Shown here piece by piece: positions 1-64,000 of a DNA stretch of 64,000 nt (position 1 is its first letter; each line of letters starts with the position of its first letter). The stretch spans positions 1 to 64,000 of the forward strand of contig JABUFA010000019.1 in assembly GCA_013314755.1 (NCBI GenBank). Reading direction: 5' to 3'. The position numbers and the translations under genes were made by a program. A model generated the notes under the pieces. The model saw nothing but the letters and a program-made list of their open reading frames with translations. It did not search any database and was not told the origin of the DNA. The stretch comes from Chthonomonadia bacterium. Lineage in GTDB: Bacteria > Armatimonadota > HRBIN16.

Positions 1-171
1 TTTGGCGGTGTGTGGTGTTCAGTGGTGGTAGGGATTTGCGATGATGGGTGGAGGTTTGTGGTTGTTGTGTGTTTTGGCTGTTGCTTTCTTTTTGGTTGCA
101 TTCGCCAACCATCAAAGGAACGCACACTTCGCGCCCCTGCTATCCACATGGAAGCGCGTTTTGTGGTAATC

Positions 172-177
172 TATAAT
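172..177 (+). promoter_or_regulatory. candidate -10 element upstream of proA
   Basis: A perfect TATAAT lies 39 bases before the proA start codon. No good -35 hexamer is present at 16-18 bases, so this is a weak promoter call. The first 110 bases of the window are strongly G/T-rich on this strand and hold no credible gene. Confidence 0.35.
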
Positions 178-215
178 CAATCCGAACAGATTTTGCGGGT
201 GGGTGAACAACTACC

Positions 216-1475
216 ATGAGTGAGCTTCTGCAACAGATAACCGAGCAGGCTCAGGCAGCGCGTCGGGCGGCGATGGTGCTGGCTCAGGCAAGCACTGCCG
301 TCAAAAATCAGGCACTGAGCGCCATGGCGGATGCGCTCATTACCGACCAGGGGCAAATCCTAGAAGCCAACGCCGAAGACATCCGCCGCGCCCGCGAAAG
401 AGGGCTTTCCGAGGCGATGGTGGAGCGACTGACGCTGAACGAGAAGCGCATCGCTGCGATGGCGGAAGGCATCCGGCAGGTCACCGCCTTACCCGACCCC
501 GTGGGCGAGATTGTGGAAGGCTGGAAACGCCCCAACGGGCTGGAAATCCAGAAGGTGCGCGTGCCGCTGGGGGTTATCGCCATCATTTACGAGTCGCGTC
601 CGAACGTGACCGCGGATGCCGCCGCGCTGTGCATCAAGTCCGGCAATGCCGTTATCCTGCGCGGAGGCTCGGAGGCGTTTGGCTCCAACGGGGCAATCAC
701 CGCCAGTCTGGTGCGAGCGATAGAAAGTGCGGGGCTTCCCGCGGAGTGTGTGCAGATGGTTCAGACCACTGACCGCGAGGCAGCAACCCATCTGATGCGC
801 CTGAACGGACTGGTGGACTGCATTATCCCGCGAGGCGGCGCTGGCTTGATTCAGACGGTCATGCAGACCGCCACCGTGCCCGTCATTGAAACGGGCGTGG
901 GCAACTGCCATACCTATGTACATGAAGATGCCGACCTGCAGATGGCGTCGGAGGTGGCGTTCAATGCGAAGGTTCAGCGCTGCTCGGTCTGCAATGCGAT
1001 GGAGACCCTGCTGGTGCACTCTGCTGTAGCCGAAGCGTTCCTGCCGGCGTTCGCACAGAGGCTGAAAGAGGCGGGGGTCGAAATACGCGGCTGCGAGCGC
1101 ACGCGCCAGCTGGTGCCCTGGGCGGTTCCCGCCACCGAGGACGACTGGTACACCGAATACCTTGCGCTGATACTGGCGGTAAAGGTAGTGGACAGTCTGG
1201 ACGAGGCGATAGCCCACATCAATCACTACGGTAGTCGCCACTCGGAAGCTATCATCACGCGCAGCCTGGAAGCGGCGCGACGGTTCACCCGCGAGGTAGA
1301 CGCTGCCTGTGTATACGTCAACGCCTCCACCCGCTTCACCGACGGCTTTGAGTTCGGCTTCGGGGCAGAAATCGGCATCAGCACACAGAAACTGCACGCA
1401 CGCGGTCCAATGGGCTTGCGCGAACTCACCACCACCAAATACGTGGTGTACGGCGACGGGCAGGTGCGAACATAA
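216..1475 (+). CDS. proA: glutamate-5-semialdehyde (gamma-glutamyl phosphate) reductase
   Basis: This enzyme reduces L-glutamyl-5-phosphate to glutamate-5-semialdehyde with NADPH, the second step of proline synthesis in the cytoplasm. The 419-residue length is normal for ProA. The aldehyde-dehydrogenase fold is full length, with YESRPNVT near residue 125, the glycine-rich ILRGGSEA near 147, and the catalytic cysteine at about residue 259 within CSVCNA. The usual partner proB is not next to it. The nadD start lies only two bases after the stop, so the two are probably co-transcribed. The start follows a weak GGGTGG-type ribosome site. Confidence 0.96.
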   Translation: MSELLQQITEQAQAARRAAMVLAQASTAVKNQALSAMADALITDQGQILEANAEDIRRARERGLSEAMVERLTLNEKRIAAMAEGIRQVTALPDPVGEIVEGWKRPNGLEIQKVRVPLGVIAIIYESRPNVTADAAALCIKSGNAVILRGGSEAFGSNGAITASLVRAIESAGLPAECVQMVQTTDREAATHLMRLNGLVDCIIPRGGAGLIQTVMQTATVPVIETGVGNCHTYVHEDADLQMASEVAFNAKVQRCSVCNAMETLLVHSAVAEAFLPAFAQRLKEAGVEIRGCERTRQLVPWAVPATEDDWYTEYLALILAVKVVDSLDEAIAHINHYGSRHSEAIITRSLEAARRFTREVDAACVYVNASTRFTDGFEFGFGAEIGISTQKLHARGPMGLRELTTTKYVVYGDGQVRT

Positions 1476-1477
1476 CC

Positions 1478-2092
1478 ATGCGCACGGGAATTATGGGGGG
1501 CACGTTCGACCCCATTCACTACGCTCACCTGTTCGTCGCGGAGGAGGCACGCCAGCGGTTTGAACTGGAACAGGTGGTCTTCATCCCCTGCGGGATACCG
1601 CCTCACAAAAAGAGCTACACCGTGTCTTCGGCGGAGCATCGCTTCGCCATGACCCTGCTGGCGACGGCAAGCAACCCTTCCTTTCGCGTCTCTCGCATTG
1701 AGATCGAACGCGGTGGAGTGTCCTACACGGTGGACACGCTGGAGCAATGGCGCAGTCTGTATCCCCACCAGGAGCTGTTCCTGATTATGGGAGCGGATTC
1801 GCTGGCGTACATGACCTCATGGAAACAGCCCGAGCGCATCTGCCAGCTGGCGCACATCATTGCTGCGTCGCGCCCGGGATTCGACCTTGCCAGCCTGCAC
1901 CTGCCCGAGTCGATGTGTCGTCGGGTTTACGTCATGGAGATGCCCATGCTGGATATTTCGGCGACCGACATTCGCAACCGCGTGCGCCGTGGAATGTCCA
2001 TCCGATACCTCACCCCGGACGAGGTGGTACAGTACATCCTGAAGCATCAGATCTACCGTAACGAACCGCTGGAGGAACCCAATGAGTTTTGA
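1478..2092 (+). CDS. nadD: nicotinate-nucleotide adenylyltransferase
   Basis: NadD adenylylates nicotinate mononucleotide to deamido-NAD in NAD synthesis. The N-terminal nucleotidyltransferase signature GGTFDPIHYAHL (residues 7-18) and the C-terminal ISATDIR motif (near 170) are both clear. The 204-residue length fits the family. It sits between proA and the LytR-type gene and overlaps the latter by 11 bases. A nadD / LytR / rsfS order is common in bacteria and supports the assignment. Confidence 0.95.
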   Translation: MRTGIMGGTFDPIHYAHLFVAEEARQRFELEQVVFIPCGIPPHKKSYTVSSAEHRFAMTLLATASNPSFRVSRIEIERGGVSYTVDTLEQWRSLYPHQELFLIMGADSLAYMTSWKQPERICQLAHIIAASRPGFDLASLHLPESMCRRVYVMEMPMLDISATDIRNRVRRGMSIRYLTPDEVVQYILKHQIYRNEPLEEPNEF

Positions 2093-3023
2093 GCCGTCTG
2101 GCACGCGCCTGTGGCTGAGCCGGGTGTTGTGGGCGTTGCTGTCACTTGGAGTGATTGCAGGAGCGGGTATTGCGGGAGCTCTGCTGGGCTACAACCAGAA
2201 AGCAGTCAGACCTATCACGGTACAGGAGCTGGTATCGCCGGCGTTTGAAGGGATGGACCGTGTGAGAATCCTTGCGCTTGGTGTGGACCAGGCATCCGGC
2301 AACACCGATACCATCATCGTGGCAACAGTGGATTTCAAGAACAGGGCAGTTTATGCGCTGTCCATTCCGCGCGATACACGGGTAGATATACCGGGGCACG
2401 GGACCTTTAAGATCAACGCCGCGTATGCCTGGGGCGGGCTGAACACCGCCAAACAGGTGACGGAAAACCTGCTGGGGATAACGATTGACCGGGTGGTGCT
2501 GGTGCGTCTGGAGGGCTTCAGACGCATTGTAGACCTGCTGGGCGGGGTGGAGGTGGACATTGAAAAGGACATGCATTATGTGGACCGCAAACAGCGGTTA
2601 TACATCCACCTGAAAAAAGGCTATCGCCTGCTGGATGGCGAAAAAGCGATGCAGTATGTGCGTTTCAGGCACGACCCACTGGGCGACCTGGGGCGCATCC
2701 AGCGGCAGCAGAAGTTCCTGAAGGCACTGGCGGCGAAGATGTTTCAGTGGCAGGAAATAGACAAGCTGCCCGAGCTGACGCGGCAGATTATGGAGCAGAT
2801 TGAGACCGACATGACCACCCGGGAGGTCCTGCATCTGGCGCGGTTCGGCAAGGACCTGCCGCCGGAGCGCATCTTCAGCGGGGTGCTTCCGGGCGCACCT
2901 CAAAATATTGACGGTATCAGCTACTACATACCTGACGAGATGCGTGCGGCTCACGCACTGGACGAACTGGAACAGAACGCCCTGACCCAAACCACTCCAG
3001 AAGGAGGGACAGAGACGCCTTGA
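2082..3023 (+). CDS. LytR-CpsA-Psr family cell-wall glycopolymer transferase
   Basis: LCP proteins transfer undecaprenyl-linked glycopolymers to peptidoglycan or other envelope acceptors on the outer face of the membrane. One membrane anchor lies at about residues 13-35. The LCP domain follows, with the conserved SIPRDTRV motif near residue 97 and the DLGRIQRQQ arginine motif near 205. The length of 313 is normal. The start overlaps the nadD end, and the stop overlaps the TTG start of rsfS (TTGA), so translation is probably coupled. The acceptor polymer is unknown. Confidence 0.9.
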   Translation: MSFEPSGTRLWLSRVLWALLSLGVIAGAGIAGALLGYNQKAVRPITVQELVSPAFEGMDRVRILALGVDQASGNTDTIIVATVDFKNRAVYALSIPRDTRVDIPGHGTFKINAAYAWGGLNTAKQVTENLLGITIDRVVLVRLEGFRRIVDLLGGVEVDIEKDMHYVDRKQRLYIHLKKGYRLLDGEKAMQYVRFRHDPLGDLGRIQRQQKFLKALAAKMFQWQEIDKLPELTRQIMEQIETDMTTREVLHLARFGKDLPPERIFSGVLPGAPQNIDGISYYIPDEMRAAHALDELEQNALTQTTPEGGTETP

Positions 3024-3364
3024 CAGCAGAAGAGAAGATGGACATCATCCTGCGCGCCGCCGACGAGGTAAAGGCGGAAGACATCACCCAGATTGACCTG
3101 CGCGGCAAGACCATTCTGGCAGATTACTTCCTGCTGATGAACGGTCGCTCCAGCATTCAGGTGCGCGCAATTGTGGACAAGATTATCGAGTTCATGGAAC
3201 AGGCAGGACAGTACGAGGTTCGGCTGGAAGGGTATGTACGGGGAGAGTGGGTGCTGCTGGACTATGGAGACGTGGTGGTGCACGTGATGCAGCCCGAGGT
3301 GCGTGAGTTCTACGGGCTGGAGCAGTTCTGGCGCAACGCGCCACTGCTGGACAAGCAGGGGTGA
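3020..3364 (+). CDS. rsfS: ribosomal silencing factor RsfS
   Basis: RsfS binds ribosomal protein uL14 and blocks subunit joining when nutrients are scarce. The 114-residue product has the whole DUF143 domain, with LADYFLL near residue 34, a central LEGY motif and the DYGDVVVHV motif near 81, ending with the EFYGLEQFW tail. The start is TTG and overlaps the preceding TGA stop. An AAGGAGG site 13-19 bases upstream supports this rare start. Confidence 0.93.
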   Translation: MTAEEKMDIILRAADEVKAEDITQIDLRGKTILADYFLLMNGRSSIQVRAIVDKIIEFMEQAGQYEVRLEGYVRGEWVLLDYGDVVVHVMQPEVREFYGLEQFWRNAPLLDKQG

Positions 3365-3370
3365 GCAAAA

Positions 3371-3991
3371 ATGCCGGTCGGCGAGGACGATGAGCTCCGT
3401 CGCGAGCAGATAGAGAAGCTGCTGCGCGAGGCGTACATTTACCAGATGCGCAACGAGCTTCTGCAAGCCGAGCAACGTTGTCGGCAGGTGCTGGAACTGG
3501 ACGCCAGCAACGCGGAAGCGCTGGAGCTGCTGGGCGACATTCAGGAACGCACCGGGCGATTGGAGGAAGCGGTGCAATCCTACCGTCAGGCGCGCGATCT
3601 CTCTCCGGTGGATTCGCCGCGCTACGCCTCCGCCGAGCGAAAATATGCCGCCGCCGTGCTCAAGCAGCAGGGCATCTCCGCATCCGACCTGCCCCCGGAG
3701 CCTGCCAGCCCTCTGATGGCAATCGCCGCATCGCTGGTTTTCCCTGGGCTGGCGCAATGGCTGATGAACGATCGCACCAAAGGCGGCGTGCTGATGGGTA
3801 TCTGGCTGATTCTGCTGTTGCTGATGGCATTCTCTCCGTGGGGGGTGCAGAACATCGAACGCGGAGGCTGGGCTTTTCTGTCCCTTGCTGCGGTGATGGC
3901 GTCGGTATACATCGTGGCTCTGGTAGACGCCTATCAGGTGTCCAGACGCGGCGGAGTGCGCCGCAAGCCCAAATCAGGCTGGGAGGTATAA
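3371..3991 (+). CDS. TPR-containing membrane protein, function unknown
   Basis: The 206-residue product has an N-terminal helical region of one to two tetratricopeptide repeats (about 10-90). Three hydrophobic segments follow at about 115-133, 138-155 and 165-185, and then a basic tail. TPRs usually mediate protein contacts, but no enzymatic motif is visible. It starts seven bases after rsfS behind GGGGTGAG, so it belongs to the same operon. The C-terminal part resembles small DUF5683/TM2-like membrane modules, but this is a loose impression. Confidence 0.75.
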   Translation: MPVGEDDELRREQIEKLLREAYIYQMRNELLQAEQRCRQVLELDASNAEALELLGDIQERTGRLEEAVQSYRQARDLSPVDSPRYASAERKYAAAVLKQQGISASDLPPEPASPLMAIAASLVFPGLAQWLMNDRTKGGVLMGIWLILLLLMAFSPWGVQNIERGGWAFLSLAAVMASVYIVALVDAYQVSRRGGVRRKPKSGWEV

Positions 3992-3992
3992 T
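3987..3992 (+). promoter_or_regulatory. candidate -10 element for the PIN toxin-antitoxin pair
   Basis: A perfect TATAAT overlaps the stop codon of the TPR gene and lies 30 bases before the preferred antitoxin start. There is no convincing -35. It could give the toxin-antitoxin pair its own promoter. Confidence 0.3.
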
Positions 3993-4022
3993 CATGACGT
4001 GAACCGCCTGGAGGTGAGCAAA

Positions 4023-4346
4023 ATGAAAGGCAAAACTCTGAAAAATAGTGCGGTGATTAGCCTTGATGAGGGCTGGTCGCCATTGTTGGTTGAATATATC
4101 TCCCAGCAACTGGACGACATCATTCGTCAGGAAGGGCTCTCAGAAAGGGTGGATAAAACGAACCTGCTGGATACGATAATGAGGCTTACCCCGCCTGACT
4201 CGTTGAATATCCCAGAGGAGGAGCTGCAAAGAAGGTTACGCGCGGTGGTCCTCTGGGAGGCGGCATTCGGCATGTTGAACGAGATGACGCCTGAAGAGAT
4301 TAAACAATTTGATGAAGCCGTAAAGAGGAGGAGCCTTTTTGAATGA
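4023..4346 (+). CDS. putative antitoxin of a PIN-domain toxin pair
   Basis: I do not recognise this family. The 107-residue product is acidic and largely helical, with no clear DNA-binding motif by eye. It precedes a PIN toxin gene and overlaps it by four bases (ATGA), the normal layout for a VapBC-like antitoxin. A longer GTG start at 3999 exists, but a GGAGGTGAG site ends five bases before the ATG at 4023, so I prefer the shorter form. Base composition is more A/T-rich than the flanking genes, which suggests acquisition. Confidence 0.7.
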   Translation: MKGKTLKNSAVISLDEGWSPLLVEYISQQLDDIIRQEGLSERVDKTNLLDTIMRLTPPDSLNIPEEELQRRLRAVVLWEAAFGMLNEMTPEEIKQFDEAVKRRSLFE

Positions 4347-4747
4347 TATATGTGCTCGATACAAACATCATTTCAGCTATCCTCAAAGGAAACAAGCTGG
4401 TGAGGGATAAAGTCCAGCAAGCCATCATGCAGGGAAACGAAATCGGTATCAATGCTATTAGCTACTACGAGATTAAGCGCGGACTTCTGACAAACAATGC
4501 CACCAGACAGATGCAAACATTTGAAAGACTTTGCGAAGGTTCTCGGATACTGCTCATGGGGAGCAAGGACGTTTTCGATACGGCAGCTGGCATTTACGCA
4601 GAATTGAAAAGGGCAGGCAAACTTATCAAAGACGCAGATATTCTGATAGCGTCCATTGTGCTATCTGGAGATTTTACCCTTGTCTCGGACGATAGCGATT
4701 TCCAGAGGGTCGCGGGTCTAAAAGTGGAGAACTGGCTGCAAGGTTAG
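4343..4747 (+). CDS. PIN-domain ribonuclease toxin (VapC-like)
   Basis: PIN toxins cleave specific RNAs using Mg2+ held by conserved acids. The 134-residue product has the N-terminal LDTNIIS motif (first acid Asp6), a central glutamate in YYEIKRG near residue 48, the KDADILIAS motif near 99 and the final acid in LVSDDSDF near 117. All expected acidic residues appear present. The gene overlaps its putative antitoxin by four bases and is A/T-richer than its surroundings. Confidence 0.88.
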   Translation: MIYVLDTNIISAILKGNKLVRDKVQQAIMQGNEIGINAISYYEIKRGLLTNNATRQMQTFERLCEGSRILLMGSKDVFDTAAGIYAELKRAGKLIKDADILIASIVLSGDFTLVSDDSDFQRVAGLKVENWLQG

Positions 4748-4807
4748 CGAGGATGGAGCCGCTGACACAGGATACCTGAGTATCAAGCATTCTAGGAGGA
4801 AAGTTAC

Positions 4808-5719
4808 ATGGCAAGAGTAGTGGTGGTCGGCAGTGCGAACATGGACATGGTGGTACGCGCTCCGCGTATCCCGCGTCCGGGCGAGACGGTTGTGGGTTCG
4901 CAATTCGTCATGGTGCCCGGTGGGAAGGGCGCGAATCAGGCGGTAGCAGCGGCGCGACTGGGCGCACACGTTACATTCGTGGCGCGAGTGGGCAATGACC
5001 TGTTTGGTGACCATAATCTGGAGGGCTACCAGCAGGAGGGGATTGACTGTCGGTTCATCGTGCGCGATGAGGAGTCTCCCTCCGGGGTAGCATTAATCGC
5101 TGTGGATGCGCAGGGACAAAACGCCATCGTGGTCGCTCCGGGCGCGAATATGCGTCTGACACCCGAAGACGTGGAACGAGCCGAGGAAGCCATCGCGAAG
5201 GCAGATGTGGTGCTGGCGCAGCTGGAAGTTCCCATACCGACCGTCATCCGCACTGCTGAGCTGGCACGCAAGCACGGCAAGCGTATGATACTCAACCCCG
5301 CTCCTGCGCCTGCCCAGCCCCTGCCAGCAGAGCTGCTGCGTCATGTGGACATTCTGACACCCAACGAATCGGAAGCACAGAGCCTGTGCAAGGCTCCCGA
5401 CTATTCCTCGCCGGAGGCGATGGGGCAGGCTCTGCGTGCGCTCGGCGTGCCGGTGGTCATCATCACGCTGGGGGGGGAAGGAGTTCTGGTGCAGGACGAA
5501 TCGGGGATGCGGCGGATGCCTGCCTATCCGGTGAAGGCGATAGACACCACCGCTGCAGGCGATGCCTTTGCTGGTGCGCTGGCGGTTGCTCTTGCCGAAG
5601 GGAAAGGAGTGGACCAGGCGGTGCAGTTCGCCCAGCGTGTAGCAGGGCTTTCGGTCACCCGCCTGGGGGCGCAGCCCTCTCTGCCCTATCGCGCGGAGGT
5701 GGAGACGTTCGCGGGCTGA
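4808..5719 (+). CDS. rbsK: ribokinase (PfkB-family sugar kinase)
   Basis: It phosphorylates ribose to ribose-5-phosphate with ATP. The 303-residue length, the N-terminal GSANMDMV, the substrate-loop GGKGANQA near residue 38 and the catalytic anion-hole motif TTAAGDAFAG near 252 are all typical. A strong AGGAGG site precedes the ATG. No ribose transporter or repressor is adjacent. The last 34 bases overlap the end of the convergent endonuclease III gene. Other PfkB kinases (for example deoxyribokinase) cannot be excluded. Confidence 0.9.
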   Translation: MARVVVVGSANMDMVVRAPRIPRPGETVVGSQFVMVPGGKGANQAVAAARLGAHVTFVARVGNDLFGDHNLEGYQQEGIDCRFIVRDEESPSGVALIAVDAQGQNAIVVAPGANMRLTPEDVERAEEAIAKADVVLAQLEVPIPTVIRTAELARKHGKRMILNPAPAPAQPLPAELLRHVDILTPNESEAQSLCKAPDYSSPEAMGQALRALGVPVVIITLGGEGVLVQDESGMRRMPAYPVKAIDTTAAGDAFAGALAVALAEGKGVDQAVQFAQRVAGLSVTRLGAQPSLPYRAEVETFAG

Positions 5720-6393
5720 GGCGCAGACAGCATCGCTCGACGATACGCGCAGAGGTCCGCCAGGGGACACTGGTCACAGCGGGGGCGCTGTGCCTTGCAG
5801 ATTGTCCTGCCATGCCGAATCAGGTGCACGTGAAAAGCGTAGATGTCCTCCTCCGGCACGATGTTCTGCAGAAGGTCATGCGCCTTCGCCTCCCCTACTC
5901 TGCGCTCAAAAAACCCCAGCCGCCATGAGACGCGGAACACATGGGTGTCCACCGGGATGACCGGTCTGCCCAGCGAGAAACAGAGCACAATCGCAGCCGT
6001 TTTGGGACCGACTCCGGGCAGACTCAGCAGGTAGCGACGGGCGGATTCGGTATCCATTTGGTAAAGGAAATCCAGGTCAATCTTGCCTCCGTTATGTTCG
6101 GCGATGGCGCGCAGCACCGCCTGAATGCGCGGGGCTTTACTGCTGGCAAGCCCTCCCGGGCGGATGGCTTCCTCCACCTCGCCCACAGGAGCATCCATCA
6201 CCGCCTGCCACGACGGAAACCGCTCACGCAACTGCAGATATGCCCGGTGCGAGTTTGTATCCGAGGTGTGTTGCGACAGGATGCAGGCAATCAGCTCCTC
6301 CAGAGGAGGCATGCGCTGGCTCCACACCGGGCGACCATGCAACGCATCCAGTCGTCTGACCACCTCTCGCGCCAGTTCAGGAGGGGACAACAT
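5686..6393 (-). CDS. nth: endonuclease III family DNA glycosylase/AP lyase
   Basis: Endonuclease III removes oxidised pyrimidines and cleaves the abasic site. The 235-residue product has the helix-hairpin-helix LPGVGPKTA carrying the catalytic lysine, followed by VDTHVFRV with the catalytic aspartate. The C-terminal 4Fe-4S loop has exact C-x6-C-x2-C-x5-C spacing (CKAQRPRCDQCPLADLC). It starts 10 bases after nuoK on the same strand and may be read through from the nuo operon. Its 3' end overlaps ribokinase tail to tail. Confidence 0.9.
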   Translation of the reverse strand: MLSPPELAREVVRRLDALHGRPVWSQRMPPLEELIACILSQHTSDTNSHRAYLQLRERFPSWQAVMDAPVGEVEEAIRPGGLASSKAPRIQAVLRAIAEHNGGKIDLDFLYQMDTESARRYLLSLPGVGPKTAAIVLCFSLGRPVIPVDTHVFRVSWRLGFFERRVGEAKAHDLLQNIVPEEDIYAFHVHLIRHGRTICKAQRPRCDQCPLADLCAYRRAMLSAPQPANVSTSAR

Positions 6394-6402
6394 GCCTGCA
6401 GA

Positions 6403-6723
6403 CTAACCTCGCATCTGCGCCACTTCGTCCACGTTCACCGTGTGAAGCATCCGGTAGATGGACAGCACCACCGCCATTCCCACTGCGACTTCTGCCGCTG
6501 CTACCGTGATGGTCACCAGCACGAACACCACGCCTTCCAACGAGTGCGGGTGCAGATAGCGCCAGAAGGCGACAAAGTTCAGGTTCGCCGCGTTCATCAC
6601 GATTTCAATGGACATCAGCACCGCGATGGCATTCCGGCGAGAAATCAGTCCATACAGCCCGATAGCAAACAGCACCGCGCTGAGCAGGACAAAGAAATGA
6701 AGGGGCACGCTGGCGATATTCAT
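6403..6723 (-). CDS. nuoK: NADH-quinone oxidoreductase subunit K
   Basis: NuoK is a three-helix membrane subunit of complex I next to the proton channels. The 106-residue product has three hydrophobic segments (about 7-25, 31-50, 62-85). The conserved glutamates lie in MSIEIVMNAAN (near residue 40) and TVAAAEVAVG (near 73). It overlaps nuoJ by four bases and is the last nuo gene here. Confidence 0.93.
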   Translation of the reverse strand: MNIASVPLHFFVLLSAVLFAIGLYGLISRRNAIAVLMSIEIVMNAANLNFVAFWRYLHPHSLEGVVFVLVTITVAAAEVAVGMAVVLSIYRMLHTVNVDEVAQMRG

Positions 6724-7250
6724 CGCACTTCCTCCTCCAGTTCCACTTTGGGGCTTCGCGCGAGGAAGATAGCGCCCAGCATCGCACTGAGCAGGAGCAC
6801 CGAGGTCAGCTCAAAGGGCAACACATACTCATTCAGGAGCATCTTGCCCAGCTCGCGGGTGATGGCTTCGGCGTTCACCGCCTGGGGCGAAAGGGTTAGT
6901 GTTCCCAGGTTCCTGTATATGGCGCCTATCAGGTACACCATCATGCCTGCGCTGACGGCGCTGGCGGCGATTGCCAGGCGGTTTGTCTGCCGAACGTTGG
7001 GGTTCATGACGTCGCGCGTGAGCATCAGCGCGAACAGCACCACCACCATCACCGCACCGGCATATAGCAGTAACTGCAGGGCGAACAGAAACTCCAGAGA
7101 GAGGATAAGGTAGAAGCCGCCAATCCCCAGAAAGAAGGGCAACAGCCAGAAGCCTGCATGGATGAGGTTGCGCACCGCCACTACCATCAGTGCAGAGATT
7201 ACCGTCATCACAGTCAACGCTGTCAGCAAGGCGAGTTCCAGAGCACTCAT
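6720..7250 (-). CDS. nuoJ: NADH-quinone oxidoreductase subunit J
   Basis: NuoJ is a five-helix membrane subunit at the junction of the quinone and proton-pumping parts of complex I. The 176-residue protein shows five hydrophobic segments. The conserved stretch LLYAGAVMVVVLFALML lies near residue 62, with the pi-bulge helix region expected in this subunit. It overlaps both neighbours by four bases, so translation of nuoI-J-K is probably coupled. Confidence 0.92.
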   Translation of the reverse strand: MSALELALLTALTVMTVISALMVVAVRNLIHAGFWLLPFFLGIGGFYLILSLEFLFALQLLLYAGAVMVVVLFALMLTRDVMNPNVRQTNRLAIAASAVSAGMMVYLIGAIYRNLGTLTLSPQAVNAEAITRELGKMLLNEYVLPFELTSVLLLSAMLGAIFLARSPKVELEEEVR

Positions 7251-7804
7251 TCGGCATGTCCTCCTGCAGGATGTGTCGCGGCGGGCTTGGCTTTCTCCTC
7301 CTCCGCCATCAGTCGCTGTATTGTTTCAATGTTCTTACGCACCGCCTCTTCGCCGCCCTGCGCAAGATCAGTGATACGGAACAGACAGGCATCCCGTCGT
7401 TCGCTGGCAAGCTCGTACACGGGTCCCATATAGATGGCGTCAAACGGGCAGGCTTCCACGCACAGGTTGCAGAACATGCACCGCCCCAGGTCCATGGTGA
7501 ACTCACTAACACTGGCGTTCGTGCCCTTGCCCAGCTTCACCATCGAAATCACGTCGGTCGGGCAAGCCTGGGCACACAGCGTACAGCCCACGCAGTTCAG
7601 GCGCTGTTTCTCCTCGTTCCACTTCAGGTAGAAAAGCCCACGATAGCGCGGCGGAACCGGACGCTTCTGATATGGATAGCGCACGGTGACTTTGGGGCGC
7701 CACAGGTTGCGCCAGGTCACCAGCATCCCGAAAAACAGCGTTGCCAGCCCGTCGATGAAGTAGGTCAACGGATTATACCTATGGTCTGCAGATGTGTTTT
7801 TCAT
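7247..7804 (-). CDS. nuoI: NADH-quinone oxidoreductase subunit I (2x[4Fe-4S])
   Basis: NuoI carries iron-sulphur clusters N6a and N6b, which pass electrons to cluster N2. Two ferredoxin-type motifs are exact: CVGCTLCAQACP near residue 71 and CMFCNLCVEACP near 110. The 185-residue length is normal, with an N-terminal amphipathic/hydrophobic segment and a charged tail rich in Glu, Lys and Ala. The start lies 3 bases after nuoH ends on the minus strand. Confidence 0.95.
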   Translation of the reverse strand: MKNTSADHRYNPLTYFIDGLATLFFGMLVTWRNLWRPKVTVRYPYQKRPVPPRYRGLFYLKWNEEKQRLNCVGCTLCAQACPTDVISMVKLGKGTNASVSEFTMDLGRCMFCNLCVEACPFDAIYMGPVYELASERRDACLFRITDLAQGGEEAVRKNIETIQRLMAEEEKAKPAATHPAGGHAE

Positions 7805-7807
7805 CGG

Positions 7808-8794
7808 TTACTTCACCCCCAACGCGATGGCAAAAAGCAGGTTCACCAGGCTGACCGGCACCAGCAGTTGCCACGCGAAACGCAGTATCTGGTCAATGCG
7901 CAAGCGCGGCGGCGTCCACCTCACCCACATGAAGACGAAAATCATCACGAACACCTTCAGGAACGTCCAGACAATCGGCGGCAGAATGGGTCCATCCCAT
8001 CCACCGAAGAACAGCGCCGCGGCAAAGGCGGTGATAAAGAAGTTGTTGGCGAACTCTGAAGCAAAGAAGAAAGCGAAGCGCATCCCAGAATATTCGGTAT
8101 TGAAGCCGCTGACCAGCTCGGACTCCGCCTCGGGCAGGTCAAAGGGCGTGCGGTTGATTTCCGCCAGCGCACAGATGAAGTAAATCAGCGCCGCAATCAT
8201 GATGGGCGGATGCCAGATGTTCCAACCGTGCTTTACCTGGTACTCCACAATCTCGGTAAGGCTGAGCGAGCCGGTGTAGAACACCACCGCCAGCACGGAG
8301 AGCACCATCGGGATTTCGTAGGAAAGCAGTTGCGCTACCGCACGCAATCCACCCAGCAGGGAATACTTGTTGTTCGACGACCAGCCAGCCATCAGGATGC
8401 TGACCACGTTGAACAGCGAGACCCCAATCACGAACAGCACCGCCACGTTCATCTCCAGCGCCACCCAGCCGGGCGCAAACGGCAGCACCATGAACGACAG
8501 CACCGTGGAGATGAACGCGATATAGGGCGCGATGTAGAAGAACCGCTTGTCCGCTCCATCGGGAACGATATCCTCTTTCAACAGCAGTTTCAGGGCGTCT
8601 GCCACCGTTTGCAACGTGCCATGCGGACCCACGTGCAGAGGTCCCAGGCGACTCTGGATAAAGCCGGCTACCTTGCGCTCTATCCATATCACCGCCAGCG
8701 GAATCATCAGCGTAAAGCTCGCCAGCACCACCGCTTTGACGAACGTCCACAGCAGGGGGTGCTGTTCAAAGAACTGTATCACCGCAGCTATCAC
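7808..8794 (-). CDS. nuoH: NADH-quinone oxidoreductase subunit H
   Basis: NuoH forms much of the quinone chamber in the membrane arm. The 328-residue protein has eight or so hydrophobic helices. It carries the signatures WIERKVAGFIQSRLGP (near residue 42) and the acidic loop NRTPFDLPEAESELVSGFNTEYSG (near 213; only the key motif is quoted). Its start overlaps the end of nuoD by four bases. Confidence 0.95.
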   Translation of the reverse strand: MIAAVIQFFEQHPLLWTFVKAVVLASFTLMIPLAVIWIERKVAGFIQSRLGPLHVGPHGTLQTVADALKLLLKEDIVPDGADKRFFYIAPYIAFISTVLSFMVLPFAPGWVALEMNVAVLFVIGVSLFNVVSILMAGWSSNNKYSLLGGLRAVAQLLSYEIPMVLSVLAVVFYTGSLSLTEIVEYQVKHGWNIWHPPIMIAALIYFICALAEINRTPFDLPEAESELVSGFNTEYSGMRFAFFFASEFANNFFITAFAAALFFGGWDGPILPPIVWTFLKVFVMIFVFMWVRWTPPRLRIDQILRFAWQLLVPVSLVNLLFAIALGVK

Positions 8795-9936
8795 CGGTCT
8801 ATCTCCCCCAGTACCACATCGATACTACCCAGAATGGCAACAAGGTCAGCGACCTTCGCCCCTTCCAGCAGGCAAGGCAGCACACTCAGGTTCACGAAAG
8901 AGGGCGCCCGGATGTGCACACGCACCGGGTTCGGACTGCCATCGCTGACCATCATAAAGCTCAGCTCCCCGCGCGGGCTTTCCACACGCGAATAGGCTAT
9001 GCCCGCCGGCGGCTTGAATATCTTGGGAAGCTTGGTCTGCACCGGACCATCGGGCATATCGCGAAGCACCTGTTCGATAATGCGCAGGCTTTGATGCATC
9101 TCTTCCATTCGCACAAGGTAGCGTGCCCACACATCGCCCCTGTCAAACACCGGCACGTCGAACTCCACGCGGTCGTACACTTCGTAGGGGTCTACCTTGC
9201 GGATGTCGTATGCCACACCGGAGGCGCGAAGCACCGGACCGCTTGTGCCGTATGCCAGCGCCAGATCTTTGGGAAGGACTCCGATGTTCTGCGTACGCGA
9301 GCGGAAGATGCGGTTGCGCGTCAGCAGCTGGTCGTACTCCTTGAGGCGCTGACGAAACACCTTCACGAACGCCAGCACCTTCTCGGCGAAGCCGTCGGGA
9401 AGGTCGTCAGGTACGCCACCCACGCGAATCCAGTTATAGGTCAGGCGCGCGCCGGTGCATTCCTCCAGCAGGTCCAGCACCAGTTCGCGCTCGCGGAAGG
9501 CATACAGGAACATGGTAGTAGCGCCCAGGTCCGTGCCGAAGGTTCCCAGAAACACCAGATGGCTGGCGATACGCTGGAGCTCCATCAGCAGAACGCGGAT
9601 GTATTTGGCGCGTTCGGGAACCTCCACCCCACCCAGCCGCTCGATGCACTGGCAGATGCCCAGATTATTGGACAGCGCGGCGAGGTAATCCAGTCGGTCG
9701 GTGAAGGGGATGTTGTGGCGGTAGGGACGGCGCTCCATCATCTTTTCCAGCCCGCGATGCAGGTAACCAATGACCGGTTCGCAATGCAAAATCTGCTCGC
9801 CGTCCAGGGTTAAGATGAGCCGCAGCACCCCATGCGTGGAAGGATGCTGGGGTCCCACGTTGATAACCATCCCCTGCGACAGGATTTCCACCGTGCTGAG
9901 TGTGGACTGTTTTTCTGGCGACACAGGCATACTCAT
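8791..9936 (-). CDS. nuoD: NADH-quinone oxidoreductase subunit D
   Basis: NuoD is the 49-kDa-type subunit that lines the quinone site. The 381-residue protein has the GPQHPSTHGVLR signature near residue 28, with the quinone-binding histidine, and HRGLEKMMERRPY near 60. It ends in the conserved IDVVLGEIDR tail, where the terminal Arg is typical of the family. NuoC is encoded separately (not a NuoCD fusion) and ends one base before nuoD begins. Confidence 0.96.
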   Translation of the reverse strand: MSMPVSPEKQSTLSTVEILSQGMVINVGPQHPSTHGVLRLILTLDGEQILHCEPVIGYLHRGLEKMMERRPYRHNIPFTDRLDYLAALSNNLGICQCIERLGGVEVPERAKYIRVLLMELQRIASHLVFLGTFGTDLGATTMFLYAFRERELVLDLLEECTGARLTYNWIRVGGVPDDLPDGFAEKVLAFVKVFRQRLKEYDQLLTRNRIFRSRTQNIGVLPKDLALAYGTSGPVLRASGVAYDIRKVDPYEVYDRVEFDVPVFDRGDVWARYLVRMEEMHQSLRIIEQVLRDMPDGPVQTKLPKIFKPPAGIAYSRVESPRGELSFMMVSDGSPNPVRVHIRAPSFVNLSVLPCLLEGAKVADLVAILGSIDVVLGEIDR

Positions 9937-9937
9937 C

Positions 9938-10417
9938 TCAGTTCACCGGTTGCGGTCCATGCAATGGGTCTCCACTGGGTTCCGCCAAGTAGTCTTTGCG
10001 GAAGGGAAAGCCTTCCCAGTCATCGGGCAGAAGGATGCGTTTGAGGTTCGGATGCCCCTCAAAGATAACGCCATACATATCGTACATCTCGCGCTCGTGC
10101 CAGTCAACGCCCGGGTACAGGGTTGCCAGCGAGGCGATGCGCGGCTCCTCGCGCGAGATGGAGGTCAGCACTACCACATTGTGATTGTGCACCGACGACC
10201 ACAGGCGCAGGTACACGCCGAACTCCGTGCCGGTATCCCATACGGTCAGGTCGGCGGGGTAGTCCATCTGCCACAGAGGGTCATCGCGCAGATACTGGGC
10301 AATCTCTCGCCAGCAGGTGGGTTTTACCGTCAGACGCACCTCGTTGGCGCGAACCTGTGTCCACTCGGTCACCGCCTCACCAAACCGCTGAAGGAGCTGC
10401 TCTACTGCTTCGTTCAT
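9938..10417 (-). CDS. nuoC: NADH-quinone oxidoreductase subunit C
   Basis: NuoC is the 30-kDa-type structural subunit of the peripheral arm. The 159-residue product contains the family signature [12 protein letters not shown] near residue 106 and the [17 protein letters not shown] block near 130. It overlaps nuoB by four bases. Confidence 0.94.
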
Positions 10418-10974
10418 CCTGTTGCTCCAGCCTCGGGAATAATAATAGGTTCGCGCACAGGTTTGGGCAAGCCGTTTTTCTCGGCGAGGTGCTCGCGGCG
10501 AATACGCTCCTGCAGTTTCAGGATGCCCAGTATCAGGTTCTCGGGGCGAGGTGGACAGCCGTACACGTACACATCCACGGGCACGAACTGGTCAACGCCC
10601 TTCACGATGGTGATTGAGTCGCGATAGGGTCCACCTGCGCTGGCGCATCCGCCCATGGCAATCACATACTTGGGCTCGGGCATCTGCTCGTAGAGCCGCT
10701 TGATAAAGGGCGCCATCTTCACCGACACCCAGCCCGCCACAATCATCACATCCGCTTGGCGAGGCGTCGCGCGGAAGAACATGCCGAAACGGTCGAGGTC
10801 GTATCGCGAGGCAGCGGTCGCCATCATCTCAATGGCACAGCACGACAGCCCGAAGGTCAATGACCACATGGAGGACTTTCGCGCCCATGCCATGATGTCT
10901 GCCATTTTGGCAATCAGGATGGTGCCGCCCGGAACCTTAATCAGTCCCTTTTCCAGCCGTTCTTTTACTCCCAC
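10414..10974 (-). CDS. nuoB: NADH-quinone oxidoreductase subunit B
   Basis: NuoB binds cluster N2, the last electron carrier before quinone. The cluster ligands are visible: the tandem cysteines at residues 45-46 in LSCCAIEMM, a third in GGCASAGG and a fourth in YGCPPRP. The open frame extends to 11199, but that part is a shadow of nuoA. The GTG at 10974 gives a normal 186-residue protein beginning MGVKERL and overlaps the nuoA end by 10 bases. Confidence 0.94.
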
Positions 10975-11324
10975 GTCAGTGCCCCCCTTCGCCAGGCGTA
11001 AACCAGCCCCGCGCCCAGAATGAGGATAAACAGTGCCACCTCCACGAACACCAGCCACGGCGCGTTCAGGCTCTTCGCCACCAGTGCTACCGGCGCAAGC
11101 AATGCCAGCTCCACGTCGAACACCACGAACAGCAGAGCGTAGATGTAGACGTGCAGGTTCATCTGTCGCCACGCATCCGAGAAGGTCTCGGCGCCGCATT
11201 CGTAGGTTTCGCCCTTTACGGGCGTGGGCATTCGGGGAGCAATGGCATGAGAGAGCGCCAGCGTGACTCCCACGATCAGGATGGCAACGAACGTGAAAAC
11301 TCCGATTACAATCAGCGTATCCAC
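10965..11324 (-). CDS. nuoA: NADH-quinone oxidoreductase subunit A
   Basis: NuoA is a three-helix membrane subunit next to the quinone site. It shows hydrophobic segments at both ends and the conserved YECGAE loop motif with its cysteine. Two starts are possible. ATG at 11375 would give 136 residues and lies five bases from a -10-like box. GTG at 11324 gives 119 residues beginning directly with the first helix, and has GGGGTGAT three bases upstream. I prefer the GTG because it matches the usual NuoA N-terminus. Confidence 0.9.
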
Positions 11325-11380
11325 TCTATCACCCCACAGCACCGTTGCAGTATGATGACAAAATAATTCTGCCATTGCTA

Positions 11381-11409
11381 ATAGTACTTGTTTTGGAAGA
11401 AAAAATCAA
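11381..11409 (-). promoter_or_regulatory. candidate promoter of the nuo operon
   Basis: On the minus strand TTGATT (11409-11404) is separated by exactly 17 bases from TACTAT (11386-11381). Transcription would start close to 11375. That either makes the upstream nuoA ATG leaderless or gives a leader of about 50 bases ahead of the GTG start. Confidence 0.55.
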
Positions 11410-11475
11410 GGGTAATTTCCATAGTCAGAGTGTCAGAGCAGAGGAGACGTCCCCCTCCCCTCTTTCTCTGCCCTT

Positions 11476-11960
11476 GCGATTGAAAATCGCAGGCTACACA
11501 GGACTTATGGAGTGCTGAAGCCATGCTTCAGCAGATACTCCCGTTGCGATTGGAAATCGCAGACTACACAGAACGAAACCTGCTGACGCAGGTTAGGGGT
11601 TGGCTGAAGCAAGCTTCAGCACTCCAAAGGGGCTAGCCTCCGCAGGAGGCTTTGTTACGAGTAGCCCGCAACTTTAGTTGCAGGGATGTCCCTCCTCCTC
11701 TTACTCCGCCCTTGCGATTGGAAATCGCAGGCTACCCAAGACGAAACCTGCTGACGCAGGTTAGGCTTGCTGAAGCAAGCTTCAGCACTCCAAAGGGGCT
11801 AGCCTCCGCAGGAGGCTTTGCTACGAGTAGCCCGCAACTTTAGTTGCAGGGATGTTTTTCACGACAACCTTGCGATTGGAAATCGCAGGCTACACCAAAC
11901 AAAACCTGCTGGCGCAGGTTATAGCCTCCGCGGATATGATTTGCTGAAGCAAGCTTCAGC
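11476..11960. repeat. ordered array of five hairpin types, about three cassettes
   Basis: This 700-base gene-free stretch holds short perfect inverted repeats of five kinds. A is GCGATTGGAAATCGC (11476, 11546, 11714, 11872). B is AACCTGCTGACGCAGGTT (11577, 11745, 11903). C is GCTGAAGCAAGCTTCAGC (variant at 11514; 11603, 11769, 11943). D is GCCTCCGCAGGAGGC (11636, 11802). E is GCAACTTTAGTTGC (11668, 11834). The order A-B-C-D-E recurs with a 166-168 base period. A third, degraded copy has A-B, a D fragment and then C. It sits between the nuo promoter and galE and is not coding. Confidence 0.85.
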
Positions 11961-12075
11961 GCTCAAAATTGCAACTTCCATCCGCAGGGAGCTCTCTCCC
12001 CTGCCTTGCCAGCATGATTCCGCACGCTCAGGGGCGTATAGTAACTCCGACAACGCACCAGACAGGAGGAAGCAG

Positions 12076-13065
12076 ATGATTTGCGTCATCGGCGGCGCAG
12101 GATATATTGGCTCGCACTGCGTCAAAAGGCTTCTGGAAAACGGCTATGAGGTCGTCACCTTAGACAACCTGGAGGCGGGACATCGCCAGGCGGTGCTGGG
12201 TGGCGAGTTTATTCAGGGAGATTATACCGACCGCCAAACGCTGGACGACCTGTTTCGCACCTATCCCATTGAGTGCGTGATGCACTTCGCCGCTTACGCC
12301 TCCGTTGGCGAAAGCATGACCGACCCGGCAAAGTTCTACCGGCTGAACGTGGTGGGCGGCTACACTCTGCTGGAGGCGATGCGTGCGCATAACGTTCCCT
12401 ACCTTATCTTTTCGTCCAGCGCGGCGACCTACGGTGAACCCCAGCAGATACCCATCCCCGAAGAACACCCGCAGGTGCCCACCAACGCCTATGGTGAGAC
12501 CAAACGCGCCTTCGAGCAGATGCTTCGCTGGTACGATGTGGCGTTTGGCTTGCGCTCTATCAGCCTGCGCTACTTCAACGCGGCGGGCGCAGACCCCGAC
12601 GGTCAGCTTGGTGAGGACCATCACCCCGAAACCCATCTCATCCCGCTGGTATTGCTGACTGCGCTGGGCAAACGTCCGGTCATCAAGATTTTCGGCACCG
12701 ACTACGACACGCCTGATGGAACCTGCATCCGCGACTACATCCACGTGACCGACCTTGCCGATGCGCACATTCTGGCATACGAGGCGCTGAAGCGCGGCGC
12801 ACCCACCACTGCCTACAATCTGGGCAACGGGCTGGGCTACTCGGTGCGCGAGGTCATCCGCACCGCCGAGGGGGTCGTCGGGCATCCCATCCCACAGGAG
12901 GAGGCTCCCCGCCGACCGGGCGACCCGGCGCGTCTGGTTGCCAGTGCGGAACGTGCTCAGCGCGAGCTGGGCTGGGCTCCCCGCTATGCCGACCTACGCA
13001 CCATCATCGAAACGGCTTGGCGCTGGCACAGCGCCCACCCCGACGGTTATGGCGACCGGGCGTAG
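12076..13065 (+). CDS. galE: UDP-glucose 4-epimerase
   Basis: GalE interconverts UDP-glucose and UDP-galactose with bound NAD+. The Rossmann glycine motif GGAGYIGSH is at residues 6-14, the catalytic serine region FSSSAATYG near 115 and the YGETK tyrosine-lysine pair near 140. The open frame reaches back to 11818 through the hairpin array, but AGGAGG ends six bases before the ATG at 12076, giving a normal 329 residues. An upstream extension would only translate repeat sequence. Confidence 0.93.
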   Translation: MICVIGGAGYIGSHCVKRLLENGYEVVTLDNLEAGHRQAVLGGEFIQGDYTDRQTLDDLFRTYPIECVMHFAAYASVGESMTDPAKFYRLNVVGGYTLLEAMRAHNVPYLIFSSSAATYGEPQQIPIPEEHPQVPTNAYGETKRAFEQMLRWYDVAFGLRSISLRYFNAAGADPDGQLGEDHHPETHLIPLVLLTALGKRPVIKIFGTDYDTPDGTCIRDYIHVTDLADAHILAYEALKRGAPTTAYNLGNGLGYSVREVIRTAEGVVGHPIPQEEAPRRPGDPARLVASAERAQRELGWAPRYADLRTIIETAWRWHSAHPDGYGDRA

Positions 13066-13140
13066 CGGTTTCCCCCTGCAGGGCATCGCCCTCGGCGAAG
13101 CGAACAGAGTACAAAAACCGTGTGCAGGAGGACATGAACC

Positions 13141-14064
13141 ATGAAACTGGGCTTTGTCAGCGCGATACTTCCCGACCTCTCCCTGCAGGAGGTGATGCAG
13201 TTTGCTGCCGATGAGGGCTTCGACTGCGTGGAGCTGATGTGCTGGCCCGTCGGCAAAGCCGAGCGGCGCTACGCTGGTGTCACGCATATCGACGTTGCCA
13301 CGCTGGACGAAGCGAAGATTGCGGAGATCAAATCACTGTGCGAGCGCACCGGCGTTTCCATCAGCGGGCTGGGTTACTACCCAAACGTGCTCTCGCCCAA
13401 CGCCGAGGAGGCAAACGCCTGCCTGGAGCACCTGAAAAAGGTCATCTCCGCCTCGGCGCGGTTGGGCATCGGGCTGGTGAACACCTTTATCGGGCGCGAC
13501 TGGACACGCTCGGTGGAGGACAACTGGCAGAGGTTTCTGGATGTCTGGAAGCCGCTGATTGCCTACGCCGAGGGATTGGGCGTACGCATCGGCATTGAGA
13601 ACTGCCCCATGCTCTTCACCCGCGACGAGTGGCCCGGCGGCAAGAACCTGGCGACCTCGCCCGTCATCTGGCGCAGGATGTTCGCCGACATCCCCAGCGA
13701 CCACTTCGGGTTGAACTTCGACCCCTCGCACTTCGTCTGGCAGCAGATGGACTACCTGAAGCCTCTGCGCGAGTTCAGCCACAAGCTGTTCCACATCCAC
13801 GCCAAAGACGCACGGGTAGACCGTCACCGGCTGGACGAGGTGGGCATCCTTGCCACGCCGCTGGAGTACCACGTGCCCAAACTGCCCGGATTGGGCGACG
13901 TGGACTGGGGTAAGTTCTTCTCGGTGCTCAGCGATGTAGGCTACGAAGGAGCGGTGTGCATTGAGGTGGAAGACCGCGCCTACGAGAAGACGCTGGAAAC
14001 CCGCAAGCAGGCACTGCGTCAATCCGCGCGATACCTGAGGCAGTTCATGCCCGGAGGGAAGTAG
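13141..14064 (+). CDS. sugar phosphate isomerase/epimerase (xylose-isomerase-like TIM barrel)
   Basis: The 307-residue product is an AP-endonuclease-2-fold TIM barrel of the IolE/hydroxypyruvate-isomerase type. The metal-binding residues of the family appear in VELMCWP (near residue 34), IGIENCP (near 152), FDPSHF (near 193), HIHAKD (near 221) and CIEVED (near 274). The substrate is not evident. It is preceded by AGGAGG and followed two bases later by deoC, so it may process a sugar on the way to a deoC-type aldolase. Confidence 0.82.
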
Positions 14065-14066
14065 AC

Positions 14067-14753
14067 ATGGATTACACCTATCGCGACATCGCCAAGATGA
14101 TAGACCATTCCCTGCTGAACCCCGTCTTAACCGATGAGGAGCTGGAGCGGGGCTGTCGCATCGCGCGGGAGTATGGTGTTGCCAGCGTGTGCATCAAGCC
14201 ATATTACCTGAAGCGGTGCGCGGAGCTACTGCAGGGAAGCGACGTTCTGCCCAGCACCACCATCGGCTTCCCGCACGGGGGGCACACGACCGCCATCAAG
14301 GTCGCCGAGGCGAAGCAGGCGCTGGACGATGGCGGAGTGGAACTGGACATGGTGGTGAACATCGGCAAGGTGCTCAGTGAGGACTGGGACTATGTGCGCG
14401 ATGACATCCGCGCGGTGGTGGAGGTCACGCACGAGCGAGGCGGCATCGTGAAGGTCATCTTCGAGAACTGCTACCTGCAGGACGCGCACAAGATTCGCCT
14501 TTGCGAAATCTGCGCCGAGGTGGGTGCGGACTTTGTGAAGACCTCCACCGGTTTTGGCTCCGGAGGCGCGACGATTGAGGACCTGAAGCTGATGCGCAAG
14601 CACTCGCCGCCGCAGGTGCAGGTGAAGGCAGCGGGGGGCATTCGCACGCTGGACGCGCTGTTAGAGGTTCGCGCCATCGGGGTGACCCGTGTGGGCGCCA
14701 CGCGCACGGTGGAGATACTGGAGGAGTGCAAGAAGCGTCTGGGGATGGTGTAG
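14067..14753 (+). CDS. deoC: deoxyribose-phosphate aldolase
   Basis: DeoC cleaves 2-deoxyribose-5-phosphate to glyceraldehyde-3-phosphate and acetaldehyde. The 228-residue length is normal. The Schiff-base lysine lies in FVKTSTGFG (near residue 153), the catalytic aspartate in ELDMVVNIG (near 94) and the second lysine in VKAAGGIR (near 185). It directly follows the isomerase gene. Related aldolases acting on other sugar phosphates share these motifs, so substrate identity is slightly uncertain. Confidence 0.9.
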   Translation: MDYTYRDIAKMIDHSLLNPVLTDEELERGCRIAREYGVASVCIKPYYLKRCAELLQGSDVLPSTTIGFPHGGHTTAIKVAEAKQALDDGGVELDMVVNIGKVLSEDWDYVRDDIRAVVEVTHERGGIVKVIFENCYLQDAHKIRLCEICAEVGADFVKTSTGFGSGGATIEDLKLMRKHSPPQVQVKAAGGIRTLDALLEVRAIGVTRVGATRTVEILEECKKRLGMV

Positions 14754-14809
14754 CGCCAGCGGGTAGGGGCGCACGCCGGTGCGCTAGGAAATCAGGTTTG
14801 TGTCGGCAA

Positions 14810-14837
14810 GTAGGGGCGCACGGCCGTGCGCCCCTAC
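14810..14837. repeat. 28-base perfect palindrome downstream of deoC
   Basis: A 14-base arm beginning GTAGGGGCGCACGG is followed immediately by its exact complement. A diverged half copy lies at 14763-14784. A short direct repeat, GGTTTGTGTCGGCAAG, flanks it at about 14795 and 14851. It could act as a transcript end for deoC, but there is no T-tract, so it is better described as a dispersed hairpin repeat. Confidence 0.6.
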
Positions 14838-14918
14838 GGGGAAAAACCGGGTTTGTGTCGGCAAGTCGGAAGCTGGCGTTTTGCATGTTGTGGCTCCTGT
14901 GCGTGTTTGTGTTTGGAA

Positions 14919-14932
14919 CACAACATGTTGTG
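14919..14932. repeat. 14-base palindrome, one of three CATGTTGT copies
   Basis: CACAACATGTTGTG is a perfect palindrome. Related CATGTTGTGG sequences occur at 14884 and 14924, and ACAACATGTGG at 14952. The spacing is irregular. It could be an operator or part of the tRNA transcript end, but nothing decides this. Confidence 0.35.
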
Positions 14933-14968
14933 GTCTGTTGAGGGGTGACGGTACAACATGTGGTATTC

Positions 14969-15042
14969 TGGAGCGGGGGACGGGAATCGAACCCGCACCG
15001 CCAGCTTGGAAGGCTGGAGCTCTGCCATTGAGCTACCCCCGC
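14969..15042 (-). tRNA. tRNA-Gly (anticodon TCC), CCA encoded
   Basis: The minus strand folds as a complete tRNA: a GCGGGGG/CCCCCGC acceptor stem, a D arm with AGCTCAATGGCAGAGCT, a five-pair anticodon stem around CTTCCAA, and GGTTCGATTC in the T arm. The 3' CCA is encoded. It lies seven bases downstream of tRNA-Pro and is surely in the same transcript. Confidence 0.95.
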
Positions 15043-15048
15043 TCGTGC

Positions 15049-15125
15049 TGGTCGGGGTGACTGGACTCGAACCAGCGACCTCTTGGTCCCAAACCAAGCG
15101 CTCTACCAACCTGAGCTACACCCCG
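15049..15125 (-). tRNA. tRNA-Pro (anticodon TGG), CCA encoded
   Basis: The minus strand gives a CGGGGTG/CACCCCG acceptor stem, the D arm AGCTCAGGTTGGTAGAGC, an anticodon stem CTTGG/CCAAG around TTTGGGA, and GGTTCGAGTC in the T arm. The CCA end is encoded. It is the first gene of a two-tRNA unit. Confidence 0.95.
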
Positions 15126-15140
15126 ACCCTCGCGCTAATT

Positions 15141-15169
15141 ATTATATTCCAAAACCGAACGGGCGTCAA
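15141..15169 (-). promoter_or_regulatory. near-consensus promoter of the tRNA-Pro/tRNA-Gly unit
   Basis: On the minus strand TTGACG (15169-15164) and TATAAT (15146-15141) are separated by exactly 17 bases. Transcription would begin about nine bases before tRNA-Pro. Eleven of twelve hexamer positions match the sigma-70 consensus. Confidence 0.85.
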
Positions 15170-15255
15170 GATCGCGAATCGCCCATCCCAAACAGGGATC
15201 CTGGCTCGCGTCGTCTAACAGCTGCACCGAACCCTGGAGCAGGAGGTTGTCGGCG

Positions 15256-18200
15256 GTGACGATGCGACTGACTGTTTTGCTGGCTCTGACGGCAATCATG
15301 CTCTCCCCTGCCCTACCCGCTCAGGTGCTGGAAAACGGCTTCTTGCGGGTGCAGGTGCAGGGCGGATGGCTGAGCGAACTGCAGGTAGACCCCACCGGCA
15401 AAGGCAAATATCTCCCCTCGTGCTGGCTGGGGCTGACTGCCGGTGACGAAGCAGTGCTGAACATCCCGCCCACAGGCGCAGGGCGCGTGCAAGGTAACCG
15501 GCTGACATGGCGCGGAGCGACCCTGCTGGTACCCCGTGCAGTACTGGCATCGGCGGAGCGTAAAGAGGCTCTGCGCCTGGAGCCGGGACACACGCTGGCA
15601 CAGGAGTTTACCCTGGATACCGCCGGGCTGACGGCAGTGGAGGTGAACTGCCCCACCTGGTACACCGCGAACAGCGGCATGACCCTCAGCCTGTGGAGAT
15701 ATGAAGACGGTTCGTGGCGCAGGGTTGCCAGCCAACGGTTCAGCAATGTGCAGGATAACGGATGGGTCAGGCTGGTCGTGTCCCCTCAGCCAGCCGGTCG
15801 TTATCGCGTGGAGATGAGTGAGCCGGTCGGCACCATCGGCTGGTGGAGCACGCACGATAAACGCCTGCCGCAATCCCTGCCCCTGCGCGACGGTCACCCC
15901 GTGGACGAAGGGGAAAGATGTGTGCGCCTGATGCTGTTTGATACCCGCCCGGTGGACGTGGTGTACACGCTAACGCGCAACCGCCTGCAGATAGCGGTGC
16001 AGTCTGGCGAGGTAAAACAGTGGGTCCTGCTTACCCCGTGGAAGGCAGAGGGCACCGATACCACCGACCCGGAGCGCGTGCTGTTCCGCCGTTTCTTCTC
16101 GGACACGGGCAGGTATCTGCCGGTAGAACAGCTCAAGCGGCGCGATGGGCTGGAGTGGGGCATGGATGCGCACGACTGGTTGGAGATGACGGGCAACGGC
16201 ACGGCAGACTACCGCTGGCGCAACCTGAACGGCGAACTGCGCTGGCAAATGACCGCAGACCGCATGAGATTGAGCCTGCACACCGGCAACAGCCTTACCC
16301 TGGAGATACTCCCGCATAACGAGCGACGTCTCCCCGACTTCTACCCCGTCTTCTTCAGCTCGGATTCGCGTCTGGATAGATTGATCAACCGCTTTTACTA
16401 CGAGCGTGCCTTCAGCTGGCCCCTCTCGCCGGGGCTGGCGGATTGGATGGAGTGGCTGGCACGCACGCGCTACTGGGTCGCCCTGCCCGGCTTGCACGCA
16501 CGCGAACGCGCGCACCTCCTGCACTACAGGATAGATGAGGACGGCTACGTGTACACCTGGGGCGACCGCAAGGAGTGGCCCTTCCCCGATAACGACAAAT
16601 ACGACGCCCGACACTTCACCACCAACGCGAACTTTATCCTTGCCTGCTGGCGATACTACTGCTGGACGGGCGACAAGCAGTTCCTGATACGCAACATCGG
16701 GCGCATTCGCCACGCGATGGAGTGGCAGTTGAACGAATGCCGGGGCGCAGAGGGACTATTCGTCGACAACAGCCCCGACCACGACGGCACCAGCAAAGGA
16801 GTGCACTCCAACTACTGGGACGATATTCCTTTCGGGCATCTGTCCGCCTACGAGAACATCTACTTTTACGCCAGCCTGCATGCGATGGCGGAGATAGAGA
16901 GCGTGGTGGGGGATGTCGTGCCCACCGGTTCGCCGGCGCCGCGCCCGCCCGGGTACTACCGGCAGCTGGCACAAACCGTGAAACGCCGCTATGCAGAGAC
17001 CTTCTGGAACGACACGGCAGGGCGCTATATCGGCTGTGTGGACATCCACGGCAACCGTCACGATTACGGCTTCACCTACGTCAACACCGAGGCGCTGGCT
17101 TACGGACTGGGCGACCCGGTTAAAGCGCGGCGCATCTACCACTGGATGGAGCACGAACCCACCGCCACCGGCAAGCCCGATACTTACTTCTTCGAGTTCG
17201 CCCCGCGCGTCAATACGTTAGACTGTTCGGGATGGTGGTATCTGGAGGGCAAGGCGGAAATACCCTCTCAGCCCTTTGATACCCACTGCGAGAACGGCGG
17301 CGCCATCCTGTACACCTCCTTCTTTGACCTGATGGCGCGCCATCGCTGGCTGGGCGCGGACAATGCCTATGGACGCCTGTGGGGCATCCTGCGCCGCTAC
17401 GACCAGCCCGACCGACTGTGCGGCGGAAACCCTCTCTATTTCGGCGGCAAGCCCTACATCAACGGCTGGGCGGTGGGCACCGATATCCCCTTCCCCGAAA
17501 GCGGGCTGGTTCCCACCTTCTTCCTCTACGGCTTTCTGGGCGTGGATGCGCGGGTGGACGGCTTGCACATCGCGCCGCTATTGCCACGCTCCCTGTCGTT
17601 CGCCGGGGTGCGCAACCTGTTCTATCGCGGGCTGAAGCTTGACCTGCGGGTACAACGGGATTCAGGCGGCTACGGGATTACCCTCGCCTGTCACCAGCCT
17701 GGCTACCGCTTCATCCTGCGCCAGCGGGTCAAGGAGGGCGAGGAATGGGTGTTCCGTCAACCGCCCGCACCGCTTCGATTCCCCCCGCTGGAAGTGTTGC
17801 TGGGCGCCGACTGGCAGGCGGAGTGGATATGGCTTCCCGGACAATGGGAGACTCCAAACCTGACGGTATACGCTCGTCGGGGGATAGACCTGCCCGCCCG
17901 ACCAGCCGAAGCGGTGTTGTGGATTACCGCCGACAACCGCTACCGCCTGTGGATAAACGGTACACCTGTTGGCGAGGACACCGACTTCCGCCGGGCAGAG
18001 CGATACGACGTCACACGCCTGCTGAGGGCAGGCAAAAACGTGATAGCCGTGCAGGCGGAGAACGGCGATGGACCGGGCGGCTTGCTGGTGGAGATGCGCC
18101 TGCGCCTGCCGAACGGGAGGACACTTTGGGTTATCAGCGATGCAAACTGGAAGGTCACCGCACAGGCTGAGGGGAACTGGCGGGCTCCCGACGCGGACGA

Positions 18201-18270
18201 CAGGGGATGGCAAAAGGCGGAATCACGAGGCAGGGCGCCGGTGTTCCCATGGGGAGTTATTGAACGGTAG
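15256..18270 (+). CDS. secreted six-hairpin glycosidase with C-terminal rhamnosidase-type sugar-binding domain
   Basis: The product is about 1000 residues and begins with a clear signal peptide (MRLTVLLALTAIMLSPALPAQ). Residues about 25-370 look like beta-rich accessory domains. About 375-770 is an alpha/alpha-barrel rich in Trp and Tyr (for example DNSPDHDG and SNYWDD). About 840-985 resembles the jelly-roll domain seen in GH78 alpha-L-rhamnosidases (TADNRYRLWING, YDVTRLLRAGKNVIAV). The glycoside hydrolase family and substrate are not certain. AGGAGG at 15241 favours the GTG at 15256. ATG at 15262 is also possible. Confidence 0.78.
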   Translation: MTMRLTVLLALTAIMLSPALPAQVLENGFLRVQVQGGWLSELQVDPTGKGKYLPSCWLGLTAGDEAVLNIPPTGAGRVQGNRLTWRGATLLVPRAVLASAERKEALRLEPGHTLAQEFTLDTAGLTAVEVNCPTWYTANSGMTLSLWRYEDGSWRRVASQRFSNVQDNGWVRLVVSPQPAGRYRVEMSEPVGTIGWWSTHDKRLPQSLPLRDGHPVDEGERCVRLMLFDTRPVDVVYTLTRNRLQIAVQSGEVKQWVLLTPWKAEGTDTTDPERVLFRRFFSDTGRYLPVEQLKRRDGLEWGMDAHDWLEMTGNGTADYRWRNLNGELRWQMTADRMRLSLHTGNSLTLEILPHNERRLPDFYPVFFSSDSRLDRLINRFYYERAFSWPLSPGLADWMEWLARTRYWVALPGLHARERAHLLHYRIDEDGYVYTWGDRKEWPFPDNDKYDARHFTTNANFILACWRYYCWTGDKQFLIRNIGRIRHAMEWQLNECRGAEGLFVDNSPDHDGTSKGVHSNYWDDIPFGHLSAYENIYFYASLHAMAEIESVVGDVVPTGSPAPRPPGYYRQLAQTVKRRYAETFWNDTAGRYIGCVDIHGNRHDYGFTYVNTEALAYGLGDPVKARRIYHWMEHEPTATGKPDTYFFEFAPRVNTLDCSGWWYLEGKAEIPSQPFDTHCENGGAILYTSFFDLMARHRWLGADNAYGRLWGILRRYDQPDRLCGGNPLYFGGKPYINGWAVGTDIPFPESGLVPTFFLYGFLGVDARVDGLHIAPLLPRSLSFAGVRNLFYRGLKLDLRVQRDSGGYGITLACHQPGYRFILRQRVKEGEEWVFRQPPAPLRFPPLEVLLGADWQAEWIWLPGQWETPNLTVYARRGIDLPARPAEAVLWITADNRYRLWINGTPVGEDTDFRRAERYDVTRLLRAGKNVIAVQAENGDGPGGLLVEMRLRLPNGRTLWVISDANWKVTAQAEGNWRAPDADDRGWQKAESRGRAPVFPWGVIER

Positions 18271-18343
18271 CTCTCACTGGCTACAGGCAGGCAAGTTGTG
18301 ATAACATAGAGAGCGGTTATCCATTACGAATGAACAACAGCTG

Positions 18344-19780
18344 ATGCCCGAAGCTCAGGATAAACAGCAGTCCGTGAACAACGATGCACAGGAGTCGGCA
18401 GCCGCGCAGGCGTTACTGCCTCCTGCCCTTCGAACGCAGGAGGAGGTCTCCTGGCAGGCTATCGCACGCGATGTTTGGAACATCAGCATCCCCGCGGTGA
18501 CTACAAACCTCCTGCAAACCACCAACGCTTTTCTGGACCGCATGTTTGTGGGCAGGCTGGGACGCGATGCGCTGGCAGCGGTGGGTATGGCGGGACAGGG
18601 GATGTTCCTGCTGATGGCAATCTCCTTTATTGTGGGCACGGGGGCGACCGCACTGGTAGCCCGGTTCGTTGGCGCACAGGCTCTGGATGACGCTCGTAAA
18701 ACCTTGCGCCAGTCGTTAACGCTCAGCGCGATGATGGGCGTGGTGTGCGTGGCGGTGGCTTATCTGCTGGCGAAACCCGCTTTCGGGCTGATGGGCATGG
18801 AGCCTTCCGCGGAACGCGCGACGCTGACCTTCTTTAACATCGCTCTGTGGGGTATTGTGCCGCTGTTTGTGGGGCAGGCGCTGGGCGCGGTGTTCCGAGG
18901 CATGGGCGATATGCGCACACCGTTGAAGGTGATGGTTGTGGTTAACGTGGTGCATATCGTGCTGGACTTCGGACTGATTTTCGGTGTGGGTCCTTTCCCG
19001 CGGCTGGGTCTGGTGGGAGCAGCAACGGCGCTAACTATCTCTCAATGGTTTGGAATGGTTATGTTCTGGATTGCCCTGCGCCGGCATCCGGTCATGGGGC
19101 AGGCGGTTCAGTTTCAGCGGATGGAGATGGCGTGGGCACAGCGGATTGTCAATATCGGTGCGCCCGCTTCCCTGCAGGCACTTCTGCGCATCACCAGTAT
19201 GCTGGGCTACACCCGTATCCTGACCGCCACGCGCGAGGGCACCGCCGCTATCGCCGCCCTGCCGATAGGCATGACCGCCGAATCGATAGCCTTCATGCCG
19301 GGACTGGGCTACAGCATGGCGGCGACTGCGCTGGTAGGACAGAGCCTGGGCGCAAAACGTCCCGATGTCGCCTCGCGTTATGCGTGGATGGCTACTGCTC
19401 AGGCTTGCGTGATTATGACGGTAATGGGAATCGTGTTCTACGTCTTCGCCTATCCGTTCGCCCACTGGTTTACCCGTGACCCGCTGGTGGTGAAGGTGGC
19501 CGCAGACTACCTGCGTATCAACGCCTACAGTGAGCCTTTTCTTGCGCTGGCGATGGTACTTTCAGGAGCGTTTCAGGGCGCAGGAGACACCCGCACACCG
19601 ACATGGATTACCTTCGTGAGCATGTGGCTGTTCCGATTACCTCTGGCTTACCTGCTTGCCCTGCACCTGGGTTATCAGACGCTGGGTGCATGGTGGGCGA
19701 TGGCGGCATCGGTGGTTGTGTCAGGCTTGCTGACCGCCATCCTTTTCCAGCGCGGCGGCTGGAAGAAGGTCAAGGTGTAA
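18344..19780 (+). CDS. MATE family efflux transporter
   Basis: The 478-residue membrane protein has two homologous six-helix halves, as in MATE cation-drug antiporters. Family features include NLLQTTNAFLDRMFVGRLG near residue 52, GMGDMRTPLKV near 187 and its partner GAGDTRTPTW near 408 in the second half. The N-terminal 40 residues are polar, rich in Gln, Glu and Ala, and extra to the core. The exported substrate is unknown. It is 73 bases downstream of the glycosidase and has only a weak ribosome site. Confidence 0.92.
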   Translation: MPEAQDKQQSVNNDAQESAAAQALLPPALRTQEEVSWQAIARDVWNISIPAVTTNLLQTTNAFLDRMFVGRLGRDALAAVGMAGQGMFLLMAISFIVGTGATALVARFVGAQALDDARKTLRQSLTLSAMMGVVCVAVAYLLAKPAFGLMGMEPSAERATLTFFNIALWGIVPLFVGQALGAVFRGMGDMRTPLKVMVVVNVVHIVLDFGLIFGVGPFPRLGLVGAATALTISQWFGMVMFWIALRRHPVMGQAVQFQRMEMAWAQRIVNIGAPASLQALLRITSMLGYTRILTATREGTAAIAALPIGMTAESIAFMPGLGYSMAATALVGQSLGAKRPDVASRYAWMATAQACVIMTVMGIVFYVFAYPFAHWFTRDPLVVKVAADYLRINAYSEPFLALAMVLSGAFQGAGDTRTPTWITFVSMWLFRLPLAYLLALHLGYQTLGAWWAMAASVVVSGLLTAILFQRGGWKKVKV

Positions 19781-19874
19781 TTCTCCTTATGAACGTCTCT
19801 CCTCTCTTACTCTGACCTGGCAGGTCAGCCTCCGCAGGCATGGATTGCTGGGTGGTCCAGAATCCACCGCAGTC

Positions 19875-19912
19875 AAAACAAAAATCACCTCTTCCCATGG
19901 CGGGAAGAGGTG
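19875..19912 (-). terminator. intrinsic terminator of the chemoreceptor gene
   Basis: On the minus strand an 11-pair stem (CACCTCTTCCC with GGGAAGAGGTG, five-base loop) is followed by ATTTTTGTTTT. It lies 30 bases after the chemoreceptor stop. Confidence 0.85.
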
Positions 19913-19941
19913 AAGAAAGGGAGGTATACTCAGCATGAAGA

Positions 19942-22341
19942 CTACGCAGCCAGGCGCAGGGGGCGGGTTCCCTCTCCCTCGCGTTCGGTGCGGAACTGGC
20001 TGACCTCATGTTGTAACTGTTGAGCCATGCGGGCAAGCTCCTGCGCGGCGGCGGCTACCTCTTCGCTGGAGGCGTTCAACTGCTGGGCGCTGGCTGCTGC
20101 CTCTTCGCTGATGGACGCCACCGACGCTATCGCCGACGACACCTGCTCAGAACTGGACGCCATCTCCTGCACCGCACGCTCGTTCTCCTCTGCGCTCTGC
20201 AACACCGTGCTCACCGTCGCCAGAACCTGCTGGACGCTTGCCGACATCTCTTCGGCGACTGCCGTTACCGATTCCACTTCTCCGGCGACCTGCTGAGCGC
20301 TCCGCACGATCTGAGCCAGTGCTTCACCCACCTGCTCACTGCGTGCGTAGCCATCGGCAATCTGCTCGCTGGTCTCCTGAATGGCGCGAACCGTCTCATC
20401 CACCCCAGCGCGAACGTTGCCAATTAGCGAAGCAATCTCTTTGGTGGCGGAACCTGCCTGCTCCGCAAGCTTTCGCACTTCATCCGCTACCACGGCAAAG
20501 CCTCGTCCGTGCTCCCCGGCGCGCGCCGCCTCAATCGCCGCGTTGAGCGCCAGCAGGTTGGTCTGTTCCGCTATCTGCTCAATGGTCTGCACGATGCTTC
20601 CGATTTGCTGTCCGAGCTCGTCCAGCTGCTGAACTTTCTGGGCGGAGGCCTGCGCCTGCTGCTGAATACGTTTCATGGTCTCCAGCATCTGTTCTACCGA
20701 CTGCCCGCCCTGGCTGGCGATGGCGCTGGCTTGCTGGGCGGAACCCGCCATCTGCTGGGCGGAGCGAGCCACCTCTTCCACCGCCTGCGCCGCCTGCCTC
20801 ATGCCCTCTTCTGCCTGCTGGGCCGCTTCGCGTTGTGACCGACTGCTCTGCTGGACGTTGCGGATGGCGCGGTCCATATTGTCCATCGCCCGCGCCGCTT
20901 CGGTGGCTTGCTGGGCGAGCTGCTCACTGCCTCGCGCGATTTCGTTGGAGGCGTGCCCCGACTGCTCGGTGGAGGCGGACAGCTGCTGGCTCGTGGCGGC
21001 GACCTGAGAGGCGCTCTGAATCACCTGAGAAACCAACTGGCGCAGGTTGTCCGTCATCGTGGCAAAGGCGTGCCCTAAGATGTCCCTGTCGGAGCGTGAC
21101 ACAATCTTCACCGTCAGGTCGCCCTGCGCGATCTGGCTGGCGCTGCCCGCCAGGTTCTGCATGTATTGCGCTACCTCCGCAAAGGCACGGGCGATCTGTC
21201 CCATTTCATCCCGACTTCGGATGCTGGAGAGGTCAAGCTGGACGTCACCCTGCGCCATGCGCTCGGAGGCCTGCAGGAGTATGCGCGTGCTTTGCGCGGT
21301 GGAAAAGTAGAAACCTGCAAACAGCCAGAACGCCAAAGCAACGGACACTGCTCCGAGGGATAGCACGAATATTCGCTTCCTGTTCAGGTGCGTGATACGC
21401 GCGGAAAGGACATCAGACAGGGTCCTCTGCACGGCAAACAGTACTTGATACTGGCTATCTATGGCGCGAGTAGCGGTGTCAAAGTATTCTTTGGGCGTAA
21501 TTCCTGACGTGGAACCCTCTACCACCCGTTTTGTCATCGCCAGGTACTCATCCGCCTCGCGCTTTGCCTGGTCGTAGGCTGCCTGCAATCTGCTTCGTAC
21601 CGTCGCATCCGCCGAAAATATTTTTTCCATCTGTTCCTGGGCAGAGGCGCCTTCCCGCTTTGCCAGCTGGAAATACTGGCTGAGCAGCGCGAATTCGCGC
21701 TCACTGGAACTTGCTTTAGAACCAAGAACGAGGGCGCCCATCGCTCGCGTTTGACCCATGTACTCCGTTAGCCATGGGTATGTATGCACGCTGACAAACA
21801 TCAGATAGTAAGACTCGTGTTCGGGGTCCAGAGAAAGGTTGGAACTGTCTGCAACCCTTCTGGCAAACCGTAGCAGGCGTTCCACCAAGGCGGTGTGCTG
21901 TTCAAAGCTTTCGGTTGGGGAAAGGGACTGCACCCTTTGCTGAAGGTTTTGCCAGTCGGATTTAATGGACTGCCACTCTTCACTCGTTTTGAGCAGACCG
22001 CCATACTGCTTTTCCTGCTCATCGATGCGGCGGATGTCTTCGGCAATATCGCCCTGTTTCTGCGAGACCACCTGAGCAAAGGTGGCGTCTCCTTTTTTCA
22101 GCGCAGAGACCGCGCCGCGATGTTGCTGTATGTGCTGCACGAGGGACATCACGGGCTGAAGGTATTCCGCTCCTATCATCTCGCGGCGGGTGAACTCGAT
22201 GTCTGCTGTGCCTTTGGCAAATACCTGCCACGTTAAATACGCAATCGGCAGGCAGAACACCGCGCCGATAAGAGCCATCTTGCGCGTAGTGGACAGCCGT
22301 TCCATCAGCGCCATGGCTGGACGAAACAAAAAACTCAGCAT
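19942..22341 (-). CDS. methyl-accepting chemotaxis protein with large periplasmic sensor
   Basis: This 799-residue receptor has a first membrane helix at about 22-42 and a helical periplasmic domain of about 275 residues resembling nitrate/nitrite-sensing (NIT-like) modules. A second membrane helix is at about 328-350, and a HAMP region at 350-460. The signalling domain follows, with the conserved tip [22 protein letters not shown] (quoted in part) near 605. The tail is Gln, Ala and Ser-rich and has no CheB/CheR-binding pentapeptide. No che genes are nearby. TAGGAGGT precedes the start. Confidence 0.93.
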
Positions 22342-22580
22342 TGGTCTGTAACCTCCTAGTCACCAGACGGCGTGTTTTCGGTTGGGATGTTCTCCCGTCA
22401 TGCTGACACCAAGTTTCCCGCCATGCATCACCCTGAGCGCAAGCGAATGGTCTGACGAGGTGCTTCCCTATGGCTCCGCATGACAATAAAGACGCCTCGC
22501 CGACGCTCAGCGTGGCGGCAAAAGCCTCAGCGTGACAGAGACGTTCCGAGAACCATAATCGGCATAGCAACTCGTATTTT

Positions 22581-23351
22581 TCAGGGCGAATTGTACCCGC
22601 AAGAAGTACAAGCGGTCTGAGGGATTTGCGGGAAGGTCCTGCTGAGCCACTCCAGCAGGAGGGGGCGTCGGCTCGCCATAATCTCCACCACTTCTTGATG
22701 CGACAGGCGTGAAGGACTGATACCTGCCGCCCAATTGGTGACGATGGCAACCGTTGCATAGCAGATTCCCAGCTCGTGCGCGAACACCACTTCGGGCACG
22801 CCTGTCATGCCCACCACGTCCGCTCCCCACTGCGCGAACATGCGAATCTCCGCCGGCGTTTCGTAGCGGGGCCCGTCCGCGCACAGGTAGGTTCCCCCGA
22901 AGTGCACCGGTATTTCCAGCGATTCGGCGGTGCGCTCCAGAACGTGCCGGATTTCGGGGCAGTAGGCGTGCGTGAAATCGGTGTGTACCACCTCGCCCGG
23001 TCGGTCAAAGATGGTGAGCGGGCGCTCACGGGTGAAGTCGATAAAGTCGCTGATGAGCACGAAGTCACCCGGTTTCATCGCCTGGTTCAGCGAGCCGACC
23101 GCTGCTGTGGCGATAACGCGCCTGACCCCACACAGCTGAAGCGCCAGCATGTTTGCGCGGTAGTTGATGCGATGTGGGGGCAGAGTGTGCGCTTCGCCGT
23201 GTCGGGGCAGGAACAGGAGGGGAATATCGCCCAATCGCCCTTCCAGCACCGTCGCCTCGCCATAGCGTGTACATATCACCCGCTTTTGTTCCACCACGAA
23301 ACCGGGCAGTTCGCTCATCCCGGTGCCGCCAATCAGCGCGAGCATAGCCAT
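22581..23351 (-). CDS. MTA/MTI phosphorylase (purine nucleoside phosphorylase family)
   Basis: It phosphorolytically cleaves methylthioadenosine, methylthioinosine or a 6-oxopurine nucleoside in purine or methionine salvage. The N-terminal LIGGTGMSEL phosphate loop, RHGEAHTLPPHRINYRAN (near residue 55), TAAVGSLN (near 88) and VGMTGVPEVVFA (near 180) place it in the MTAP/MTIP branch. Which base it prefers cannot be read from the sequence. The frame extends to 23375, but homologues begin near the chosen ATG. Confidence 0.85.
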   Translation of the reverse strand: MAMLALIGGTGMSELPGFVVEQKRVICTRYGEATVLEGRLGDIPLLFLPRHGEAHTLPPHRINYRANMLALQLCGVRRVIATAAVGSLNQAMKPGDFVLISDFIDFTRERPLTIFDRPGEVVHTDFTHAYCPEIRHVLERTAESLEIPVHFGGTYLCADGPRYETPAEIRMFAQWGADVVGMTGVPEVVFAHELGICYATVAIVTNWAAGISPSRLSHQEVVEIMASRRPLLLEWLSRTFPQIPQTACTSCGYNSP

Positions 23352-23436
23352 CACCGCCCTTTGTGTAGAGGACATTATCTATTTCGCAAGGGACGGCGGT
23401 TTTTCCTGTGTCGGCTCACCGGGAGGTTCGCCCTCC

Positions 23437-24603
23437 CTAATCGTGCAATGGGACCCGGTAGCGGTAGTAGTTGGCATCCTGCCAGCGTTCGGCGCTGCGC
23501 TCGCCAAAGCGCGTCAGCAGAATCACTAACTCGCCCGTTTCCCTGTCCTGATAGAATCGGAAGTTGGAGTGTTGAACCTCTGGCGGTTCGCCCTCGCGCT
23601 GGCGGTCTATCACAAAAAGCGAATCCCGGCGCAGGGCAAACGGCTCTTCCTGCACCTCCGCTATCACTAAGGGGGTTCGAGGCCAGTTTCCGTTGGGACG
23701 CACGCCGTCAATGCACAGGTTTCCCAGCCAGTATACCTTGCCGTCGGTGATGGAGCGGAAGATTCCTGAGCCAGTAGAACTGGACTCAATGGGTTCGCCC
23801 ATATCGCACGGCAGGGGCACGGCTTCGCTCCATGTCTCGCCTCCATCTTCCGAAATGGTCAGCCACTTGTAGCCCGGTTTATCGGGGAACATGGAGTTGT
23901 CGCCGCGAAGCACCGCCGCCAGACGTCCATCGCGCAGCTCCACCACCGCCGGTTCGTAAAAGCCGCGCGAGGTTCGCTCCAGGTCGGGCACCACAGGCTG
24001 ACTCAACCGCCAGCGAATCGAGCCATCTGCCTGCACGTCTCCCAGCAGGAACTGCACTATCCCCGCCGGCGACCAGCATCCTCGGTAGTGCAGGGGCTTG
24101 CCGCTCTCGTCCAGATAGTGACGCTGCACCCCGACCACGATGCGCCCCGAGCGGGTCTTAATCGGCTGACAGAAACTGACCGCTACCGGCTCGTCCGTTA
24201 CCCGTTGTAAAGGCGTCCATGCGCCCGACAGCGGGTCAAAAGTCTCCAGAAGCAGATGGTAGTGCGCATCCACGTCCAGCTGGTCCTGGGGATACCAGAT
24301 ATAATCCCACAGCACCAGCAGTCTTCCGATGTTGGGGTCAAACAGGGCGGCGGGTTCACCATAGCGCATCCTGCCGCCCTGGCGGGTCTCGCTGTGCCGG
24401 TGCAGGACGGGTTCGGTCCATGTGCGCCCGTTGTCGCGGCTGAACTGCAGAACGAAGTCATCGTAGGCGTCGGAGTAATCCGAGCGCCCCCAGCAGTGTA
24501 CCAGCCACGGCTCGGTGGGGTGAATATAGGTAATGAAGCTGGGCATGACCGGCCTTCCGCGCTCGTCCGGCGGGATGATGGCGGTGCGCTCCGTGACGCG
24601 CAT
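23437..24603 (-). CDS. sialidase-like beta-propeller protein (BNR repeats)
   Basis: The 388-residue product carries Asp-box motifs (SRDNGRTW near residue 56, SEDGGETW near 250) and the arginine-containing YGEPAALFDP and FYEPAVVELRDG blades of the sialidase superfamily. The frame extends upstream, but AAGGAGGG lies five bases before ATG 24603. No signal peptide is evident. It is downstream of a second sialidase-like gene with an 11-base gap. Activity on sialic acid is not proven, since many six-blade propellers of this type act on other sugars or only bind. Confidence 0.82.
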   Translation of the reverse strand: MRVTERTAIIPPDERGRPVMPSFITYIHPTEPWLVHCWGRSDYSDAYDDFVLQFSRDNGRTWTEPVLHRHSETRQGGRMRYGEPAALFDPNIGRLLVLWDYIWYPQDQLDVDAHYHLLLETFDPLSGAWTPLQRVTDEPVAVSFCQPIKTRSGRIVVGVQRHYLDESGKPLHYRGCWSPAGIVQFLLGDVQADGSIRWRLSQPVVPDLERTSRGFYEPAVVELRDGRLAAVLRGDNSMFPDKPGYKWLTISEDGGETWSEAVPLPCDMGEPIESSSTGSGIFRSITDGKVYWLGNLCIDGVRPNGNWPRTPLVIAEVQEEPFALRRDSLFVIDRQREGEPPEVQHSNFRFYQDRETGELVILLTRFGERSAERWQDANYYRYRVPLHD

Positions 24604-24614
24604 TCGGGCCCTCC

Positions 24615-25715
24615 TTATCGTTTGGCTTCCCTGACAAACGCTTCTTCGTCTATCTTCAGGTGCAGGGGCAGGGGGTCTTCCCAGAACTTCTGGAAGGCGA
24701 AGCCGGCAATCACCCACAGCTCGCCCGGTCGGCGTTCAAAGAGGTAGGGGTAGCTGAGCTGCCCGCCGCGCTGTTTGGCAAACACGATGGGTTTGCTCCA
24801 CGTCCTGCCGTCGTCTTCCGAGAAGGCAATGGAGAGCTCCTCGCGATGCCAAGAGGACGGGAACTCCGTATGCTGGGGCATGTTGCTCTTCTGCCACTCG
24901 CGCCCTTCGGGGTGAAGGCGGTTCCACACCAGCGCTAACCTGCCGCTGGACAGTCTGAGCAGATAGCCGGGTGAGTTGCTGGCGTCGATGCCGCTCGGCT
25001 GGATGATGCGCCAGTATCGCCCCCCGTCTTCCGAAATCGCCTGCCAGAACTGGTCCAGACTGGTGCGAATGAGCATCAGCAGGCGTCCATCGCTCAGCTC
25101 TGCCAGCGTGGGTTCAAACGCGCCGTCGTGATGACCGTGACCGCCCAGGTCTATCCAGTTACTGCGTCGCCACGTCTTGCCTTCGTCGTCGGAGTAGACC
25201 GAACAGGTGATCAGGCGTCCCGGATTGCTCGTCAGGTGCTGAAGGGGGGCAACAATCCTGCCCGAACGGGTCTGTATCAGGGCGAAGAAGTTGGGGTTAT
25301 AGCCGTCCAGCACGCGCTGGTTGTCCACCCATGTCCTGCCGCCGTCGGTGCTGCGGATTGCCCACACCTCCAGCTTGCAACCCTCTTTGGGTTCCCCTTT
25401 GGTTTCGTCCCACTCGAAGCGTCGCCCTGTGAAGTTGAGGTACACCATTACTAGAGTCCCTTTTCGGGTGCGCAGCAGATAGCGCGAGGCGGGTTCGGTC
25501 GGCGACAGCCCCTCGCACACGGGCACCGGCTCCGACCACGTTTTGCCGTCATCTTTGCTGACTCGAAAGCCCAGGTGGTCTACCGTCGCCAGGCTCCCGT
25601 CTTCCAGCAGCACAAAGGGCCCGTTGCTGGTGATCTCTAAGGGCTGGCAGAGCGGATGCACCCAGCGGGCATCAGAAGGTACGGCGCTCACCACTATCGG
25701 GAGAAGAAACCACAT
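24615..25715 (-). CDS. sialidase-like beta-propeller protein, putatively secreted
   Basis: The 366-residue product has repeated Asp boxes (SKDDGKTW, STDGGRTW, SDDEGKTW, SEDGGRYW, SEDDGRTW) and the FEPTLAELSDGR blade motif. These mark a sialidase/neuraminidase-fold propeller. The N-terminus MWFLLPIVVSAVPSDA could be a short signal peptide. GAGGAG precedes ATG 25715, and the frame upstream is not needed. It ends 11 bases before the next sialidase-like gene, so the two form a pair. Confidence 0.82.
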   Translation of the reverse strand: MWFLLPIVVSAVPSDARWVHPLCQPLEITSNGPFVLLEDGSLATVDHLGFRVSKDDGKTWSEPVPVCEGLSPTEPASRYLLRTRKGTLVMVYLNFTGRRFEWDETKGEPKEGCKLEVWAIRSTDGGRTWVDNQRVLDGYNPNFFALIQTRSGRIVAPLQHLTSNPGRLITCSVYSDDEGKTWRRSNWIDLGGHGHHDGAFEPTLAELSDGRLLMLIRTSLDQFWQAISEDGGRYWRIIQPSGIDASNSPGYLLRLSSGRLALVWNRLHPEGREWQKSNMPQHTEFPSSWHREELSIAFSEDDGRTWSKPIVFAKQRGGQLSYPYLFERRPGELWVIAGFAFQKFWEDPLPLHLKIDEEAFVREAKR

Positions 25716-25725
25716 GTCTGTCTCC

Positions 25726-26352
25726 TCACGCCATGATCCCCCAGGCTTTGAGCACTTCAATCTCTGGTGGCGGATTCCACAACCACTCTATCCGAAGCCA
25801 GAAGCCCTCCAACACCGTGCTGTGATACTCGCCCGCTTCCCCCTTCGCCCGCAGGAGGTATCTGCCCTCCTCGCCCAGCACGTAGAACTCCGCCACGCGC
25901 CTCTGGGGGTCTATGAGCCAGTATTCGCGCACGCCTCCTCGTTCATATTCGGCGAACTTGTGCACGCGGTCGCGCTCCTCGCTGTCGGGGCTGATGATTT
26001 CCACCACCAGGTCGGCAGGTCCATCCAGATAGGTGGGTTTGAGGCGATACAGGTTCTGCTTGCTGACGAACAGGATGTCGGGTGAGCGACCGGGCAGGTC
26101 TTCACCTGTCTTCATCTGGAATGGCTCGCCGTGCACCGCACCCAGCTGCCTCGCCGATGCGTACAGGCGAAGGATGGTCAGCAGAAAAGCCTGCAGGTTA
26201 CTGTGTTCCAAAGAGACAGGACTCATCAGAATAACCTCTCCGTCCACCCATTCTGCCCAGGTGTCTTCATCCAGCCACTGCAGAAACTGCTCGTAGCCGA
26301 TTTTGCCTTCGGGAAGCATACGCACTGTCGGCTTCAGCACCTGTTGCGCCAT
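25726..26352 (-). CDS. Uma2 family (DUF820) PD-(D/E)XK nuclease, paralogue 1
   Basis: Uma2 proteins have a restriction-endonuclease fold and are strongly expanded in some bacteria, with no settled role. The 208-residue product shows WVDGEVILMSP near residue 35, RSPDILFVS near 88, DLVVEIISPDS near 111 (core acids) and GVREYWLIDP near 138. It is nearly identical to the next gene except at residues about 46-76. It ends 10 bases before the sialidase start. Confidence 0.85.
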   Translation of the reverse strand: MAQQVLKPTVRMLPEGKIGYEQFLQWLDEDTWAEWVDGEVILMSPVSLEHSNLQAFLLTILRLYASARQLGAVHGEPFQMKTGEDLPGRSPDILFVSKQNLYRLKPTYLDGPADLVVEIISPDSEERDRVHKFAEYERGGVREYWLIDPQRRVAEFYVLGEEGRYLLRAKGEAGEYHSTVLEGFWLRIEWLWNPPPEIEVLKAWGIMA

Positions 26353-26381
26353 GCGGTGTCACCTCACTCTCTGCCGCCTCC

Positions 26382-27008
26382 TCATACAATGATTCCCCAA
26401 GCTTTCAGCACTTCCACCTCTGGCGGCGGGTTCCACAGCCATTCTATGCGCAGCCAGAAGCCCTCTACCACTACGCTGTGATACTCGCCCGCTTCCCCCT
26501 TCGCCCGCAAGAGGTATTTGCCCTCCTCACCCAGCACATGGAACTCCGCCACGCGCCTCTGCGGGTCGATCAGCCAGTATTCGCGTACACCGCCCCGCTC
26601 GTATTCGGCGAACTTGTGCACGCGGTCGCGCTCCTCGCTGTCGGGGCTGATGTTTTCCACCACCAGGTCGGCGGGTCCGTCCAGATAGGTGGGTTTGAGG
26701 CGATGCAGGTTTGGCTTGCTGACAAACAGGATGTCGGGAGAGCGACCGGGCAGGTCTGTACCCGTCTTCATCTGGAAGGGTTCGTAGCGCAGGACACCCA
26801 GCCCGTAGCGGGTGATATAAATCTGCAACACGGCAATCAAAAACCTGCCGACGTCCTGATGCTCTCCAGAGATAGGACTCATGAGTATAACCTCTCCGTC
26901 CACCCATTCTGCCCACGTGTCTTCATCCAGCCACTCCAGAAACTGCTCGTAGCTGACTTTGCCTCTGGGCAGTGTGCGCGTTGTCGGCTTCAATAACTGT
27001 TGCGCCAT
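26382..27008 (-). CDS. Uma2 family (DUF820) PD-(D/E)XK nuclease, paralogue 2
   Basis: This is a tandem copy of the preceding Uma2 gene with the same 208-residue length. The core motifs RSPDILFVS, DLVVENISPDS and GVREYWLIDP are kept, with an Ile-to-Asn change just after the core glutamate. Residues about 46-76 differ almost completely from the paralogue, while both flanks are almost identical. An extended -10 box precedes it. Its cellular role is unknown. Confidence 0.85.
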   Translation of the reverse strand: MAQQLLKPTTRTLPRGKVSYEQFLEWLDEDTWAEWVDGEVILMSPISGEHQDVGRFLIAVLQIYITRYGLGVLRYEPFQMKTGTDLPGRSPDILFVSKPNLHRLKPTYLDGPADLVVENISPDSEERDRVHKFAEYERGGVREYWLIDPQRRVAEFHVLGEEGKYLLRAKGEAGEYHSVVVEGFWLRIEWLWNPPPEVEVLKAWGIIV

Positions 27009-27027
27009 CGTATCTCACCTCGCCCTC

Positions 27028-27036
27028 ATTATAGCA
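27028..27036 (-). promoter_or_regulatory. extended -10 promoter element for the Uma2 pair
   Basis: The minus strand reads TGCTATAATG, a TGn-extended perfect -10. It lies 20 bases before the paralogue-2 start, with GAGGTGAG in between. No clear -35 is present. Confidence 0.55.
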
Positions 27037-27047
27037 CAGGCGGGCGT

Positions 27048-28478
27048 CTAAATCGTTATCTCCCTTCTCGGCTGGAGATACTCCTCGCGCGTGCCGCAAC
27101 TCTCTAAGAACTGCACGAACTTCGCGTGCAGGCGTCGCGCCACCTCGGGATGCTCTTTCGCCACGTTACGAGTCTGACCGGGGTCGGCGGCGGTATGATA
27201 CAGCTCCACCTCGTCGCCGGCGACGCTGTAAATCAGCGTCCAATCGCGTTCATGCACGGTGGACGGGCGCGGGGAAAGCACTATCCGCTCGGTACCGTCC
27301 ACGGCGCGGCTGACCGTCTCGCCCGGCTGGTGCACGATAGCCCAGGAGGTGACAAAGAAATCGCGCCACTCTGCTCGCTCGCCCTGCAGGGTGGGCAGTA
27401 ATGACCGCCCCTGCACCTCCTGTGGTATCTCCACGCCAGCCAGATCCAGCAGGGTGGGCATCAGGTCGACGAAGCCAGTGAACACCTCGTGCTTGGCGGG
27501 TTTCATGCCGGGCACGTATATCAGCAGGGGAATGCGCGCCACCTCGTTGTAGATGGGTGAACGGTTGAAGACGGGTCTGCCCTCGCGCTCGCCAAACAGC
27601 GCCTTACCGATGATGCCATGCTCGCCGAAGTAGAAGCCGTGGTCCGCCGTGAACACCACCACCGTATCCTCCAGCAGGTTCAGGCTCTCCAGCCGCGCCA
27701 TCAGCCTGCCGAACCAGTAGTCCACCATAGTGCACTCGCCCCAGTACAGGGCGCGGCAGTGGTTCAGCTCCGCCTCGGTCAGAAACTCACGCCAGTACCA
27801 GTATTGCGGATAGATAACCTCTTCGCCCTGATAGTCGGGGTCGTACAGGTCGGTATAGTGGCGCGGCGGGTCCCAGGGCTCATGCGGGTCGAACAGGTCC
27901 AGATAAAGGAAGAAGGGTTTCTGCGCTCGGTTGCGTTCCAGCCAGCGGATGGCGGTGTTCACCGTGCGGGCGGGGAAGTAGTCCTCTTCGCTCTGGCGGT
28001 CAGCGACGTTGCGCAGGTACTGGCGCAGGGTGCGTTCGCCCAGTCGGCATTTGCTGAGGTCGAAGGGATAGTCTACCTGCACAGGGTCGGTGCGCCAGCG
28101 GTCGTTCTCCTGCCCCCGTATCCACTCGAAGGCGGTGAAGCCGCGGTCAAAGTGGTAACCATAGTTGAGCAAATGGGGCGTGTCGACCATCATCATGGTG
28201 GTATAGCCCGCCTGCGTGAGCAGTTGCGCCAGCACCGTTTCATCGCGCGGCAGGGGCGACCAGTCGCGATGCGGGAAGGTCCATTTGCCGGTGAACAGGT
28301 CGGTGCGAGCAGGTACTGTAGGGAACGAGCCACAATAGGCGTTCTCGAACACCTGCGCCGTCTGCGCGAATCGGTCTAGATAAGGGGTATGCACGCGCGT
28401 GCCCCCGTAACAGGTCAGGTTATCCCGACGGAATGTGTCTGAGATGAAAACGATAAGGTTCAGGCGTTTTGTGGACAT
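27048..28478 (-). CDS. sulfatase-family hydrolase (alkaline-phosphatase superfamily), Thr at the nucleophile site
   Basis: The 476-residue product has the sulfatase fold. An N-terminal metal site ISDTFRRDNLTCYG (Asp14) is followed by TPYLDRFA. The ADHGFYFGEHG metal site is near residue 290, and VDLMPTLLDLAGVE near 345. The formylglycine signature would be C/S-x-P-x-R, but here it reads T-V-P-A-R (Thr54). A classic sulfatase needs Cys or Ser there, so this may be a phosphodiesterase-like or otherwise altered enzyme. The ATG overlaps the stop of the preceding oxidoreductase (TAATG), so the two are coupled. Confidence 0.85.
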   Translation of the reverse strand: MSTKRLNLIVFISDTFRRDNLTCYGGTRVHTPYLDRFAQTAQVFENAYCGSFPTVPARTDLFTGKWTFPHRDWSPLPRDETVLAQLLTQAGYTTMMMVDTPHLLNYGYHFDRGFTAFEWIRGQENDRWRTDPVQVDYPFDLSKCRLGERTLRQYLRNVADRQSEEDYFPARTVNTAIRWLERNRAQKPFFLYLDLFDPHEPWDPPRHYTDLYDPDYQGEEVIYPQYWYWREFLTEAELNHCRALYWGECTMVDYWFGRLMARLESLNLLEDTVVVFTADHGFYFGEHGIIGKALFGEREGRPVFNRSPIYNEVARIPLLIYVPGMKPAKHEVFTGFVDLMPTLLDLAGVEIPQEVQGRSLLPTLQGERAEWRDFFVTSWAIVHQPGETVSRAVDGTERIVLSPRPSTVHERDWTLIYSVAGDEVELYHTAADPGQTRNVAKEHPEVARRLHAKFVQFLESCGTREEYLQPRREITI

Positions 28479-29512
28479 TATTCCAGTCCCTCCAGTGCTT
28501 GTGATAGCAGATGGGCGGGGCGCACCCGGCAGCCAGTACGCTCCGATTCGTAGCTGGCGATGGCCACCGCCTGAGAGCGCAGAGCGTCCTCGCCATTGGT
28601 AAGCGGTTGCTTGCCTTCGCGCACGCACTCCACAAAGTGGCGCATTTCGGCGGCGAAGGGGTCAATTGCTTCCACGTCTAGCCTCACGAAGCCTTCTGAC
28701 CATTCCGGTCGCCGGCGCGAGAAGATGTGCAAGCCGTTCCAGTTGTGCACACAGCCCTCCGTGCCCTCCAGCCACAGCTTGCGGTAGAAGGCGCGATAGG
28801 GAGACATCCAGCTGATGCTCAGCGTGGCGAGCGCACCGGTGGTAAACTGCATGTTCACGACCCCGGCGATTTCGCCCTGCATTCGCTCGGGATTGTAGTA
28901 GGTCTCGGCGGACACCCACTCCACCTCACCGATAAACCAGCGCAGCAGGTCGATGCGATGACACCCTGCGCTGGCAATCGCGCCCCCGCCGAGCCGCTCC
29001 CTGTCGCGCGCCCAGTGCCCCGGCGGGATAAACACGTCCTGCAGGTGGTCCACCTGCGCCAGCACGGGGACGCCCAACCAGCCCTCATCCAACAGCTGTT
29101 TGGTGCGCTGGTTCTCCGCCTCGAACCGCTCCACGAAGGCGACCATCAGCCGGACGTCTGCCCGCCGCGCGGCGTGTACCATGCGCCATCCATCCTCCAG
29201 CGTGGTGGCGATGGGTTTCTCGACAAAGATGTGCTTGCCCGCTTCCGCCGCGGCGATTGCCACTTCGGCATGAAGGTCATGGGGCAGGCAGATGTCCACC
29301 GCGTCCACCTGCGAATGCTCTACCACCTCACGCCAGTCGGTGGTGACGAACTCGGCACCGGTTTGCTCGGCGCGCGCCCGCGCCAGCGAAAGGTCAACGT
29401 CGCACGTCGCCACAATGAGAACCTGTTCATCGCCCAGGCTCAAAACCGCCTGCGCGTGGTGTCGCGAGATGCCTCCACAGCCAATCAGACCGATGCGAAC
29501 AGGCTGGCTCAT
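28478..29512 (-). CDS. Gfo/Idh/MocA family NAD(P)-dependent oxidoreductase
   Basis: These enzymes oxidise or reduce sugars and inositols. The 344-residue product has an N-terminal Rossmann motif IGLIGCGGISRHH, the family EKPIATT motif near residue 97 and the C-terminal substrate domain with SAGCHRIDLLRW near 170 (catalytic His). AAGGAGGA precedes ATG 29512. It overlaps the cupin gene upstream by four bases and the sulfatase-family gene downstream by one. The three are therefore one operon for modifying an unidentified sugar derivative. Confidence 0.9.
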   Translation of the reverse strand: MSQPVRIGLIGCGGISRHHAQAVLSLGDEQVLIVATCDVDLSLARARAEQTGAEFVTTDWREVVEHSQVDAVDICLPHDLHAEVAIAAAEAGKHIFVEKPIATTLEDGWRMVHAARRADVRLMVAFVERFEAENQRTKQLLDEGWLGVPVLAQVDHLQDVFIPPGHWARDRERLGGGAIASAGCHRIDLLRWFIGEVEWVSAETYYNPERMQGEIAGVVNMQFTTGALATLSISWMSPYRAFYRKLWLEGTEGCVHNWNGLHIFSRRRPEWSEGFVRLDVEAIDPFAAEMRHFVECVREGKQPLTNGEDALRSQAVAIASYESERTGCRVRPAHLLSQALEGLE

Positions 29513-29859
29513 GGTTCTCCTCCTTGCGATGGTGTCCACCAGAGGGCGAAGGTACTGAAGTCGCGGTCGGTGTGGTTGTGCACCGTGTGGTAGGCGTTGG
29601 CAGGGATAAACACCACGTCGCCCTCGCGGATGACGCGCTCTTCGTCTTCGATGCGCAGGGTGGCTTCTCCGTACCGTACGTAGTAGAGCTTGGCAACGGG
29701 CACTCGCTCAGGCTTTTGCGCCATGCCCGGCTTGAGCACTCCAAACGCACAGCCGTCAAACGCTGCGCCGATTTCCGCTCCAGCGAACACGCCCTGTGCC
29801 AGAATGGTGCCCTCATGCGCGGGGAACAGCGAGTTTTCGTCAAAGGAACGCACCAGCAT
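29509..29859 (-). CDS. small cupin-domain protein
   Basis: The 116-residue protein is a single cupin barrel. Motif 2 is clear (GDVVFIPANAYHTVHN, with the metal-type His near residue 90), and motif 1 is represented by the YYVRYGEATLRIED region. It could be a sugar epimerase/isomerase or a ligand-binding partner. It is the first gene of the cupin/oxidoreductase/sulfatase-family operon. AAGGAG seven bases before ATG 29859 decides the start. Confidence 0.78.
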   Translation of the reverse strand: MLVRSFDENSLFPAHEGTILAQGVFAGAEIGAAFDGCAFGVLKPGMAQKPERVPVAKLYYVRYGEATLRIEDEERVIREGDVVFIPANAYHTVHNHTDRDFSTFALWWTPSQGGEP

Positions 29860-29976
29860 CGCTTTGCTCCTTCCTGCAGGCACAGCGGTTTTTCTTCTTC
29901 ATACGGTGCGAGGAGTGGGGAGTCCTTTTTGGCAGACAGGGTTTCCTTCGCGCCTCAGGTTGGGCTGTTCCACGTC

Positions 29977-30125
29977 AGGGGGCAACCACAGGGGGTTGCC
30001 CCTACAACATCCTCTGGATGGCTAGGCTCCTGCCGAGCCGTTGTCCACCTAACCCCCTTGCCCTTTCCCTGCGAGGGAAGGGGAGCCTGATCTCTCCCCG
30101 CGTCGGGGAGAGGTCGGAAGAGAGG
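29977..30125. repeat. mosaic of dispersed hairpin repeats
   Basis: The 295-base gap between the cupin gene and the URO-D gene holds GGGGCAACC/GGTTGCCCC (29978-30004), a GGCTCCTGCCGAGCC-type block, CCCTTCCCTGCGAGGGAAGGG (30061-30082) and CTCTCCCCGCGTCGGGGAGAG (30092-30113). The same modules recur at 40.8-41.3, 60.2-60.4 and 62.8 kb. No gene is seen here. Confidence 0.8.
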
Positions 30126-30154
30126 TTAGGAGATCCGCCCTCCAGCCGATGTTT

Positions 30155-31300
30155 CTATCGCTTCAGGGTTGCTTTGACCTCCTCCCAGTTGGGTGGGTCG
30201 GGAATGCCGAACATCCTGCGCTTGGTCTCCAGATAGAACAGATAGTTCTCGTAGGTCACATCGGGCGGACAGCGGTGGTCTACATGCGGGATGTATCCAC
30301 CTTCCTCCACCAGCGGCTTCAGCCGTTCCAGTTCCTGCACGATGGCTTCCTTACCTGCGATAAGCTTTGTCTTGTCCACCCCACCCATCAACAGCACCGA
30401 CTTACCGAACTTCTGGCGAATCAGCACCGGGTCGGAGCCACCGCGCACCTCCAGCGGGAACATCACATTTACTCCGCCTGCCAGCCAGTGTTCCACCAGC
30501 GACAGGATGTTGCCGTCGCAGTCCACATAAACGATGTCCACTCCGAACCGGTCGCGCAGGTAATCGGTGATGCGCTTATAGCGGGGCGTCATCCACTCGC
30601 GGAATAGCTTCGGCGAGATAATGGGTCCCTTGTTGAACGCCATGTCTTCCCAGAAGGAGGCGTAGTCCAGCGGCACATCCGGGGGGATTTTGCTCAGCGC
30701 AGTCAGCGCGAGCTCGGTGAGATGTTCCATAATCTCTTCCACCAGCTCCGGCTGGTCCACGCAGGCATAGGACACGCCCTCAAAACCCATCCAGTCCCGA
30801 ATCCAGCCGAACAGGCTTCCACAGTACACGCCCAGCGGATAGTCCCGATTGGCAACCGACTGCTTCCACGCCTCCCAGTCGGCTGGATAGCGACGGGGGT
30901 CATCGGGGTCCAGCCGTTTCTTGAACTCCAGCCAGTCCTCGCGGCTTTTAATAGGAAACTCCAGGTAGTGGGGGATAGTGGACGTTCCGTCCTTATAAAC
31001 AATGCTCTTGACGCCAACACCGTCTATCTGAATGCGGTAGCGGTCGGTCTCTTCCAGCACGCGGGCTTCAAAGGGCGGGATTAAACCCAGGTTGATGGGC
31101 ACTCCTCCACGCGGCGCAAAGCCGAAAAACTGGTTTGCTTTCCACTCTTCATCCACCCATTCGGGCAGACCCTGCTTATGCCACTCGGTGTAGGTTTCCG
31201 TCCAGTAACCGAACTCTTCGTCGGGCACATGGTCTACCGGCTGGTAGTGGAACGTGCGCAGCCATCGCTCACGATGTGTTAAGGTTTCTCCCATCGGCAT
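30155..31300 (-). CDS. uroporphyrinogen decarboxylase (URO-D) family protein
   Basis: The 381-residue TIM-barrel protein belongs to the HemE/MtaA superfamily but lacks an obvious match to HemE itself. Family features are the N-terminal LTHRERWLRTFHYQPVDHVP (quoted in part), GEAxx-like helices and the C-terminal HVDHRCPPDV, a zinc-site-like His/Cys motif. Such proteins often act in corrinoid methyl transfer or unknown catabolic steps. No corrinoid protein is adjacent. The start may be the first ATG or the one two codons later. Confidence 0.8.
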   Translation of the reverse strand: MPMGETLTHRERWLRTFHYQPVDHVPDEEFGYWTETYTEWHKQGLPEWVDEEWKANQFFGFAPRGGVPINLGLIPPFEARVLEETDRYRIQIDGVGVKSIVYKDGTSTIPHYLEFPIKSREDWLEFKKRLDPDDPRRYPADWEAWKQSVANRDYPLGVYCGSLFGWIRDWMGFEGVSYACVDQPELVEEIMEHLTELALTALSKIPPDVPLDYASFWEDMAFNKGPIISPKLFREWMTPRYKRITDYLRDRFGVDIVYVDCDGNILSLVEHWLAGGVNVMFPLEVRGGSDPVLIRQKFGKSVLLMGGVDKTKLIAGKEAIVQELERLKPLVEEGGYIPHVDHRCPPDVTYENYLFYLETKRRMFGIPDPPNWEEVKATLKR

Positions 31301-31364
31301 CGCTCCTGCAGAACAGAGTTAATCCCCTTTTCTGTCCGTGTGGCGATAACTCCTGCGAAGCTGT

Positions 31365-33443
31365 TCAGGAGGAAGGCTTTTCCGATTTCTCCACCTGAAT
31401 CCGGCAGGTGTGGAACGTGGAACCACCGCCCATATCAGCCAGGCGGTCGGAGGTCAGCGCGTTGATACCACGTCCGCCGGGGCTGTCGCGATGCCACCAG
31501 ATGGAGGGCGACCAGGCGGTTCCGGGGCGCACATGCTCCGCGCTGAGCACCGCCCGAAGCCACACTTCGCCGCGCTCGTTGTATGCCCGCACCCAGTCGC
31601 CGTCGCCGATACCGCGTGCCTGCGCGTCCTGTGGATGCATCCAGATGCGAGGTTCACGCTCACCCTTCTGCATTCGTTCCAGATTGGCAAACGAGGTGTT
31701 CAGGAAGTGGTGCGCGGCGGGCGACAGCAGCTTCAACGGATACCGCTGAGCATCGGCATCGGTTTCATCTGCCGGGGTATAGGCAGGCAGTGGGTCGTAG
31801 CCATCGCGCAGGGCACGCTCGGAGTACAACTCTATCTTCCCCGAAGGCGTCCTGAAGCGGATTTCGCCGTGCAGGTAAGGCGCGAAGGGGTCGGAAGGTG
31901 TCTTCAGCTTGGCGAAGCCGTGCTCCAGCAGGTATTCATAGGTGATTCCCCGCAGATAGGGATGGTCGCTCTGCAGCGCCTGTCGGATGATGTCTTCGGC
32001 GGTGTCGTGGAAGCAATCTTCCTCATAGCCCATGCGCCGCGCCAGTTCCGAAAGCACCTCCCAGTTCGAGCGGCTCTCACCCAGCGGGGGGATGGCGGGC
32101 TGATTGAGCTGCACGTACAGATGTCCGTACGCGGTGTGCAGGTCCATGTGCTCCATTTGCGTGGTGGCAGGTAGGACGATATCCGCCAGCCGTGCTGTAT
32201 CCGTCCACATCTGCTCGTGCACCACTGTGAACAAGTCTTCCCGCAACATGCCCTGTATCACGCGGTTGCTGTTGGGCGCGACAGCGGCGGGGTTGCTGTT
32301 GTATACATACAGCGCCATGATGGGCGGACTGTCCAGCGTGAGCAGGGCTTCACCCAGCTGGTTCATGTTGACCGCACGCGGGTTGCCCTTCAGCAGGTCG
32401 GGGCGTTTGACCGCTTTCATGTTCAGCGGAAAATGTGCGCTGGTGGAAAGTAGCAACCCGCCTCCCAGTTCTTGCCATGCACCGATGACCGCGGGCAGAC
32501 AGGTAATGGTGCGCACCATCATGCCGCCATTGGTATTTCGTGCGATGCCGTAGCCCAGTCGAATAGCGGACGGACGCTGGACGGCATAGGTCACCGCCAG
32601 CCGCTCGATGTCTTCGGCGGAGATGCCCGTTATCTGCGACACCCGTTCGGGCGAATACTCTTTGAGCACCCTTTCGCGCAACGCCTCCCAGCCAACCGTG
32701 TATTCCCGCAGGAACTCCTCGTCGTGCAGACCATCGCGGAAGATAACGTGCATCATGCCAAGCGCGAGTGCGCTGTCGGTGCCGTGTTCGGGTTGCACGT
32801 GCCAGTCGGCGCATTCGGCGGTGCGCGTGCGGAAGGGGTCTATGACAATGAGGGTGGCGCCGCGCTTCTGCGCCTCACGTAGGATTGCCATCTGGTGCGT
32901 GCAGGTGCTGGCAGGGTTCATTCCCCACACGATGATTGTTTTCGCATAGGTCAGGCTTTCGGGGTCGATTCCGCCCGACCAGCCCATGGTGTAGTCATAT
33001 CCCGCTTCGGCGGCGGTGGAGCAGATGGTTCGCAGAAGTCGGCTTGCGCCCATGCGGTTCCACAGGCGCCCATCACATGCAGACATCTGCACGATGCCCA
33101 TTGTGCCCGCGTATGAGTAGGGTAGGATCGCCTCCGCGCCGTACCTGGCGATAATCTCCTTCCAGCGCGTGACGATGGTCTCCATCGCCTCGTCCCAGCT
33201 GATGCGTTCAAATCTACCTTCACCTTTTGCACCCACTCGCCGGTAGGGATACAGCACCCGGTCTGCGCTGTACACGCGCTCCTCGTAATGGTTGACTTTA
33301 CAGCACAGGTAGCCGCGCGTGACCGGATGGTCGGGATTGCCGCGCACGCCCAGCAGTTTGCCGTCCTGCACACGGGCAATCATGGCGCAGGTGTCGGGGC
33401 AATCATGCGGACAGACGGTTTTAACCTCAAGTATGTTGGACAT
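31365..33443 (-). CDS. single-subunit molybdopterin-dependent oxidoreductase with [4Fe-4S] cluster
   Basis: The 692-residue product is of the DMSO-reductase/formate-dehydrogenase superfamily. An N-terminal cluster motif CPHDCPDTC plus a later cysteine (YLCCK) binds [4Fe-4S]. bis-MGD-binding segments follow, such as VWGMNPASTCTHQ near residue 190 and DPFRTRTAECADWHV near 220. A C-terminal beta-barrel (LKLLSPAAHHFLNTSFAN) completes it. No twin-arginine signal is seen, so it is probably cytoplasmic. No electron-transfer or membrane subunit is next to it. The true substrate is unknown. Confidence 0.88.
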   Translation of the reverse strand: MSNILEVKTVCPHDCPDTCAMIARVQDGKLLGVRGNPDHPVTRGYLCCKVNHYEERVYSADRVLYPYRRVGAKGEGRFERISWDEAMETIVTRWKEIIARYGAEAILPYSYAGTMGIVQMSACDGRLWNRMGASRLLRTICSTAAEAGYDYTMGWSGGIDPESLTYAKTIIVWGMNPASTCTHQMAILREAQKRGATLIVIDPFRTRTAECADWHVQPEHGTDSALALGMMHVIFRDGLHDEEFLREYTVGWEALRERVLKEYSPERVSQITGISAEDIERLAVTYAVQRPSAIRLGYGIARNTNGGMMVRTITCLPAVIGAWQELGGGLLLSTSAHFPLNMKAVKRPDLLKGNPRAVNMNQLGEALLTLDSPPIMALYVYNSNPAAVAPNSNRVIQGMLREDLFTVVHEQMWTDTARLADIVLPATTQMEHMDLHTAYGHLYVQLNQPAIPPLGESRSNWEVLSELARRMGYEEDCFHDTAEDIIRQALQSDHPYLRGITYEYLLEHGFAKLKTPSDPFAPYLHGEIRFRTPSGKIELYSERALRDGYDPLPAYTPADETDADAQRYPLKLLSPAAHHFLNTSFANLERMQKGEREPRIWMHPQDAQARGIGDGDWVRAYNERGEVWLRAVLSAEHVRPGTAWSPSIWWHRDSPGGRGINALTSDRLADMGGGSTFHTCRIQVEKSEKPSS

Positions 33444-33474
33444 GCAAAGCCCGCCTCCACGGATGAGTTCTTGC

Positions 33475-33504
33475 AGTATACCGCATCGGTAGCCCCTGAC
33501 GCAA
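33475..33504 (-). promoter_or_regulatory. candidate promoter of the molybdopterin oxidoreductase gene
   Basis: On the minus strand TTGCGT (33504-33499) and TATACT (33480-33475) are 18 bases apart, with the start codon about 32 bases downstream. Confidence 0.55.
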
Positions 33505-33571
33505 TGTAAACAACACAAGGTCTAAGAGTCTGGAAGAGCAGTGTGCTCAACGGCATCCATAAGTTCGTGTA

Positions 33572-33991
33572 TCAATTGTATGACCTGCCGATGGTGGTTC
33601 TGATCTCTTCTACAATAACGCTCAGTTTTCCCCAATCAATCAGAAAGCCGTATATCTTTGTCGCTACATGACGAAAAGCCATGAGATTTCGTATCATGTC
33701 TCTAGTATGCGAACTGCACTCCACCTTATAGAGCGCAAACAGTTGCTCAAAAGCAAGCAGTATGTCTCTATGAGAAGACTGACCGGAAGGTACGGAACCA
33801 CGAATGTATTTGAGGAATCTGATGAAGAGATGCTCAAGCGCGTTATAGTATCCGATACATTCGTAGCTAATCGCGGACGTTTTTACCCTTTCATCCATAT
33901 CGGTGGAAGCAAACCGAACTATGGCATCATATACCATGTTGAGGTTGCTAAGACCGAACTCTACTTCTTCGCGAAGCCTTTCTACGCTCAT
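33572..33991 (-). CDS. HEPN-domain protein (HepT-like) with altered catalytic motif
   Basis: The 139-residue all-helical product pairs with an upstream nucleotidyltransferase gene, as in MNT/HEPN toxin-antitoxin systems where HepT is an RNase. In this family the catalytic motif is R-x4-6-H. Here FRHVATKIYG has Arg107 but Lys112 where the histidine is expected, so RNase activity is doubtful. It overlaps the nucleotidyltransferase gene by 44 bases. Both are A/T-richer than their neighbours. The frame extends to 34102, but ATG 33991 keeps the usual HEPN length. Confidence 0.75.
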   Translation of the reverse strand: MSVERLREEVEFGLSNLNMVYDAIVRFASTDMDERVKTSAISYECIGYYNALEHLFIRFLKYIRGSVPSGQSSHRDILLAFEQLFALYKVECSSHTRDMIRNLMAFRHVATKIYGFLIDWGKLSVIVEEIRTTIGRSYN

Positions 33992-34298
33992 AGATAACCT
34001 TCCCCTCCTGTAAAATACGTGAGCGCAAGGTGCCGCGGGCGTTTTCCAGGGCAATTGGGGTAACCGTTCGCCGGGTCCTAAGCAAACATTCAGCAACCGC
34101 ATGGAAATAACGATCGTCGGGAATACCTTCGAAGCAGATGTCGATGTCGGAGTCGTGCCGGTAGTCGCCTCGCGAGAAAGAACCGTAAAACACTATACGG
34201 GTAGCGCCATGCGCACGCAAAATCTGTTTGACCGTATGTATGTCTGCTACGGCGTCAGCAGGCAGTTGGCGAAGATCTCCGGACGTAATCCTGCGCAT
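33948..34298 (-). CDS. minimal nucleotidyltransferase (MntA-like antitoxin)
   Basis: The 116-residue product has the polymerase-beta-fold motif GSFSRGDYRHDSDIDI near residue 42, with both catalytic aspartates. In MNT/HEPN systems MntA adds nucleotides to HepT and so inactivates it. A TTG at 34313 could extend it by five codons, but the ATG at 34298 is preferred. It overlaps the HEPN gene by 44 bases. A weak extended -10 (TGCCATAAT, 34338-34330) lies upstream. Confidence 0.82.
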   Translation of the reverse strand: MRRITSGDLRQLPADAVADIHTVKQILRAHGATRIVFYGSFSRGDYRHDSDIDICFEGIPDDRYFHAVAECLLRTRRTVTPIALENARGTLRSRILQEGKVIYERRKASRRSRVRS

Positions 34299-34573
34299 GT
34301 TTTTCCCCCACAAGGCTCATCCTTTCTTATTATGGCACAATTCAGTATAGCACTTGTGCGGCTAGAGGTGGTAGTGCCGGACGAAGCGCCTGTTCCACGT
34401 GACGCTTCGCAGGTGCTCAGCACAGCACTGCTCTCGCTCCCTGCCGACACAACTCATCCTCGTAAAAGTACGGGTTTTTTCGCAATCAGTGGCTATCTAC
34501 TTGACTTGGGAGGCAGGGGCTTCTAGCTAGAATGTTACTGTTAAATCTTTCAGTAAGGGAAAGGAGGTTCACG

Positions 34574-35230
34574 ATGTTGCGCTTTTTGGTATCCGTTTTG
34601 CTGCTGGTCAGCCTGACGACGCTGGCAAATGCACAGGTTCGGTTGACGGCGAAGCCTCTGCCAGAGGGGGTCACGCTCAACGGTAGGCTTACTCCGCAAG
34701 CCGCTCCCGACTACAGCAACACGGCTACGTCCACCGGCTTCTACTTCCCAGGTGGAGCGGGCACCATTGTGGCGGATGATGTCTTCCGCACCACCAATCT
34801 GCCCATCTCGCAGATTTCGTTCGCCTACTACGCTCCGGGCGCCGCCCCTGACGTGGTCATGTACATCTATGACCTGAACGGATACAACCTGCCCGCGCCT
34901 CTGCTGGCGTCGTACAACCTTGGGACGCTTAACGGTAGCGGAGCGTGGATTTACACGGTCACTCTGCCAGGTCCTCTTAGCGCACCGAGCGACATCTGGA
35001 TAGGCTTCTCGTTCAGCATTGCCGACACCGGGTTGCTCATCTTTGACCCGCCCACCATCGGCTTTAGCGATGACGTGTTCATGATGAACAACAGCGGGCT
35101 GTACTGGTTTGGGGGCAACCCGAAGGCGAACTTCTATCTGGAGACCGTTCCTGTGCCCGAGCCTGCTAGCCTGCTGGTGCTGGGCAGTGGAGTAGCGGGA
35201 CTGTTTGCTCTGCGCCGACGCCGCGCGTAA
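34574..35230 (+). CDS. PEP-CTERM exosortase-sorted protein
   Basis: The 218-residue protein has an N-terminal signal peptide (MLRFLVSVLLLVSLTTLANA). A beta-rich body follows, and then a classic PEP-CTERM tail: VPEPAS, one hydrophobic helix (LLVLGSGVAGLFAL) and a RRRRA basic end. Such proteins are processed by exosortase and exported, often alongside extracellular polysaccharide. No exosortase gene is in the window. AAAGGAGG precedes ATG 34574, and a strong terminator follows. The function of the body is unknown. Confidence 0.9.
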   Translation: MLRFLVSVLLLVSLTTLANAQVRLTAKPLPEGVTLNGRLTPQAAPDYSNTATSTGFYFPGGAGTIVADDVFRTTNLPISQISFAYYAPGAAPDVVMYIYDLNGYNLPAPLLASYNLGTLNGSGAWIYTVTLPGPLSAPSDIWIGFSFSIADTGLLIFDPPTIGFSDDVFMMNNSGLYWFGGNPKANFYLETVPVPEPASLLVLGSGVAGLFALRRRRA

Positions 35231-35252
35231 TGAAAAGGCGTCCTCGGCTGTC

Positions 35253-35281
35253 AAGGGTCACGCGCTGTCGTGACCCTTTTT
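35253..35281 (+). terminator. intrinsic terminator of the PEP-CTERM gene
   Basis: A ten-pair stem AAGGGTCACG/CGTGACCCTT with a six-base loop is followed by TTT. It separates the PEP-CTERM gene from the membrane operon. Confidence 0.85.
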
Positions 35282-35329
35282 GATTCCCCGGAGGCAGGGA
35301 TGCTCGTGGGGAATGCAGAATAGATAGGG

Positions 35330-35358
35330 TTGACATGGAGAGTGTTTCTCCTTATAAT
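35330..35358 (+). promoter_or_regulatory. consensus sigma-70 promoter of the unknown membrane operon
   Basis: TTGACA (35330-35335), exactly 17 bases, then TATAAT (35353-35358): all twelve consensus positions match. Transcription should begin near 35365, which is inside the longest reading frame of the first gene. The first usable start must therefore lie further downstream. Confidence 0.88.
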
Positions 35359-35424
35359 GACGCAGGGTCATCTACAACAGCAGGCAGTGAAGAACAGGCA
35401 AACCGGTACACCCTGCAGTGGAAA

Positions 35425-35823
35425 GTGCACCTGTTGCGCCAGCAACCCCGCAAGGCATGGGGAGCGGCAGGAGTGATACTGCTGGCAGGGGTGCTGGTAG
35501 GGGTTGCCTTTCGCAGTGCAGGGATGGGTTTGCTAACAGTGGTGCTGTTGTGGCTGGCGACGCGAGAATACTGGCTTCCCGTGCGTTATACTATCGGCGA
35601 AAAGGGGGCGGGAGTGCGCTACTTCGGCGCAGTTTTTGACATCGCCTGGGAGCGCGTGAAGTACGTTACCGTCTACCAGGACGGTGTCAAGCTCAGTCCG
35701 TTGCCACCGCGTTCGCGTCTGGAGCCGTTTCGGGGGGTATATCTGCGCTTTGCGGACAATCGCGAACAGGTGCTGGAGGCGATAGCGTTTTGGCAATCAC
35801 AGGTGGATGGGAAGACGAGCTGA
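35425..35823 (+). CDS. small membrane protein with PH-like C-terminal domain (first gene of unknown operon)
   Basis: The open frame runs from ATG 35335, but a perfect promoter covers its first eight codons. I therefore place the start at GTG 35425 (132 residues), with low certainty. Two hydrophobic segments (about residues 13-29 and 33-47 of this form) are followed by a beta-rich region (YTIGEKGAGVRYFG, IAWERVKYV, LSPLPPRSR) like bacterial PH/DUF304-type modules. I cannot name it. It overlaps the next gene by 34 bases. Confidence 0.65.
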   Translation: MHLLRQQPRKAWGAAGVILLAGVLVGVAFRSAGMGLLTVVLLWLATREYWLPVRYTIGEKGAGVRYFGAVFDIAWERVKYVTVYQDGVKLSPLPPRSRLEPFRGVYLRFADNREQVLEAIAFWQSQVDGKTS

Positions 35824-36104
35824 GCGATGAGGAGCGCGACGCCATTCTGGAGCGAATCGCGCAGGGGATTGTGCGTCGCGGCATGGCGGCACCGGCGGTG
35901 CTGTTTCTGGAGCTGAACAAGCCGCTCTCCTTTGTTGCCAGCCAGTCGCTGATTGTGCTGACGCCGTTTCTGGCGCCCTTTGTGGGGATAGAGAACGTAC
36001 ACCGCTACAGCAGACTGCTGGAAAAGCGCGAAAACGTCGAACGGCTGATCGAACGCATTGAACAACTAGAACACGAGAGGCAGGAGCATGCAACACGCCT
36101 TTGA
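35790..36104 (+). CDS. small amphipathic protein of unknown function, TTG start
   Basis: The 104-residue product begins with an acidic segment (EDELSDEERDAILERIAQGI). A hydrophobic stretch at about 36-66 could be one membrane hairpin, and the C-terminus is a charged coiled coil (ENVERLIERIEQLEHERQEH). The TTG start overlaps the upstream gene, and the end overlaps the DUF6754-like gene by 17 bases. I recognise no family. The coiled coil suggests a partner protein in the neighbouring membrane complex. Confidence 0.65.
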   Translation: MAITGGWEDELSDEERDAILERIAQGIVRRGMAAPAVLFLELNKPLSFVASQSLIVLTPFLAPFVGIENVHRYSRLLEKRENVERLIERIEQLEHERQEHATRL

Positions 36105-36891
36105 GAAAATCTGGCCCGTGCTGATTGTGGAAGTGCTGACGGCACTCATCATCATCTGGCGTATCATCTCCGCACAGCGGGGCAAAGAGCTCTTCATCCG
36201 GCGCATTCCGGGCTTGAACGCCATCGACGAGGCTATCGGACGTGCCACCGAGATGGGACGCCCCGTGCTGATGGTGCCCGGCATCGGTGGGTTCAGTATC
36301 ATTGCCCTGCAGGCGCTGAGCATCTTCAGCTACATCGCGCGTTCCACTGCCCGCTTCGGCAACCGTATCCTGATGCCGGTCGCGGACGCCACCGTGTACA
36401 CCGTTGCCGAAGAGGTCATCCGCGACGCGTATCAGGCAGAGGGACACCCCGAACGCTTTGACCCCGACTCGGTTCGCTTCCTGTCCGACCGCCAGTTCGC
36501 CTTTGCGTCGGGCGTTGCGGGCTTGATTCAGCGCGAGCAGATTGCCAGTTCCTTCATGTTCGGTGAGTTCTTTGCGGAGTCGCTGATATTTGCCGAAACG
36601 GGCAACATGGTGGGAGCAATCCAGGTAGCAGGCACAGTACAGACAACCCAGATCCCCTTCTTTATCGCCGCGTGCGACTACACCATCATCGGCGATGAGT
36701 ACTATGCCGCCAGCGCGTACATCTCGCGCAACCCCACCATGCTGGGCAGCCTGGTAGGTCAGGACTTCGGCAAACTGCTCATCGCCTCTCTGTGTGTGGT
36801 GGGTTCGGTCGCGGCAACGCTGTCTGCCCTGGACGTTCCCGTGCTGGGCACTGCCAGCAAGTGGTTTATTGACCTGTTTACCATTCGTTAA
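36088..36891 (+). CDS. membrane protein resembling DUF6754 family
   Basis: The 267-residue product has a first membrane helix at 9-27. A motif region follows with IRRIPGLNAIDEAIGRATEMGRP near 38 (key residues RIPGL, DEA, GRATE). Hydrophobic segments are at 58-82 and 228-258, and a long conserved central part carries GEFFAESLIFAETG and YTIIGDEYYAASAYIS. From memory this matches the uncharacterised DUF6754 family, but I could not check it. It is the centre of a tightly packed membrane-protein operon. Confidence 0.75.
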   Translation: MQHAFEKIWPVLIVEVLTALIIIWRIISAQRGKELFIRRIPGLNAIDEAIGRATEMGRPVLMVPGIGGFSIIALQALSIFSYIARSTARFGNRILMPVADATVYTVAEEVIRDAYQAEGHPERFDPDSVRFLSDRQFAFASGVAGLIQREQIASSFMFGEFFAESLIFAETGNMVGAIQVAGTVQTTQIPFFIAACDYTIIGDEYYAASAYISRNPTMLGSLVGQDFGKLLIASLCVVGSVAATLSALDVPVLGTASKWFIDLFTIR

Positions 36892-36904
36892 CGGGAGGGT
36901 AAGG

Positions 36905-37717
36905 ATGCTTGAACCGATAGTGCGTTTTTTCTCGGCGAAACCACCGGCGGTGTTGCCTTACTACGTCGCCGGGGCGGTGATATTCAGTATACTGGTCATC
37001 CTGTTGCTTATCAACCTGCCCTCTCGCATGCGCAAGCCCCTGATTGCTATCGTCACCTTTCTGGCGGGGCTGTTCTACGCAGCGGAGTTCTTCCTGCCCA
37101 TTGACCGGGCGACCAACAAGAACGTCCTCACCGACTACCTGGTATCCGCCAGCAAGCTGGGCAGTCTGCTGGGTGGAATGACCCTCACACTCGGCATCCT
37201 GAGCCTGTTGAGAGTGCACGGGCGCAACATTGCCCGCCTGCGAGCAGGATGGTACAACAGCCTTGCCCTGCTCGTGGCGATGGTATCAATGGTTGTTTTC
37301 GGGCTGATGGACAAGTATGGCGCCAACGCCTCCGCGAAAAAGGTGTTCAACGTGCTGTTCGAGGGGATGCTGATTAACATGGACGCCACCATGTTCTCGC
37401 TGATTGCCTTCTACATCGTGTCGGCGTCCTATCGCGCCTTCCGCATCCGTTCCATAGAAGCCACCATCCTGATGGTCACCGCCTTCCTGGTAATGCTGGG
37501 ACAGGTTCCGGTGGGCAACGCCATGACCGACTGGCTACCTCGCGAAGGCTTTTTCGCCTCATTGCGCGTGGAAAACATCAAGCAATGGATACTTTCCCAG
37601 GTAAACGCCGCGGCACTGCGTGCGATTGCCTTCGGGCTGGGCGTGGGCGGACTGGCAATCTCTCTGCGCATCTGGCTGAGTCTGGAACGCGGCGCATACT
37701 TTGAGAAGGAGATTTAG
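36905..37717 (+). CDS. multi-helix membrane protein, function unknown
   Basis: The 270-residue product has about seven membrane helices (near 18-38, 45-63, 80-98, 112-132, 150-170, 178-196, 228-248). Charged loops lie between them, including FLPIDRATNKN and DWLPREGF. No transporter signature is recognised. GGGAGGGTAAGG precedes ATG 36905, and the longer frame starting inside the previous gene is not needed. It begins 13 bases after the DUF6754-like gene and ends two bases before the next. Confidence 0.72.
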   Translation: MLEPIVRFFSAKPPAVLPYYVAGAVIFSILVILLLINLPSRMRKPLIAIVTFLAGLFYAAEFFLPIDRATNKNVLTDYLVSASKLGSLLGGMTLTLGILSLLRVHGRNIARLRAGWYNSLALLVAMVSMVVFGLMDKYGANASAKKVFNVLFEGMLINMDATMFSLIAFYIVSASYRAFRIRSIEATILMVTAFLVMLGQVPVGNAMTDWLPREGFFASLRVENIKQWILSQVNAAALRAIAFGLGVGGLAISLRIWLSLERGAYFEKEI

Positions 37718-37719
37718 CG

Positions 37720-38574
37720 ATGGCGATGACATCACCAACGAGTCAACCGTCCGATTTCTGGCATCGTATTCAGGCGATAGACAGGCGCGTGCTGTATGTG
37801 CTGTTGCTGGTGGTGATTATTCTACCTTTGTTCGTTCCCATCCGCCTGCCGATGGTCACCATGCCCTCCACTCAGAAGCTCTACCAGGCGATAGAGTCCA
37901 TCCCGGAGGGCGGGTTCGTCATCGTCAGCGCAACATGGAGCGGCGGCACACGCGCCGAGAACATGCCCCAGACCGAAGCCATTCTGCGCCACCTGATGAA
38001 ACGTCGCCTGCGCGTGGCGGTTTTCTCCTTTGACCAGCAGGGCAGTCAGTTCTCCTACAACATCGCTTCGCGCCTGGCGAAGGAGTACAACTACGAGTAC
38101 GGCAAAGACTGGGTGCACTGGGGGTTCCGCCCGATTGTGGGCGTGGTGATGAAGTCGCTGGTGCGCGATATTCCGGGCACTTTCACCACCGACCGCGACG
38201 GCAAACCGACCAAAGACATGGAGGTCATGAAAGGTATTCGAGACATCAAGGACGTGGACGCCATCGTGGAAATTGCTGCCAGCGGTATCTACATGGACTG
38301 GATTGGGCTGGTGGTTGGCGCCAATCCCAACCTGAAGTTCGGCTTCTGCCCGACGGCGGTGATGGCGCCTGAGACCTATCCCTACATGGACTCCGGGCAG
38401 ATAGTGGGCATTATGGAAGGGATGCGCGGCGCGGCGGAGTACGAACAGCTCATCAGGGCGACCGGACTTGCCACCAAGGGGATGGGCAGTATCTCGCTGG
38501 CGCATGTGCTCATCATGTTGTTGATTATCATCGGAAACATCGGATACATCGCAACACGGGCACGGGGGAGATAA
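37720..38574 (+). CDS. bitopic protein with large extramembrane alpha/beta domain, function unknown
   Basis: The 284-residue product has a membrane anchor at about 24-44 and another at 262-279, enclosing a soluble domain of about 210 residues. That domain starts with a Rossmann-like strand-turn-helix (GGFVIVSATWSGGT) and contains VAVFSFDQQ, VGANPNLKFGF and MAPETYPYMDSGQIVGIMEGM. It looks like a receptor or enzyme domain held at the membrane. I cannot name the family. It sits between two multi-helix membrane proteins with spacings of 2-3 bases. Confidence 0.72.
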   Translation: MAMTSPTSQPSDFWHRIQAIDRRVLYVLLLVVIILPLFVPIRLPMVTMPSTQKLYQAIESIPEGGFVIVSATWSGGTRAENMPQTEAILRHLMKRRLRVAVFSFDQQGSQFSYNIASRLAKEYNYEYGKDWVHWGFRPIVGVVMKSLVRDIPGTFTTDRDGKPTKDMEVMKGIRDIKDVDAIVEIAASGIYMDWIGLVVGANPNLKFGFCPTAVMAPETYPYMDSGQIVGIMEGMRGAAEYEQLIRATGLATKGMGSISLAHVLIMLLIIIGNIGYIATRARGR

Positions 38575-38577
38575 CGA

Positions 38578-39237
38578 ATGGAAGCACTGTGGCAGGATAT
38601 CCTTTCGCGACCGGCTATCTATGCGGGCGCCATCTGTACTATCGGGTTGATGACGCTGGTTTACCGCGAGAACGCCGTGTACCGCTTTTTCGAGCATGTG
38701 TTCATCGGACTGGCGGCGGGGTTCTCTATTGTGGTGCTTATCAAAGAAATCCTGGACCCCTTCCTGTACCAGCCAGTGTTCAAGAAAGGCGAGTGGTACT
38801 GGACATTCGTGTTCATGTTCGGTCTGCTGTTTTACTTCATCCACAGCCGAAAATATAACTGGCTCAGCCGCCTGCCGATTGGGTTCCTGATGGGCTTTGC
38901 GGCGGGACAGGCGTTCCAGAGCTTTGCCAACACCTACCTGCCGCAGATCGCTGTGTCCTTCCGTCCCCTGTATGTCACCCGGGCGGATGGCTCGGTGGAT
39001 GTATCAGCAGGGATAAACAACCTGATTTTCATGATTGTGCTCGTCACGGTAATGAGCTACTTCTTCTTCTCGTTCGAGCAGAAGAGCAAAGTCATCCGCA
39101 ACTCGGCGCAGTTCGGGCGATGGGTAATGATGGTGGCTTTCGGCGCGATTTTTGGAACAACCATTATGGCGCGTATGGCTCTGCTGTTTGACCGAATGTA
39201 TTTCCTGTTCAGCGACTGGTTGCGATGGGTGCAATAA
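38578..39237 (+). CDS. six-helix membrane protein, function unknown
   Basis: The 219-residue product has about six membrane helices (near 14-28, 40-60, 72-90, 100-118, 148-166, 182-202). A polar segment near 128-145 (YVTRADGSVDVSAG) probably faces outward. It has no recognisable catalytic motif. It follows the bitopic protein by three bases and overlaps the NlpC/P60 gene by 13, so all are likely translated together. Confidence 0.72.
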   Translation: MEALWQDILSRPAIYAGAICTIGLMTLVYRENAVYRFFEHVFIGLAAGFSIVVLIKEILDPFLYQPVFKKGEWYWTFVFMFGLLFYFIHSRKYNWLSRLPIGFLMGFAAGQAFQSFANTYLPQIAVSFRPLYVTRADGSVDVSAGINNLIFMIVLVTVMSYFFFSFEQKSKVIRNSAQFGRWVMMVAFGAIFGTTIMARMALLFDRMYFLFSDWLRWVQ

Positions 39238-40004
39238 GGGTGCGAACGGTTGCGGCGTGCACGGTGTTGGCTGTGTGGCAGGCGGCTGTGCTTGCCGATA
39301 CCACTCTGTCGCTTGAATTGCCCATTCGTCCGCCACAGCCCCCACCGTCGGCTTCTGCGCCATCGCGAAGTGCACCGCCCCCACGAACCGAATCCAAGCG
39401 CACGCAGGCAATCGGACGGCTGGGAGTGACGGTAAACCCTGCGCCCATCTATGCCACCCGAAGCACCAGCAGTAGGCTCTATGCCCGCTGTGAAAGCCTC
39501 ACCTACCTTGCCGTCACGCACGAGGCTGGGGCGTGGTATGGCGTACTGATGGCAGACGGTAGCGTGGGATGGATCCCGCGTCAGCACGTACGCCTGCTGG
39601 ACTATGAGGTGGTTCCTGCCAGCCCAACTGCTACGGGCGCGCTGGGTGAGCGGATCGTGCAGACGGCTCTGCGCTTCTTAGGCATTCCTTACCGATGGGG
39701 CGGAACCTCCTACAATGGACTGGACTGCTCGGGCTTTGTGCAGAAGGTGTTCGCGCTCAATGGGATTCGCCTGCCCCGGCTCGGCAGGCATCAGGCGCAG
39801 GTTGGCACGCCCATTCCTGACCTGTCGATGGTTCAACCGGGTGACCGGCTGTACTTCCGTTCCAGCAAACAGCCCATTGCGCACACGGGCATCTACATTG
39901 GCAACGGCTACTTTATCCATGCTGCCAGCAGTCGCGGACGGGTAGCTATCGATCGCATCACCGACCCCAAATACCTGCGCACGCTGGTAGGCATTCGCCG
40001 ATAA
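39225..40004 (+). CDS. secreted NlpC/P60 peptidoglycan hydrolase with SH3 domain
   Basis: The 259-residue protein has a signal peptide (about 1-25), a Pro/Ser-rich linker, an SH3b-type domain (70-130) and a C-terminal NlpC/P60 domain. The catalytic Cys is in LDCSGFVQKVF (near 167) and the His in AHTGIYIGNG (near 223). These enzymes cut D-Glu to diamino-acid bonds in peptides of the cell wall. It overlaps the preceding membrane gene by 13 bases, which ties the unknown operon to the cell envelope. Confidence 0.9.
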   Translation: MGAIRVRTVAACTVLAVWQAAVLADTTLSLELPIRPPQPPPSASAPSRSAPPPRTESKRTQAIGRLGVTVNPAPIYATRSTSSRLYARCESLTYLAVTHEAGAWYGVLMADGSVGWIPRQHVRLLDYEVVPASPTATGALGERIVQTALRFLGIPYRWGGTSYNGLDCSGFVQKVFALNGIRLPRLGRHQAQVGTPIPDLSMVQPGDRLYFRSSKQPIAHTGIYIGNGYFIHAASSRGRVAIDRITDPKYLRTLVGIRR

Positions 40005-40012
40005 GACCTGCT

Positions 40013-40798
40013 GTGTGGGCGATTCATCCTCTGCTCTCAGCTACAGCTGTCCTGCTGGTAGTGCTTCCCGCCTTCCGGTTGGGATGGCTTTCCCCTTCGG
40101 GCGCACTGTCCGCCTTTGTGGTGGGCTGGGTGACCCTCATCGCGGGAGGTGTCGGCTCGGCGATGGCACTGCTCACCTTCTTTATCAGCTCCAGCCTGCT
40201 CAGTCGCTGGCGTGCCGAGCGCAAAAGGCGCATGGAAACGCTGACGGCGCGAGGCTCCACGCGCACCGCCGCGCAGGTGCTCGCCAACGGAGGGGTTGCC
40301 ACCCTGTGTATTGCGCTGTATCTGTTGACGGGAGATACCCGCTGGTGGTTAGCGTTCGTCGGAGCGTATGCCGCCGCTAACGCCGACACGTGGAGCAGTG
40401 AAATCGGCGCACTGTCTCGCGTGCCGCCTCGTCATCTGCTAACCCTGCGCCCCTTGAAGGCAGGCGATTCAGGCGGAGTGACTCTGCTGGGTCTACTGGC
40501 GGGAGGCGCGGGCAGCCTGCTGGTCGCCGTTGTGGCGGGTTGGCTGGCTTCTGCCTCCCCCATACAGGTCGCTGCCGTGGCGATAGGCGGGTTTGGCGGT
40601 GCTCTGGTAGACAGTCTTCTGGGCGCAACCATTCAGGCAAAGTACCGATGCGTCGGATGCGGCGAAGTGGTGGAAAGCGCACGGCATTGCGGCAGCCCGG
40701 CTGAGCCTGCCGGTGGCTGGCGGTGTATGAACAATGACGCCGTCAATCTGTTCTGTACGCTGACGGGGGCGATGATGGCGTACGTTATTGGCAGATAA
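40013..40798 (+). CDS. DUF92/TMEM19 family membrane protein, possible isoprenoid-phosphate kinase
   Basis: The 261-residue protein has six or more membrane helices and family motifs GYxxAN-like VGAYAAANADTWSSEIG (near 122), LKAGDSGGVTLLG (near 150) and the C-terminal NNDAVNLF. Plant VTE6 of this family phosphorylates phytyl phosphate, but the bacterial role is uncertain. A cysteine cluster (CVGC, HC, RC at 212-240) precedes the last helix. The GTG start follows the NlpC/P60 gene by eight bases. Confidence 0.8.
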   Translation: MWAIHPLLSATAVLLVVLPAFRLGWLSPSGALSAFVVGWVTLIAGGVGSAMALLTFFISSSLLSRWRAERKRRMETLTARGSTRTAAQVLANGGVATLCIALYLLTGDTRWWLAFVGAYAAANADTWSSEIGALSRVPPRHLLTLRPLKAGDSGGVTLLGLLAGGAGSLLVAVVAGWLASASPIQVAAVAIGGFGGALVDSLLGATIQAKYRCVGCGEVVESARHCGSPAEPAGGWRCMNNDAVNLFCTLTGAMMAYVIGR

Positions 40799-41290
40799 GT
40801 AGGGGCAACCCCCTGTGGTTGCCCTCTAACCTCGCGCAAGGAGAGACGGCTCGGCAGAAACCTCGCCCTCCAGAGGGATGCCGTAGGGGCAACCCCTTGT
40901 GGTTGCCTTTCCCAACGTCGGACAGCCCCACCTGACCTCCCCGCAGGCGGGAAAGCCCTCACCCTGACCCTCTCCCACAAGGAGGGAATGTCCCCCTGCT
41001 TGCGGGGGGACGACAGGGGGGCTGACAACACCTGAAAAGCCCATCCTAACCTCCCCGCACGCGGGGAGGGACTCGGACGGCTCAGCAGGAGCCTCGCCCT
41101 CCAAAGATGAAACCCCTCTCCCAACCTCTCCCCGACGCGGGGAGAGGAGAATCTCCCCATGAGCCGTCCGTAGGGGCAACCCTTGTGGTTGCCCCGCCCG
41201 CAGGCGGGGAGGACCGCACAGGCAATCTTCCATGCCCCTCCTCTTTCCGGGTGGATATTTCGCGGAACACGGCGAAGATTCTCCGTGAGT
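40799..41290. repeat. mosaic of dispersed hairpin repeats
   Basis: This 520-base gap contains three copies of GGGGCAACC/GGTTGCC hairpins (40799-40825, 40883-40908, 41170-41196). It also holds CTCCCCGCACGCGGGGAG (41050-41069), CTCTCCCCGACGCGGGGAGAG (41125-41147) and GGCTCGGCAGAAACCTCGCC-type blocks in inverted orientation relative to those at 30.0 and 60.2 kb. No gene is seen. Confidence 0.8.
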
Positions 41291-41321
41291 TGTGATGAGA
41301 TTTCGCAGGGAGGTCTCAACA

Positions 41322-44300
41322 ATGCAGACACACACGGCATCACTGGTCATCAATCCGGACTCGCCAGTGATGAAGCTGGATGAAATCGGGCTGTACACCA
41401 TCGGTTACGCCTATCGGGGACAGTCAGAGCGGCTGTTTCCGCCCGGCTGGTCGGGGTACTTTGAGGAGCGCACAGGGATAGCCTGCCAACCCGTTGGACT
41501 GGTGGAGAGCAAGCAGGCGTTCCTCCTGCACTGCCCCTGGCGGGGAGGCACGGGCGTCACGTTTCAGACCTTCACCTTCCGCCTGCCGAAGGTAAAACGC
41601 GCCCTGTTGAAAGGCTTTACCGCCATGCGCCCCGATATCGTGAATCAGTCGGATGGAGTAACCTTCCGCATCTTTGTGAACGGCAAGAAGGTCATGGAGG
41701 AACATCGCACCGATGCCCGGTGGAAGCCGTTCTCGATAGACCTTTCTGGGCTGATGGGACAGACGGTAGCCATCCGCTTTGAAACGGACCCCGGTCCCAA
41801 GGACAACCCCTCGTTTGACTTTTCGCTGTGGGCGGAGCGCGAGCTGGTGCTGGAGGGCTTCCAACCCAAGCCCGTTTCGCGCCCTACGCCTCCCCCGATG
41901 AAGCTGCAGTCCCTGCTCTCTGCCCCGACCGGCACCATTGCTCCGCGCAGCGCGTTTACGGGCAGGACGAGCGTGGAGGTGCGCAACGACCTGGCAACCT
42001 TCCGCTACGCAGGTGCGGATGGTGTGCTGGAATACCGCTGGCGCAGACCGCAACGAGATGACCCCAACCCGCTGGGGGGATGGACACTGTGGGCGCAGAT
42101 GAAGGGCGATACGCCGGTGCAGGTTCCTCTTGCCACCGCGGCGGGATTGGAGTGGACCGCTGAAGCGACGCCGATAGATGTACAGTGGGCGAAGACAGGC
42201 AAGGGCGTCGTCTGCACCCGGCGATACCGTGTCGGCAACGAGACCGCTACCCTGCGTATCGAAGCGGAAATCTACCATAAAAGCCTGGTGCTGACGGTGC
42301 AATGCGACCGGGGGGTCGTTCGCACGTTCAACGCGGGTGGATGGGGGCCGGTTCTGCGCCGACAGCAGGTGGTTACCCCGTTCTACGGCGGACAGGTGTT
42401 TTACCTGCCGGTAGAAAATCTCTTCGTCAACGCTATCCTGGACTGGACGGAGGGTCACGCCACTGCACACGACGGCTTGAACGCAGTCTACAATGCATTG
42501 ACCGACGGCACACGCAACCTCCTGCGCGAGCGAATCGTCTTTACCGCCGCATGGCATCTGGCGGAGGTCCTGCCGAATATCCCCAATCCGCCTTCGCCCT
42601 TCCGAAAGCAAATCGGTGACAAAATCGTGCTGGACATCTGGGGCGGGCGATACGTGGACATTGCGCAGGATTTTGAAAGGCTGACGGAATACGGCATCAC
42701 GAACTGTATTGCGCTCATTCACGTCTGGCAGCGAAGCGGCTACGATAACGCCCTGCCCATGCACATACCCGCGATGGCGGAGCTGGGCGGCGACGAGGGC
42801 ATGAAGGTGCTGGTGGGGACAGGCGTCCGGCTGGGCTATTACGTCGCCCTGCACGAAAACTACGTGGACTACTACCCCAACTACGACCACTACGACGAAA
42901 ACGACATCGCGCTGGACTCGGAGGGCAAGAAGCAGCTGGCGTGGTATAACCCGGGCACCAAAATCCAGTCCTTCGCGGTCAAGCCCAACGCCATCCTTCG
43001 CCTTGCGTCCACGCAGTCGCCCGAAATCCACCGTCGCTACGGAACCAACGCCTGCTATCTGGACGTGCATTCGGCGGTTCCGCCGTGGTTCCATGTGGAT
43101 ATGCGCGCGGGCGAAGAGGGCGCGGGCATGTTCCGACGCGTGTGGGATGTGCACCGCCAGCTGTGGGAATACGAGCGCAAAACACACGGCGGACCCGTCT
43201 TCGGCGAGGGCAACAACCACTGGTACTGGAGCGGCTGTCTGGACGGCGTGGAAGCGCAGTTCGGCACGGGCTGGAGCTGGGGACAGGGACTGAGCGCGCC
43301 GTTAGCGGTGGACTTCGACCTGCTGAAGATTCACCCTCTGCAGTTCAATCACGGCATGGGCTACTACGAGCGATGGTGGAGCAACGCCAAATGGGGCGCA
43401 GTGCCGCCGATGGTGATTTTAGACCAGTATCGAGTGCAGGAGGTCGCCTACGGACACGCCGGCTTTCTTGGTGGTGCGGTGTGGAACCTGATACCTTACG
43501 CCTGGCTGGAGCACCATCTGCTATCGCCGGTGATGGCACGCTATGCCACGGCGAGCCCTGTGGAGATACAGTATCACGTGGGCGGGAAGTGGGTGGACAG
43601 CACCGCCGCGGCGAAGGCAGGCAGCTTTGGGCGCGTACGGGTGCGCTACGACAGCGGCTTGACGATTATCGCCAACAGCACACCCGAGCCTCTGCGTGCC
43701 GGTGCGCTTACGTTACCGCGGTTCGGCTGGCTGGCAACGGGCGCGGGTGTGACGGCGTACACCGCCCTGCGACAGGGCGTGGTGGTAGACTATGCCGAGA
43801 CCGCGAACACCTTTTTCGCCAATGCTCGCAACGCACGTCACTGGAACCTGACGGGTTTAAAGCGCATCCGTCCCGAAGTTGCGCGCTTCGAACAGACGGG
43901 CGCGCGCACGTTCCGCGTGACCTATCGCTGGCGGGTGAACGATACGCTCGAGCGGGACTACCTCTGTTTCGTGCACTTCAGCCAGCTGCCCCCCGAGCCG
44001 TGGGACGAAGGTATCAAGTTCCAGCAAGACCATCCCCTGCCCAAGCCCACCACGCAGTGGAGACGCGGGGAAGAGGTAATTGACGGCGAGTACACCGTCA
44101 CCGTGCCTGAGAACATCCCCGACGGCGATTACCAGTGGACGATTGGGCTATTCGTGCCGGGAGGCGGACGTGTGAACATGGAGGGTGAGGTGGACCGGCA
44201 TGGGCGCAACCTGCTGGGTGTCCTGCAGATTCGCGACGGCGGGCGCAGTATCCGCTTCGTGCCCGAACGCAGTACAGGCGAGGAGCGACTGGCGCTGTAC

Positions 44301-44567
44301 ACCACCCACCTGAACACCGAGGGCAAGGTGATAGACTTCGGCTCCGTACGCACGAACGGAAGCGTGTTCATCCGTCGCAGGGGACAGGGCTGGGAGCTGA
44401 TTGCCATGCCTCGCGACGACGATTTTGTGATTGAACTGAACACCTCCCGCTTCCCCGTGCCCGAACGGGTGCAGTGTGTGGACGGCGACGTGCCCGCCGT
44501 GCAGCCGGTTTTGAACGGTAAATGGTGGCGACTGCGCCTGAGCGGAGCGCGGGCATATCGGTGGTAA
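41322..44567 (+). CDS. very large putative glycoside hydrolase of unassigned family
   Basis: The 1081-residue product starts with a beta-rich region that looks like a carbohydrate-binding jelly roll (TFRIFVNGKKVMEE, near 100-180). A large beta domain follows to about 410. Then comes a TIM-barrel-like part (FERLTEYGITNCIALIHVWQ, YLDVHSAVPPW, GEGNNHWYW), and then C-terminal beta domains. It loosely resembles GH101 and DUF5696 barrels, but I cannot assign a family. No signal peptide is seen. GGGAGGT seven bases before ATG 41322 is better than the GTG at 41292. It begins a three-gene glycan locus. Confidence 0.68.
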   Translation: MQTHTASLVINPDSPVMKLDEIGLYTIGYAYRGQSERLFPPGWSGYFEERTGIACQPVGLVESKQAFLLHCPWRGGTGVTFQTFTFRLPKVKRALLKGFTAMRPDIVNQSDGVTFRIFVNGKKVMEEHRTDARWKPFSIDLSGLMGQTVAIRFETDPGPKDNPSFDFSLWAERELVLEGFQPKPVSRPTPPPMKLQSLLSAPTGTIAPRSAFTGRTSVEVRNDLATFRYAGADGVLEYRWRRPQRDDPNPLGGWTLWAQMKGDTPVQVPLATAAGLEWTAEATPIDVQWAKTGKGVVCTRRYRVGNETATLRIEAEIYHKSLVLTVQCDRGVVRTFNAGGWGPVLRRQQVVTPFYGGQVFYLPVENLFVNAILDWTEGHATAHDGLNAVYNALTDGTRNLLRERIVFTAAWHLAEVLPNIPNPPSPFRKQIGDKIVLDIWGGRYVDIAQDFERLTEYGITNCIALIHVWQRSGYDNALPMHIPAMAELGGDEGMKVLVGTGVRLGYYVALHENYVDYYPNYDHYDENDIALDSEGKKQLAWYNPGTKIQSFAVKPNAILRLASTQSPEIHRRYGTNACYLDVHSAVPPWFHVDMRAGEEGAGMFRRVWDVHRQLWEYERKTHGGPVFGEGNNHWYWSGCLDGVEAQFGTGWSWGQGLSAPLAVDFDLLKIHPLQFNHGMGYYERWWSNAKWGAVPPMVILDQYRVQEVAYGHAGFLGGAVWNLIPYAWLEHHLLSPVMARYATASPVEIQYHVGGKWVDSTAAAKAGSFGRVRVRYDSGLTIIANSTPEPLRAGALTLPRFGWLATGAGVTAYTALRQGVVVDYAETANTFFANARNARHWNLTGLKRIRPEVARFEQTGARTFRVTYRWRVNDTLERDYLCFVHFSQLPPEPWDEGIKFQQDHPLPKPTTQWRRGEEVIDGEYTVTVPENIPDGDYQWTIGLFVPGGGRVNMEGEVDRHGRNLLGVLQIRDGGRSIRFVPERSTGEERLALYTTHLNTEGKVIDFGSVRTNGSVFIRRRGQGWELIAMPRDDDFVIELNTSRFPVPERVQCVDGDVPAVQPVLNGKWWRLRLSGARAYRW

Positions 44568-44577
44568 CAGGAGGTCA

Positions 44578-47500
44578 TTGGGCAAGGTGAGCGCATTGCA
44601 GGGTGTGGTTCTCTGGAGGCTGGGCGAGCCGGATGGCGATTATCGCGAGTTCGCGCTGGCGGGGCGATACGGCGAGTATCTCCGCGCTTTCCCCGGCGAC
44701 GTTCGCTTTCGGGCAGGACAGAGCGAACCGGGCAAAGACTGGTGCTATATCCATCCCGGACCTGCCGACGCCTGGGCAGGCTCGCGCAAGCATCCTTTCC
44801 GTATCCTGTTCCACCTTAACGAGGTGCCGCAGGGCGTTTGTCGGCTGACCGTTCAGCTGGTGAACACGCACTACGCGGCTCCGCCCCTGCTGGAAGTGAG
44901 TATTAACGACAGCTACTCCTGCCGGTTTCGCCTGCCTACCGGAGGAAACGACGCCTCGCTGACCGACCCCAAAGCGGGACGCCCGCACACCCTGTCCTTT
45001 CTCTTTTCCAGAAGCCACCTTCGGGCGGGAGAAAACGTGGTGACGCTGACCGTTGTGGAGGGCAGCTGGCTGCTGTACGATGCGCTCCTGCTGGAGGGCA
45101 GCTTGCCCCTGCCTGAACTTCCCGATGTGCACAATCTTTCCGCCGAGACCACCATGCTCTTCCGCCGAATCGGGGGCAGGCTGAAGCAGGCGGTAAGGGT
45201 GAGGCTGAACAATGTCGGGCTGGAGGGCGAAGCGGAAGCGGGCATCGCCGGCGTTGCCGACAGCGTGCAAAGGGTGGTGCTGAAGCCGGGCGAGAACGTA
45301 TTTCATCTCTTCCTGACGCCGCTGGAACAGCCCCGGAAGCTTCGCCTGTGGATACGCGCGGCGGATAGAGAGTGGAACGCTGAGCTGAACGGACGCCCCG
45401 AACGGCGATGGAAGGTGTTCGTCGCCCCATCCAGCCATACCGATATCGGCTACACCGACTGGCAGGAGCGGGTGTTTCAGAGACACAACGAGAACACCCT
45501 GCTGGCGTGCCGTGCCTGTGACGAGCATCCTCACTTCAAGTGGAACCTGGAGGTGGCGTTTCAGGCGTTCCTCTTCCGACAGAAGCATCCCACCCTGTTC
45601 TGGCGGCAGCTGGTGCCGCGCATCCGCGAAGGTCGTATTGGCTTGCAGGGGCTTTACCTGAACATGCTGACGGGGTTATGCTCTGGCGAGGAGATGGTAC
45701 GGGTGGTTGCGTGGGCGCAGACACTGGCGCGGTCGTGTGGACTGGGACCGGTGGTGTCGGCAAACCTGACCGATGTGCCCACCGCGGTAGGCACTCTGCC
45801 CATGTTTCTGGCTCAGGCGGGCGTGCGCTACTTCGCAGAGGCGGTCAATCAGTACCACGCTCCCGTCTTCTCCCATGCCGACCCTCGTCTGGTGCAGTCG
45901 CCGTTCTGGTGGGAGGGGCTGGATGGTTCGCGTGTGCTGGCAATCCTGACCGACAGCTACGGCTACGTGCGCAGGCTGAACCTGACCGGCTCCCCGGAGG
46001 ACGTTGAAGCGCAGATTCTGCCCTGGCTTCGCGCCTTTTCCGAGCGGGATTACCCCTGCGATGCGGTGTATGCCTACGGAGGTTTCTTCGACAACGAACC
46101 CCTGGACCCGCGCTACGCCCACACCATAGAGCAGTGGAACAGCCAGTGGGAGTACCCGCGCATCGTGCTTTGCACCGTAGACGAGTTCTTCCGTTATGTG
46201 GAAAAGAGCTTTGGCAAAAGCCTGCCCGTCTTCCGCGGCGACTTTGGGGTGTACTGGGAGGATGGCGCAGCCTCCACCGCCCATGAGACCGCGCTGGTGC
46301 GCTGGGCAAAACAGCGGCTGGAGGGCGCGGAGCGATGGCTCGCCATGGTCAAACTGCACCATCGCATCAGCATCTTTCCCATCGGCGACCTGCAAAGGGC
46401 GTGGGAAGAGGTCATTTTCTTCGACGAGCACACGTGGGGTGCATGGTGCAGTGTTTCCGAACCCGATAGCGAGCAGACCAGGCACCAGTGGGAGTTTAAG
46501 GCGGGATATGCATACCGTGCTGCTGAGAAGGCGGAAGCCGTAGAACGCCGCGCACAGCAGGAGCGCACTCGGCTGATCAATGGGAGAAAGACTCTGCCTC
46601 CAGCAGGCGCACAGGCTGTGGTGGTGTGGAACGAGTTCTGCTGGCAGCGTGAGATGGTTGCTGCAGTTCCCCTGCCCGACACCTCTGGCGAATGGCGCGT
46701 GCGGGATGCACGCAACGGACAGCTGGTGCCGGTACAGCGCGACGGCGAGCGTTTGATGTTTGTTGCCGAACAGATGCCTTCGGTGGGATACGCCACCTTC
46801 CTGCTGGAGCGCGGAGAGCCTCCGGCACGACGGGCACTGCTCCGACAGGCTGGCGACAGGTGGAGATGGGAAGGAGCGGGATTTCGCCTGCAGATAGACC
46901 CCCGTACGGGCGCAATCACGAGCCTGAAGGACACCACTTCGGGCGCAGAATGGGTGAACACCTCCGGCGGCTACGGCTTGAATCAGTTTATCTACGTGCT
47001 GGGTGGTGAGGGCACACGTCTGATGTATCCACACTATGCCGAGCCGAAGTACGGGGTGTCCACCCACAGCCAGACGAGCGCGGAGGTGGTGGAGAACGGT
47101 GCCATCCGTGCCGTTTTGCGCTTGCAGAGGACAGGGCAGAACCTGCCCCCGCTGGATACATGGATAACGATATGGTGGGACGGCAGGTTGGAGTTCCTGA
47201 ACGTGCTTCACAAAGAGGCAACGCTCACCAAAGAGGCGGGCTATTTCGCCTTCCCGTTGCGCTTTGCCCAGCCAAAGGCTATCAAGGGGTTCGTGGAACT
47301 GCCATACGGTATTCTGCAGGTGGAACAGGAGCAATTGACCGGCGGCTGTCGCGAGTGGTACGCCACCCACAGCTTCGCTGCGCTGAGCGACGGGCGTTCT
47401 ACCGCCTATCTCGCCACCCCGCACGCTCCCCTGCTGACCTTTAACGACTTCTTCAAGGGCTTGTGGCGAGGTAAGCTGGGAAGCCTGAACGGCTCACTCT

Positions 47501-47985
47501 TCGCCTACGTGTTCAACAACTACTGGGATACGAACTATAAGGCATCTCAGGGAGGTGACCTGGTGTTCGGATTCACCCTGTGGCTGAAGGACGAGGGCTT
47601 TGACCCCGCTACCGCCACCCGCTTCGGCTGGGAGGCTCTGGCAAGCATGTGCGACCCTCGCCGCCCGGGAAACGGGCGTCCCCAGCAGGCCGAAGTTCAT
47701 CCCAACCTGCCGACGCCAGGCGCACAGTCGCTCCTGCAGGTGCAATCCCAGGGCGGCACGGTGCTCGTCGGCGGGATAACCATGGAAGATGAATACCTTT
47801 GCATCCGGCTCTATAACCCGGGCGCCGCGCCAGCGCGGGCACGCCTTCAATTCAGCCGATGGGCGCCGAAAGAAGCCCGGCGAACCGACCTTGCGGGCAG
47901 AACGCAGGAGAGATTGCCTGTGCGCTCGAAAGAGGTGGAAGTCGGTGTTCCCGCCCGGCGTATCGTCACAGTGGCGTTGCGGTGA
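44578..47985 (+). CDS. glycoside hydrolase family 38 alpha-mannosidase-like protein
   Basis: The 1135-residue product has an N-terminal domain resembling the C-terminal domain of PL4 rhamnogalacturonan lyases (VNTHYAAPPLLEVSIND, GENVVTLTVVEGSWLLYDA). A GH38 catalytic domain begins near residue 280 with the zinc motif SHTDIGYTD. A likely nucleophile aspartate is in ANLTDVP, and the late zinc His in DEHTWGAW. C-terminal GH38 beta domains follow. The start is TTG 44578, or possibly GTG 44587 given GGAGGT at 44570. It is 10 bases after the previous gene. Confidence 0.85.
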   Translation: MGKVSALQGVVLWRLGEPDGDYREFALAGRYGEYLRAFPGDVRFRAGQSEPGKDWCYIHPGPADAWAGSRKHPFRILFHLNEVPQGVCRLTVQLVNTHYAAPPLLEVSINDSYSCRFRLPTGGNDASLTDPKAGRPHTLSFLFSRSHLRAGENVVTLTVVEGSWLLYDALLLEGSLPLPELPDVHNLSAETTMLFRRIGGRLKQAVRVRLNNVGLEGEAEAGIAGVADSVQRVVLKPGENVFHLFLTPLEQPRKLRLWIRAADREWNAELNGRPERRWKVFVAPSSHTDIGYTDWQERVFQRHNENTLLACRACDEHPHFKWNLEVAFQAFLFRQKHPTLFWRQLVPRIREGRIGLQGLYLNMLTGLCSGEEMVRVVAWAQTLARSCGLGPVVSANLTDVPTAVGTLPMFLAQAGVRYFAEAVNQYHAPVFSHADPRLVQSPFWWEGLDGSRVLAILTDSYGYVRRLNLTGSPEDVEAQILPWLRAFSERDYPCDAVYAYGGFFDNEPLDPRYAHTIEQWNSQWEYPRIVLCTVDEFFRYVEKSFGKSLPVFRGDFGVYWEDGAASTAHETALVRWAKQRLEGAERWLAMVKLHHRISIFPIGDLQRAWEEVIFFDEHTWGAWCSVSEPDSEQTRHQWEFKAGYAYRAAEKAEAVERRAQQERTRLINGRKTLPPAGAQAVVVWNEFCWQREMVAAVPLPDTSGEWRVRDARNGQLVPVQRDGERLMFVAEQMPSVGYATFLLERGEPPARRALLRQAGDRWRWEGAGFRLQIDPRTGAITSLKDTTSGAEWVNTSGGYGLNQFIYVLGGEGTRLMYPHYAEPKYGVSTHSQTSAEVVENGAIRAVLRLQRTGQNLPPLDTWITIWWDGRLEFLNVLHKEATLTKEAGYFAFPLRFAQPKAIKGFVELPYGILQVEQEQLTGGCREWYATHSFAALSDGRSTAYLATPHAPLLTFNDFFKGLWRGKLGSLNGSLFAYVFNNYWDTNYKASQGGDLVFGFTLWLKDEGFDPATATRFGWEALASMCDPRRPGNGRPQQAEVHPNLPTPGAQSLLQVQSQGGTVLVGGITMEDEYLCIRLYNPGAAPARARLQFSRWAPKEARRTDLAGRTQERLPVRSKEVEVGVPARRIVTVALR

Positions 47986-47991
47986 GAAGAC

Positions 47992-50900
47992 ATGTTCGAC
48001 GTGCTGTTCTGCGCCATAGCGGTGATTGTCATAGCGTGCGCCAGCCCTGCAGCGGCAGCGCCAGCCCTTCAGGAGGTACGCATGAAACAGTTTGATATCG
48101 CGCCCTTTGCCCTGCCAAACTGCGAACCCGGCGAATATCGCTTCGAGGAACCGCGCGACATCTGCCAGATGCGGATACGCTTCCGCACACAGGTTCCCGA
48201 CCAGCTGAGCGTCTACTACCTGCGCAAGACCTGGCCCGACGTGCGCATCGAATACGCCAGCGACATGGACGATCCGTGCGGATTCGGCTGGATTCCGGTG
48301 GACGACCAGTTCAACGGCCAGTGGCAGAAAGCGGAGATAGAGGTGCAGCGGGAAGGCGCACGCAGCGTGCTCGTTACCTTTAAACCGCTCAGTGCCGAGT
48401 TCCCCAACGTGGGAGATTACGATGTGACCTTTCGACGCACGCTGGGCATTAAAATCGCCGTGCCGGACTCTCGGCAGATTCTTAACACGAGCATCTTCAC
48501 CACCTCCCCCCGAACGGTCACCCGCCTGCGGGTGCAGCTGGATGCCGGACGCAGAACACCGGGCAAACATATCCGGCTCACCGCCTATAACGCCCTGCTG
48601 AATCAGGAGATTTTGAAGCCCCAGGGCGTGCAGCCGCTTCGCTGGACGGTGGAGCTGCTATCCGAGGAGAAGCGTTCCTTTGAGCTGAGGGTGGAACACA
48701 TGGTTCCTGCCCATCGCTACTGCGGCGACGAGGGGCACGTCACCTTTTCGCTGGACGATGATGCCTTTACCATCAGCCTGCAGAGCCTCAAAGAACAGGG
48801 ACCTATCTGGTACGCCGAAAAGGGCATCTATATCGCCTTAGCCGATGACCCCACCACCTTCGAGCAGTACCAGCAGCGGATTGCGGGCGCGAAAACGCTC
48901 AATCAGCGTGTGAAGGAACACCGCGAGCAAACATACGCCGGCGCGTACAACGGACAGCCTCGCCCCCATGTGGTGAGCTATAACCTGGGCTGTAAACACA
49001 ACCGTCAGCGGTTCTGGCTGGAAGCGAACGGCGACCTCGTGCTTCATCGGTGGAACGTCACCAGCATTCCGGGCAAAGATACCGCTCGCTTCCTGTGCGA
49101 CGGCGATGCACGCTTCTTCTTCGGACTGGAGCGGAAGGCGATTCTCGCCCGCTTCCCCGACCCCGCCCCGGTGCTGGCGTACAACATCCGCGCCAGCGAC
49201 GGCAACATCGCCATCGAGCAGACCAGCTTTGCCGTGCCCTTAGAGCGTCCCATCTCTGACCCGAACCTCGCCAGCGACGATACCGTGGTGGCGATGGTGC
49301 GCTTCCGTTTCAGGAATCTGGGCGATACGCCCGCCGTGGCGGAACTGCCCGTGTCTTACTCGCACCGATCCGGTAGGTCGCATAACGCCTACTCCACCGA
49401 CGGGCAGGACGATTACCTCGTGCCGCGGGGCGAGCGCGACGTGCTGAGCGTAGATGGAAACCTCCTGCGCTCCGAATGGAAGGGACAACAGCCGATTCGC
49501 GCACGCTGGGAAGGCAGTATGAAGCCCGAAGTGCAGGGCAAGCAGGTGCTTTTCCGGCAGACGCTGCAGCCGGGCGAGACGGGCGAACTCCTGCTGAAGA
49601 TACCCTACATCGCGCTCGACCAGCCGCATGAACTGCAGGCACTGCAGGCTCTGGACCTCGCTGAGAGTTACCATGCGGTCACCGCCTTCTGGCGCGAACA
49701 GGGCAGGCAGGGGGCGCAGATCGCCTGTCCAGAGCCACATGTCACCGCCCTGCACGCTTCGCACCTCTCGCATGTACTGATTACCGACTGCACCATGCCC
49801 GACGGCAGCGGGCTGATTAACACTTCGGTCGGTACTTCCACATATGGCAACTTCACCAACGAGTCGTGCATGATTACGCACGAGCTGGACGGGCGCGGAC
49901 TGCACGAGGAGGCACGCCGGCGCATCGAACTGTGGATAAAGTATCAGGGAACCGCTCCTCAGCCGGGCAACTTCACCGACTATGAGGGCATGTACTTCGG
50001 GGCAGGGGGATTTGAGAGCGGCGCATACAATCAGCATCACGGCTGGGTGCTGTGGGTTATTGGAATGCATTACTTCCTGACCGGCGATGCGGAGTGGCTG
50101 AGGAAGGTCGCGCCTTCACTGATTGCCGGCTGTGACTGGGTGTTCCGCCAGCGACGCAACACCATGGGAAACCTGCCCCACTCGCGCGGTTGGGAATACG
50201 GCTTCCTGCCCGCAGGCAGTCTGGAGGACGTGACCGATTTCCACTACTGGCTCTCCACCAACGTGCTGACGTGGCGGGGCGTGGATACCGCCGCGAAGGC
50301 GCTGGAGGCAATCGGACATCCCGAAGCGGCGCGCATCCGTCGAGAGGCAGACGCCTACCGGGCAGACCTCATTCGCGGCTTCGAGACCATGCGCCAGTAT
50401 ACCCCGCTGGTGCGACTGCGCGACGGCAGATGGGTTCCACACTATCCCAGCCGACTCTACCAGCGCAGGCGTGACGTGGGCTGGATCCGGGAGGTGCTGG
50501 AAGGTTCGGTATACCTGCTCATCAGCGGTCTGTATGAGCCGGATAGCCCGCAGGCGCAGTGGATCCTGGACGACTATCAGGACAACCGTTATCCCCAGCC
50601 GCCCTACGGCTACCTCATCCCGAACCTCGAGGCGAACTGGTTCGACCGGGCGGGATTCTCCATCCAGCCCAACCTGCTGGCGGGGCTGATACCACACCTT
50701 GACCGCGACGAGCCGGAGATTTTCATCTGGATGTTCTTCAATGCGTGGTGTGCCTGCTATCGCGAAGAGATTAACGCCATGATCGAACACCCGATGCCAG
50801 TGCTGGGCTATTCCAACTCGGCGCACTTCAAGACCAGCGACGAGTCGAACGCTGTTTCCTGGCTCAGGGCGATGTTCGTCTATGCGAACGACCGCATCCT

Positions 50901-51216
50901 TCACCTCGGGCGGGCGATACCCCGAGAGTGGTTCGTGCCCGAAAAGCCGCTCTACGCCAGGGGAGTATGCACCCGCTGGGGCACGGTTAGCGTGGATTAC
51001 CACACATCTGCCGACCACAGGCGCATCACTGCCACGCTCGACCTTCAGCTGCGTCAACAGCCGCCTCGCCTGCTGGTGCGCTTTCGCCATCCTGACGGGC
51101 TTCCTCTCAGGGCGGTGGAGGTCAACGGCGCACCTTACAAACGGTTTGACCCCCAGCGCAACGATGTGGAGATCACGGGCATGTCGGGCACGGTGATAGT
51201 CGAGGCGCGATTTTAG
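47992..51216 (+). CDS. secreted large six-hairpin glycosidase-like protein
   Basis: The 1074-residue product has a signal peptide ending in an Ala-rich region (about 1-24). Beta-rich domains extend to about residue 600, and an alpha/alpha-barrel covers about 610-980. Aromatic/acidic motifs there include GSGLINTSVGTSTYGNFTNE, WLRKVAPSLIAGCDWVFRQR and HSRGWEYGFLPAG (only key parts quoted). This resembles GH families 63/95/127-type toroids, but I cannot choose one. It follows the GH38 gene by six bases, so the three large enzymes form an operon. Confidence 0.72.
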   Translation: MFDVLFCAIAVIVIACASPAAAAPALQEVRMKQFDIAPFALPNCEPGEYRFEEPRDICQMRIRFRTQVPDQLSVYYLRKTWPDVRIEYASDMDDPCGFGWIPVDDQFNGQWQKAEIEVQREGARSVLVTFKPLSAEFPNVGDYDVTFRRTLGIKIAVPDSRQILNTSIFTTSPRTVTRLRVQLDAGRRTPGKHIRLTAYNALLNQEILKPQGVQPLRWTVELLSEEKRSFELRVEHMVPAHRYCGDEGHVTFSLDDDAFTISLQSLKEQGPIWYAEKGIYIALADDPTTFEQYQQRIAGAKTLNQRVKEHREQTYAGAYNGQPRPHVVSYNLGCKHNRQRFWLEANGDLVLHRWNVTSIPGKDTARFLCDGDARFFFGLERKAILARFPDPAPVLAYNIRASDGNIAIEQTSFAVPLERPISDPNLASDDTVVAMVRFRFRNLGDTPAVAELPVSYSHRSGRSHNAYSTDGQDDYLVPRGERDVLSVDGNLLRSEWKGQQPIRARWEGSMKPEVQGKQVLFRQTLQPGETGELLLKIPYIALDQPHELQALQALDLAESYHAVTAFWREQGRQGAQIACPEPHVTALHASHLSHVLITDCTMPDGSGLINTSVGTSTYGNFTNESCMITHELDGRGLHEEARRRIELWIKYQGTAPQPGNFTDYEGMYFGAGGFESGAYNQHHGWVLWVIGMHYFLTGDAEWLRKVAPSLIAGCDWVFRQRRNTMGNLPHSRGWEYGFLPAGSLEDVTDFHYWLSTNVLTWRGVDTAAKALEAIGHPEAARIRREADAYRADLIRGFETMRQYTPLVRLRDGRWVPHYPSRLYQRRRDVGWIREVLEGSVYLLISGLYEPDSPQAQWILDDYQDNRYPQPPYGYLIPNLEANWFDRAGFSIQPNLLAGLIPHLDRDEPEIFIWMFFNAWCACYREEINAMIEHPMPVLGYSNSAHFKTSDESNAVSWLRAMFVYANDRILHLGRAIPREWFVPEKPLYARGVCTRWGTVSVDYHTSADHRRITATLDLQLRQQPPRLLVRFRHPDGLPLRAVEVNGAPYKRFDPQRNDVEITGMSGTVIVEARF

Positions 51217-51233
51217 GAAAAAAGGGCTTTTTG

Positions 51234-51242
51234 TGGTATATT
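51234..51242 (+). promoter_or_regulatory. extended -10 promoter element upstream of purA
   Basis: TGGTATATT is a TGn-extended -10 about 95 bases before the purA start. No strong -35 is visible. An AAGGAGGA at 51303-51310 lies 26 bases before the ATG, unusually far for a ribosome site. Confidence 0.45.
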
Positions 51243-51335
51243 AGATGCTGTGCGGCTGGGTGCTATAGAACACACTCAGCCCCCTTATCCCCGCGCAACA
51301 GAAAGGAGGAAAGCGGCTCCAGCCGTTATTATCCT

Positions 51336-52664
51336 ATGCCAGCAGTTGTGGTGGTCGGCGCCCAGTGGGGCGATGAAGCCAAAGGCAAAGTGGTGGACTG
51401 CCTCGCGCAGGATGCAGACATGGTGGTGCGCTATGGTGGAGGCAGTAACGCCGGTCACACCGTGCGCTTTGATGGACACGAGTTCAAACTGCATCTGGTA
51501 CCCTCCGGCATCTTCCGTCCGCGGGTGACCAACATTATCGCCAGCGGTGTGGTGGTGGACCCGCAGGTGCTGGTGGAGGAAATCCGCTCTCTGCAGGCAC
51601 AGGGGGTGGCGGTGGATAACCTTCGCATCAGCGCCAGCGCACATGTGGTGATGCCCTACCACCGTCTGCTGGACGCCTTAGAGGAGAAACAGCGGGGTTC
51701 CGCGCAGATTGGCACCACCTGCCGGGGCATCGGTCCCGCCTATGCCGATAAAGCCGCACGCAAAGGCATCCGCATGGCAGACCTGCGCCAGCCCGATCGC
51801 TTTGCAGAGGCGTTACGCCGCGCGCTGGAGGAAAAAAGCCGACTGCTGAAGATGGTGTATGAAACCGACTGCCCTACCTTCGAAGACATCTGGCGCGAAT
51901 ATAAAAGCTACGCCGAGATATTGCGCCCGATGATTACCGACACCGACCCGCTGGTGTACCATGCGGTGAAAAGCGGTCAGCGAGTGGTGTTTGAGGGCGC
52001 ACAGGGCACTTTGCTGGATCTGGACCATGGCACCTACCCGTATGTCACTTCCTCGCATCCGGTGGCAGGTGGGGCATGTGTGGGCACGGGCATCGGTCCC
52101 ACCTATATCGACGCCGTCATCGGCGTAGCAAAGGCATATACTACCCGCGTCGGTTCGGGAGCCTTCCCCACCGAACTGACCAACGAGACGGGCAACTACC
52201 TGCGGGAGCGAGGCAGGGAGTACGGCACGACCACCGGCAGACCGCGCCGCTGCGGCTGGCTGGATACGGTGGTGCTTCGCTACTCGGCGCAGGTGAACGG
52301 GCTGACCGCCTTCGCCATGACCCTGCTGGATGTGCTGAGCGGGCTGGACACGGTGCAGATATGCCGCGCCTATCGCCTGCCGAACGGCGAGACGATTGAG
52401 CAGTTCCCCTCCGACAGTGCCGTGCTTGACAGGTGTGAGCCTGTATACGAGCAATTGCCCGGCTGGAAAGAGGAGATTGCCGACGTGCGAAGCTGGGAAG
52501 ATCTGCCTGCCGAGGCGAAGCGATACGTCCAGCGCGTAGAAGAGCTGACTGGCACGCCAGTCGCTATGGTCTCCGTGGGACCGCTGCGCACGCAGACCTT
52601 CTGGCGGCACGGCGTCTCCGCCGATGCGCCCGTGCGTTCATTGCAGGCGCTTGCCCGTCGCTGA
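51336..52664 (+). CDS. purA: adenylosuccinate synthase
   Basis: PurA joins IMP and aspartate using GTP in the first committed step of AMP synthesis. The 442-residue length, the GSNAGHTV substrate loop (near residue 36), GTTCRGIGPAYADK (near 130) and TTTGRPRRCGWLD (near 305) are standard. The first GTP-loop motif reads GDEAKGK where nearly all homologues have GDEGKGK. The start is set by homology (MPAVVVVGAQWG), since the nearest good ribosome site is 26 bases upstream. Confidence 0.95.
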   Translation: MPAVVVVGAQWGDEAKGKVVDCLAQDADMVVRYGGGSNAGHTVRFDGHEFKLHLVPSGIFRPRVTNIIASGVVVDPQVLVEEIRSLQAQGVAVDNLRISASAHVVMPYHRLLDALEEKQRGSAQIGTTCRGIGPAYADKAARKGIRMADLRQPDRFAEALRRALEEKSRLLKMVYETDCPTFEDIWREYKSYAEILRPMITDTDPLVYHAVKSGQRVVFEGAQGTLLDLDHGTYPYVTSSHPVAGGACVGTGIGPTYIDAVIGVAKAYTTRVGSGAFPTELTNETGNYLRERGREYGTTTGRPRRCGWLDTVVLRYSAQVNGLTAFAMTLLDVLSGLDTVQICRAYRLPNGETIEQFPSDSAVLDRCEPVYEQLPGWKEEIADVRSWEDLPAEAKRYVQRVEELTGTPVAMVSVGPLRTQTFWRHGVSADAPVRSLQALARR

Positions 52665-52682
52665 GAGCTGTTCCCAACCGTT

Positions 52683-53246
52683 TTATGCGCCAGCGTAGCG
52701 CCGGTTGTACTCTGCGAGGAACGCCTCCAGGGTGGGGTTGTCGTACAGCACCAGGCGCACCTCCTGCACACTGCTCTGCGGGTTCTGCGCGAAGTAGTCC
52801 TCTATTGCGCTCAGCATCACCCGGGCGCATCGCTCTTTGGGAAAGCCGTAGATGCCCGAGCTGATGGCGGGAAACGCCATGCTTTGCAGATTCAGCTCGT
52901 CCGCACGCTGCAGACTGCTTCTCACGGCACTTGCCAGCAGGCGGTCAGCCTCTTCGGGCGTGTGGTTGCTCCAGATGGGACCAACCGCGTGGATGACGTA
53001 TCGTGCAGGGAGTTTGCCTGCCCCCGTCACTGCCGCGCTACCTGTCGGCACGTGACCGATGCGGTTGCTCTCCTCCTGAATGGTATAGCCGCCAGCACGC
53101 ACGATGGCGCCGGCAACACCTCCGCCGTGCTGAAGCCATTCGTTTGCCGCGTTCACAATCGCATCCACCTTCTGCCTGGTGATGTCGCCCTGAACGAGCA
53201 GGAGGCGTCGTTCGCCCAGCGTTGTTTGCGCAATCACCTGCTCCAT
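52683..53246 (-). CDS. macro-domain ADP-ribose-binding/hydrolysing protein
   Basis: Macro domains bind ADP-ribose and can remove it from proteins or from O-acetyl-ADP-ribose. The 187-residue product has GDITRQKVDAIVNAAN (near 20), the GGGVAGAI loop (near 42) and the AFPAISSGIYGFP phosphate loop (near 124). Its Asn and Gly catalytic-loop residues are intact. It is a stand-alone domain of the YmdB/MacroD type. It ends tail to tail with purA, 18 bases apart. Confidence 0.93.
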   Translation of the reverse strand: MEQVIAQTTLGERRLLLVQGDITRQKVDAIVNAANEWLQHGGGVAGAIVRAGGYTIQEESNRIGHVPTGSAAVTGAGKLPARYVIHAVGPIWSNHTPEEADRLLASAVRSSLQRADELNLQSMAFPAISSGIYGFPKERCARVMLSAIEDYFAQNPQSSVQEVRLVLYDNPTLEAFLAEYNRRYAGA

Positions 53247-53276
53247 TGTCGCCCTCCAGATGAACGGATGTTGGTG

Positions 53277-54191
53277 CTATTTCCCGCCCGTTTTGGGCCT
53301 GGATGGTTGAGCCGGCTGGCTGGGTTTGGGAGATTCCTGTTTCTGTTTAGCACGCTGTTCCGCCAGTTCCGCCGCGCGACGGTTTGCCTGCTCGATCAGC
53401 GCACTGACTTGCTGTGCGGGCACCACGAACACACCGCCCGTTCCCGAGGAGCCGCCTCCTGAAAGCAGGCGCGTAAGCATCGCAAAGCCCATCGTGTCGC
53501 TGCCCTCCTCGCGCACATCGGGAGCGATGGTGGTCAGCACGCCCAGCAGTTCGCCGTTCAGGGTGAACACCGGCAGGCCCAGCTGCGACACGTCGCCTGA
53601 CAGCATCCATGCCCGGCGCGGCTTGGTAATCTCGCCGCAAACCTGCCCCAGCACAAAGTATGGAGCGTAGTCGTAGCCTTTGGTCAGGCGCGAAACAGCA
53701 ATCACCTGCTGCCCCAGCTTCGCCTCGGTCGCACTGGCAAAGCTTACCGGCGTCAGCTGTTTGTCGCCCAGCCCCTCCACCTTGATAAAAGCGAGGTCCA
53801 GCTTGGTATCGGTCGCAGCGAGGAAAGCGTCGTACTCCTTATCCTCGTTGCCGAAGATGACCTTGATAGAGGTCGGCGTCATCTTGTAGTCCATCCCTGC
53901 CGGCATCGCCTCGCCCGCCAGCATCTCCATCACTCGCTTCGGGGAGAAGGGTGAATTGGAGACCATAATCAGACCGTCGGGCGTGACCACCACGCCCTGC
54001 AGGCTCATTTTGGACTCCTCTTCCATGCTCTCGCCTCCCATCTTCATGGTGGTTTTAATGACCACCTTCACCGTGACGATGGAAGGCGCCACCTTTTCCA
54101 CCACCGCCTGCACGTTCGCGCTCTCGTCCTGTGCAGAGGTCGTTACCAGCACAGACAGGCTGACGAGAACAGCCCAGAACAGTTTTGTCAT
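53277..54191 (-). CDS. secreted HtrA-like pseudo-protease lacking catalytic His and Ser
   Basis: The 304-residue product has a signal peptide (about 1-20) and a trypsin-like double barrel aligned with HtrA. VVVTPDGLIMVSNSP sits where the catalytic His motif (TNxHV) should be. TDTKLDLAFIKV keeps the Asp region, and SGDVSQLGLPVF replaces GNSGGP. Two of three catalytic residues are therefore missing. A Gln/Lys/Pro-rich tail replaces PDZ domains. It lies 29 bases downstream of a complete HtrA gene on the same strand and probably has a binding or regulatory role with it. Confidence 0.82.
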   Translation of the reverse strand: MTKLFWAVLVSLSVLVTTSAQDESANVQAVVEKVAPSIVTVKVVIKTTMKMGGESMEEESKMSLQGVVVTPDGLIMVSNSPFSPKRVMEMLAGEAMPAGMDYKMTPTSIKVIFGNEDKEYDAFLAATDTKLDLAFIKVEGLGDKQLTPVSFASATEAKLGQQVIAVSRLTKGYDYAPYFVLGQVCGEITKPRRAWMLSGDVSQLGLPVFTLNGELLGVLTTIAPDVREEGSDTMGFAMLTRLLSGGGSSGTGGVFVVPAQQVSALIEQANRRAAELAEQRAKQKQESPKPSQPAQPSRPKTGGK

Positions 54192-54220
54192 GCTTATCCC
54201 TCCATAGGTCGGCGAAGCGG

Positions 54221-56272
54221 TTAAGGCAACAGCTTCGCCCAGTCTGGTTCAATGAACACGAAATGGGTGCGTCCGTCGCGCCGCAGGAAGATGCGCGTCA
54301 CTTTGGGGCGCTCGCGTACCACCCGCGCCATCACCTGCTCAAAGGCGTATGTATCGGCAACCGGCACGCCGTTGATGCTCAGGATCAGGTCATCGGGGCG
54401 CAAACCCGCCAGATTCGCCCAGCCGCCCATGGTGCACTCCACCACCAGCACCCCTTTCTGGTCGCGGCTCCAGCGGTTCTCCATGCGGTCCATGGGGGTC
54501 ACGTCGCGCACGATGAACTCGAACTCCTTCTGTCGCACCCTTCGGGCGGTTTCGCCGGAGGCAGGCGTCTCTTCCAGCGTCACGGTGACCTTCTGAGGCT
54601 TGCCCGCACGCAGGATGGTCAGGTCCACCTTTTCCCCCACCGACAGGTCTTCAATGATTCGGCGCAGTTCATCGACATCCTGTGGGCGCGAAGCCTCCAG
54701 CTCGGTATCGTTCACCGCCAGGATGATGTCGCCCGTGCGCAAACCCGCTTTGCCCGCCTCGGTCCATGGATAGACCTCCGTGATACGGAAGCCACGCGCT
54801 TTTTCTACACCCACCGCCTTTGCTATCTGGGGAGTGACCACCTGCGTCTTCACGCCCAGCCAGGGCTTTGCCAGCTCGCCGCCCATTGTGTCAGGCGGAG
54901 GGGGCGACATGTCCACCACCGTGACCAGATGTTCTTCACCGCGGCGGAAGTACACGACCGCCTCGGAACCGCTCTTCGCCGCGTTCAACGCCTGACGCAG
55001 GGCGGACAGGTTGGGGGTGGGCTTGCCGTTGACGGAGGTAATCACGTCGCCTCGTTTCAGGTTTGGACGGGCGTTGTCGCAGGGATAGCCCGGACGCACA
55101 CCGGTTACCAGCACGCCCTGCGCGGTTGCCAGGTTTCGCGCTACCACCATCGCGCGGGTGATGTTCTGAGCGGTGATACCTGCCTCGCGAAACTCCTCTT
55201 CATCGCCACGCGAACGCTCCCACTGCGCTACCACTGCGGCCACTCTTCTCTCTTTGCCGGCACGCAGGAGGCGAATCGTTACCCGCTTGCCCACGGGCAG
55301 AAGCGCCATCTTCTGGTAGAAAAGAGGTATCTGCTCAAAGAAGCGCGCGTCCGTTGGCGAGCCGTCAATGGACAGAATAATATCGCCCGGCTGAATGCCT
55401 GCCTTCTGCGCCGGCGAGTCGGGAAAGACGAAGGAGACCAGCACGCCCGTTTTGCGCCCCAGCTTCTCCACCGGCAACACGTTGACACCCAGCCAGCCGC
55501 GCCGGATGCGCCCCGTCTTCAACACCTGCTGGAGTACCTGGCGGGCAAGGTTGGAAGGGATGGCAAAGCCTATGCCGCTGCCTCCCAGCTCGTTGATGCC
55601 CACCACTTCGCCGCGCAGGTTCACCAGCGGACCGCCCGAATTGCCCGGCAGGATCAGCGCATCGTGCTGAATCCAGCGCGTGAGCAAGCCGGTGCTTTCG
55701 CCTTCGTCCAGCTCCATCTCCTCGAGTTCGGTCTGCGTGAAGTCGGTGAACACGCGCCGGGTGTTGGACACGATGCCCAGCGTTGCCGACGACGACAGCA
55801 TCATCGGGTTGCCCATTGCCAGCACGTAGTCGCCAACCTTCAGCGTGTCAGAGTTGCCCAGCGGCGCATAGGGGAACCGACGCTTGGGGTCGGCACGCAG
55901 TTTCAGGATGCTCAGGTCGGTCAGGGGGTCATGCGCCACCACGGTTGCCTCCAGCGTTTCGCCAGTGGTCAGCGAGCAGGTGATGCGCGTGGAGTTGCCC
56001 GCCACGTGGTAGTTGGTCAGCACATGCCCCTGCGGCGTGACGATGAATCCACTGCCTCCCGCGGGCGCGCGCTGTGCCCGTCCCTCCGCGAAGTAGCGCG
56101 TCACCACCATGATGTTCACCACTGCAGGGTATACTCTGTCTCGGGCGCGTTCGATGTCACGGCGCAGAGCGTCGGGATAGGCGCGCTGGACGTCAGCAGG
56201 AAAGCAAAAACACCCTGCCATCAGCAGGATAGCCACAATCAGAAGAAGTCGCCAGTGAGTGTTGAAACGCAT
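54221..56272 (-). CDS. HtrA/DegP-type serine protease lipoprotein with four PDZ domains
   Basis: Envelope quality-control protease. With the start at 56272, the signal ends in a lipobox LMAGC (Cys21). The protease domain (about 45-270) has a full triad: His89 in TNYHV, Asp119 in LTDLS, Ser212 in GNSGGP. An acidic insertion (TELEEMELDEGE, near 181-192) precedes the serine. Four PDZ-like domains follow at about 275-365, 380-470, 480-575 and 590-680, more than the usual one or two. It is 683 residues long. The frame also allows a start 17 codons upstream. Confidence 0.92.
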   Translation of the reverse strand: MRFNTHWRLLLIVAILLMAGCFCFPADVQRAYPDALRRDIERARDRVYPAVVNIMVVTRYFAEGRAQRAPAGGSGFIVTPQGHVLTNYHVAGNSTRITCSLTTGETLEATVVAHDPLTDLSILKLRADPKRRFPYAPLGNSDTLKVGDYVLAMGNPMMLSSSATLGIVSNTRRVFTDFTQTELEEMELDEGESTGLLTRWIQHDALILPGNSGGPLVNLRGEVVGINELGGSGIGFAIPSNLARQVLQQVLKTGRIRRGWLGVNVLPVEKLGRKTGVLVSFVFPDSPAQKAGIQPGDIILSIDGSPTDARFFEQIPLFYQKMALLPVGKRVTIRLLRAGKERRVAAVVAQWERSRGDEEEFREAGITAQNITRAMVVARNLATAQGVLVTGVRPGYPCDNARPNLKRGDVITSVNGKPTPNLSALRQALNAAKSGSEAVVYFRRGEEHLVTVVDMSPPPPDTMGGELAKPWLGVKTQVVTPQIAKAVGVEKARGFRITEVYPWTEAGKAGLRTGDIILAVNDTELEASRPQDVDELRRIIEDLSVGEKVDLTILRAGKPQKVTVTLEETPASGETARRVRQKEFEFIVRDVTPMDRMENRWSRDQKGVLVVECTMGGWANLAGLRPDDLILSINGVPVADTYAFEQVMARVVRERPKVTRIFLRRDGRTHFVFIEPDWAKLLP

Positions 56273-56461
56273 CAAGCCTTCAAGTCCTCCCACACTGTTC
56301 GTAATAGACGACTCTGCAATCATACCGTAAGTTGCAGGGGAAACGTTATCTGCGCTATCTAATTTTCACCATCTCCCTGCCCGCTTCCTGTGCCGACAAA
56401 GGAGTTTCGTAGGCGCGGGGCTAAGTGTGAAGAAAACGGAAGCGGTCACAGGAGGCGATAG

Positions 56462-57514
56462 ATGGATTACGACCTGTTGAAACGGCTCTGCGAGACGCCG
56501 GGCATCCCCGGGCAGGAACACCTCATCCGCGAGGTGGTCAAAGAGGCGCTGACGCCGCTGGTGGACAGCGTGGAAACGGACGTGATGGGCAATGTGATTG
56601 GGCTGAAGCGGGGCAATGGCGCGCGCAAGGTGATGCTGGCAGCGCACATGGACGAAATCGGTTTTATGATACGCCACATTGACGATAAAGGCTTCGTGCG
56701 CCTTCAGCCGCTGGGCGGGTTCGACGCGCGGCAGCTGTTCGCCCAGCGCGTGCTGGTGCATACCCGAAAGGGAGAGGTTTTGCGCGGCGTGCTGGCTTAT
56801 TCCACCAAACCCGCACACATGCTGACCCCTGAAGAGATGAACAAGGCGCCCCAGATAGAGAGCTTCTTCGTCGACCTGGGAATGCCCGCCGAGCAGGTGA
56901 AGGAGAAGGTCTCGGTCGGCGATATGGTAACGATGGATCGCACCACCGAATCGTGCGGAGATACCTTCTTCGGCAAGGCGATGGATGACCGAGTGGGCGT
57001 GTTCGTGATGATTGAAGCCATGCGCCTGTTAAAGGACACGCGCACCGAAGTAGATATCTACGCCGTCGCCACCGCACAGGAGGAGGTCGGCTTGCGAGGA
57101 GCCACTACCTCCGCGTATGCGATAGAGCCGGACATCGGCATTGCACTGGACGTCACCCTCGCCAACGACTACCCCGGTCCTTCCGAGACGGAGACGGTCA
57201 CCAAACTGGGACAGGGCGTCGCCATCAAGATTATGGACGGGAGCCTGATTTGCCATCCGAAGCTGGTGGAGCATTTCCGCGAGATTGCCGAACGCGAGAA
57301 CATTCCGCACCAGATGGAGATTCTGCCGCGCGGCGGCACCGACGCGGGCGCACTACAGCGAAGTCGTTCCGGCACGGTCAGCATCACCATCAGCATCCCC
57401 ACGCGCTACGTGCACACCGTGAACGAGATGGTGCATCGCAAGGACATCGAGGCGGCGGTCAACCTGCTGGCACGCTACCTGCAGGAGGCGCACAGCCGGG
57501 ATTACCGATACTGA
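56462..57514 (+). CDS. M42 family aminopeptidase (zinc/cobalt)
   Basis: M42 enzymes form dodecameric tetrahedra that trim peptides in the cytoplasm. The 350-residue product has all metal ligands visible: AAHMDEIGF (His, near 60), KAMDDRVG (Asp, near 177), AQEEVGLRGA (Glu pair, near 207), ALDVTLANDYP (Asp, near 229) and TRYVHTVNEM (His, near 318). AGGAGGCG precedes the ATG. It is divergent from htrA across a 190-base gap. Confidence 0.93.
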   Translation: MDYDLLKRLCETPGIPGQEHLIREVVKEALTPLVDSVETDVMGNVIGLKRGNGARKVMLAAHMDEIGFMIRHIDDKGFVRLQPLGGFDARQLFAQRVLVHTRKGEVLRGVLAYSTKPAHMLTPEEMNKAPQIESFFVDLGMPAEQVKEKVSVGDMVTMDRTTESCGDTFFGKAMDDRVGVFVMIEAMRLLKDTRTEVDIYAVATAQEEVGLRGATTSAYAIEPDIGIALDVTLANDYPGPSETETVTKLGQGVAIKIMDGSLICHPKLVEHFREIAERENIPHQMEILPRGGTDAGALQRSRSGTVSITISIPTRYVHTVNEMVHRKDIEAAVNLLARYLQEAHSRDYRY

Positions 57515-57521
57515 GTCTGTG

Positions 57522-57550
57522 CGGGTGAGGCTGGAAGCAAGCCTCACCCG
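57522..57550 (+). terminator. hairpin downstream of the M42 peptidase gene
   Basis: An 11-pair perfect stem (CGGGTGAGGCT/AGCCTCACCCG, seven-base loop) starts seven bases after the stop. There is no T-tract, so it may be a weak terminator or an mRNA-end hairpin. Confidence 0.6.
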
Positions 57551-57578
57551 AGTCGAGTATTGCTCAGAAACTGGGTGT

Positions 57579-57607
57579 TTGCTTACGTTGCCCAGATATG
57601 GTATAGT
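57579..57607 (+). promoter_or_regulatory. candidate promoter of the HTH/MazF-type pair
   Basis: TTGCTT (57579-57584), 17 bases, then TATAGT (57602-57607) preceded by TGG (extended -10). The antitoxin start is 40 bases downstream, with no strong ribosome site between them. Confidence 0.6.
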
Positions 57608-57647
57608 TTACACAGAGCGGACCTGTTCCAACGGGAAAACAGTTCAG

Positions 57648-57923
57648 ATGGCACTGATAACCATTTCACAGGCAGCAAAGCGAATCGGCGCCGACGAGCA
57701 AACTATCTGTCGGTGGATCGAGACGGGACTGTTGACCCCGCAACGCACCCTAGTGACGCAGCGTCAAGCAAAACGCAGTGATCTTGTGCACTGCCCACGC
57801 GCAGGTTACGCTATCCCTGCGGACTCCCTGCTTATCGATGCAGAGGAGCTCGATGAGATTGCGGAGTCGGAAGGGTGGCTGTTAATCGCGTCTGAGTCTC
57901 TACAGCGAGAAGAAACTGACTGA
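57648..57923 (+). CDS. small helix-turn-helix protein, probable antitoxin
   Basis: The 91-residue product starts with a MerR/excisionase-like helix-turn-helix (ITISQAAKRIGADEQTICRWIETG; core SQAAKRIG and TICRWIE) followed by an acidic C-terminal tail (DAEELDEIAESEGWLL). It immediately precedes a MazF/PemK-type toxin gene (11-base gap) and probably neutralises the toxin and autoregulates the pair. A longer frame from 57519 runs through a hairpin and the promoter and is rejected. Confidence 0.75.
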   Translation: MALITISQAAKRIGADEQTICRWIETGLLTPQRTLVTQRQAKRSDLVHCPRAGYAIPADSLLIDAEELDEIAESEGWLLIASESLQREETD

Positions 57924-57934
57924 AGAGCAGTTCG

Positions 57935-58279
57935 ATGGATGGGCCTTACGAGCAAGGGGACATCGTACTGGTAGATTTTCCGTACAGCGACGCCTCCGGC
58001 TCCAAACAACGTCCCGCTATTGTACTAAGCACCGACGAATATCATAAGAACAGCGAAGATGTTATCCTTGTGGCTATCACCTCCAAAGAGCCTAAAACTT
58101 TCCGCAGCACTGATTATTTCCTGCAGGACTGGTTGAGTGAAGGACTGGATAAGCCCTCGTGGGTTCGTAGCACGTTGATTACTGCTCACCGCTCAAGAAT
58201 TGTCCAAAAGATAGGTCGCCTTACTGAAAGAGATTTGCAGGGCGTCAAGCAATGTATCAGAAGGGCTTGTGGATTGTAG
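57935..58279 (+). CDS. MazF/PemK-type mRNA interferase toxin
   Basis: MazF-fold toxins cut mRNA at short sequences. The 114-residue product has GDIVLVDFPYSDASGSKQRPAIVLS (key GDIVLVDFP and KQRPAIVLS, near 8-33), a central VAITS strand and a C-terminal SWVRSTLITA, which supplies the typical arginine/serine contacts. It follows an HTH antitoxin rather than the more usual MazE-type partner. The gene runs into the upstream region of gmk. Confidence 0.85.
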   Translation: MDGPYEQGDIVLVDFPYSDASGSKQRPAIVLSTDEYHKNSEDVILVAITSKEPKTFRSTDYFLQDWLSEGLDKPSWVRSTLITAHRSRIVQKIGRLTERDLQGVKQCIRRACGL

Positions 58280-58313
58280 TGCCCATAATCCACCTGCACA
58301 TTTCCCCGCAGTG

Positions 58314-58322
58314 TGCTATACT
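58314..58322 (+). promoter_or_regulatory. extended -10 promoter element abutting gmk
   Basis: TGCTATACT ends six bases before the gmk ATG, so transcription would start at or within a base or two of the start codon. There is no clear -35. Confidence 0.5.
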
Positions 58323-58328
58323 GAAGGT

Positions 58329-58916
58329 ATGAACGGAACGGTGCGTCGCGGCAACCTTATCGTGCTGTCGGGACCCAGCGGTGTGGGCAAGGATACCCTG
58401 CTGGCGGGGCTGTTGAAACGAGTCGGCGGCGTGGTCAAATGCCTGACCGCCACCACCCGCCCCCCTCGCGAGGGTGAACAGCACGGCGTGGACTACCTCT
58501 TCCTGAGCGTGGAGGAGTTCGAACGGTGGATTGCCGAGGGCAAGTTTCTGGAGTACGCGCGCTACAATCAGGCATACTATGGCACGCCCCTGCATCTGGT
58601 GGAGGAATCGCGAGCGAAAGGGCTGGACGTGATTCTCAAGATTGAAGTGCAGGGTGGACTGCAGGTGCGTCAGCGAGTGCCGGAGGCGATACTGATTTTC
58701 GTTCAGCCCCCCAGCATGGAAGTTCTGCGCCAGCGTTTGACCGCGCGCGGCACCGATACCCCCGAACAGATAGAGCGCAGACTGCGCATCGCCGAAGAGG
58801 AGATGCGCGTGATGCCCCAGTATGACTATCTGGTGACCAACGACCACCTGGAGGGGGCAATAGACCTCCTGCGTGCCATTATCCTTGCCGAGCGAGCGCG
58901 AATACGGAAGGAGTAG
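58329..58916 (+). CDS. gmk: guanylate kinase
   Basis: Gmk phosphorylates GMP to GDP. The 195-residue product has the P-loop GPSGVGKDT (near residue 15), the GMP-binding TTRPPREGEQHGVDYLFL region (key TTRPPREGE, HGVDY) and the EVQGG segment near 103. The frame extends upstream to 58269 inside the toxin gene, but ATG 58329 gives the standard N-terminus. A -10-like box lies six bases upstream and there is no spaced ribosome site, so the mRNA may be leaderless. Confidence 0.94.
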   Translation: MNGTVRRGNLIVLSGPSGVGKDTLLAGLLKRVGGVVKCLTATTRPPREGEQHGVDYLFLSVEEFERWIAEGKFLEYARYNQAYYGTPLHLVEESRAKGLDVILKIEVQGGLQVRQRVPEAILIFVQPPSMEVLRQRLTARGTDTPEQIERRLRIAEEEMRVMPQYDYLVTNDHLEGAIDLLRAIILAERARIRKE

Positions 58917-58919
58917 AAC

Positions 58920-60119
58920 ATGTCGGTCTTTGAGGGCAAGCATATTCTGCTGGGCGTGACGGGCAGTATCGCGGCGTATAAGGCAGCGGACATCGCCTCC
59001 AAGCTCACCCAGGCGGGCGCAGAGGTGGATGTGGTACTGACCGAACATGCCCGCCGCTTTATCACGGAAATCACCTTCCGCGCCATCACCCGGCGCCCCG
59101 TGCTGATTGACCTCTTTGACGAGCCGGAGGAGCGACAGATTGCGCATATCCACCTCGCCAAACGCGCCGACGTCCTGCTGATTGCCCCGGCGACGGCGAA
59201 CATTCTGGCGAAGCTGGCTTACGGCATCGCCGACGACCTGTTAACCACCCTCGCGCTGGCGACGCAGGCGAAGCTGGTGATTGCCCCCGCCATGAACACG
59301 GTGATGTGGCAGCACCCCGCCATTCAGGAGAACGTGCGCATTCTGGAGGAGCGCGGCGCGCGCTTCGTGTATCCCGTGGAGGGGATGCTGGCGTGTGGGG
59401 ATGTGGGCGCGGGCAAGCTGGCGGATACCCCCACCATCCTGCAGGCGGTGGAGGAGGTGCTGAACCCACCCCTTCGCGGCGTGCGCGTGCTGGTTACCGC
59501 CGGTCCTACCGAAGAGCCGATAGACGCTGTGCGACATATCTCCAACCCCTCTTCGGGCAAGATGGGCTACGCGATAGCAGAGGAAGCGGTTCGGCAGGGC
59601 GCAGAGGTAACGCTGGTGACGGGACCGACCCTGCTGGAGCCTCCCGCTGGCGCGAAAACGGTTTGCGTGCGCACCGCCGAGCAGATGCTGGACGCCTGTC
59701 TGCAGATGTATGACCAGGCGGACGTGGTTATCGCCACCGCCGCCGTCAGCGATTACCGCCCCGCCGAGGTGTGGCAGGGCAAGCGCAAAAAAGGCGAGCA
59801 GGAGTGGACCATACGCCTCGTGCCCAACCCCGATATTCTTCGCACGCTGGGCGCGCGCAAAGGCAAGCACATCCTGGTGGGCTTCGCGGCGGAGACCGAA
59901 GAGCTGTTGCAAAACGCTCAGACCAAACTGCGCGAGAAGAATCTGGATCTGATTGTGGCAAACGACGTGTCGCAGGAGGGTTCAGGCTTTCGCACCGACA
60001 CCAACCGGGTGACGCTTCTGTGGGCAGACGGCTCCCAGCAAGCCCTGCCGCTGATGAGCAAGCGCGAGGTCGCCCGACACCTGCTGGAAGCCATCCGACA
60101 GAAGTTGCTGGCTCGTTGA
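58920..60119 (+). CDS. coaBC: bifunctional phosphopantothenoylcysteine decarboxylase/synthetase
   Basis: CoaBC makes 4'-phosphopantetheine in coenzyme A synthesis. The N-terminal flavoprotein (CoaC) domain has TGSIAAYK (near 12), the PAMNTVMW motif (near 124) and the active-site cysteine in MLACGDVGAGKLAD (near 160). The C-terminal CoaB domain starts near 190 with TAGPTEEPIDAVRHISNPSSGKMG (key GPTEEPID and NPSSGKMG). The length of 399 is normal. It follows gmk by three bases, a common arrangement. Confidence 0.96.
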   Translation: MSVFEGKHILLGVTGSIAAYKAADIASKLTQAGAEVDVVLTEHARRFITEITFRAITRRPVLIDLFDEPEERQIAHIHLAKRADVLLIAPATANILAKLAYGIADDLLTTLALATQAKLVIAPAMNTVMWQHPAIQENVRILEERGARFVYPVEGMLACGDVGAGKLADTPTILQAVEEVLNPPLRGVRVLVTAGPTEEPIDAVRHISNPSSGKMGYAIAEEAVRQGAEVTLVTGPTLLEPPAGAKTVCVRTAEQMLDACLQMYDQADVVIATAAVSDYRPAEVWQGKRKKGEQEWTIRLVPNPDILRTLGARKGKHILVGFAAETEELLQNAQTKLREKNLDLIVANDVSQEGSGFRTDTNRVTLLWADGSQQALPLMSKREVARHLLEAIRQKLLAR

Positions 60120-60179
60120 GCACACCCGGAAACGGCTTCGGCTCACCCTTCCCATTGCCCGATGCGTTACCCTTTGAAG

Positions 60180-60420
60180 GGCGAGGCTCCCGCGGAGCGG
60201 TTTGAACCTAACCCCCAGCCCCTTCCCTGCGAGGGAAGGGGAGCCAGCTTCCTCCCCGCCTGCGGGGAGGTCAGGTGGGGCTGTTCGGCTTTGAGCAACA
60301 CCTAACCCCCAGCCCCTTCCCTGCGAGGGAAGGGGAGATTCTCCTCTCCCCGTGTCGGGGAGAGGCTGGGAGAGGGGTCTTATCCCTGGAGGGCGAGCCG
60401 CCCGCCGAGCCGTGTTTGCG
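60180..60420. repeat. mosaic of dispersed hairpin repeats
   Basis: The 413-base gap between coaBC and the phosphohexomutase holds two copies of CCCTTCCCTGCGAGGGAAGGG (60219-60241, 60314-60336), CCTCCCCGCCTGCGGGGAGG (60251-60270), CTCTCCCCGTGTCGGGGAGAG (60343-60364) and GAGGGCGAGCCGCCCGCCGAGCC-type ends. These are the same modules as at 30.0 and 40.8-41.3 kb. The region is readable as protein in one frame but is not a gene. Confidence 0.8.
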
Positions 60421-60475
60421 GAGCAAAGGCTTTCACCGTTTCACCCTTCAGGGTAGCGCACCCGTATCAAAGACG

Positions 60476-60484
60476 TGGTATAAC
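60476..60484 (+). promoter_or_regulatory. extended -10 element upstream of the phosphohexomutase
   Basis: TGGTATAAC lies 49 bases before the start codon, just after the hairpin-repeat block. There is no clear -35. Confidence 0.4.
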
Positions 60485-60532
60485 AGATACTGGAAATGTT
60501 TGCAGATTCCAGTGTACGGAGGTGATGACAGG

Positions 60533-61945
60533 ATGAGTGGGACTGAAATTCGTTTCGGCACCGATGGCTGGCGTGGAGTGATTGACGAAGATTTTAACGA
60601 GGCGAACGTGCGATTGGTAGCCAGAGCGGTCGCGGAGTACCTGCATCATGCCAAACCCGAGGGGCATGGCGTGCTGGTTGGATATGATAATCGGTATAAG
60701 TCGGAGGTCTTTGCCCGCGCGGCAGCCGAAGAGCTGGCACAGTGCGGTTTGCCCACGGTGCTTTCCGAAAGTTCGTTGTCCTCGCCTGCGCTGTCGTTTG
60801 CTGTTCACCATCGGCGGGCGCAGGGAGGGGTGATGATAACCGCCAGCCACAACCCACCGCGGTTCAATGGCTTTAAGTTCAAGGCAAACTACGGCGGTTC
60901 TGCGTTGCCCGAAATCACCGAACAGATTGAGGCGCACCTTCAGCGTCTGCTGGCTGGGGAACAGGCAGGCGTGCACTCTCCCGCAGAGCTGCGCATCGAA
61001 AATCTCACAAACGAATACCTCCAGCACCTCAAAACACTGGTGAATCTGCAGAACATTCTGGATACCGGCTTCAAGGTAGTCACCGATGCCATGCACGGTT
61101 CGGGCGCGGGCTATCTGCGCACCCTGCTTACCGGTGGGCGCACGCAGGTTATCGCCATTCGTGAAAACCGCGATACGCAGTTCGGCGGCGTCAACCCCGA
61201 GCCAATTGCCTCCAACCTGGGTGCGCTGATGGAGACGGTGCGCCGGGAGCGGGCAGACATCGGTATCGCACTGGACGGTGACGCTGACCGGGTGGGCGCG
61301 GTGGACGAGCAGGGTAACTTTGTAGACAGCCACCGAATCTTCGCCATCACCCTGTACCATCTGGTTCAGCGTCGGGGCTGGCGCGGTCGCGTGGTCAAAA
61401 CCATCTCTACCACCAACATGATTGACGCGCTGTGCCGGCACTTTGACCTGCCGCTTACCGTCACGCCCATCGGTTTCAAGTACATCTGCGAGAACATGTT
61501 GAAAGGTGATGTGCTGATTGGCGGTGAGGAGAGCGGCGGCATCGGTATCCAGCACCACATCCCGGAGCGCGACGGCGTGCTGATGGGCTTGATGCTTCTC
61601 GAGGCGATGGCAATCAGCGGGAAATGGCTCAGCGATCTGGTGCAAGAAGTCTTTGACCTGGTGGGCGAGCACCATTACAACCGCATTGACCTGCACCTGG
61701 AGCGCGAGGAGATGCCCGCTGCCCGCCAGCGTGTCGCCGAAACGGAAGCGCGGGAGGTCGCTGGTTTGCCGGTCGCCAGCATCGACCGCATGGACGGCAC
61801 CAAGTTCCTCTTTGAGAACGGGGCGTGGCTGTTACTGCGTGCTTCGGGCACAGAGCCGGTGGTACGTGTGTACGCCGAAGCCTCCAGCCCCGAGCTGGTG
61901 GAGCGACTTCTGCGGGCAGGCGAAGCGCTGGTGCGCGGGAAGTAA
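60533..61945 (+). CDS. phosphoglucomutase/phosphomannomutase family protein
   Basis: It interconverts hexose (or hexosamine) 1- and 6-phosphates. The 470-residue product has the phosphoserine loop TASHNPPRFNG (near 102), the metal loop DGDADRVG (near 248), the sugar-specificity motif GEESGGIG (near 330) and the phosphate-binding RASGTEPVVRVY (near 437). GGAGGTGAT precedes ATG 60533. The frame upstream to 60275 only reads repeat DNA. GEESGG fits glucose/mannose mutases, but GlmM-like use cannot be excluded. Confidence 0.92.
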   Translation: MSGTEIRFGTDGWRGVIDEDFNEANVRLVARAVAEYLHHAKPEGHGVLVGYDNRYKSEVFARAAAEELAQCGLPTVLSESSLSSPALSFAVHHRRAQGGVMITASHNPPRFNGFKFKANYGGSALPEITEQIEAHLQRLLAGEQAGVHSPAELRIENLTNEYLQHLKTLVNLQNILDTGFKVVTDAMHGSGAGYLRTLLTGGRTQVIAIRENRDTQFGGVNPEPIASNLGALMETVRRERADIGIALDGDADRVGAVDEQGNFVDSHRIFAITLYHLVQRRGWRGRVVKTISTTNMIDALCRHFDLPLTVTPIGFKYICENMLKGDVLIGGEESGGIGIQHHIPERDGVLMGLMLLEAMAISGKWLSDLVQEVFDLVGEHHYNRIDLHLEREEMPAARQRVAETEAREVAGLPVASIDRMDGTKFLFENGAWLLLRASGTEPVVRVYAEASSPELVERLLRAGEALVRGK

Positions 61946-62010
61946 ACCTGCCCGCCCCACTGAACCTTTCGTCGCCAGGCGCGTCTGAAGGGTGTGGAGG
62001 TGGATTTTCA

Positions 62011-62742
62011 ATGCCCCAGCAACCTGAACAGTGGACGATCCCTGTCGACGGCGTAGGGCGCACTGCACTGGTGTATCCGGGCTCAGACGCCCAGCGCAAG
62101 CCCTCGCCAGTGGTGTTTGTGTTTCACGGTTTTACCGGCAACGCCCAGCACGCCGCCCGGAGATACAGTCTGCACACTGCATGGAAAGAGGCAACGGTTG
62201 TCTATCCGCAGGGGTTAACGGTGTATAGTCCTCGTCTGATGCGGAATGGACCAGGCTGGCAACATCGCCCGGGTGAATATGACGACCGCGACCTGAAGTT
62301 TGTGGACGCACTGCTGAAAGAGGTAAAGGCTCGTTACCGGGTGGACGAGAAACGGGTGTATGCCTGTGGGATGTCCAACGGCGCGCTGTTCTGCTTTCTC
62401 CTGCTGACGGAGCGACCACAGTACTTCGCAGCGTTTGCCCCGGTAGCCGGTGCGGGCGAACTGTTCCTGCTGAGAGCGCGCACTTCACGCCCCGTGCTGA
62501 TGGTCAACGGTAAGAGGGACAGGCTGGTATCTTTCCAGTCGGCAGAGCGCACACGCGACCTCCTGCTTCGGCTGAACGGCTGCCCCGGCGAGGGTAAAGA
62601 GTGGGCAAAGGGGTGCGTTCTCTATCCGTCCGCCAAAGGGCAGAATCCGGTGGTCTTCTGTGCGCACGATGGCGGGCATACATGGCCGCCGGACACCACA
62701 GAGCGTATCGTCAAGTTCTTTAAAGAACACCATCTGCCGTAA
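62011..62742 (+). CDS. PHB-depolymerase/LpqC-type esterase, probably cytoplasmic
   Basis: The 243-residue alpha/beta hydrolase shows the oxyanion motif FVFHGFTGNA (near 33). The catalytic serine is in CGMSNGA (GxSxG, near 117), an acid in VNGKRDRLVS and the His in DGGHTWPP (near 223). These match the poly(3-hydroxybutyrate) depolymerase/feruloyl-esterase branch. No signal peptide is visible from this start. GGAGGTGG precedes ATG 62011. The natural ester is unknown. Confidence 0.87.
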   Translation: MPQQPEQWTIPVDGVGRTALVYPGSDAQRKPSPVVFVFHGFTGNAQHAARRYSLHTAWKEATVVYPQGLTVYSPRLMRNGPGWQHRPGEYDDRDLKFVDALLKEVKARYRVDEKRVYACGMSNGALFCFLLLTERPQYFAAFAPVAGAGELFLLRARTSRPVLMVNGKRDRLVSFQSAERTRDLLLRLNGCPGEGKEWAKGCVLYPSAKGQNPVVFCAHDGGHTWPPDTTERIVKFFKEHHLP

Positions 62743-62750
62743 CGCTGAGT

Positions 62751-62823
62751 GGGCAACTACAGGGGTTGCTCCTACGAATAGGCTCATTAGGAGGATGGGG
62801 CAACCACAGAGGGTTGCCCCTAC
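62751..62823. repeat. two GGGCAACC hairpin repeats
   Basis: Two imperfect inverted repeats of the GGGGCAACC/GGTTGCCCC family (62751-62774 and 62797-62823) lie between the esterase and the helicase promoter. They match the copies at 30.0, 40.8, 40.9 and 41.2 kb. Confidence 0.75.
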
Positions 62824-62848
62824 AGACGGTTTCACCATCCAATCCAAT

Positions 62849-62878
62849 TTGACAACCAGTCCCCTGCCCGATTAAGAT
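62849..62878 (+). promoter_or_regulatory. candidate promoter immediately before the helicase gene
   Basis: TTGACA (62849-62854), 18 bases, then TAAGAT (62873-62878). The ATG begins seven bases later, at the expected transcription start, and no ribosome site lies between. Confidence 0.6.
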
Positions 62879-62885
62879 AGACACT

Positions 62886-64000
62886 ATGAATGTAACCCAG
62901 CACTCCCAGGAGAACATTCGGGACGATTCGCACCGAATCGCCGTAGAGACCGACGACCGTTCTATCGTAGTCTCGGCGGGGGCAGGTTCGGGTAAGACGC
63001 AGGTGCTGGCGGAGCGGTTCGTGCATCTGGTGCGCACCGAACGGGCGCGGGTAGACCAGATACTCACCATCACCTACACTCGCAAGGCAGCGCGCGAGAT
63101 GAAGGAGCGCATCATCCACCTGCTGGAGCGCGAGGGGATTGCCGAAGCCAGCTGGCTGGTGGAAAATGCCTACATCAGCACGATTGACTCCCTGTGTGCC
63201 CGCCTGATCCGCGAGAATCCGTTTGAGAGCGTGCTCGATCCCTTCTTCCAGCAGCTGTCCGAACACGATGCGGAACGGCAGTTCTACCACGCCTTTGACC
63301 GGGTAGTGGACAGGCACAGTGTGCAGTCGGATAGTGCCATTGGCAGGCTGTTGCGCGAGGCGTTCGGCAGGATGCGCTTCGGAAGTGACCCCCATGACGC
63401 CCTGCACACCCTTCGCCAGGACCTGTATCAGGCGATGGAGACCATCCGCCTGTTCGGATGGACACGCGAGCAGTTATTAGAGTGGGCGGACGAGATTGAC
63501 CAACATCCACAGAACATCGTGTGGCAGTTAATGAAACTTCTGCGCCATGCCCTGCTTCCCGGCGTCAAGGCGGCACTGCACATCCTGCCAGACGACGACT
63601 CGCTGGCTGGCGAACTGCGCCGTCTACAGCTTGCGCTGGAAAACCTGCGCATGGAGGGCGACCCAATTCAGGTGGTTTCTGCCCTGCGACAGGCTCTGCT
63701 GGTGCGCCAGGGTGATACTCACATCCAGCACCCGGTGGTTGCGGAGTGCTTGGGGCGGGTTCAGGAGTGGCTGCCGGTGCTGGCTGAGGCGAAACTGCAG
63801 AAGGAGATAGAGGAATCCTGGCGCACGAGCACAACCCTGCGTTTGCTGGTAGAGGCATGGGACGAGTATCAGCGGGTGAAAGCCGACGCGAATCAGTGTG
63901 ACTTTGCGGACATCATGTCGGAAGCCATACGCCTCCTGCGCGAACACCGCACGGTGCGTCAGCGCTATCGCCGCAAGTTCCGCTTTGTGATGGTGGATGA
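62886..64000 (+). CDS. UvrD/AddA-type ATP-dependent helicase, 5' part (runs off the window)
   Basis: The reading frame is open to the window edge (371 codons seen). It has the Walker A motif SAGAGSGKT (near residue 33), motif Ia TYTRKAAREMKERI (near 61), ISTIDSLCARLIREN (near 98) and, at the end, the start of motif II (FVMVD). The long insert between motifs Ia and II is typical of AddA/RecB-like nuclease-helicases rather than plain UvrD. The C-terminal domains, including any nuclease, are outside the window. The mRNA may be leaderless. Confidence 0.88.
   Translation, partial: MNVTQHSQENIRDDSHRIAVETDDRSIVVSAGAGSGKTQVLAERFVHLVRTERARVDQILTITYTRKAAREMKERIIHLLEREGIAEASWLVENAYISTIDSLCARLIRENPFESVLDPFFQQLSEHDAERQFYHAFDRVVDRHSVQSDSAIGRLLREAFGRMRFGSDPHDALHTLRQDLYQAMETIRLFGWTREQLLEWADEIDQHPQNIVWQLMKLLRHALLPGVKAALHILPDDDSLAGELRRLQLALENLRMEGDPIQVVSALRQALLVRQGDTHIQHPVVAECLGRVQEWLPVLAEAKLQKEIEESWRTSTTLRLLVEAWDEYQRVKADANQCDFADIMSEAIRLLREHRTVRQRYRRKFRFVMVD

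Follow-up and report, generated by a model that had tools for sequence, protein, structure and literature searches.

The described proteins and systems that come closest to the one analysed here are MutL/GlmL, NqrA/RnfC and FtsZl-1/Tubulin_2. MutL/GlmL (PF13941; NF040745) is a chaperone that reactivates the B12-dependent glutamate mutase (PMC4682846), NqrA and RnfC possess an N-terminal barrel-sandwich (BSH) domain with a structural role (PMC4014512), and FtsZl-1/Tubulin_2 is a membrane-remodelling system (Makarova and Koonin, 2010; PMC2875224). The window that we analysed, a stretch of 64,000 nucleotides from a Chthonomonadia bacterium of the phylum Armatimonadota, holds six genes, P1 to P6, which very likely form one functional unit with GLM and BSH, encoded elsewhere in the same genome, as judged from the linkage, co-occurrence and co-loss of these genes. 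GLM carries the ASKHA (Hsp70/actin-type) core and motifs of MutL/GlmL, but differs in being linked to a membrane-protein set and in having a C-terminal domain of ~120 residues beyond MutL/GlmL. Likewise, BSH contains a barrel-sandwich segment comparable to that of NqrA/RnfC, albeit below threshold, but it lacks an Fe-S, flavin or NADH domain, its C-terminal parts are unlike theirs and its partners are not Nqr/Rnf subunits. The likeness to FtsZl-1/Tubulin_2 lies in the single Tubulin_2 gene of the window genome (E=2e-46), which resides inside a paralogous operon, whereas none is found beside the paralogous operons of congeners (L035, L037) or at other loci. No vWA or GTPase partner in the style of that system was seen, and membrane remodelling of this type was rejected since the tubulin gene accompanies the window genome's paralogous operon only.

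P3 alone among the six operon proteins belongs to a Pfam family, DUF6754 (PF20539), which itself has no function, while P1, P2, P4, P5 and P6 fall outside any family. No relative of P1–P6 was found in NCBIfam, and profile searches of the PDB retrieved no solved relative of P1, P3–P6, GLM or BSH (best for BSH, E=0.025 and 0.094). No paper in the literature searched names DUF6754, PF20539 or PF13941, and 'glutamate mutase L' occurs there in one unrelated paper only. The view of the initial annotation that P1–P6 have no assignable function and belong to an undescribed system is thus supported: DUF6754 aside, none has a relative in Pfam, NCBIfam or the PDB by sequence, nor, for P3 and P5, by fold.

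The P1–P6 operon and its membrane proteins

All six open reading frames lie on the forward strand between 35,425 and 39,237, where they were first placed, with P1/P2 and P2/P3 overlapping by 34 and 17 bp and gaps of 13, 2 and 3 bp between P3 and P4, P4 and P5, and P5 and P6, so that the packed six-gene operon originally proposed stands. The same holds for its consensus promoter, a sigma-70-type TTGACA-17-TATAAT (35,330–35,358, forward strand) that is the single exact match across the 64 kb, against 0.02 expected, and whose hexamers are kept in 9/9 genomes of the genus (the window genome and eight relatives, with TTGACG in one) while the spacer diverges. Further upstream, a strong terminator-like hairpin with a 10-bp stem and a T-rich tail (35,253–35,278, forward strand) separates the operon from the preceding PEP-CTERM gene, and a hairpin of the GAGGGTC...GACCCT type occurs at the matching site in most congeners.

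The first gene, P1 (35,425–35,823, forward strand; alignment A9), encodes a small membrane protein in which a hydrophobic hairpin is combined with a beta-rich domain, and holds this leading position in ~30 armatimonadotal loci. The domain is possibly PH-like, as first suggested, but the support is weak (bPH_6 in 2/24 members, best E=0.0016). In most relatives P1 starts at an ATG ~12 codons ahead of a conserved LQW motif; the start in the window is uncertain because an 11-bp deletion took out this ATG, leaving either GTG at 35,425, past the LQW motif, or a non-canonical start, and an alternative ATG at 35,335 falls within the promoter. P2 (35,790–36,104, forward strand; alignment A10) is a helical protein of ~100 residues with an amphipathic to hydrophobic centre and a C-terminal coiled coil, and it adjoins P1 in Armatimonadota and GLM in other phyla.

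P3 (36,088–36,891, forward strand), initially described as DUF6754-like, is a true and full-length member of DUF6754 (E=3.8e-95, 318.3 bits against a cut-off of 27). Its AlphaFold2 model (pLDDT 93.8) presents a Rossmann-like domain, assigned to the cytoplasmic side, between two membrane helices. P3 is the most conserved subunit, with a mean column identity of 52% (alignment A4), and in other phyla it is preceded by an extracytoplasmic Fn3 domain. For P5 (37,720–38,574, forward strand; alignment A3), the predicted Rossmann-like domain of ~210 residues is recovered in the AlphaFold2 model (pLDDT 95.6), but the protein is not bitopic, since hydropathy and the model place membrane helices at about residues 22–42 and 250–283, on either side of this domain. 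The charge distribution of the flanks suggests that the domain is probably extracytoplasmic. Foldseek returned nothing significant among solved folds for either soluble domain (best E 3.9e-3 for P3 and 1.0e-3 for P5; query TM-score about 0.38 at most), and mutual homology of P3 and P5 was rejected, as profile comparison gives it no support though both are Rossmann-like. The remaining subunits are polytopic by hydropathy: P4 (36,905–37,717, forward strand; alignment A5), with about 6–7 helices and a conserved YRAFRxRSxEA motif, adjoins P3 at nearly every locus, and P6 (38,578–39,237, forward strand; alignment A6), with about 5–6 helices, keeps its place 3' of P5 among loci.

GLM, BSH and the distribution of the eight genes

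The operon is real as a candidate system, but it is not complete, since GLM and BSH had been missed: in the window genome (G000) they lie outside the locus on separate contigs, at C70:67,841–69,610 and C47:52,193–53,314. GLM is a GlmL/MutL-type ATPase (PF13941, E about 1e-124 to 1e-132, 414–442 bits against a cut-off of 27) in which the phosphate and adenosine motifs DCGSTTTKA, DIGGATTDVFS and GSGGVLSH are near-invariant. It was rejected as GlmL proper or OR-4 (ornithine aminomutase), because it misses the equivalog cut-offs of both (217–253 of 475 bits and 206–238 of 600 bits, respectively) and shows no mutase linkage, there being no B12 mutase gene among the neighbours read. The barrel-sandwich protein BSH has weak matches under the curated cut-offs to RnfC_N (E=9.8e-05, 22.8 bits against 25.6) and NQRA_N (6e-04), and a Biotin_lipoyl match under the cut-off. 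The invariant and nearly invariant columns of its alignment (A7) contain no lysine, and BSH was therefore rejected as a biotin or lipoyl carrier. Natural GLM-BSH fusion paralogues exist, one of which (L163) adjoins a P6 homologue, while core loci hold no one-ORF fusion joining different families of the set. In Armatimonadota, no functional theme emerged from the genes around GLM and BSH.

The order P1-P2-P3-P4-P5-P6 is kept in ~30 families of Armatimonadota, and the P3–P6 block recurs in at least nine named lineages outside it (Eisenbacteria, WOR-3/Stahlbacteria, TA06, Poribacteria, Latescibacterota, Zixibacteriota, Fermentibacterota/Aegiribacteria, CSSED10-310 and Muiribacterium), in tandem with 2–3 copies in some. 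All eight genes form a single operon, P1-P2-GLM-BSH-P3-P4-P5-P6, in Fermentibacterota and at loci L129/L146 and L047/L051/L052/L058/L062, and one locus (L045) has the order P1–P6-GLM-BSH. Among 140 good armatimonadotal genomes, P3, P5, GLM and BSH are all present in ~126 and all absent from 10, with joint loss in at least four families; the association of P3 with BSH in the good genomes gives p=5e-13 in a Fisher test that ignores kinship. GLM and BSH persist without P3 or P5 in three good genomes (G023, G055, G105), where the absence may reflect assembly gaps. Separate occurrence of the genes in other genomes had been named as grounds against a single complex, but the distribution does not refute it. 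Among 28 non-armatimonadotal genomes with P3–P6, P1 and P2 need not adjoin the block, yet they are in the genome in 27/28 and 26/28 cases, as are GLM (27/28) and BSH (26/28). Conserved gene order, co-occurrence and co-loss thus favour the initial suggestion of one membrane complex, but they do not prove a physical complex. Viral contigs and plasmids hold no relatives, and a mobile element was rejected. The eight genes specify an ancient, multi-component membrane system, carried by many bacterial phyla that have been little studied. It is absent from 14 well-known control genomes and may therefore have been overlooked; present in about 86% of sampled armatimonadotal genomes, it would represent undescribed core bacterial cell biology.

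A proposed machine and its alternatives

What do the eight proteins do? The best overall explanation, to which we give even chances, is an inner-membrane machine of eight proteins switched by an ATPase, with the P1–P6 operon as its membrane half and GLM and BSH as the other. P4 and P6 would form the membrane core, the Rossmann-like domains of P3 on the cytoplasmic and P5 on the outer side might bind a small ligand or partner, and P1 and P2 would act as adaptors, with P2 pairing with GLM. GLM and BSH may dock at the cytoplasmic face, as NqrA/RnfC do through a related BSH domain, and ATP binding or hydrolysis by GLM could switch or reset the core much as GlmL reactivates glutamate mutase. An ATPase-switched core is plausible at somewhat less than even chances. 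In diderm bacteria, the machine's probable job would be to carry a small molecule through the inner membrane or hand it over there, yet transport as such is only tentatively proposed: transport is seldom powered by ASKHA ATPases, which counts against it, and neither a substrate nor a transporter fold was recognised in the set. An ABC-type or other P-loop-driven transporter or secretion system was rejected, as no such family occurs among P1–P6, GLM or BSH. More doubtful still is that a new class of machine is at hand, in which an ASKHA ATPase acting via BSH drives a four-subunit membrane core, with Rossmann-like domains on its two faces, in place of P-loop ATPases or ion gradients.

The best lead to function is linkage to the glycine-cleavage gene gcvPB. 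This gene lies directly 5' of P1 on the same strand, overlapping or within 90 bp, at five Fermentibacterota/Aegiribacteria loci, in two Eisenbacteria genomes and at L129/L146. In three WOR-3 genomes, one Stahlbacteria genome and G218 it immediately precedes P2-GLM. Other genes point the same way, with a lipoate-ligase-like gene directly 3' of P6 at two loci (L129, L146), a lipoyl E2 gene after P2 (L205), plsX-fabH after GLM (WOR-3), accA 0.8–1.0 kb from BSH (L169–L172) and, in Armatimonadota, a divergent gcv cluster and lplA-like gene 1.8–6 kb from P1 (L048). It is conceivable, if rather unlikely, that the machine works specifically for glycine cleavage or lipoyl metabolism, for example by taking up or passing on lipoate/octanoate or glycine or by coupling glycine decarboxylase to the membrane, and that the ancestral operon read gcvT-gcvH-gcvPA-gcvPB-P1-P2-GLM-BSH-P3-P4-P5-P6. 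However, the link is missing in 8/19 non-armatimonadotal genomes examined and at most armatimonadotal loci, ancient shared synteny may outlast function, and BSH, which has no invariant lysine, is not a lipoyl carrier.

A cell-envelope or cell-wall machine, as originally envisaged, is improbable. An NlpC/P60 gene does overlap P6, P3 bears its outer-face Fn3 domain in other phyla, and the named host lineages are generally held to be diderm. However, the NlpC/P60 gene is a neighbour within the genus only and therefore provides no evidence for an envelope role, and no recurrent envelope gene was seen among the neighbours read. Slightly less probable again is that P3–P6 form a complex while GLM, BSH, P1 and P2 are independent housekeeping genes of equal taxonomic range; the genes do lie apart in many genomes, including the window genome, but single operons in several phyla, the co-loss described above and the inclusion of P1-P2 in the armatimonadotal P3–P6 operon all speak against it. 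A redox or ion pump akin to Nqr/Rnf, with BSH as peripheral and P4/P6 as ion-conducting subunits, is very improbable despite the weak RnfC_N and NQRA_N matches of BSH and the two polytopic subunits, and membership was rejected, since these matches fall below the cut-offs, flavin, haem and Fe-S families are absent from all subunits, P4 and P6 match no NqrB/D/E or RnfA/D/E/G family and the partner is from an ATPase family.

For the ATPase-switched machine, the eight-gene set, the natural GLM-BSH fusion and the gcv linkage make function directly testable, and both DUF6754 and a mutase-free GlmL-type ATPase gain a function-bearing setting. Automatic annotation would probably label this ATPase 'glutamate mutase L'. 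In Muiribacterium (L166), a separate OR-4-like gene adjoins apparent ornithine-degradation genes.

The operon and its distribution

Six co-directional open reading frames, P1 to P6, occupy positions 35425-39237. The first two junctions overlap by 34 and 17 bp and the other three leave gaps of 13, 2 and 3 bp, as expected of the compact operon proposed in the initial annotation. Its exact consensus promoter, TTGACA-17-TATAAT at 35330-35358, is the sole such match in the window (0.02 expected). Because both hexamers and their 17-bp distance are kept in the window and in eight other genomes of the genus (one has TTGACG) although the spacer sequence diverges, the promoter is real. A terminator-like hairpin lies 5' of it (35253-35278). 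Since an 11-bp deletion (within window 35335-35425) removes the ATG used for P1 in most congeners, the P1 start is uncertain in this genome; a seemingly similar deletion occurs in G044, where a TTG could serve as start.

P3 belongs to DUF6754 (E=3.8e-95), the family it had been likened to. This family is present in 173 of 201 sampled Armatimonadota genomes and in none of 14 well-known control genomes, and P3 was not found on viral contigs or plasmids. Forty loci drawn from about 30 families share the order P1-P2-P3-P4-P5-P6. When named genomes were scanned, at least 576 relatives came up, the best 80 of which were kept; they range over Armatimonadota, Eisenbacteria, Stahlbacteria/WOR-3, TA06, Poribacteria, Latescibacterota, Zixibacteriota, Aegiribacteria/Fermentibacteria, CSSED10-310 and Muiribacterium. 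The P3-P4-P5-P6 block is intact in lineages outside Armatimonadota and stands in two or three tandem copies at L127, L135, L137, L142, L146 and L147. P3 itself is tandemly duplicated inside the operon in the Armatimonadota families f5 and f17 (L039 8385-9970; L046 8006-9771). This genome carries a second P3-P6 copy, 33-47% identical and lacking P1 and P2, on contig C50 (L003, 7397-17261 with downstream genes). Downstream of it come genes for a secreted Ig-like protein, a Tubulin_2 protein (PF13809, E=2e-46) and a partner of 721 residues.

Two further subunits and co-inheritance

In loci with a 3-4 kb gap between P2 and P3, this gap is filled by two genes, GLM and BSH. GLM (about 600 residues) is a MutL/GlmL-type ASKHA protein (PF13941) that falls well short of the equivalog cut-offs for GlmL and OR-4 and has an extra C-terminal region. 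The first part of BSH (about 375 residues) is a barrel-sandwich region with weak resemblance to RnfC_N/NQRA_N; the protein has no invariant lysine and is thus not a lipoyl or biotin carrier. The full order P1-P2-GLM-BSH-P3-P4-P5-P6 is found in Fermentibacterota, L129/L146, L047, L051, L052, L058 and L062, alongside P1-P6-GLM-BSH (L045), P6-P1-P2-GLM-BSH (L133), GLM-BSH pairs (L177, L179, L181-L185) and P2-GLM pairs (L194, L196, L198, L200, L207, L208). In this genome, GLM lies on contig C70 and BSH on C47. A divergent paralogue in eight genomes fuses GLM and BSH into one reading frame of 740-1046 residues (L157-L164, in G213, G204, G222, G226, G208, G211, G220 and G207). The L163 fusion has a P6 homologue nearby, which hints that the system exists in a second version. 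In several Armatimonadota (L175, L176, L178, L180, L186) a protein of ~230 residues, with one N-terminal membrane helix and pilin-like in outline, is encoded between GLM and BSH. A useful contrast to GLM is a separate Muiribacterium gene that resembles it, lacks the C-terminal extension and sits amid genes resembling ornithine degradation (region L166, 228-7901).

Among the 201 Armatimonadota genomes, BSH is present in 182, GLM in 179 and P5 in 172; genomes not listed one by one were identified by elimination, in agreement with the listed totals. In the 140 good genomes (>=90% complete, <=5% contaminated) the counts are 127 for P3, 127 for P5, 130 for BSH and 129 for GLM. Ten genomes lack all four (G004, G007, G019, G045, G057, G103, G113, G125, G180, G184); they belong to families f4, f7, f9 and f12, and f7, f9 and f12 also include genomes that keep the system. 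P3 and P5 alone are missing from G023, G055 and G105, and GLM alone from G048. P3 and BSH are associated (Fisher test, p=5e-13, with no phylogenetic correction). Among 28 genomes from other phyla that carry P3-P6, P1 and GLM each occur in 27, P2 and BSH each in 26. Thus, the eight genes behave as one unit.

Predicted structures, proposed mechanism and novelty

Pfam and NCBIfam hold no family for P1, P2, P4, P5 or P6, and profile searches found no solved relatives of P1 or P3-P6. The description of P1 as PH-like is borne out only by weak bPH_6 matches in two of its relatives, not by P1 itself. AlphaFold2 models built on alignments of named-genome homologues are confident (pLDDT 95.6 for P5, 93.8 for P3) and predict for each a Rossmann-like alpha/beta domain flanked by one membrane helix on its N-terminal and one on its C-terminal side. 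The soluble domain ascribed to P5 is therefore upheld, and its bitopic topology gives way to two helices. Flanking charges, together with an Fn3 domain that precedes P3 in other phyla, suggest a cytoplasmic location for the P3 domain and an extracytoplasmic one for that of P5. P3 and P5 have no detectable homology to each other, and Foldseek against the PDB returned nothing below E=0.001 for either (query TM-scores ~0.38 or less).

MutL/GlmL is described as a reactivating chaperone for glutamate mutase (PMC4682846), and an N-terminal barrel-sandwich domain is common to NqrA and RnfC, with a structural role credited to NqrA (PMC4014512). By analogy with these, the whole is proposed to be an ATPase-switched inner-membrane complex on which GLM-BSH would dock from the cytoplasm. 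P4 and P6 would form its membrane core, P3 and P5 would offer ligand- or partner-binding domains, one per membrane face, and P1 and P2 would act as adaptors.

The system fits no known one. GLM is too distant for GlmL proper, BSH too weakly similar for Rnf/Nqr and, for want of an invariant lysine, unlike a lipoyl carrier; a P-loop transporter does not match either; nor does an FtsZl-1 system, no tubulin gene having been found beside the paralogous operons of two congeners. Since these comparisons and the search of viral contigs and plasmids gave no match, and no paper of the literature searched names DUF6754, the system appears categorically new, in keeping with its first description as undescribed. 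A fold or function invisible to the profile, fold and literature searches used could overturn this claim.

Neighbouring genes

An envelope role had been hinted at from the NlpC/P60 gene downstream of P6, but this neighbour is genus-specific and lends that role no support. It encodes a protein with weak SH3-like matches, overlaps P6 by 13 bp and is followed by a DUF92 membrane protein gene (region 39225-40795). Directly upstream of the operon (34532-35227) lies a PEP-CTERM (exosortase-sorted) secreted protein gene, and most congeners have a PEP-CTERM-like tail at the same place.

Beyond the eight genes themselves, the neighbour that recurs is the glycine cleavage system, neighbours being named here by sequence resemblance. 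Five Fermentibacterota/Aegiribacteria loci, two Eisenbacteria genomes and L129/L146 have gcvPB immediately 5' of P1; in three WOR-3 genomes, a single Stahlbacteria genome and G218 it stands immediately 5' of P2-GLM instead (L125, L129, L140, L144-L146, L152, L167, L194, L196, L198, L200, L208 and L210 overall). Of the 19 non-Armatimonadota genomes read across the P1/P2/GLM region, 11 show the link. A lipoate-ligase-like gene, a lipoyl E2, plsX-fabH and accA occur as further neighbours in single cases. Such neighbours point to metabolism of glycine/lipoyl or to fatty-acid initiation, but the gcv link is missing from most Armatimonadota loci, and it might instead reflect ancient shared synteny.

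Other genes recur 5' of P3. In Latescibacterota and WOR-3/Stahlbacteria (L122, L130, L134, L135, L137, L142, L149) a small MazG-like reading frame lies about 70-900 bp upstream on the same strand, and in Poribacteria (L119, L136, L148, L153) the gene immediately before P3 is aroB-like, itself preceded in L119 by an aroK-like gene.
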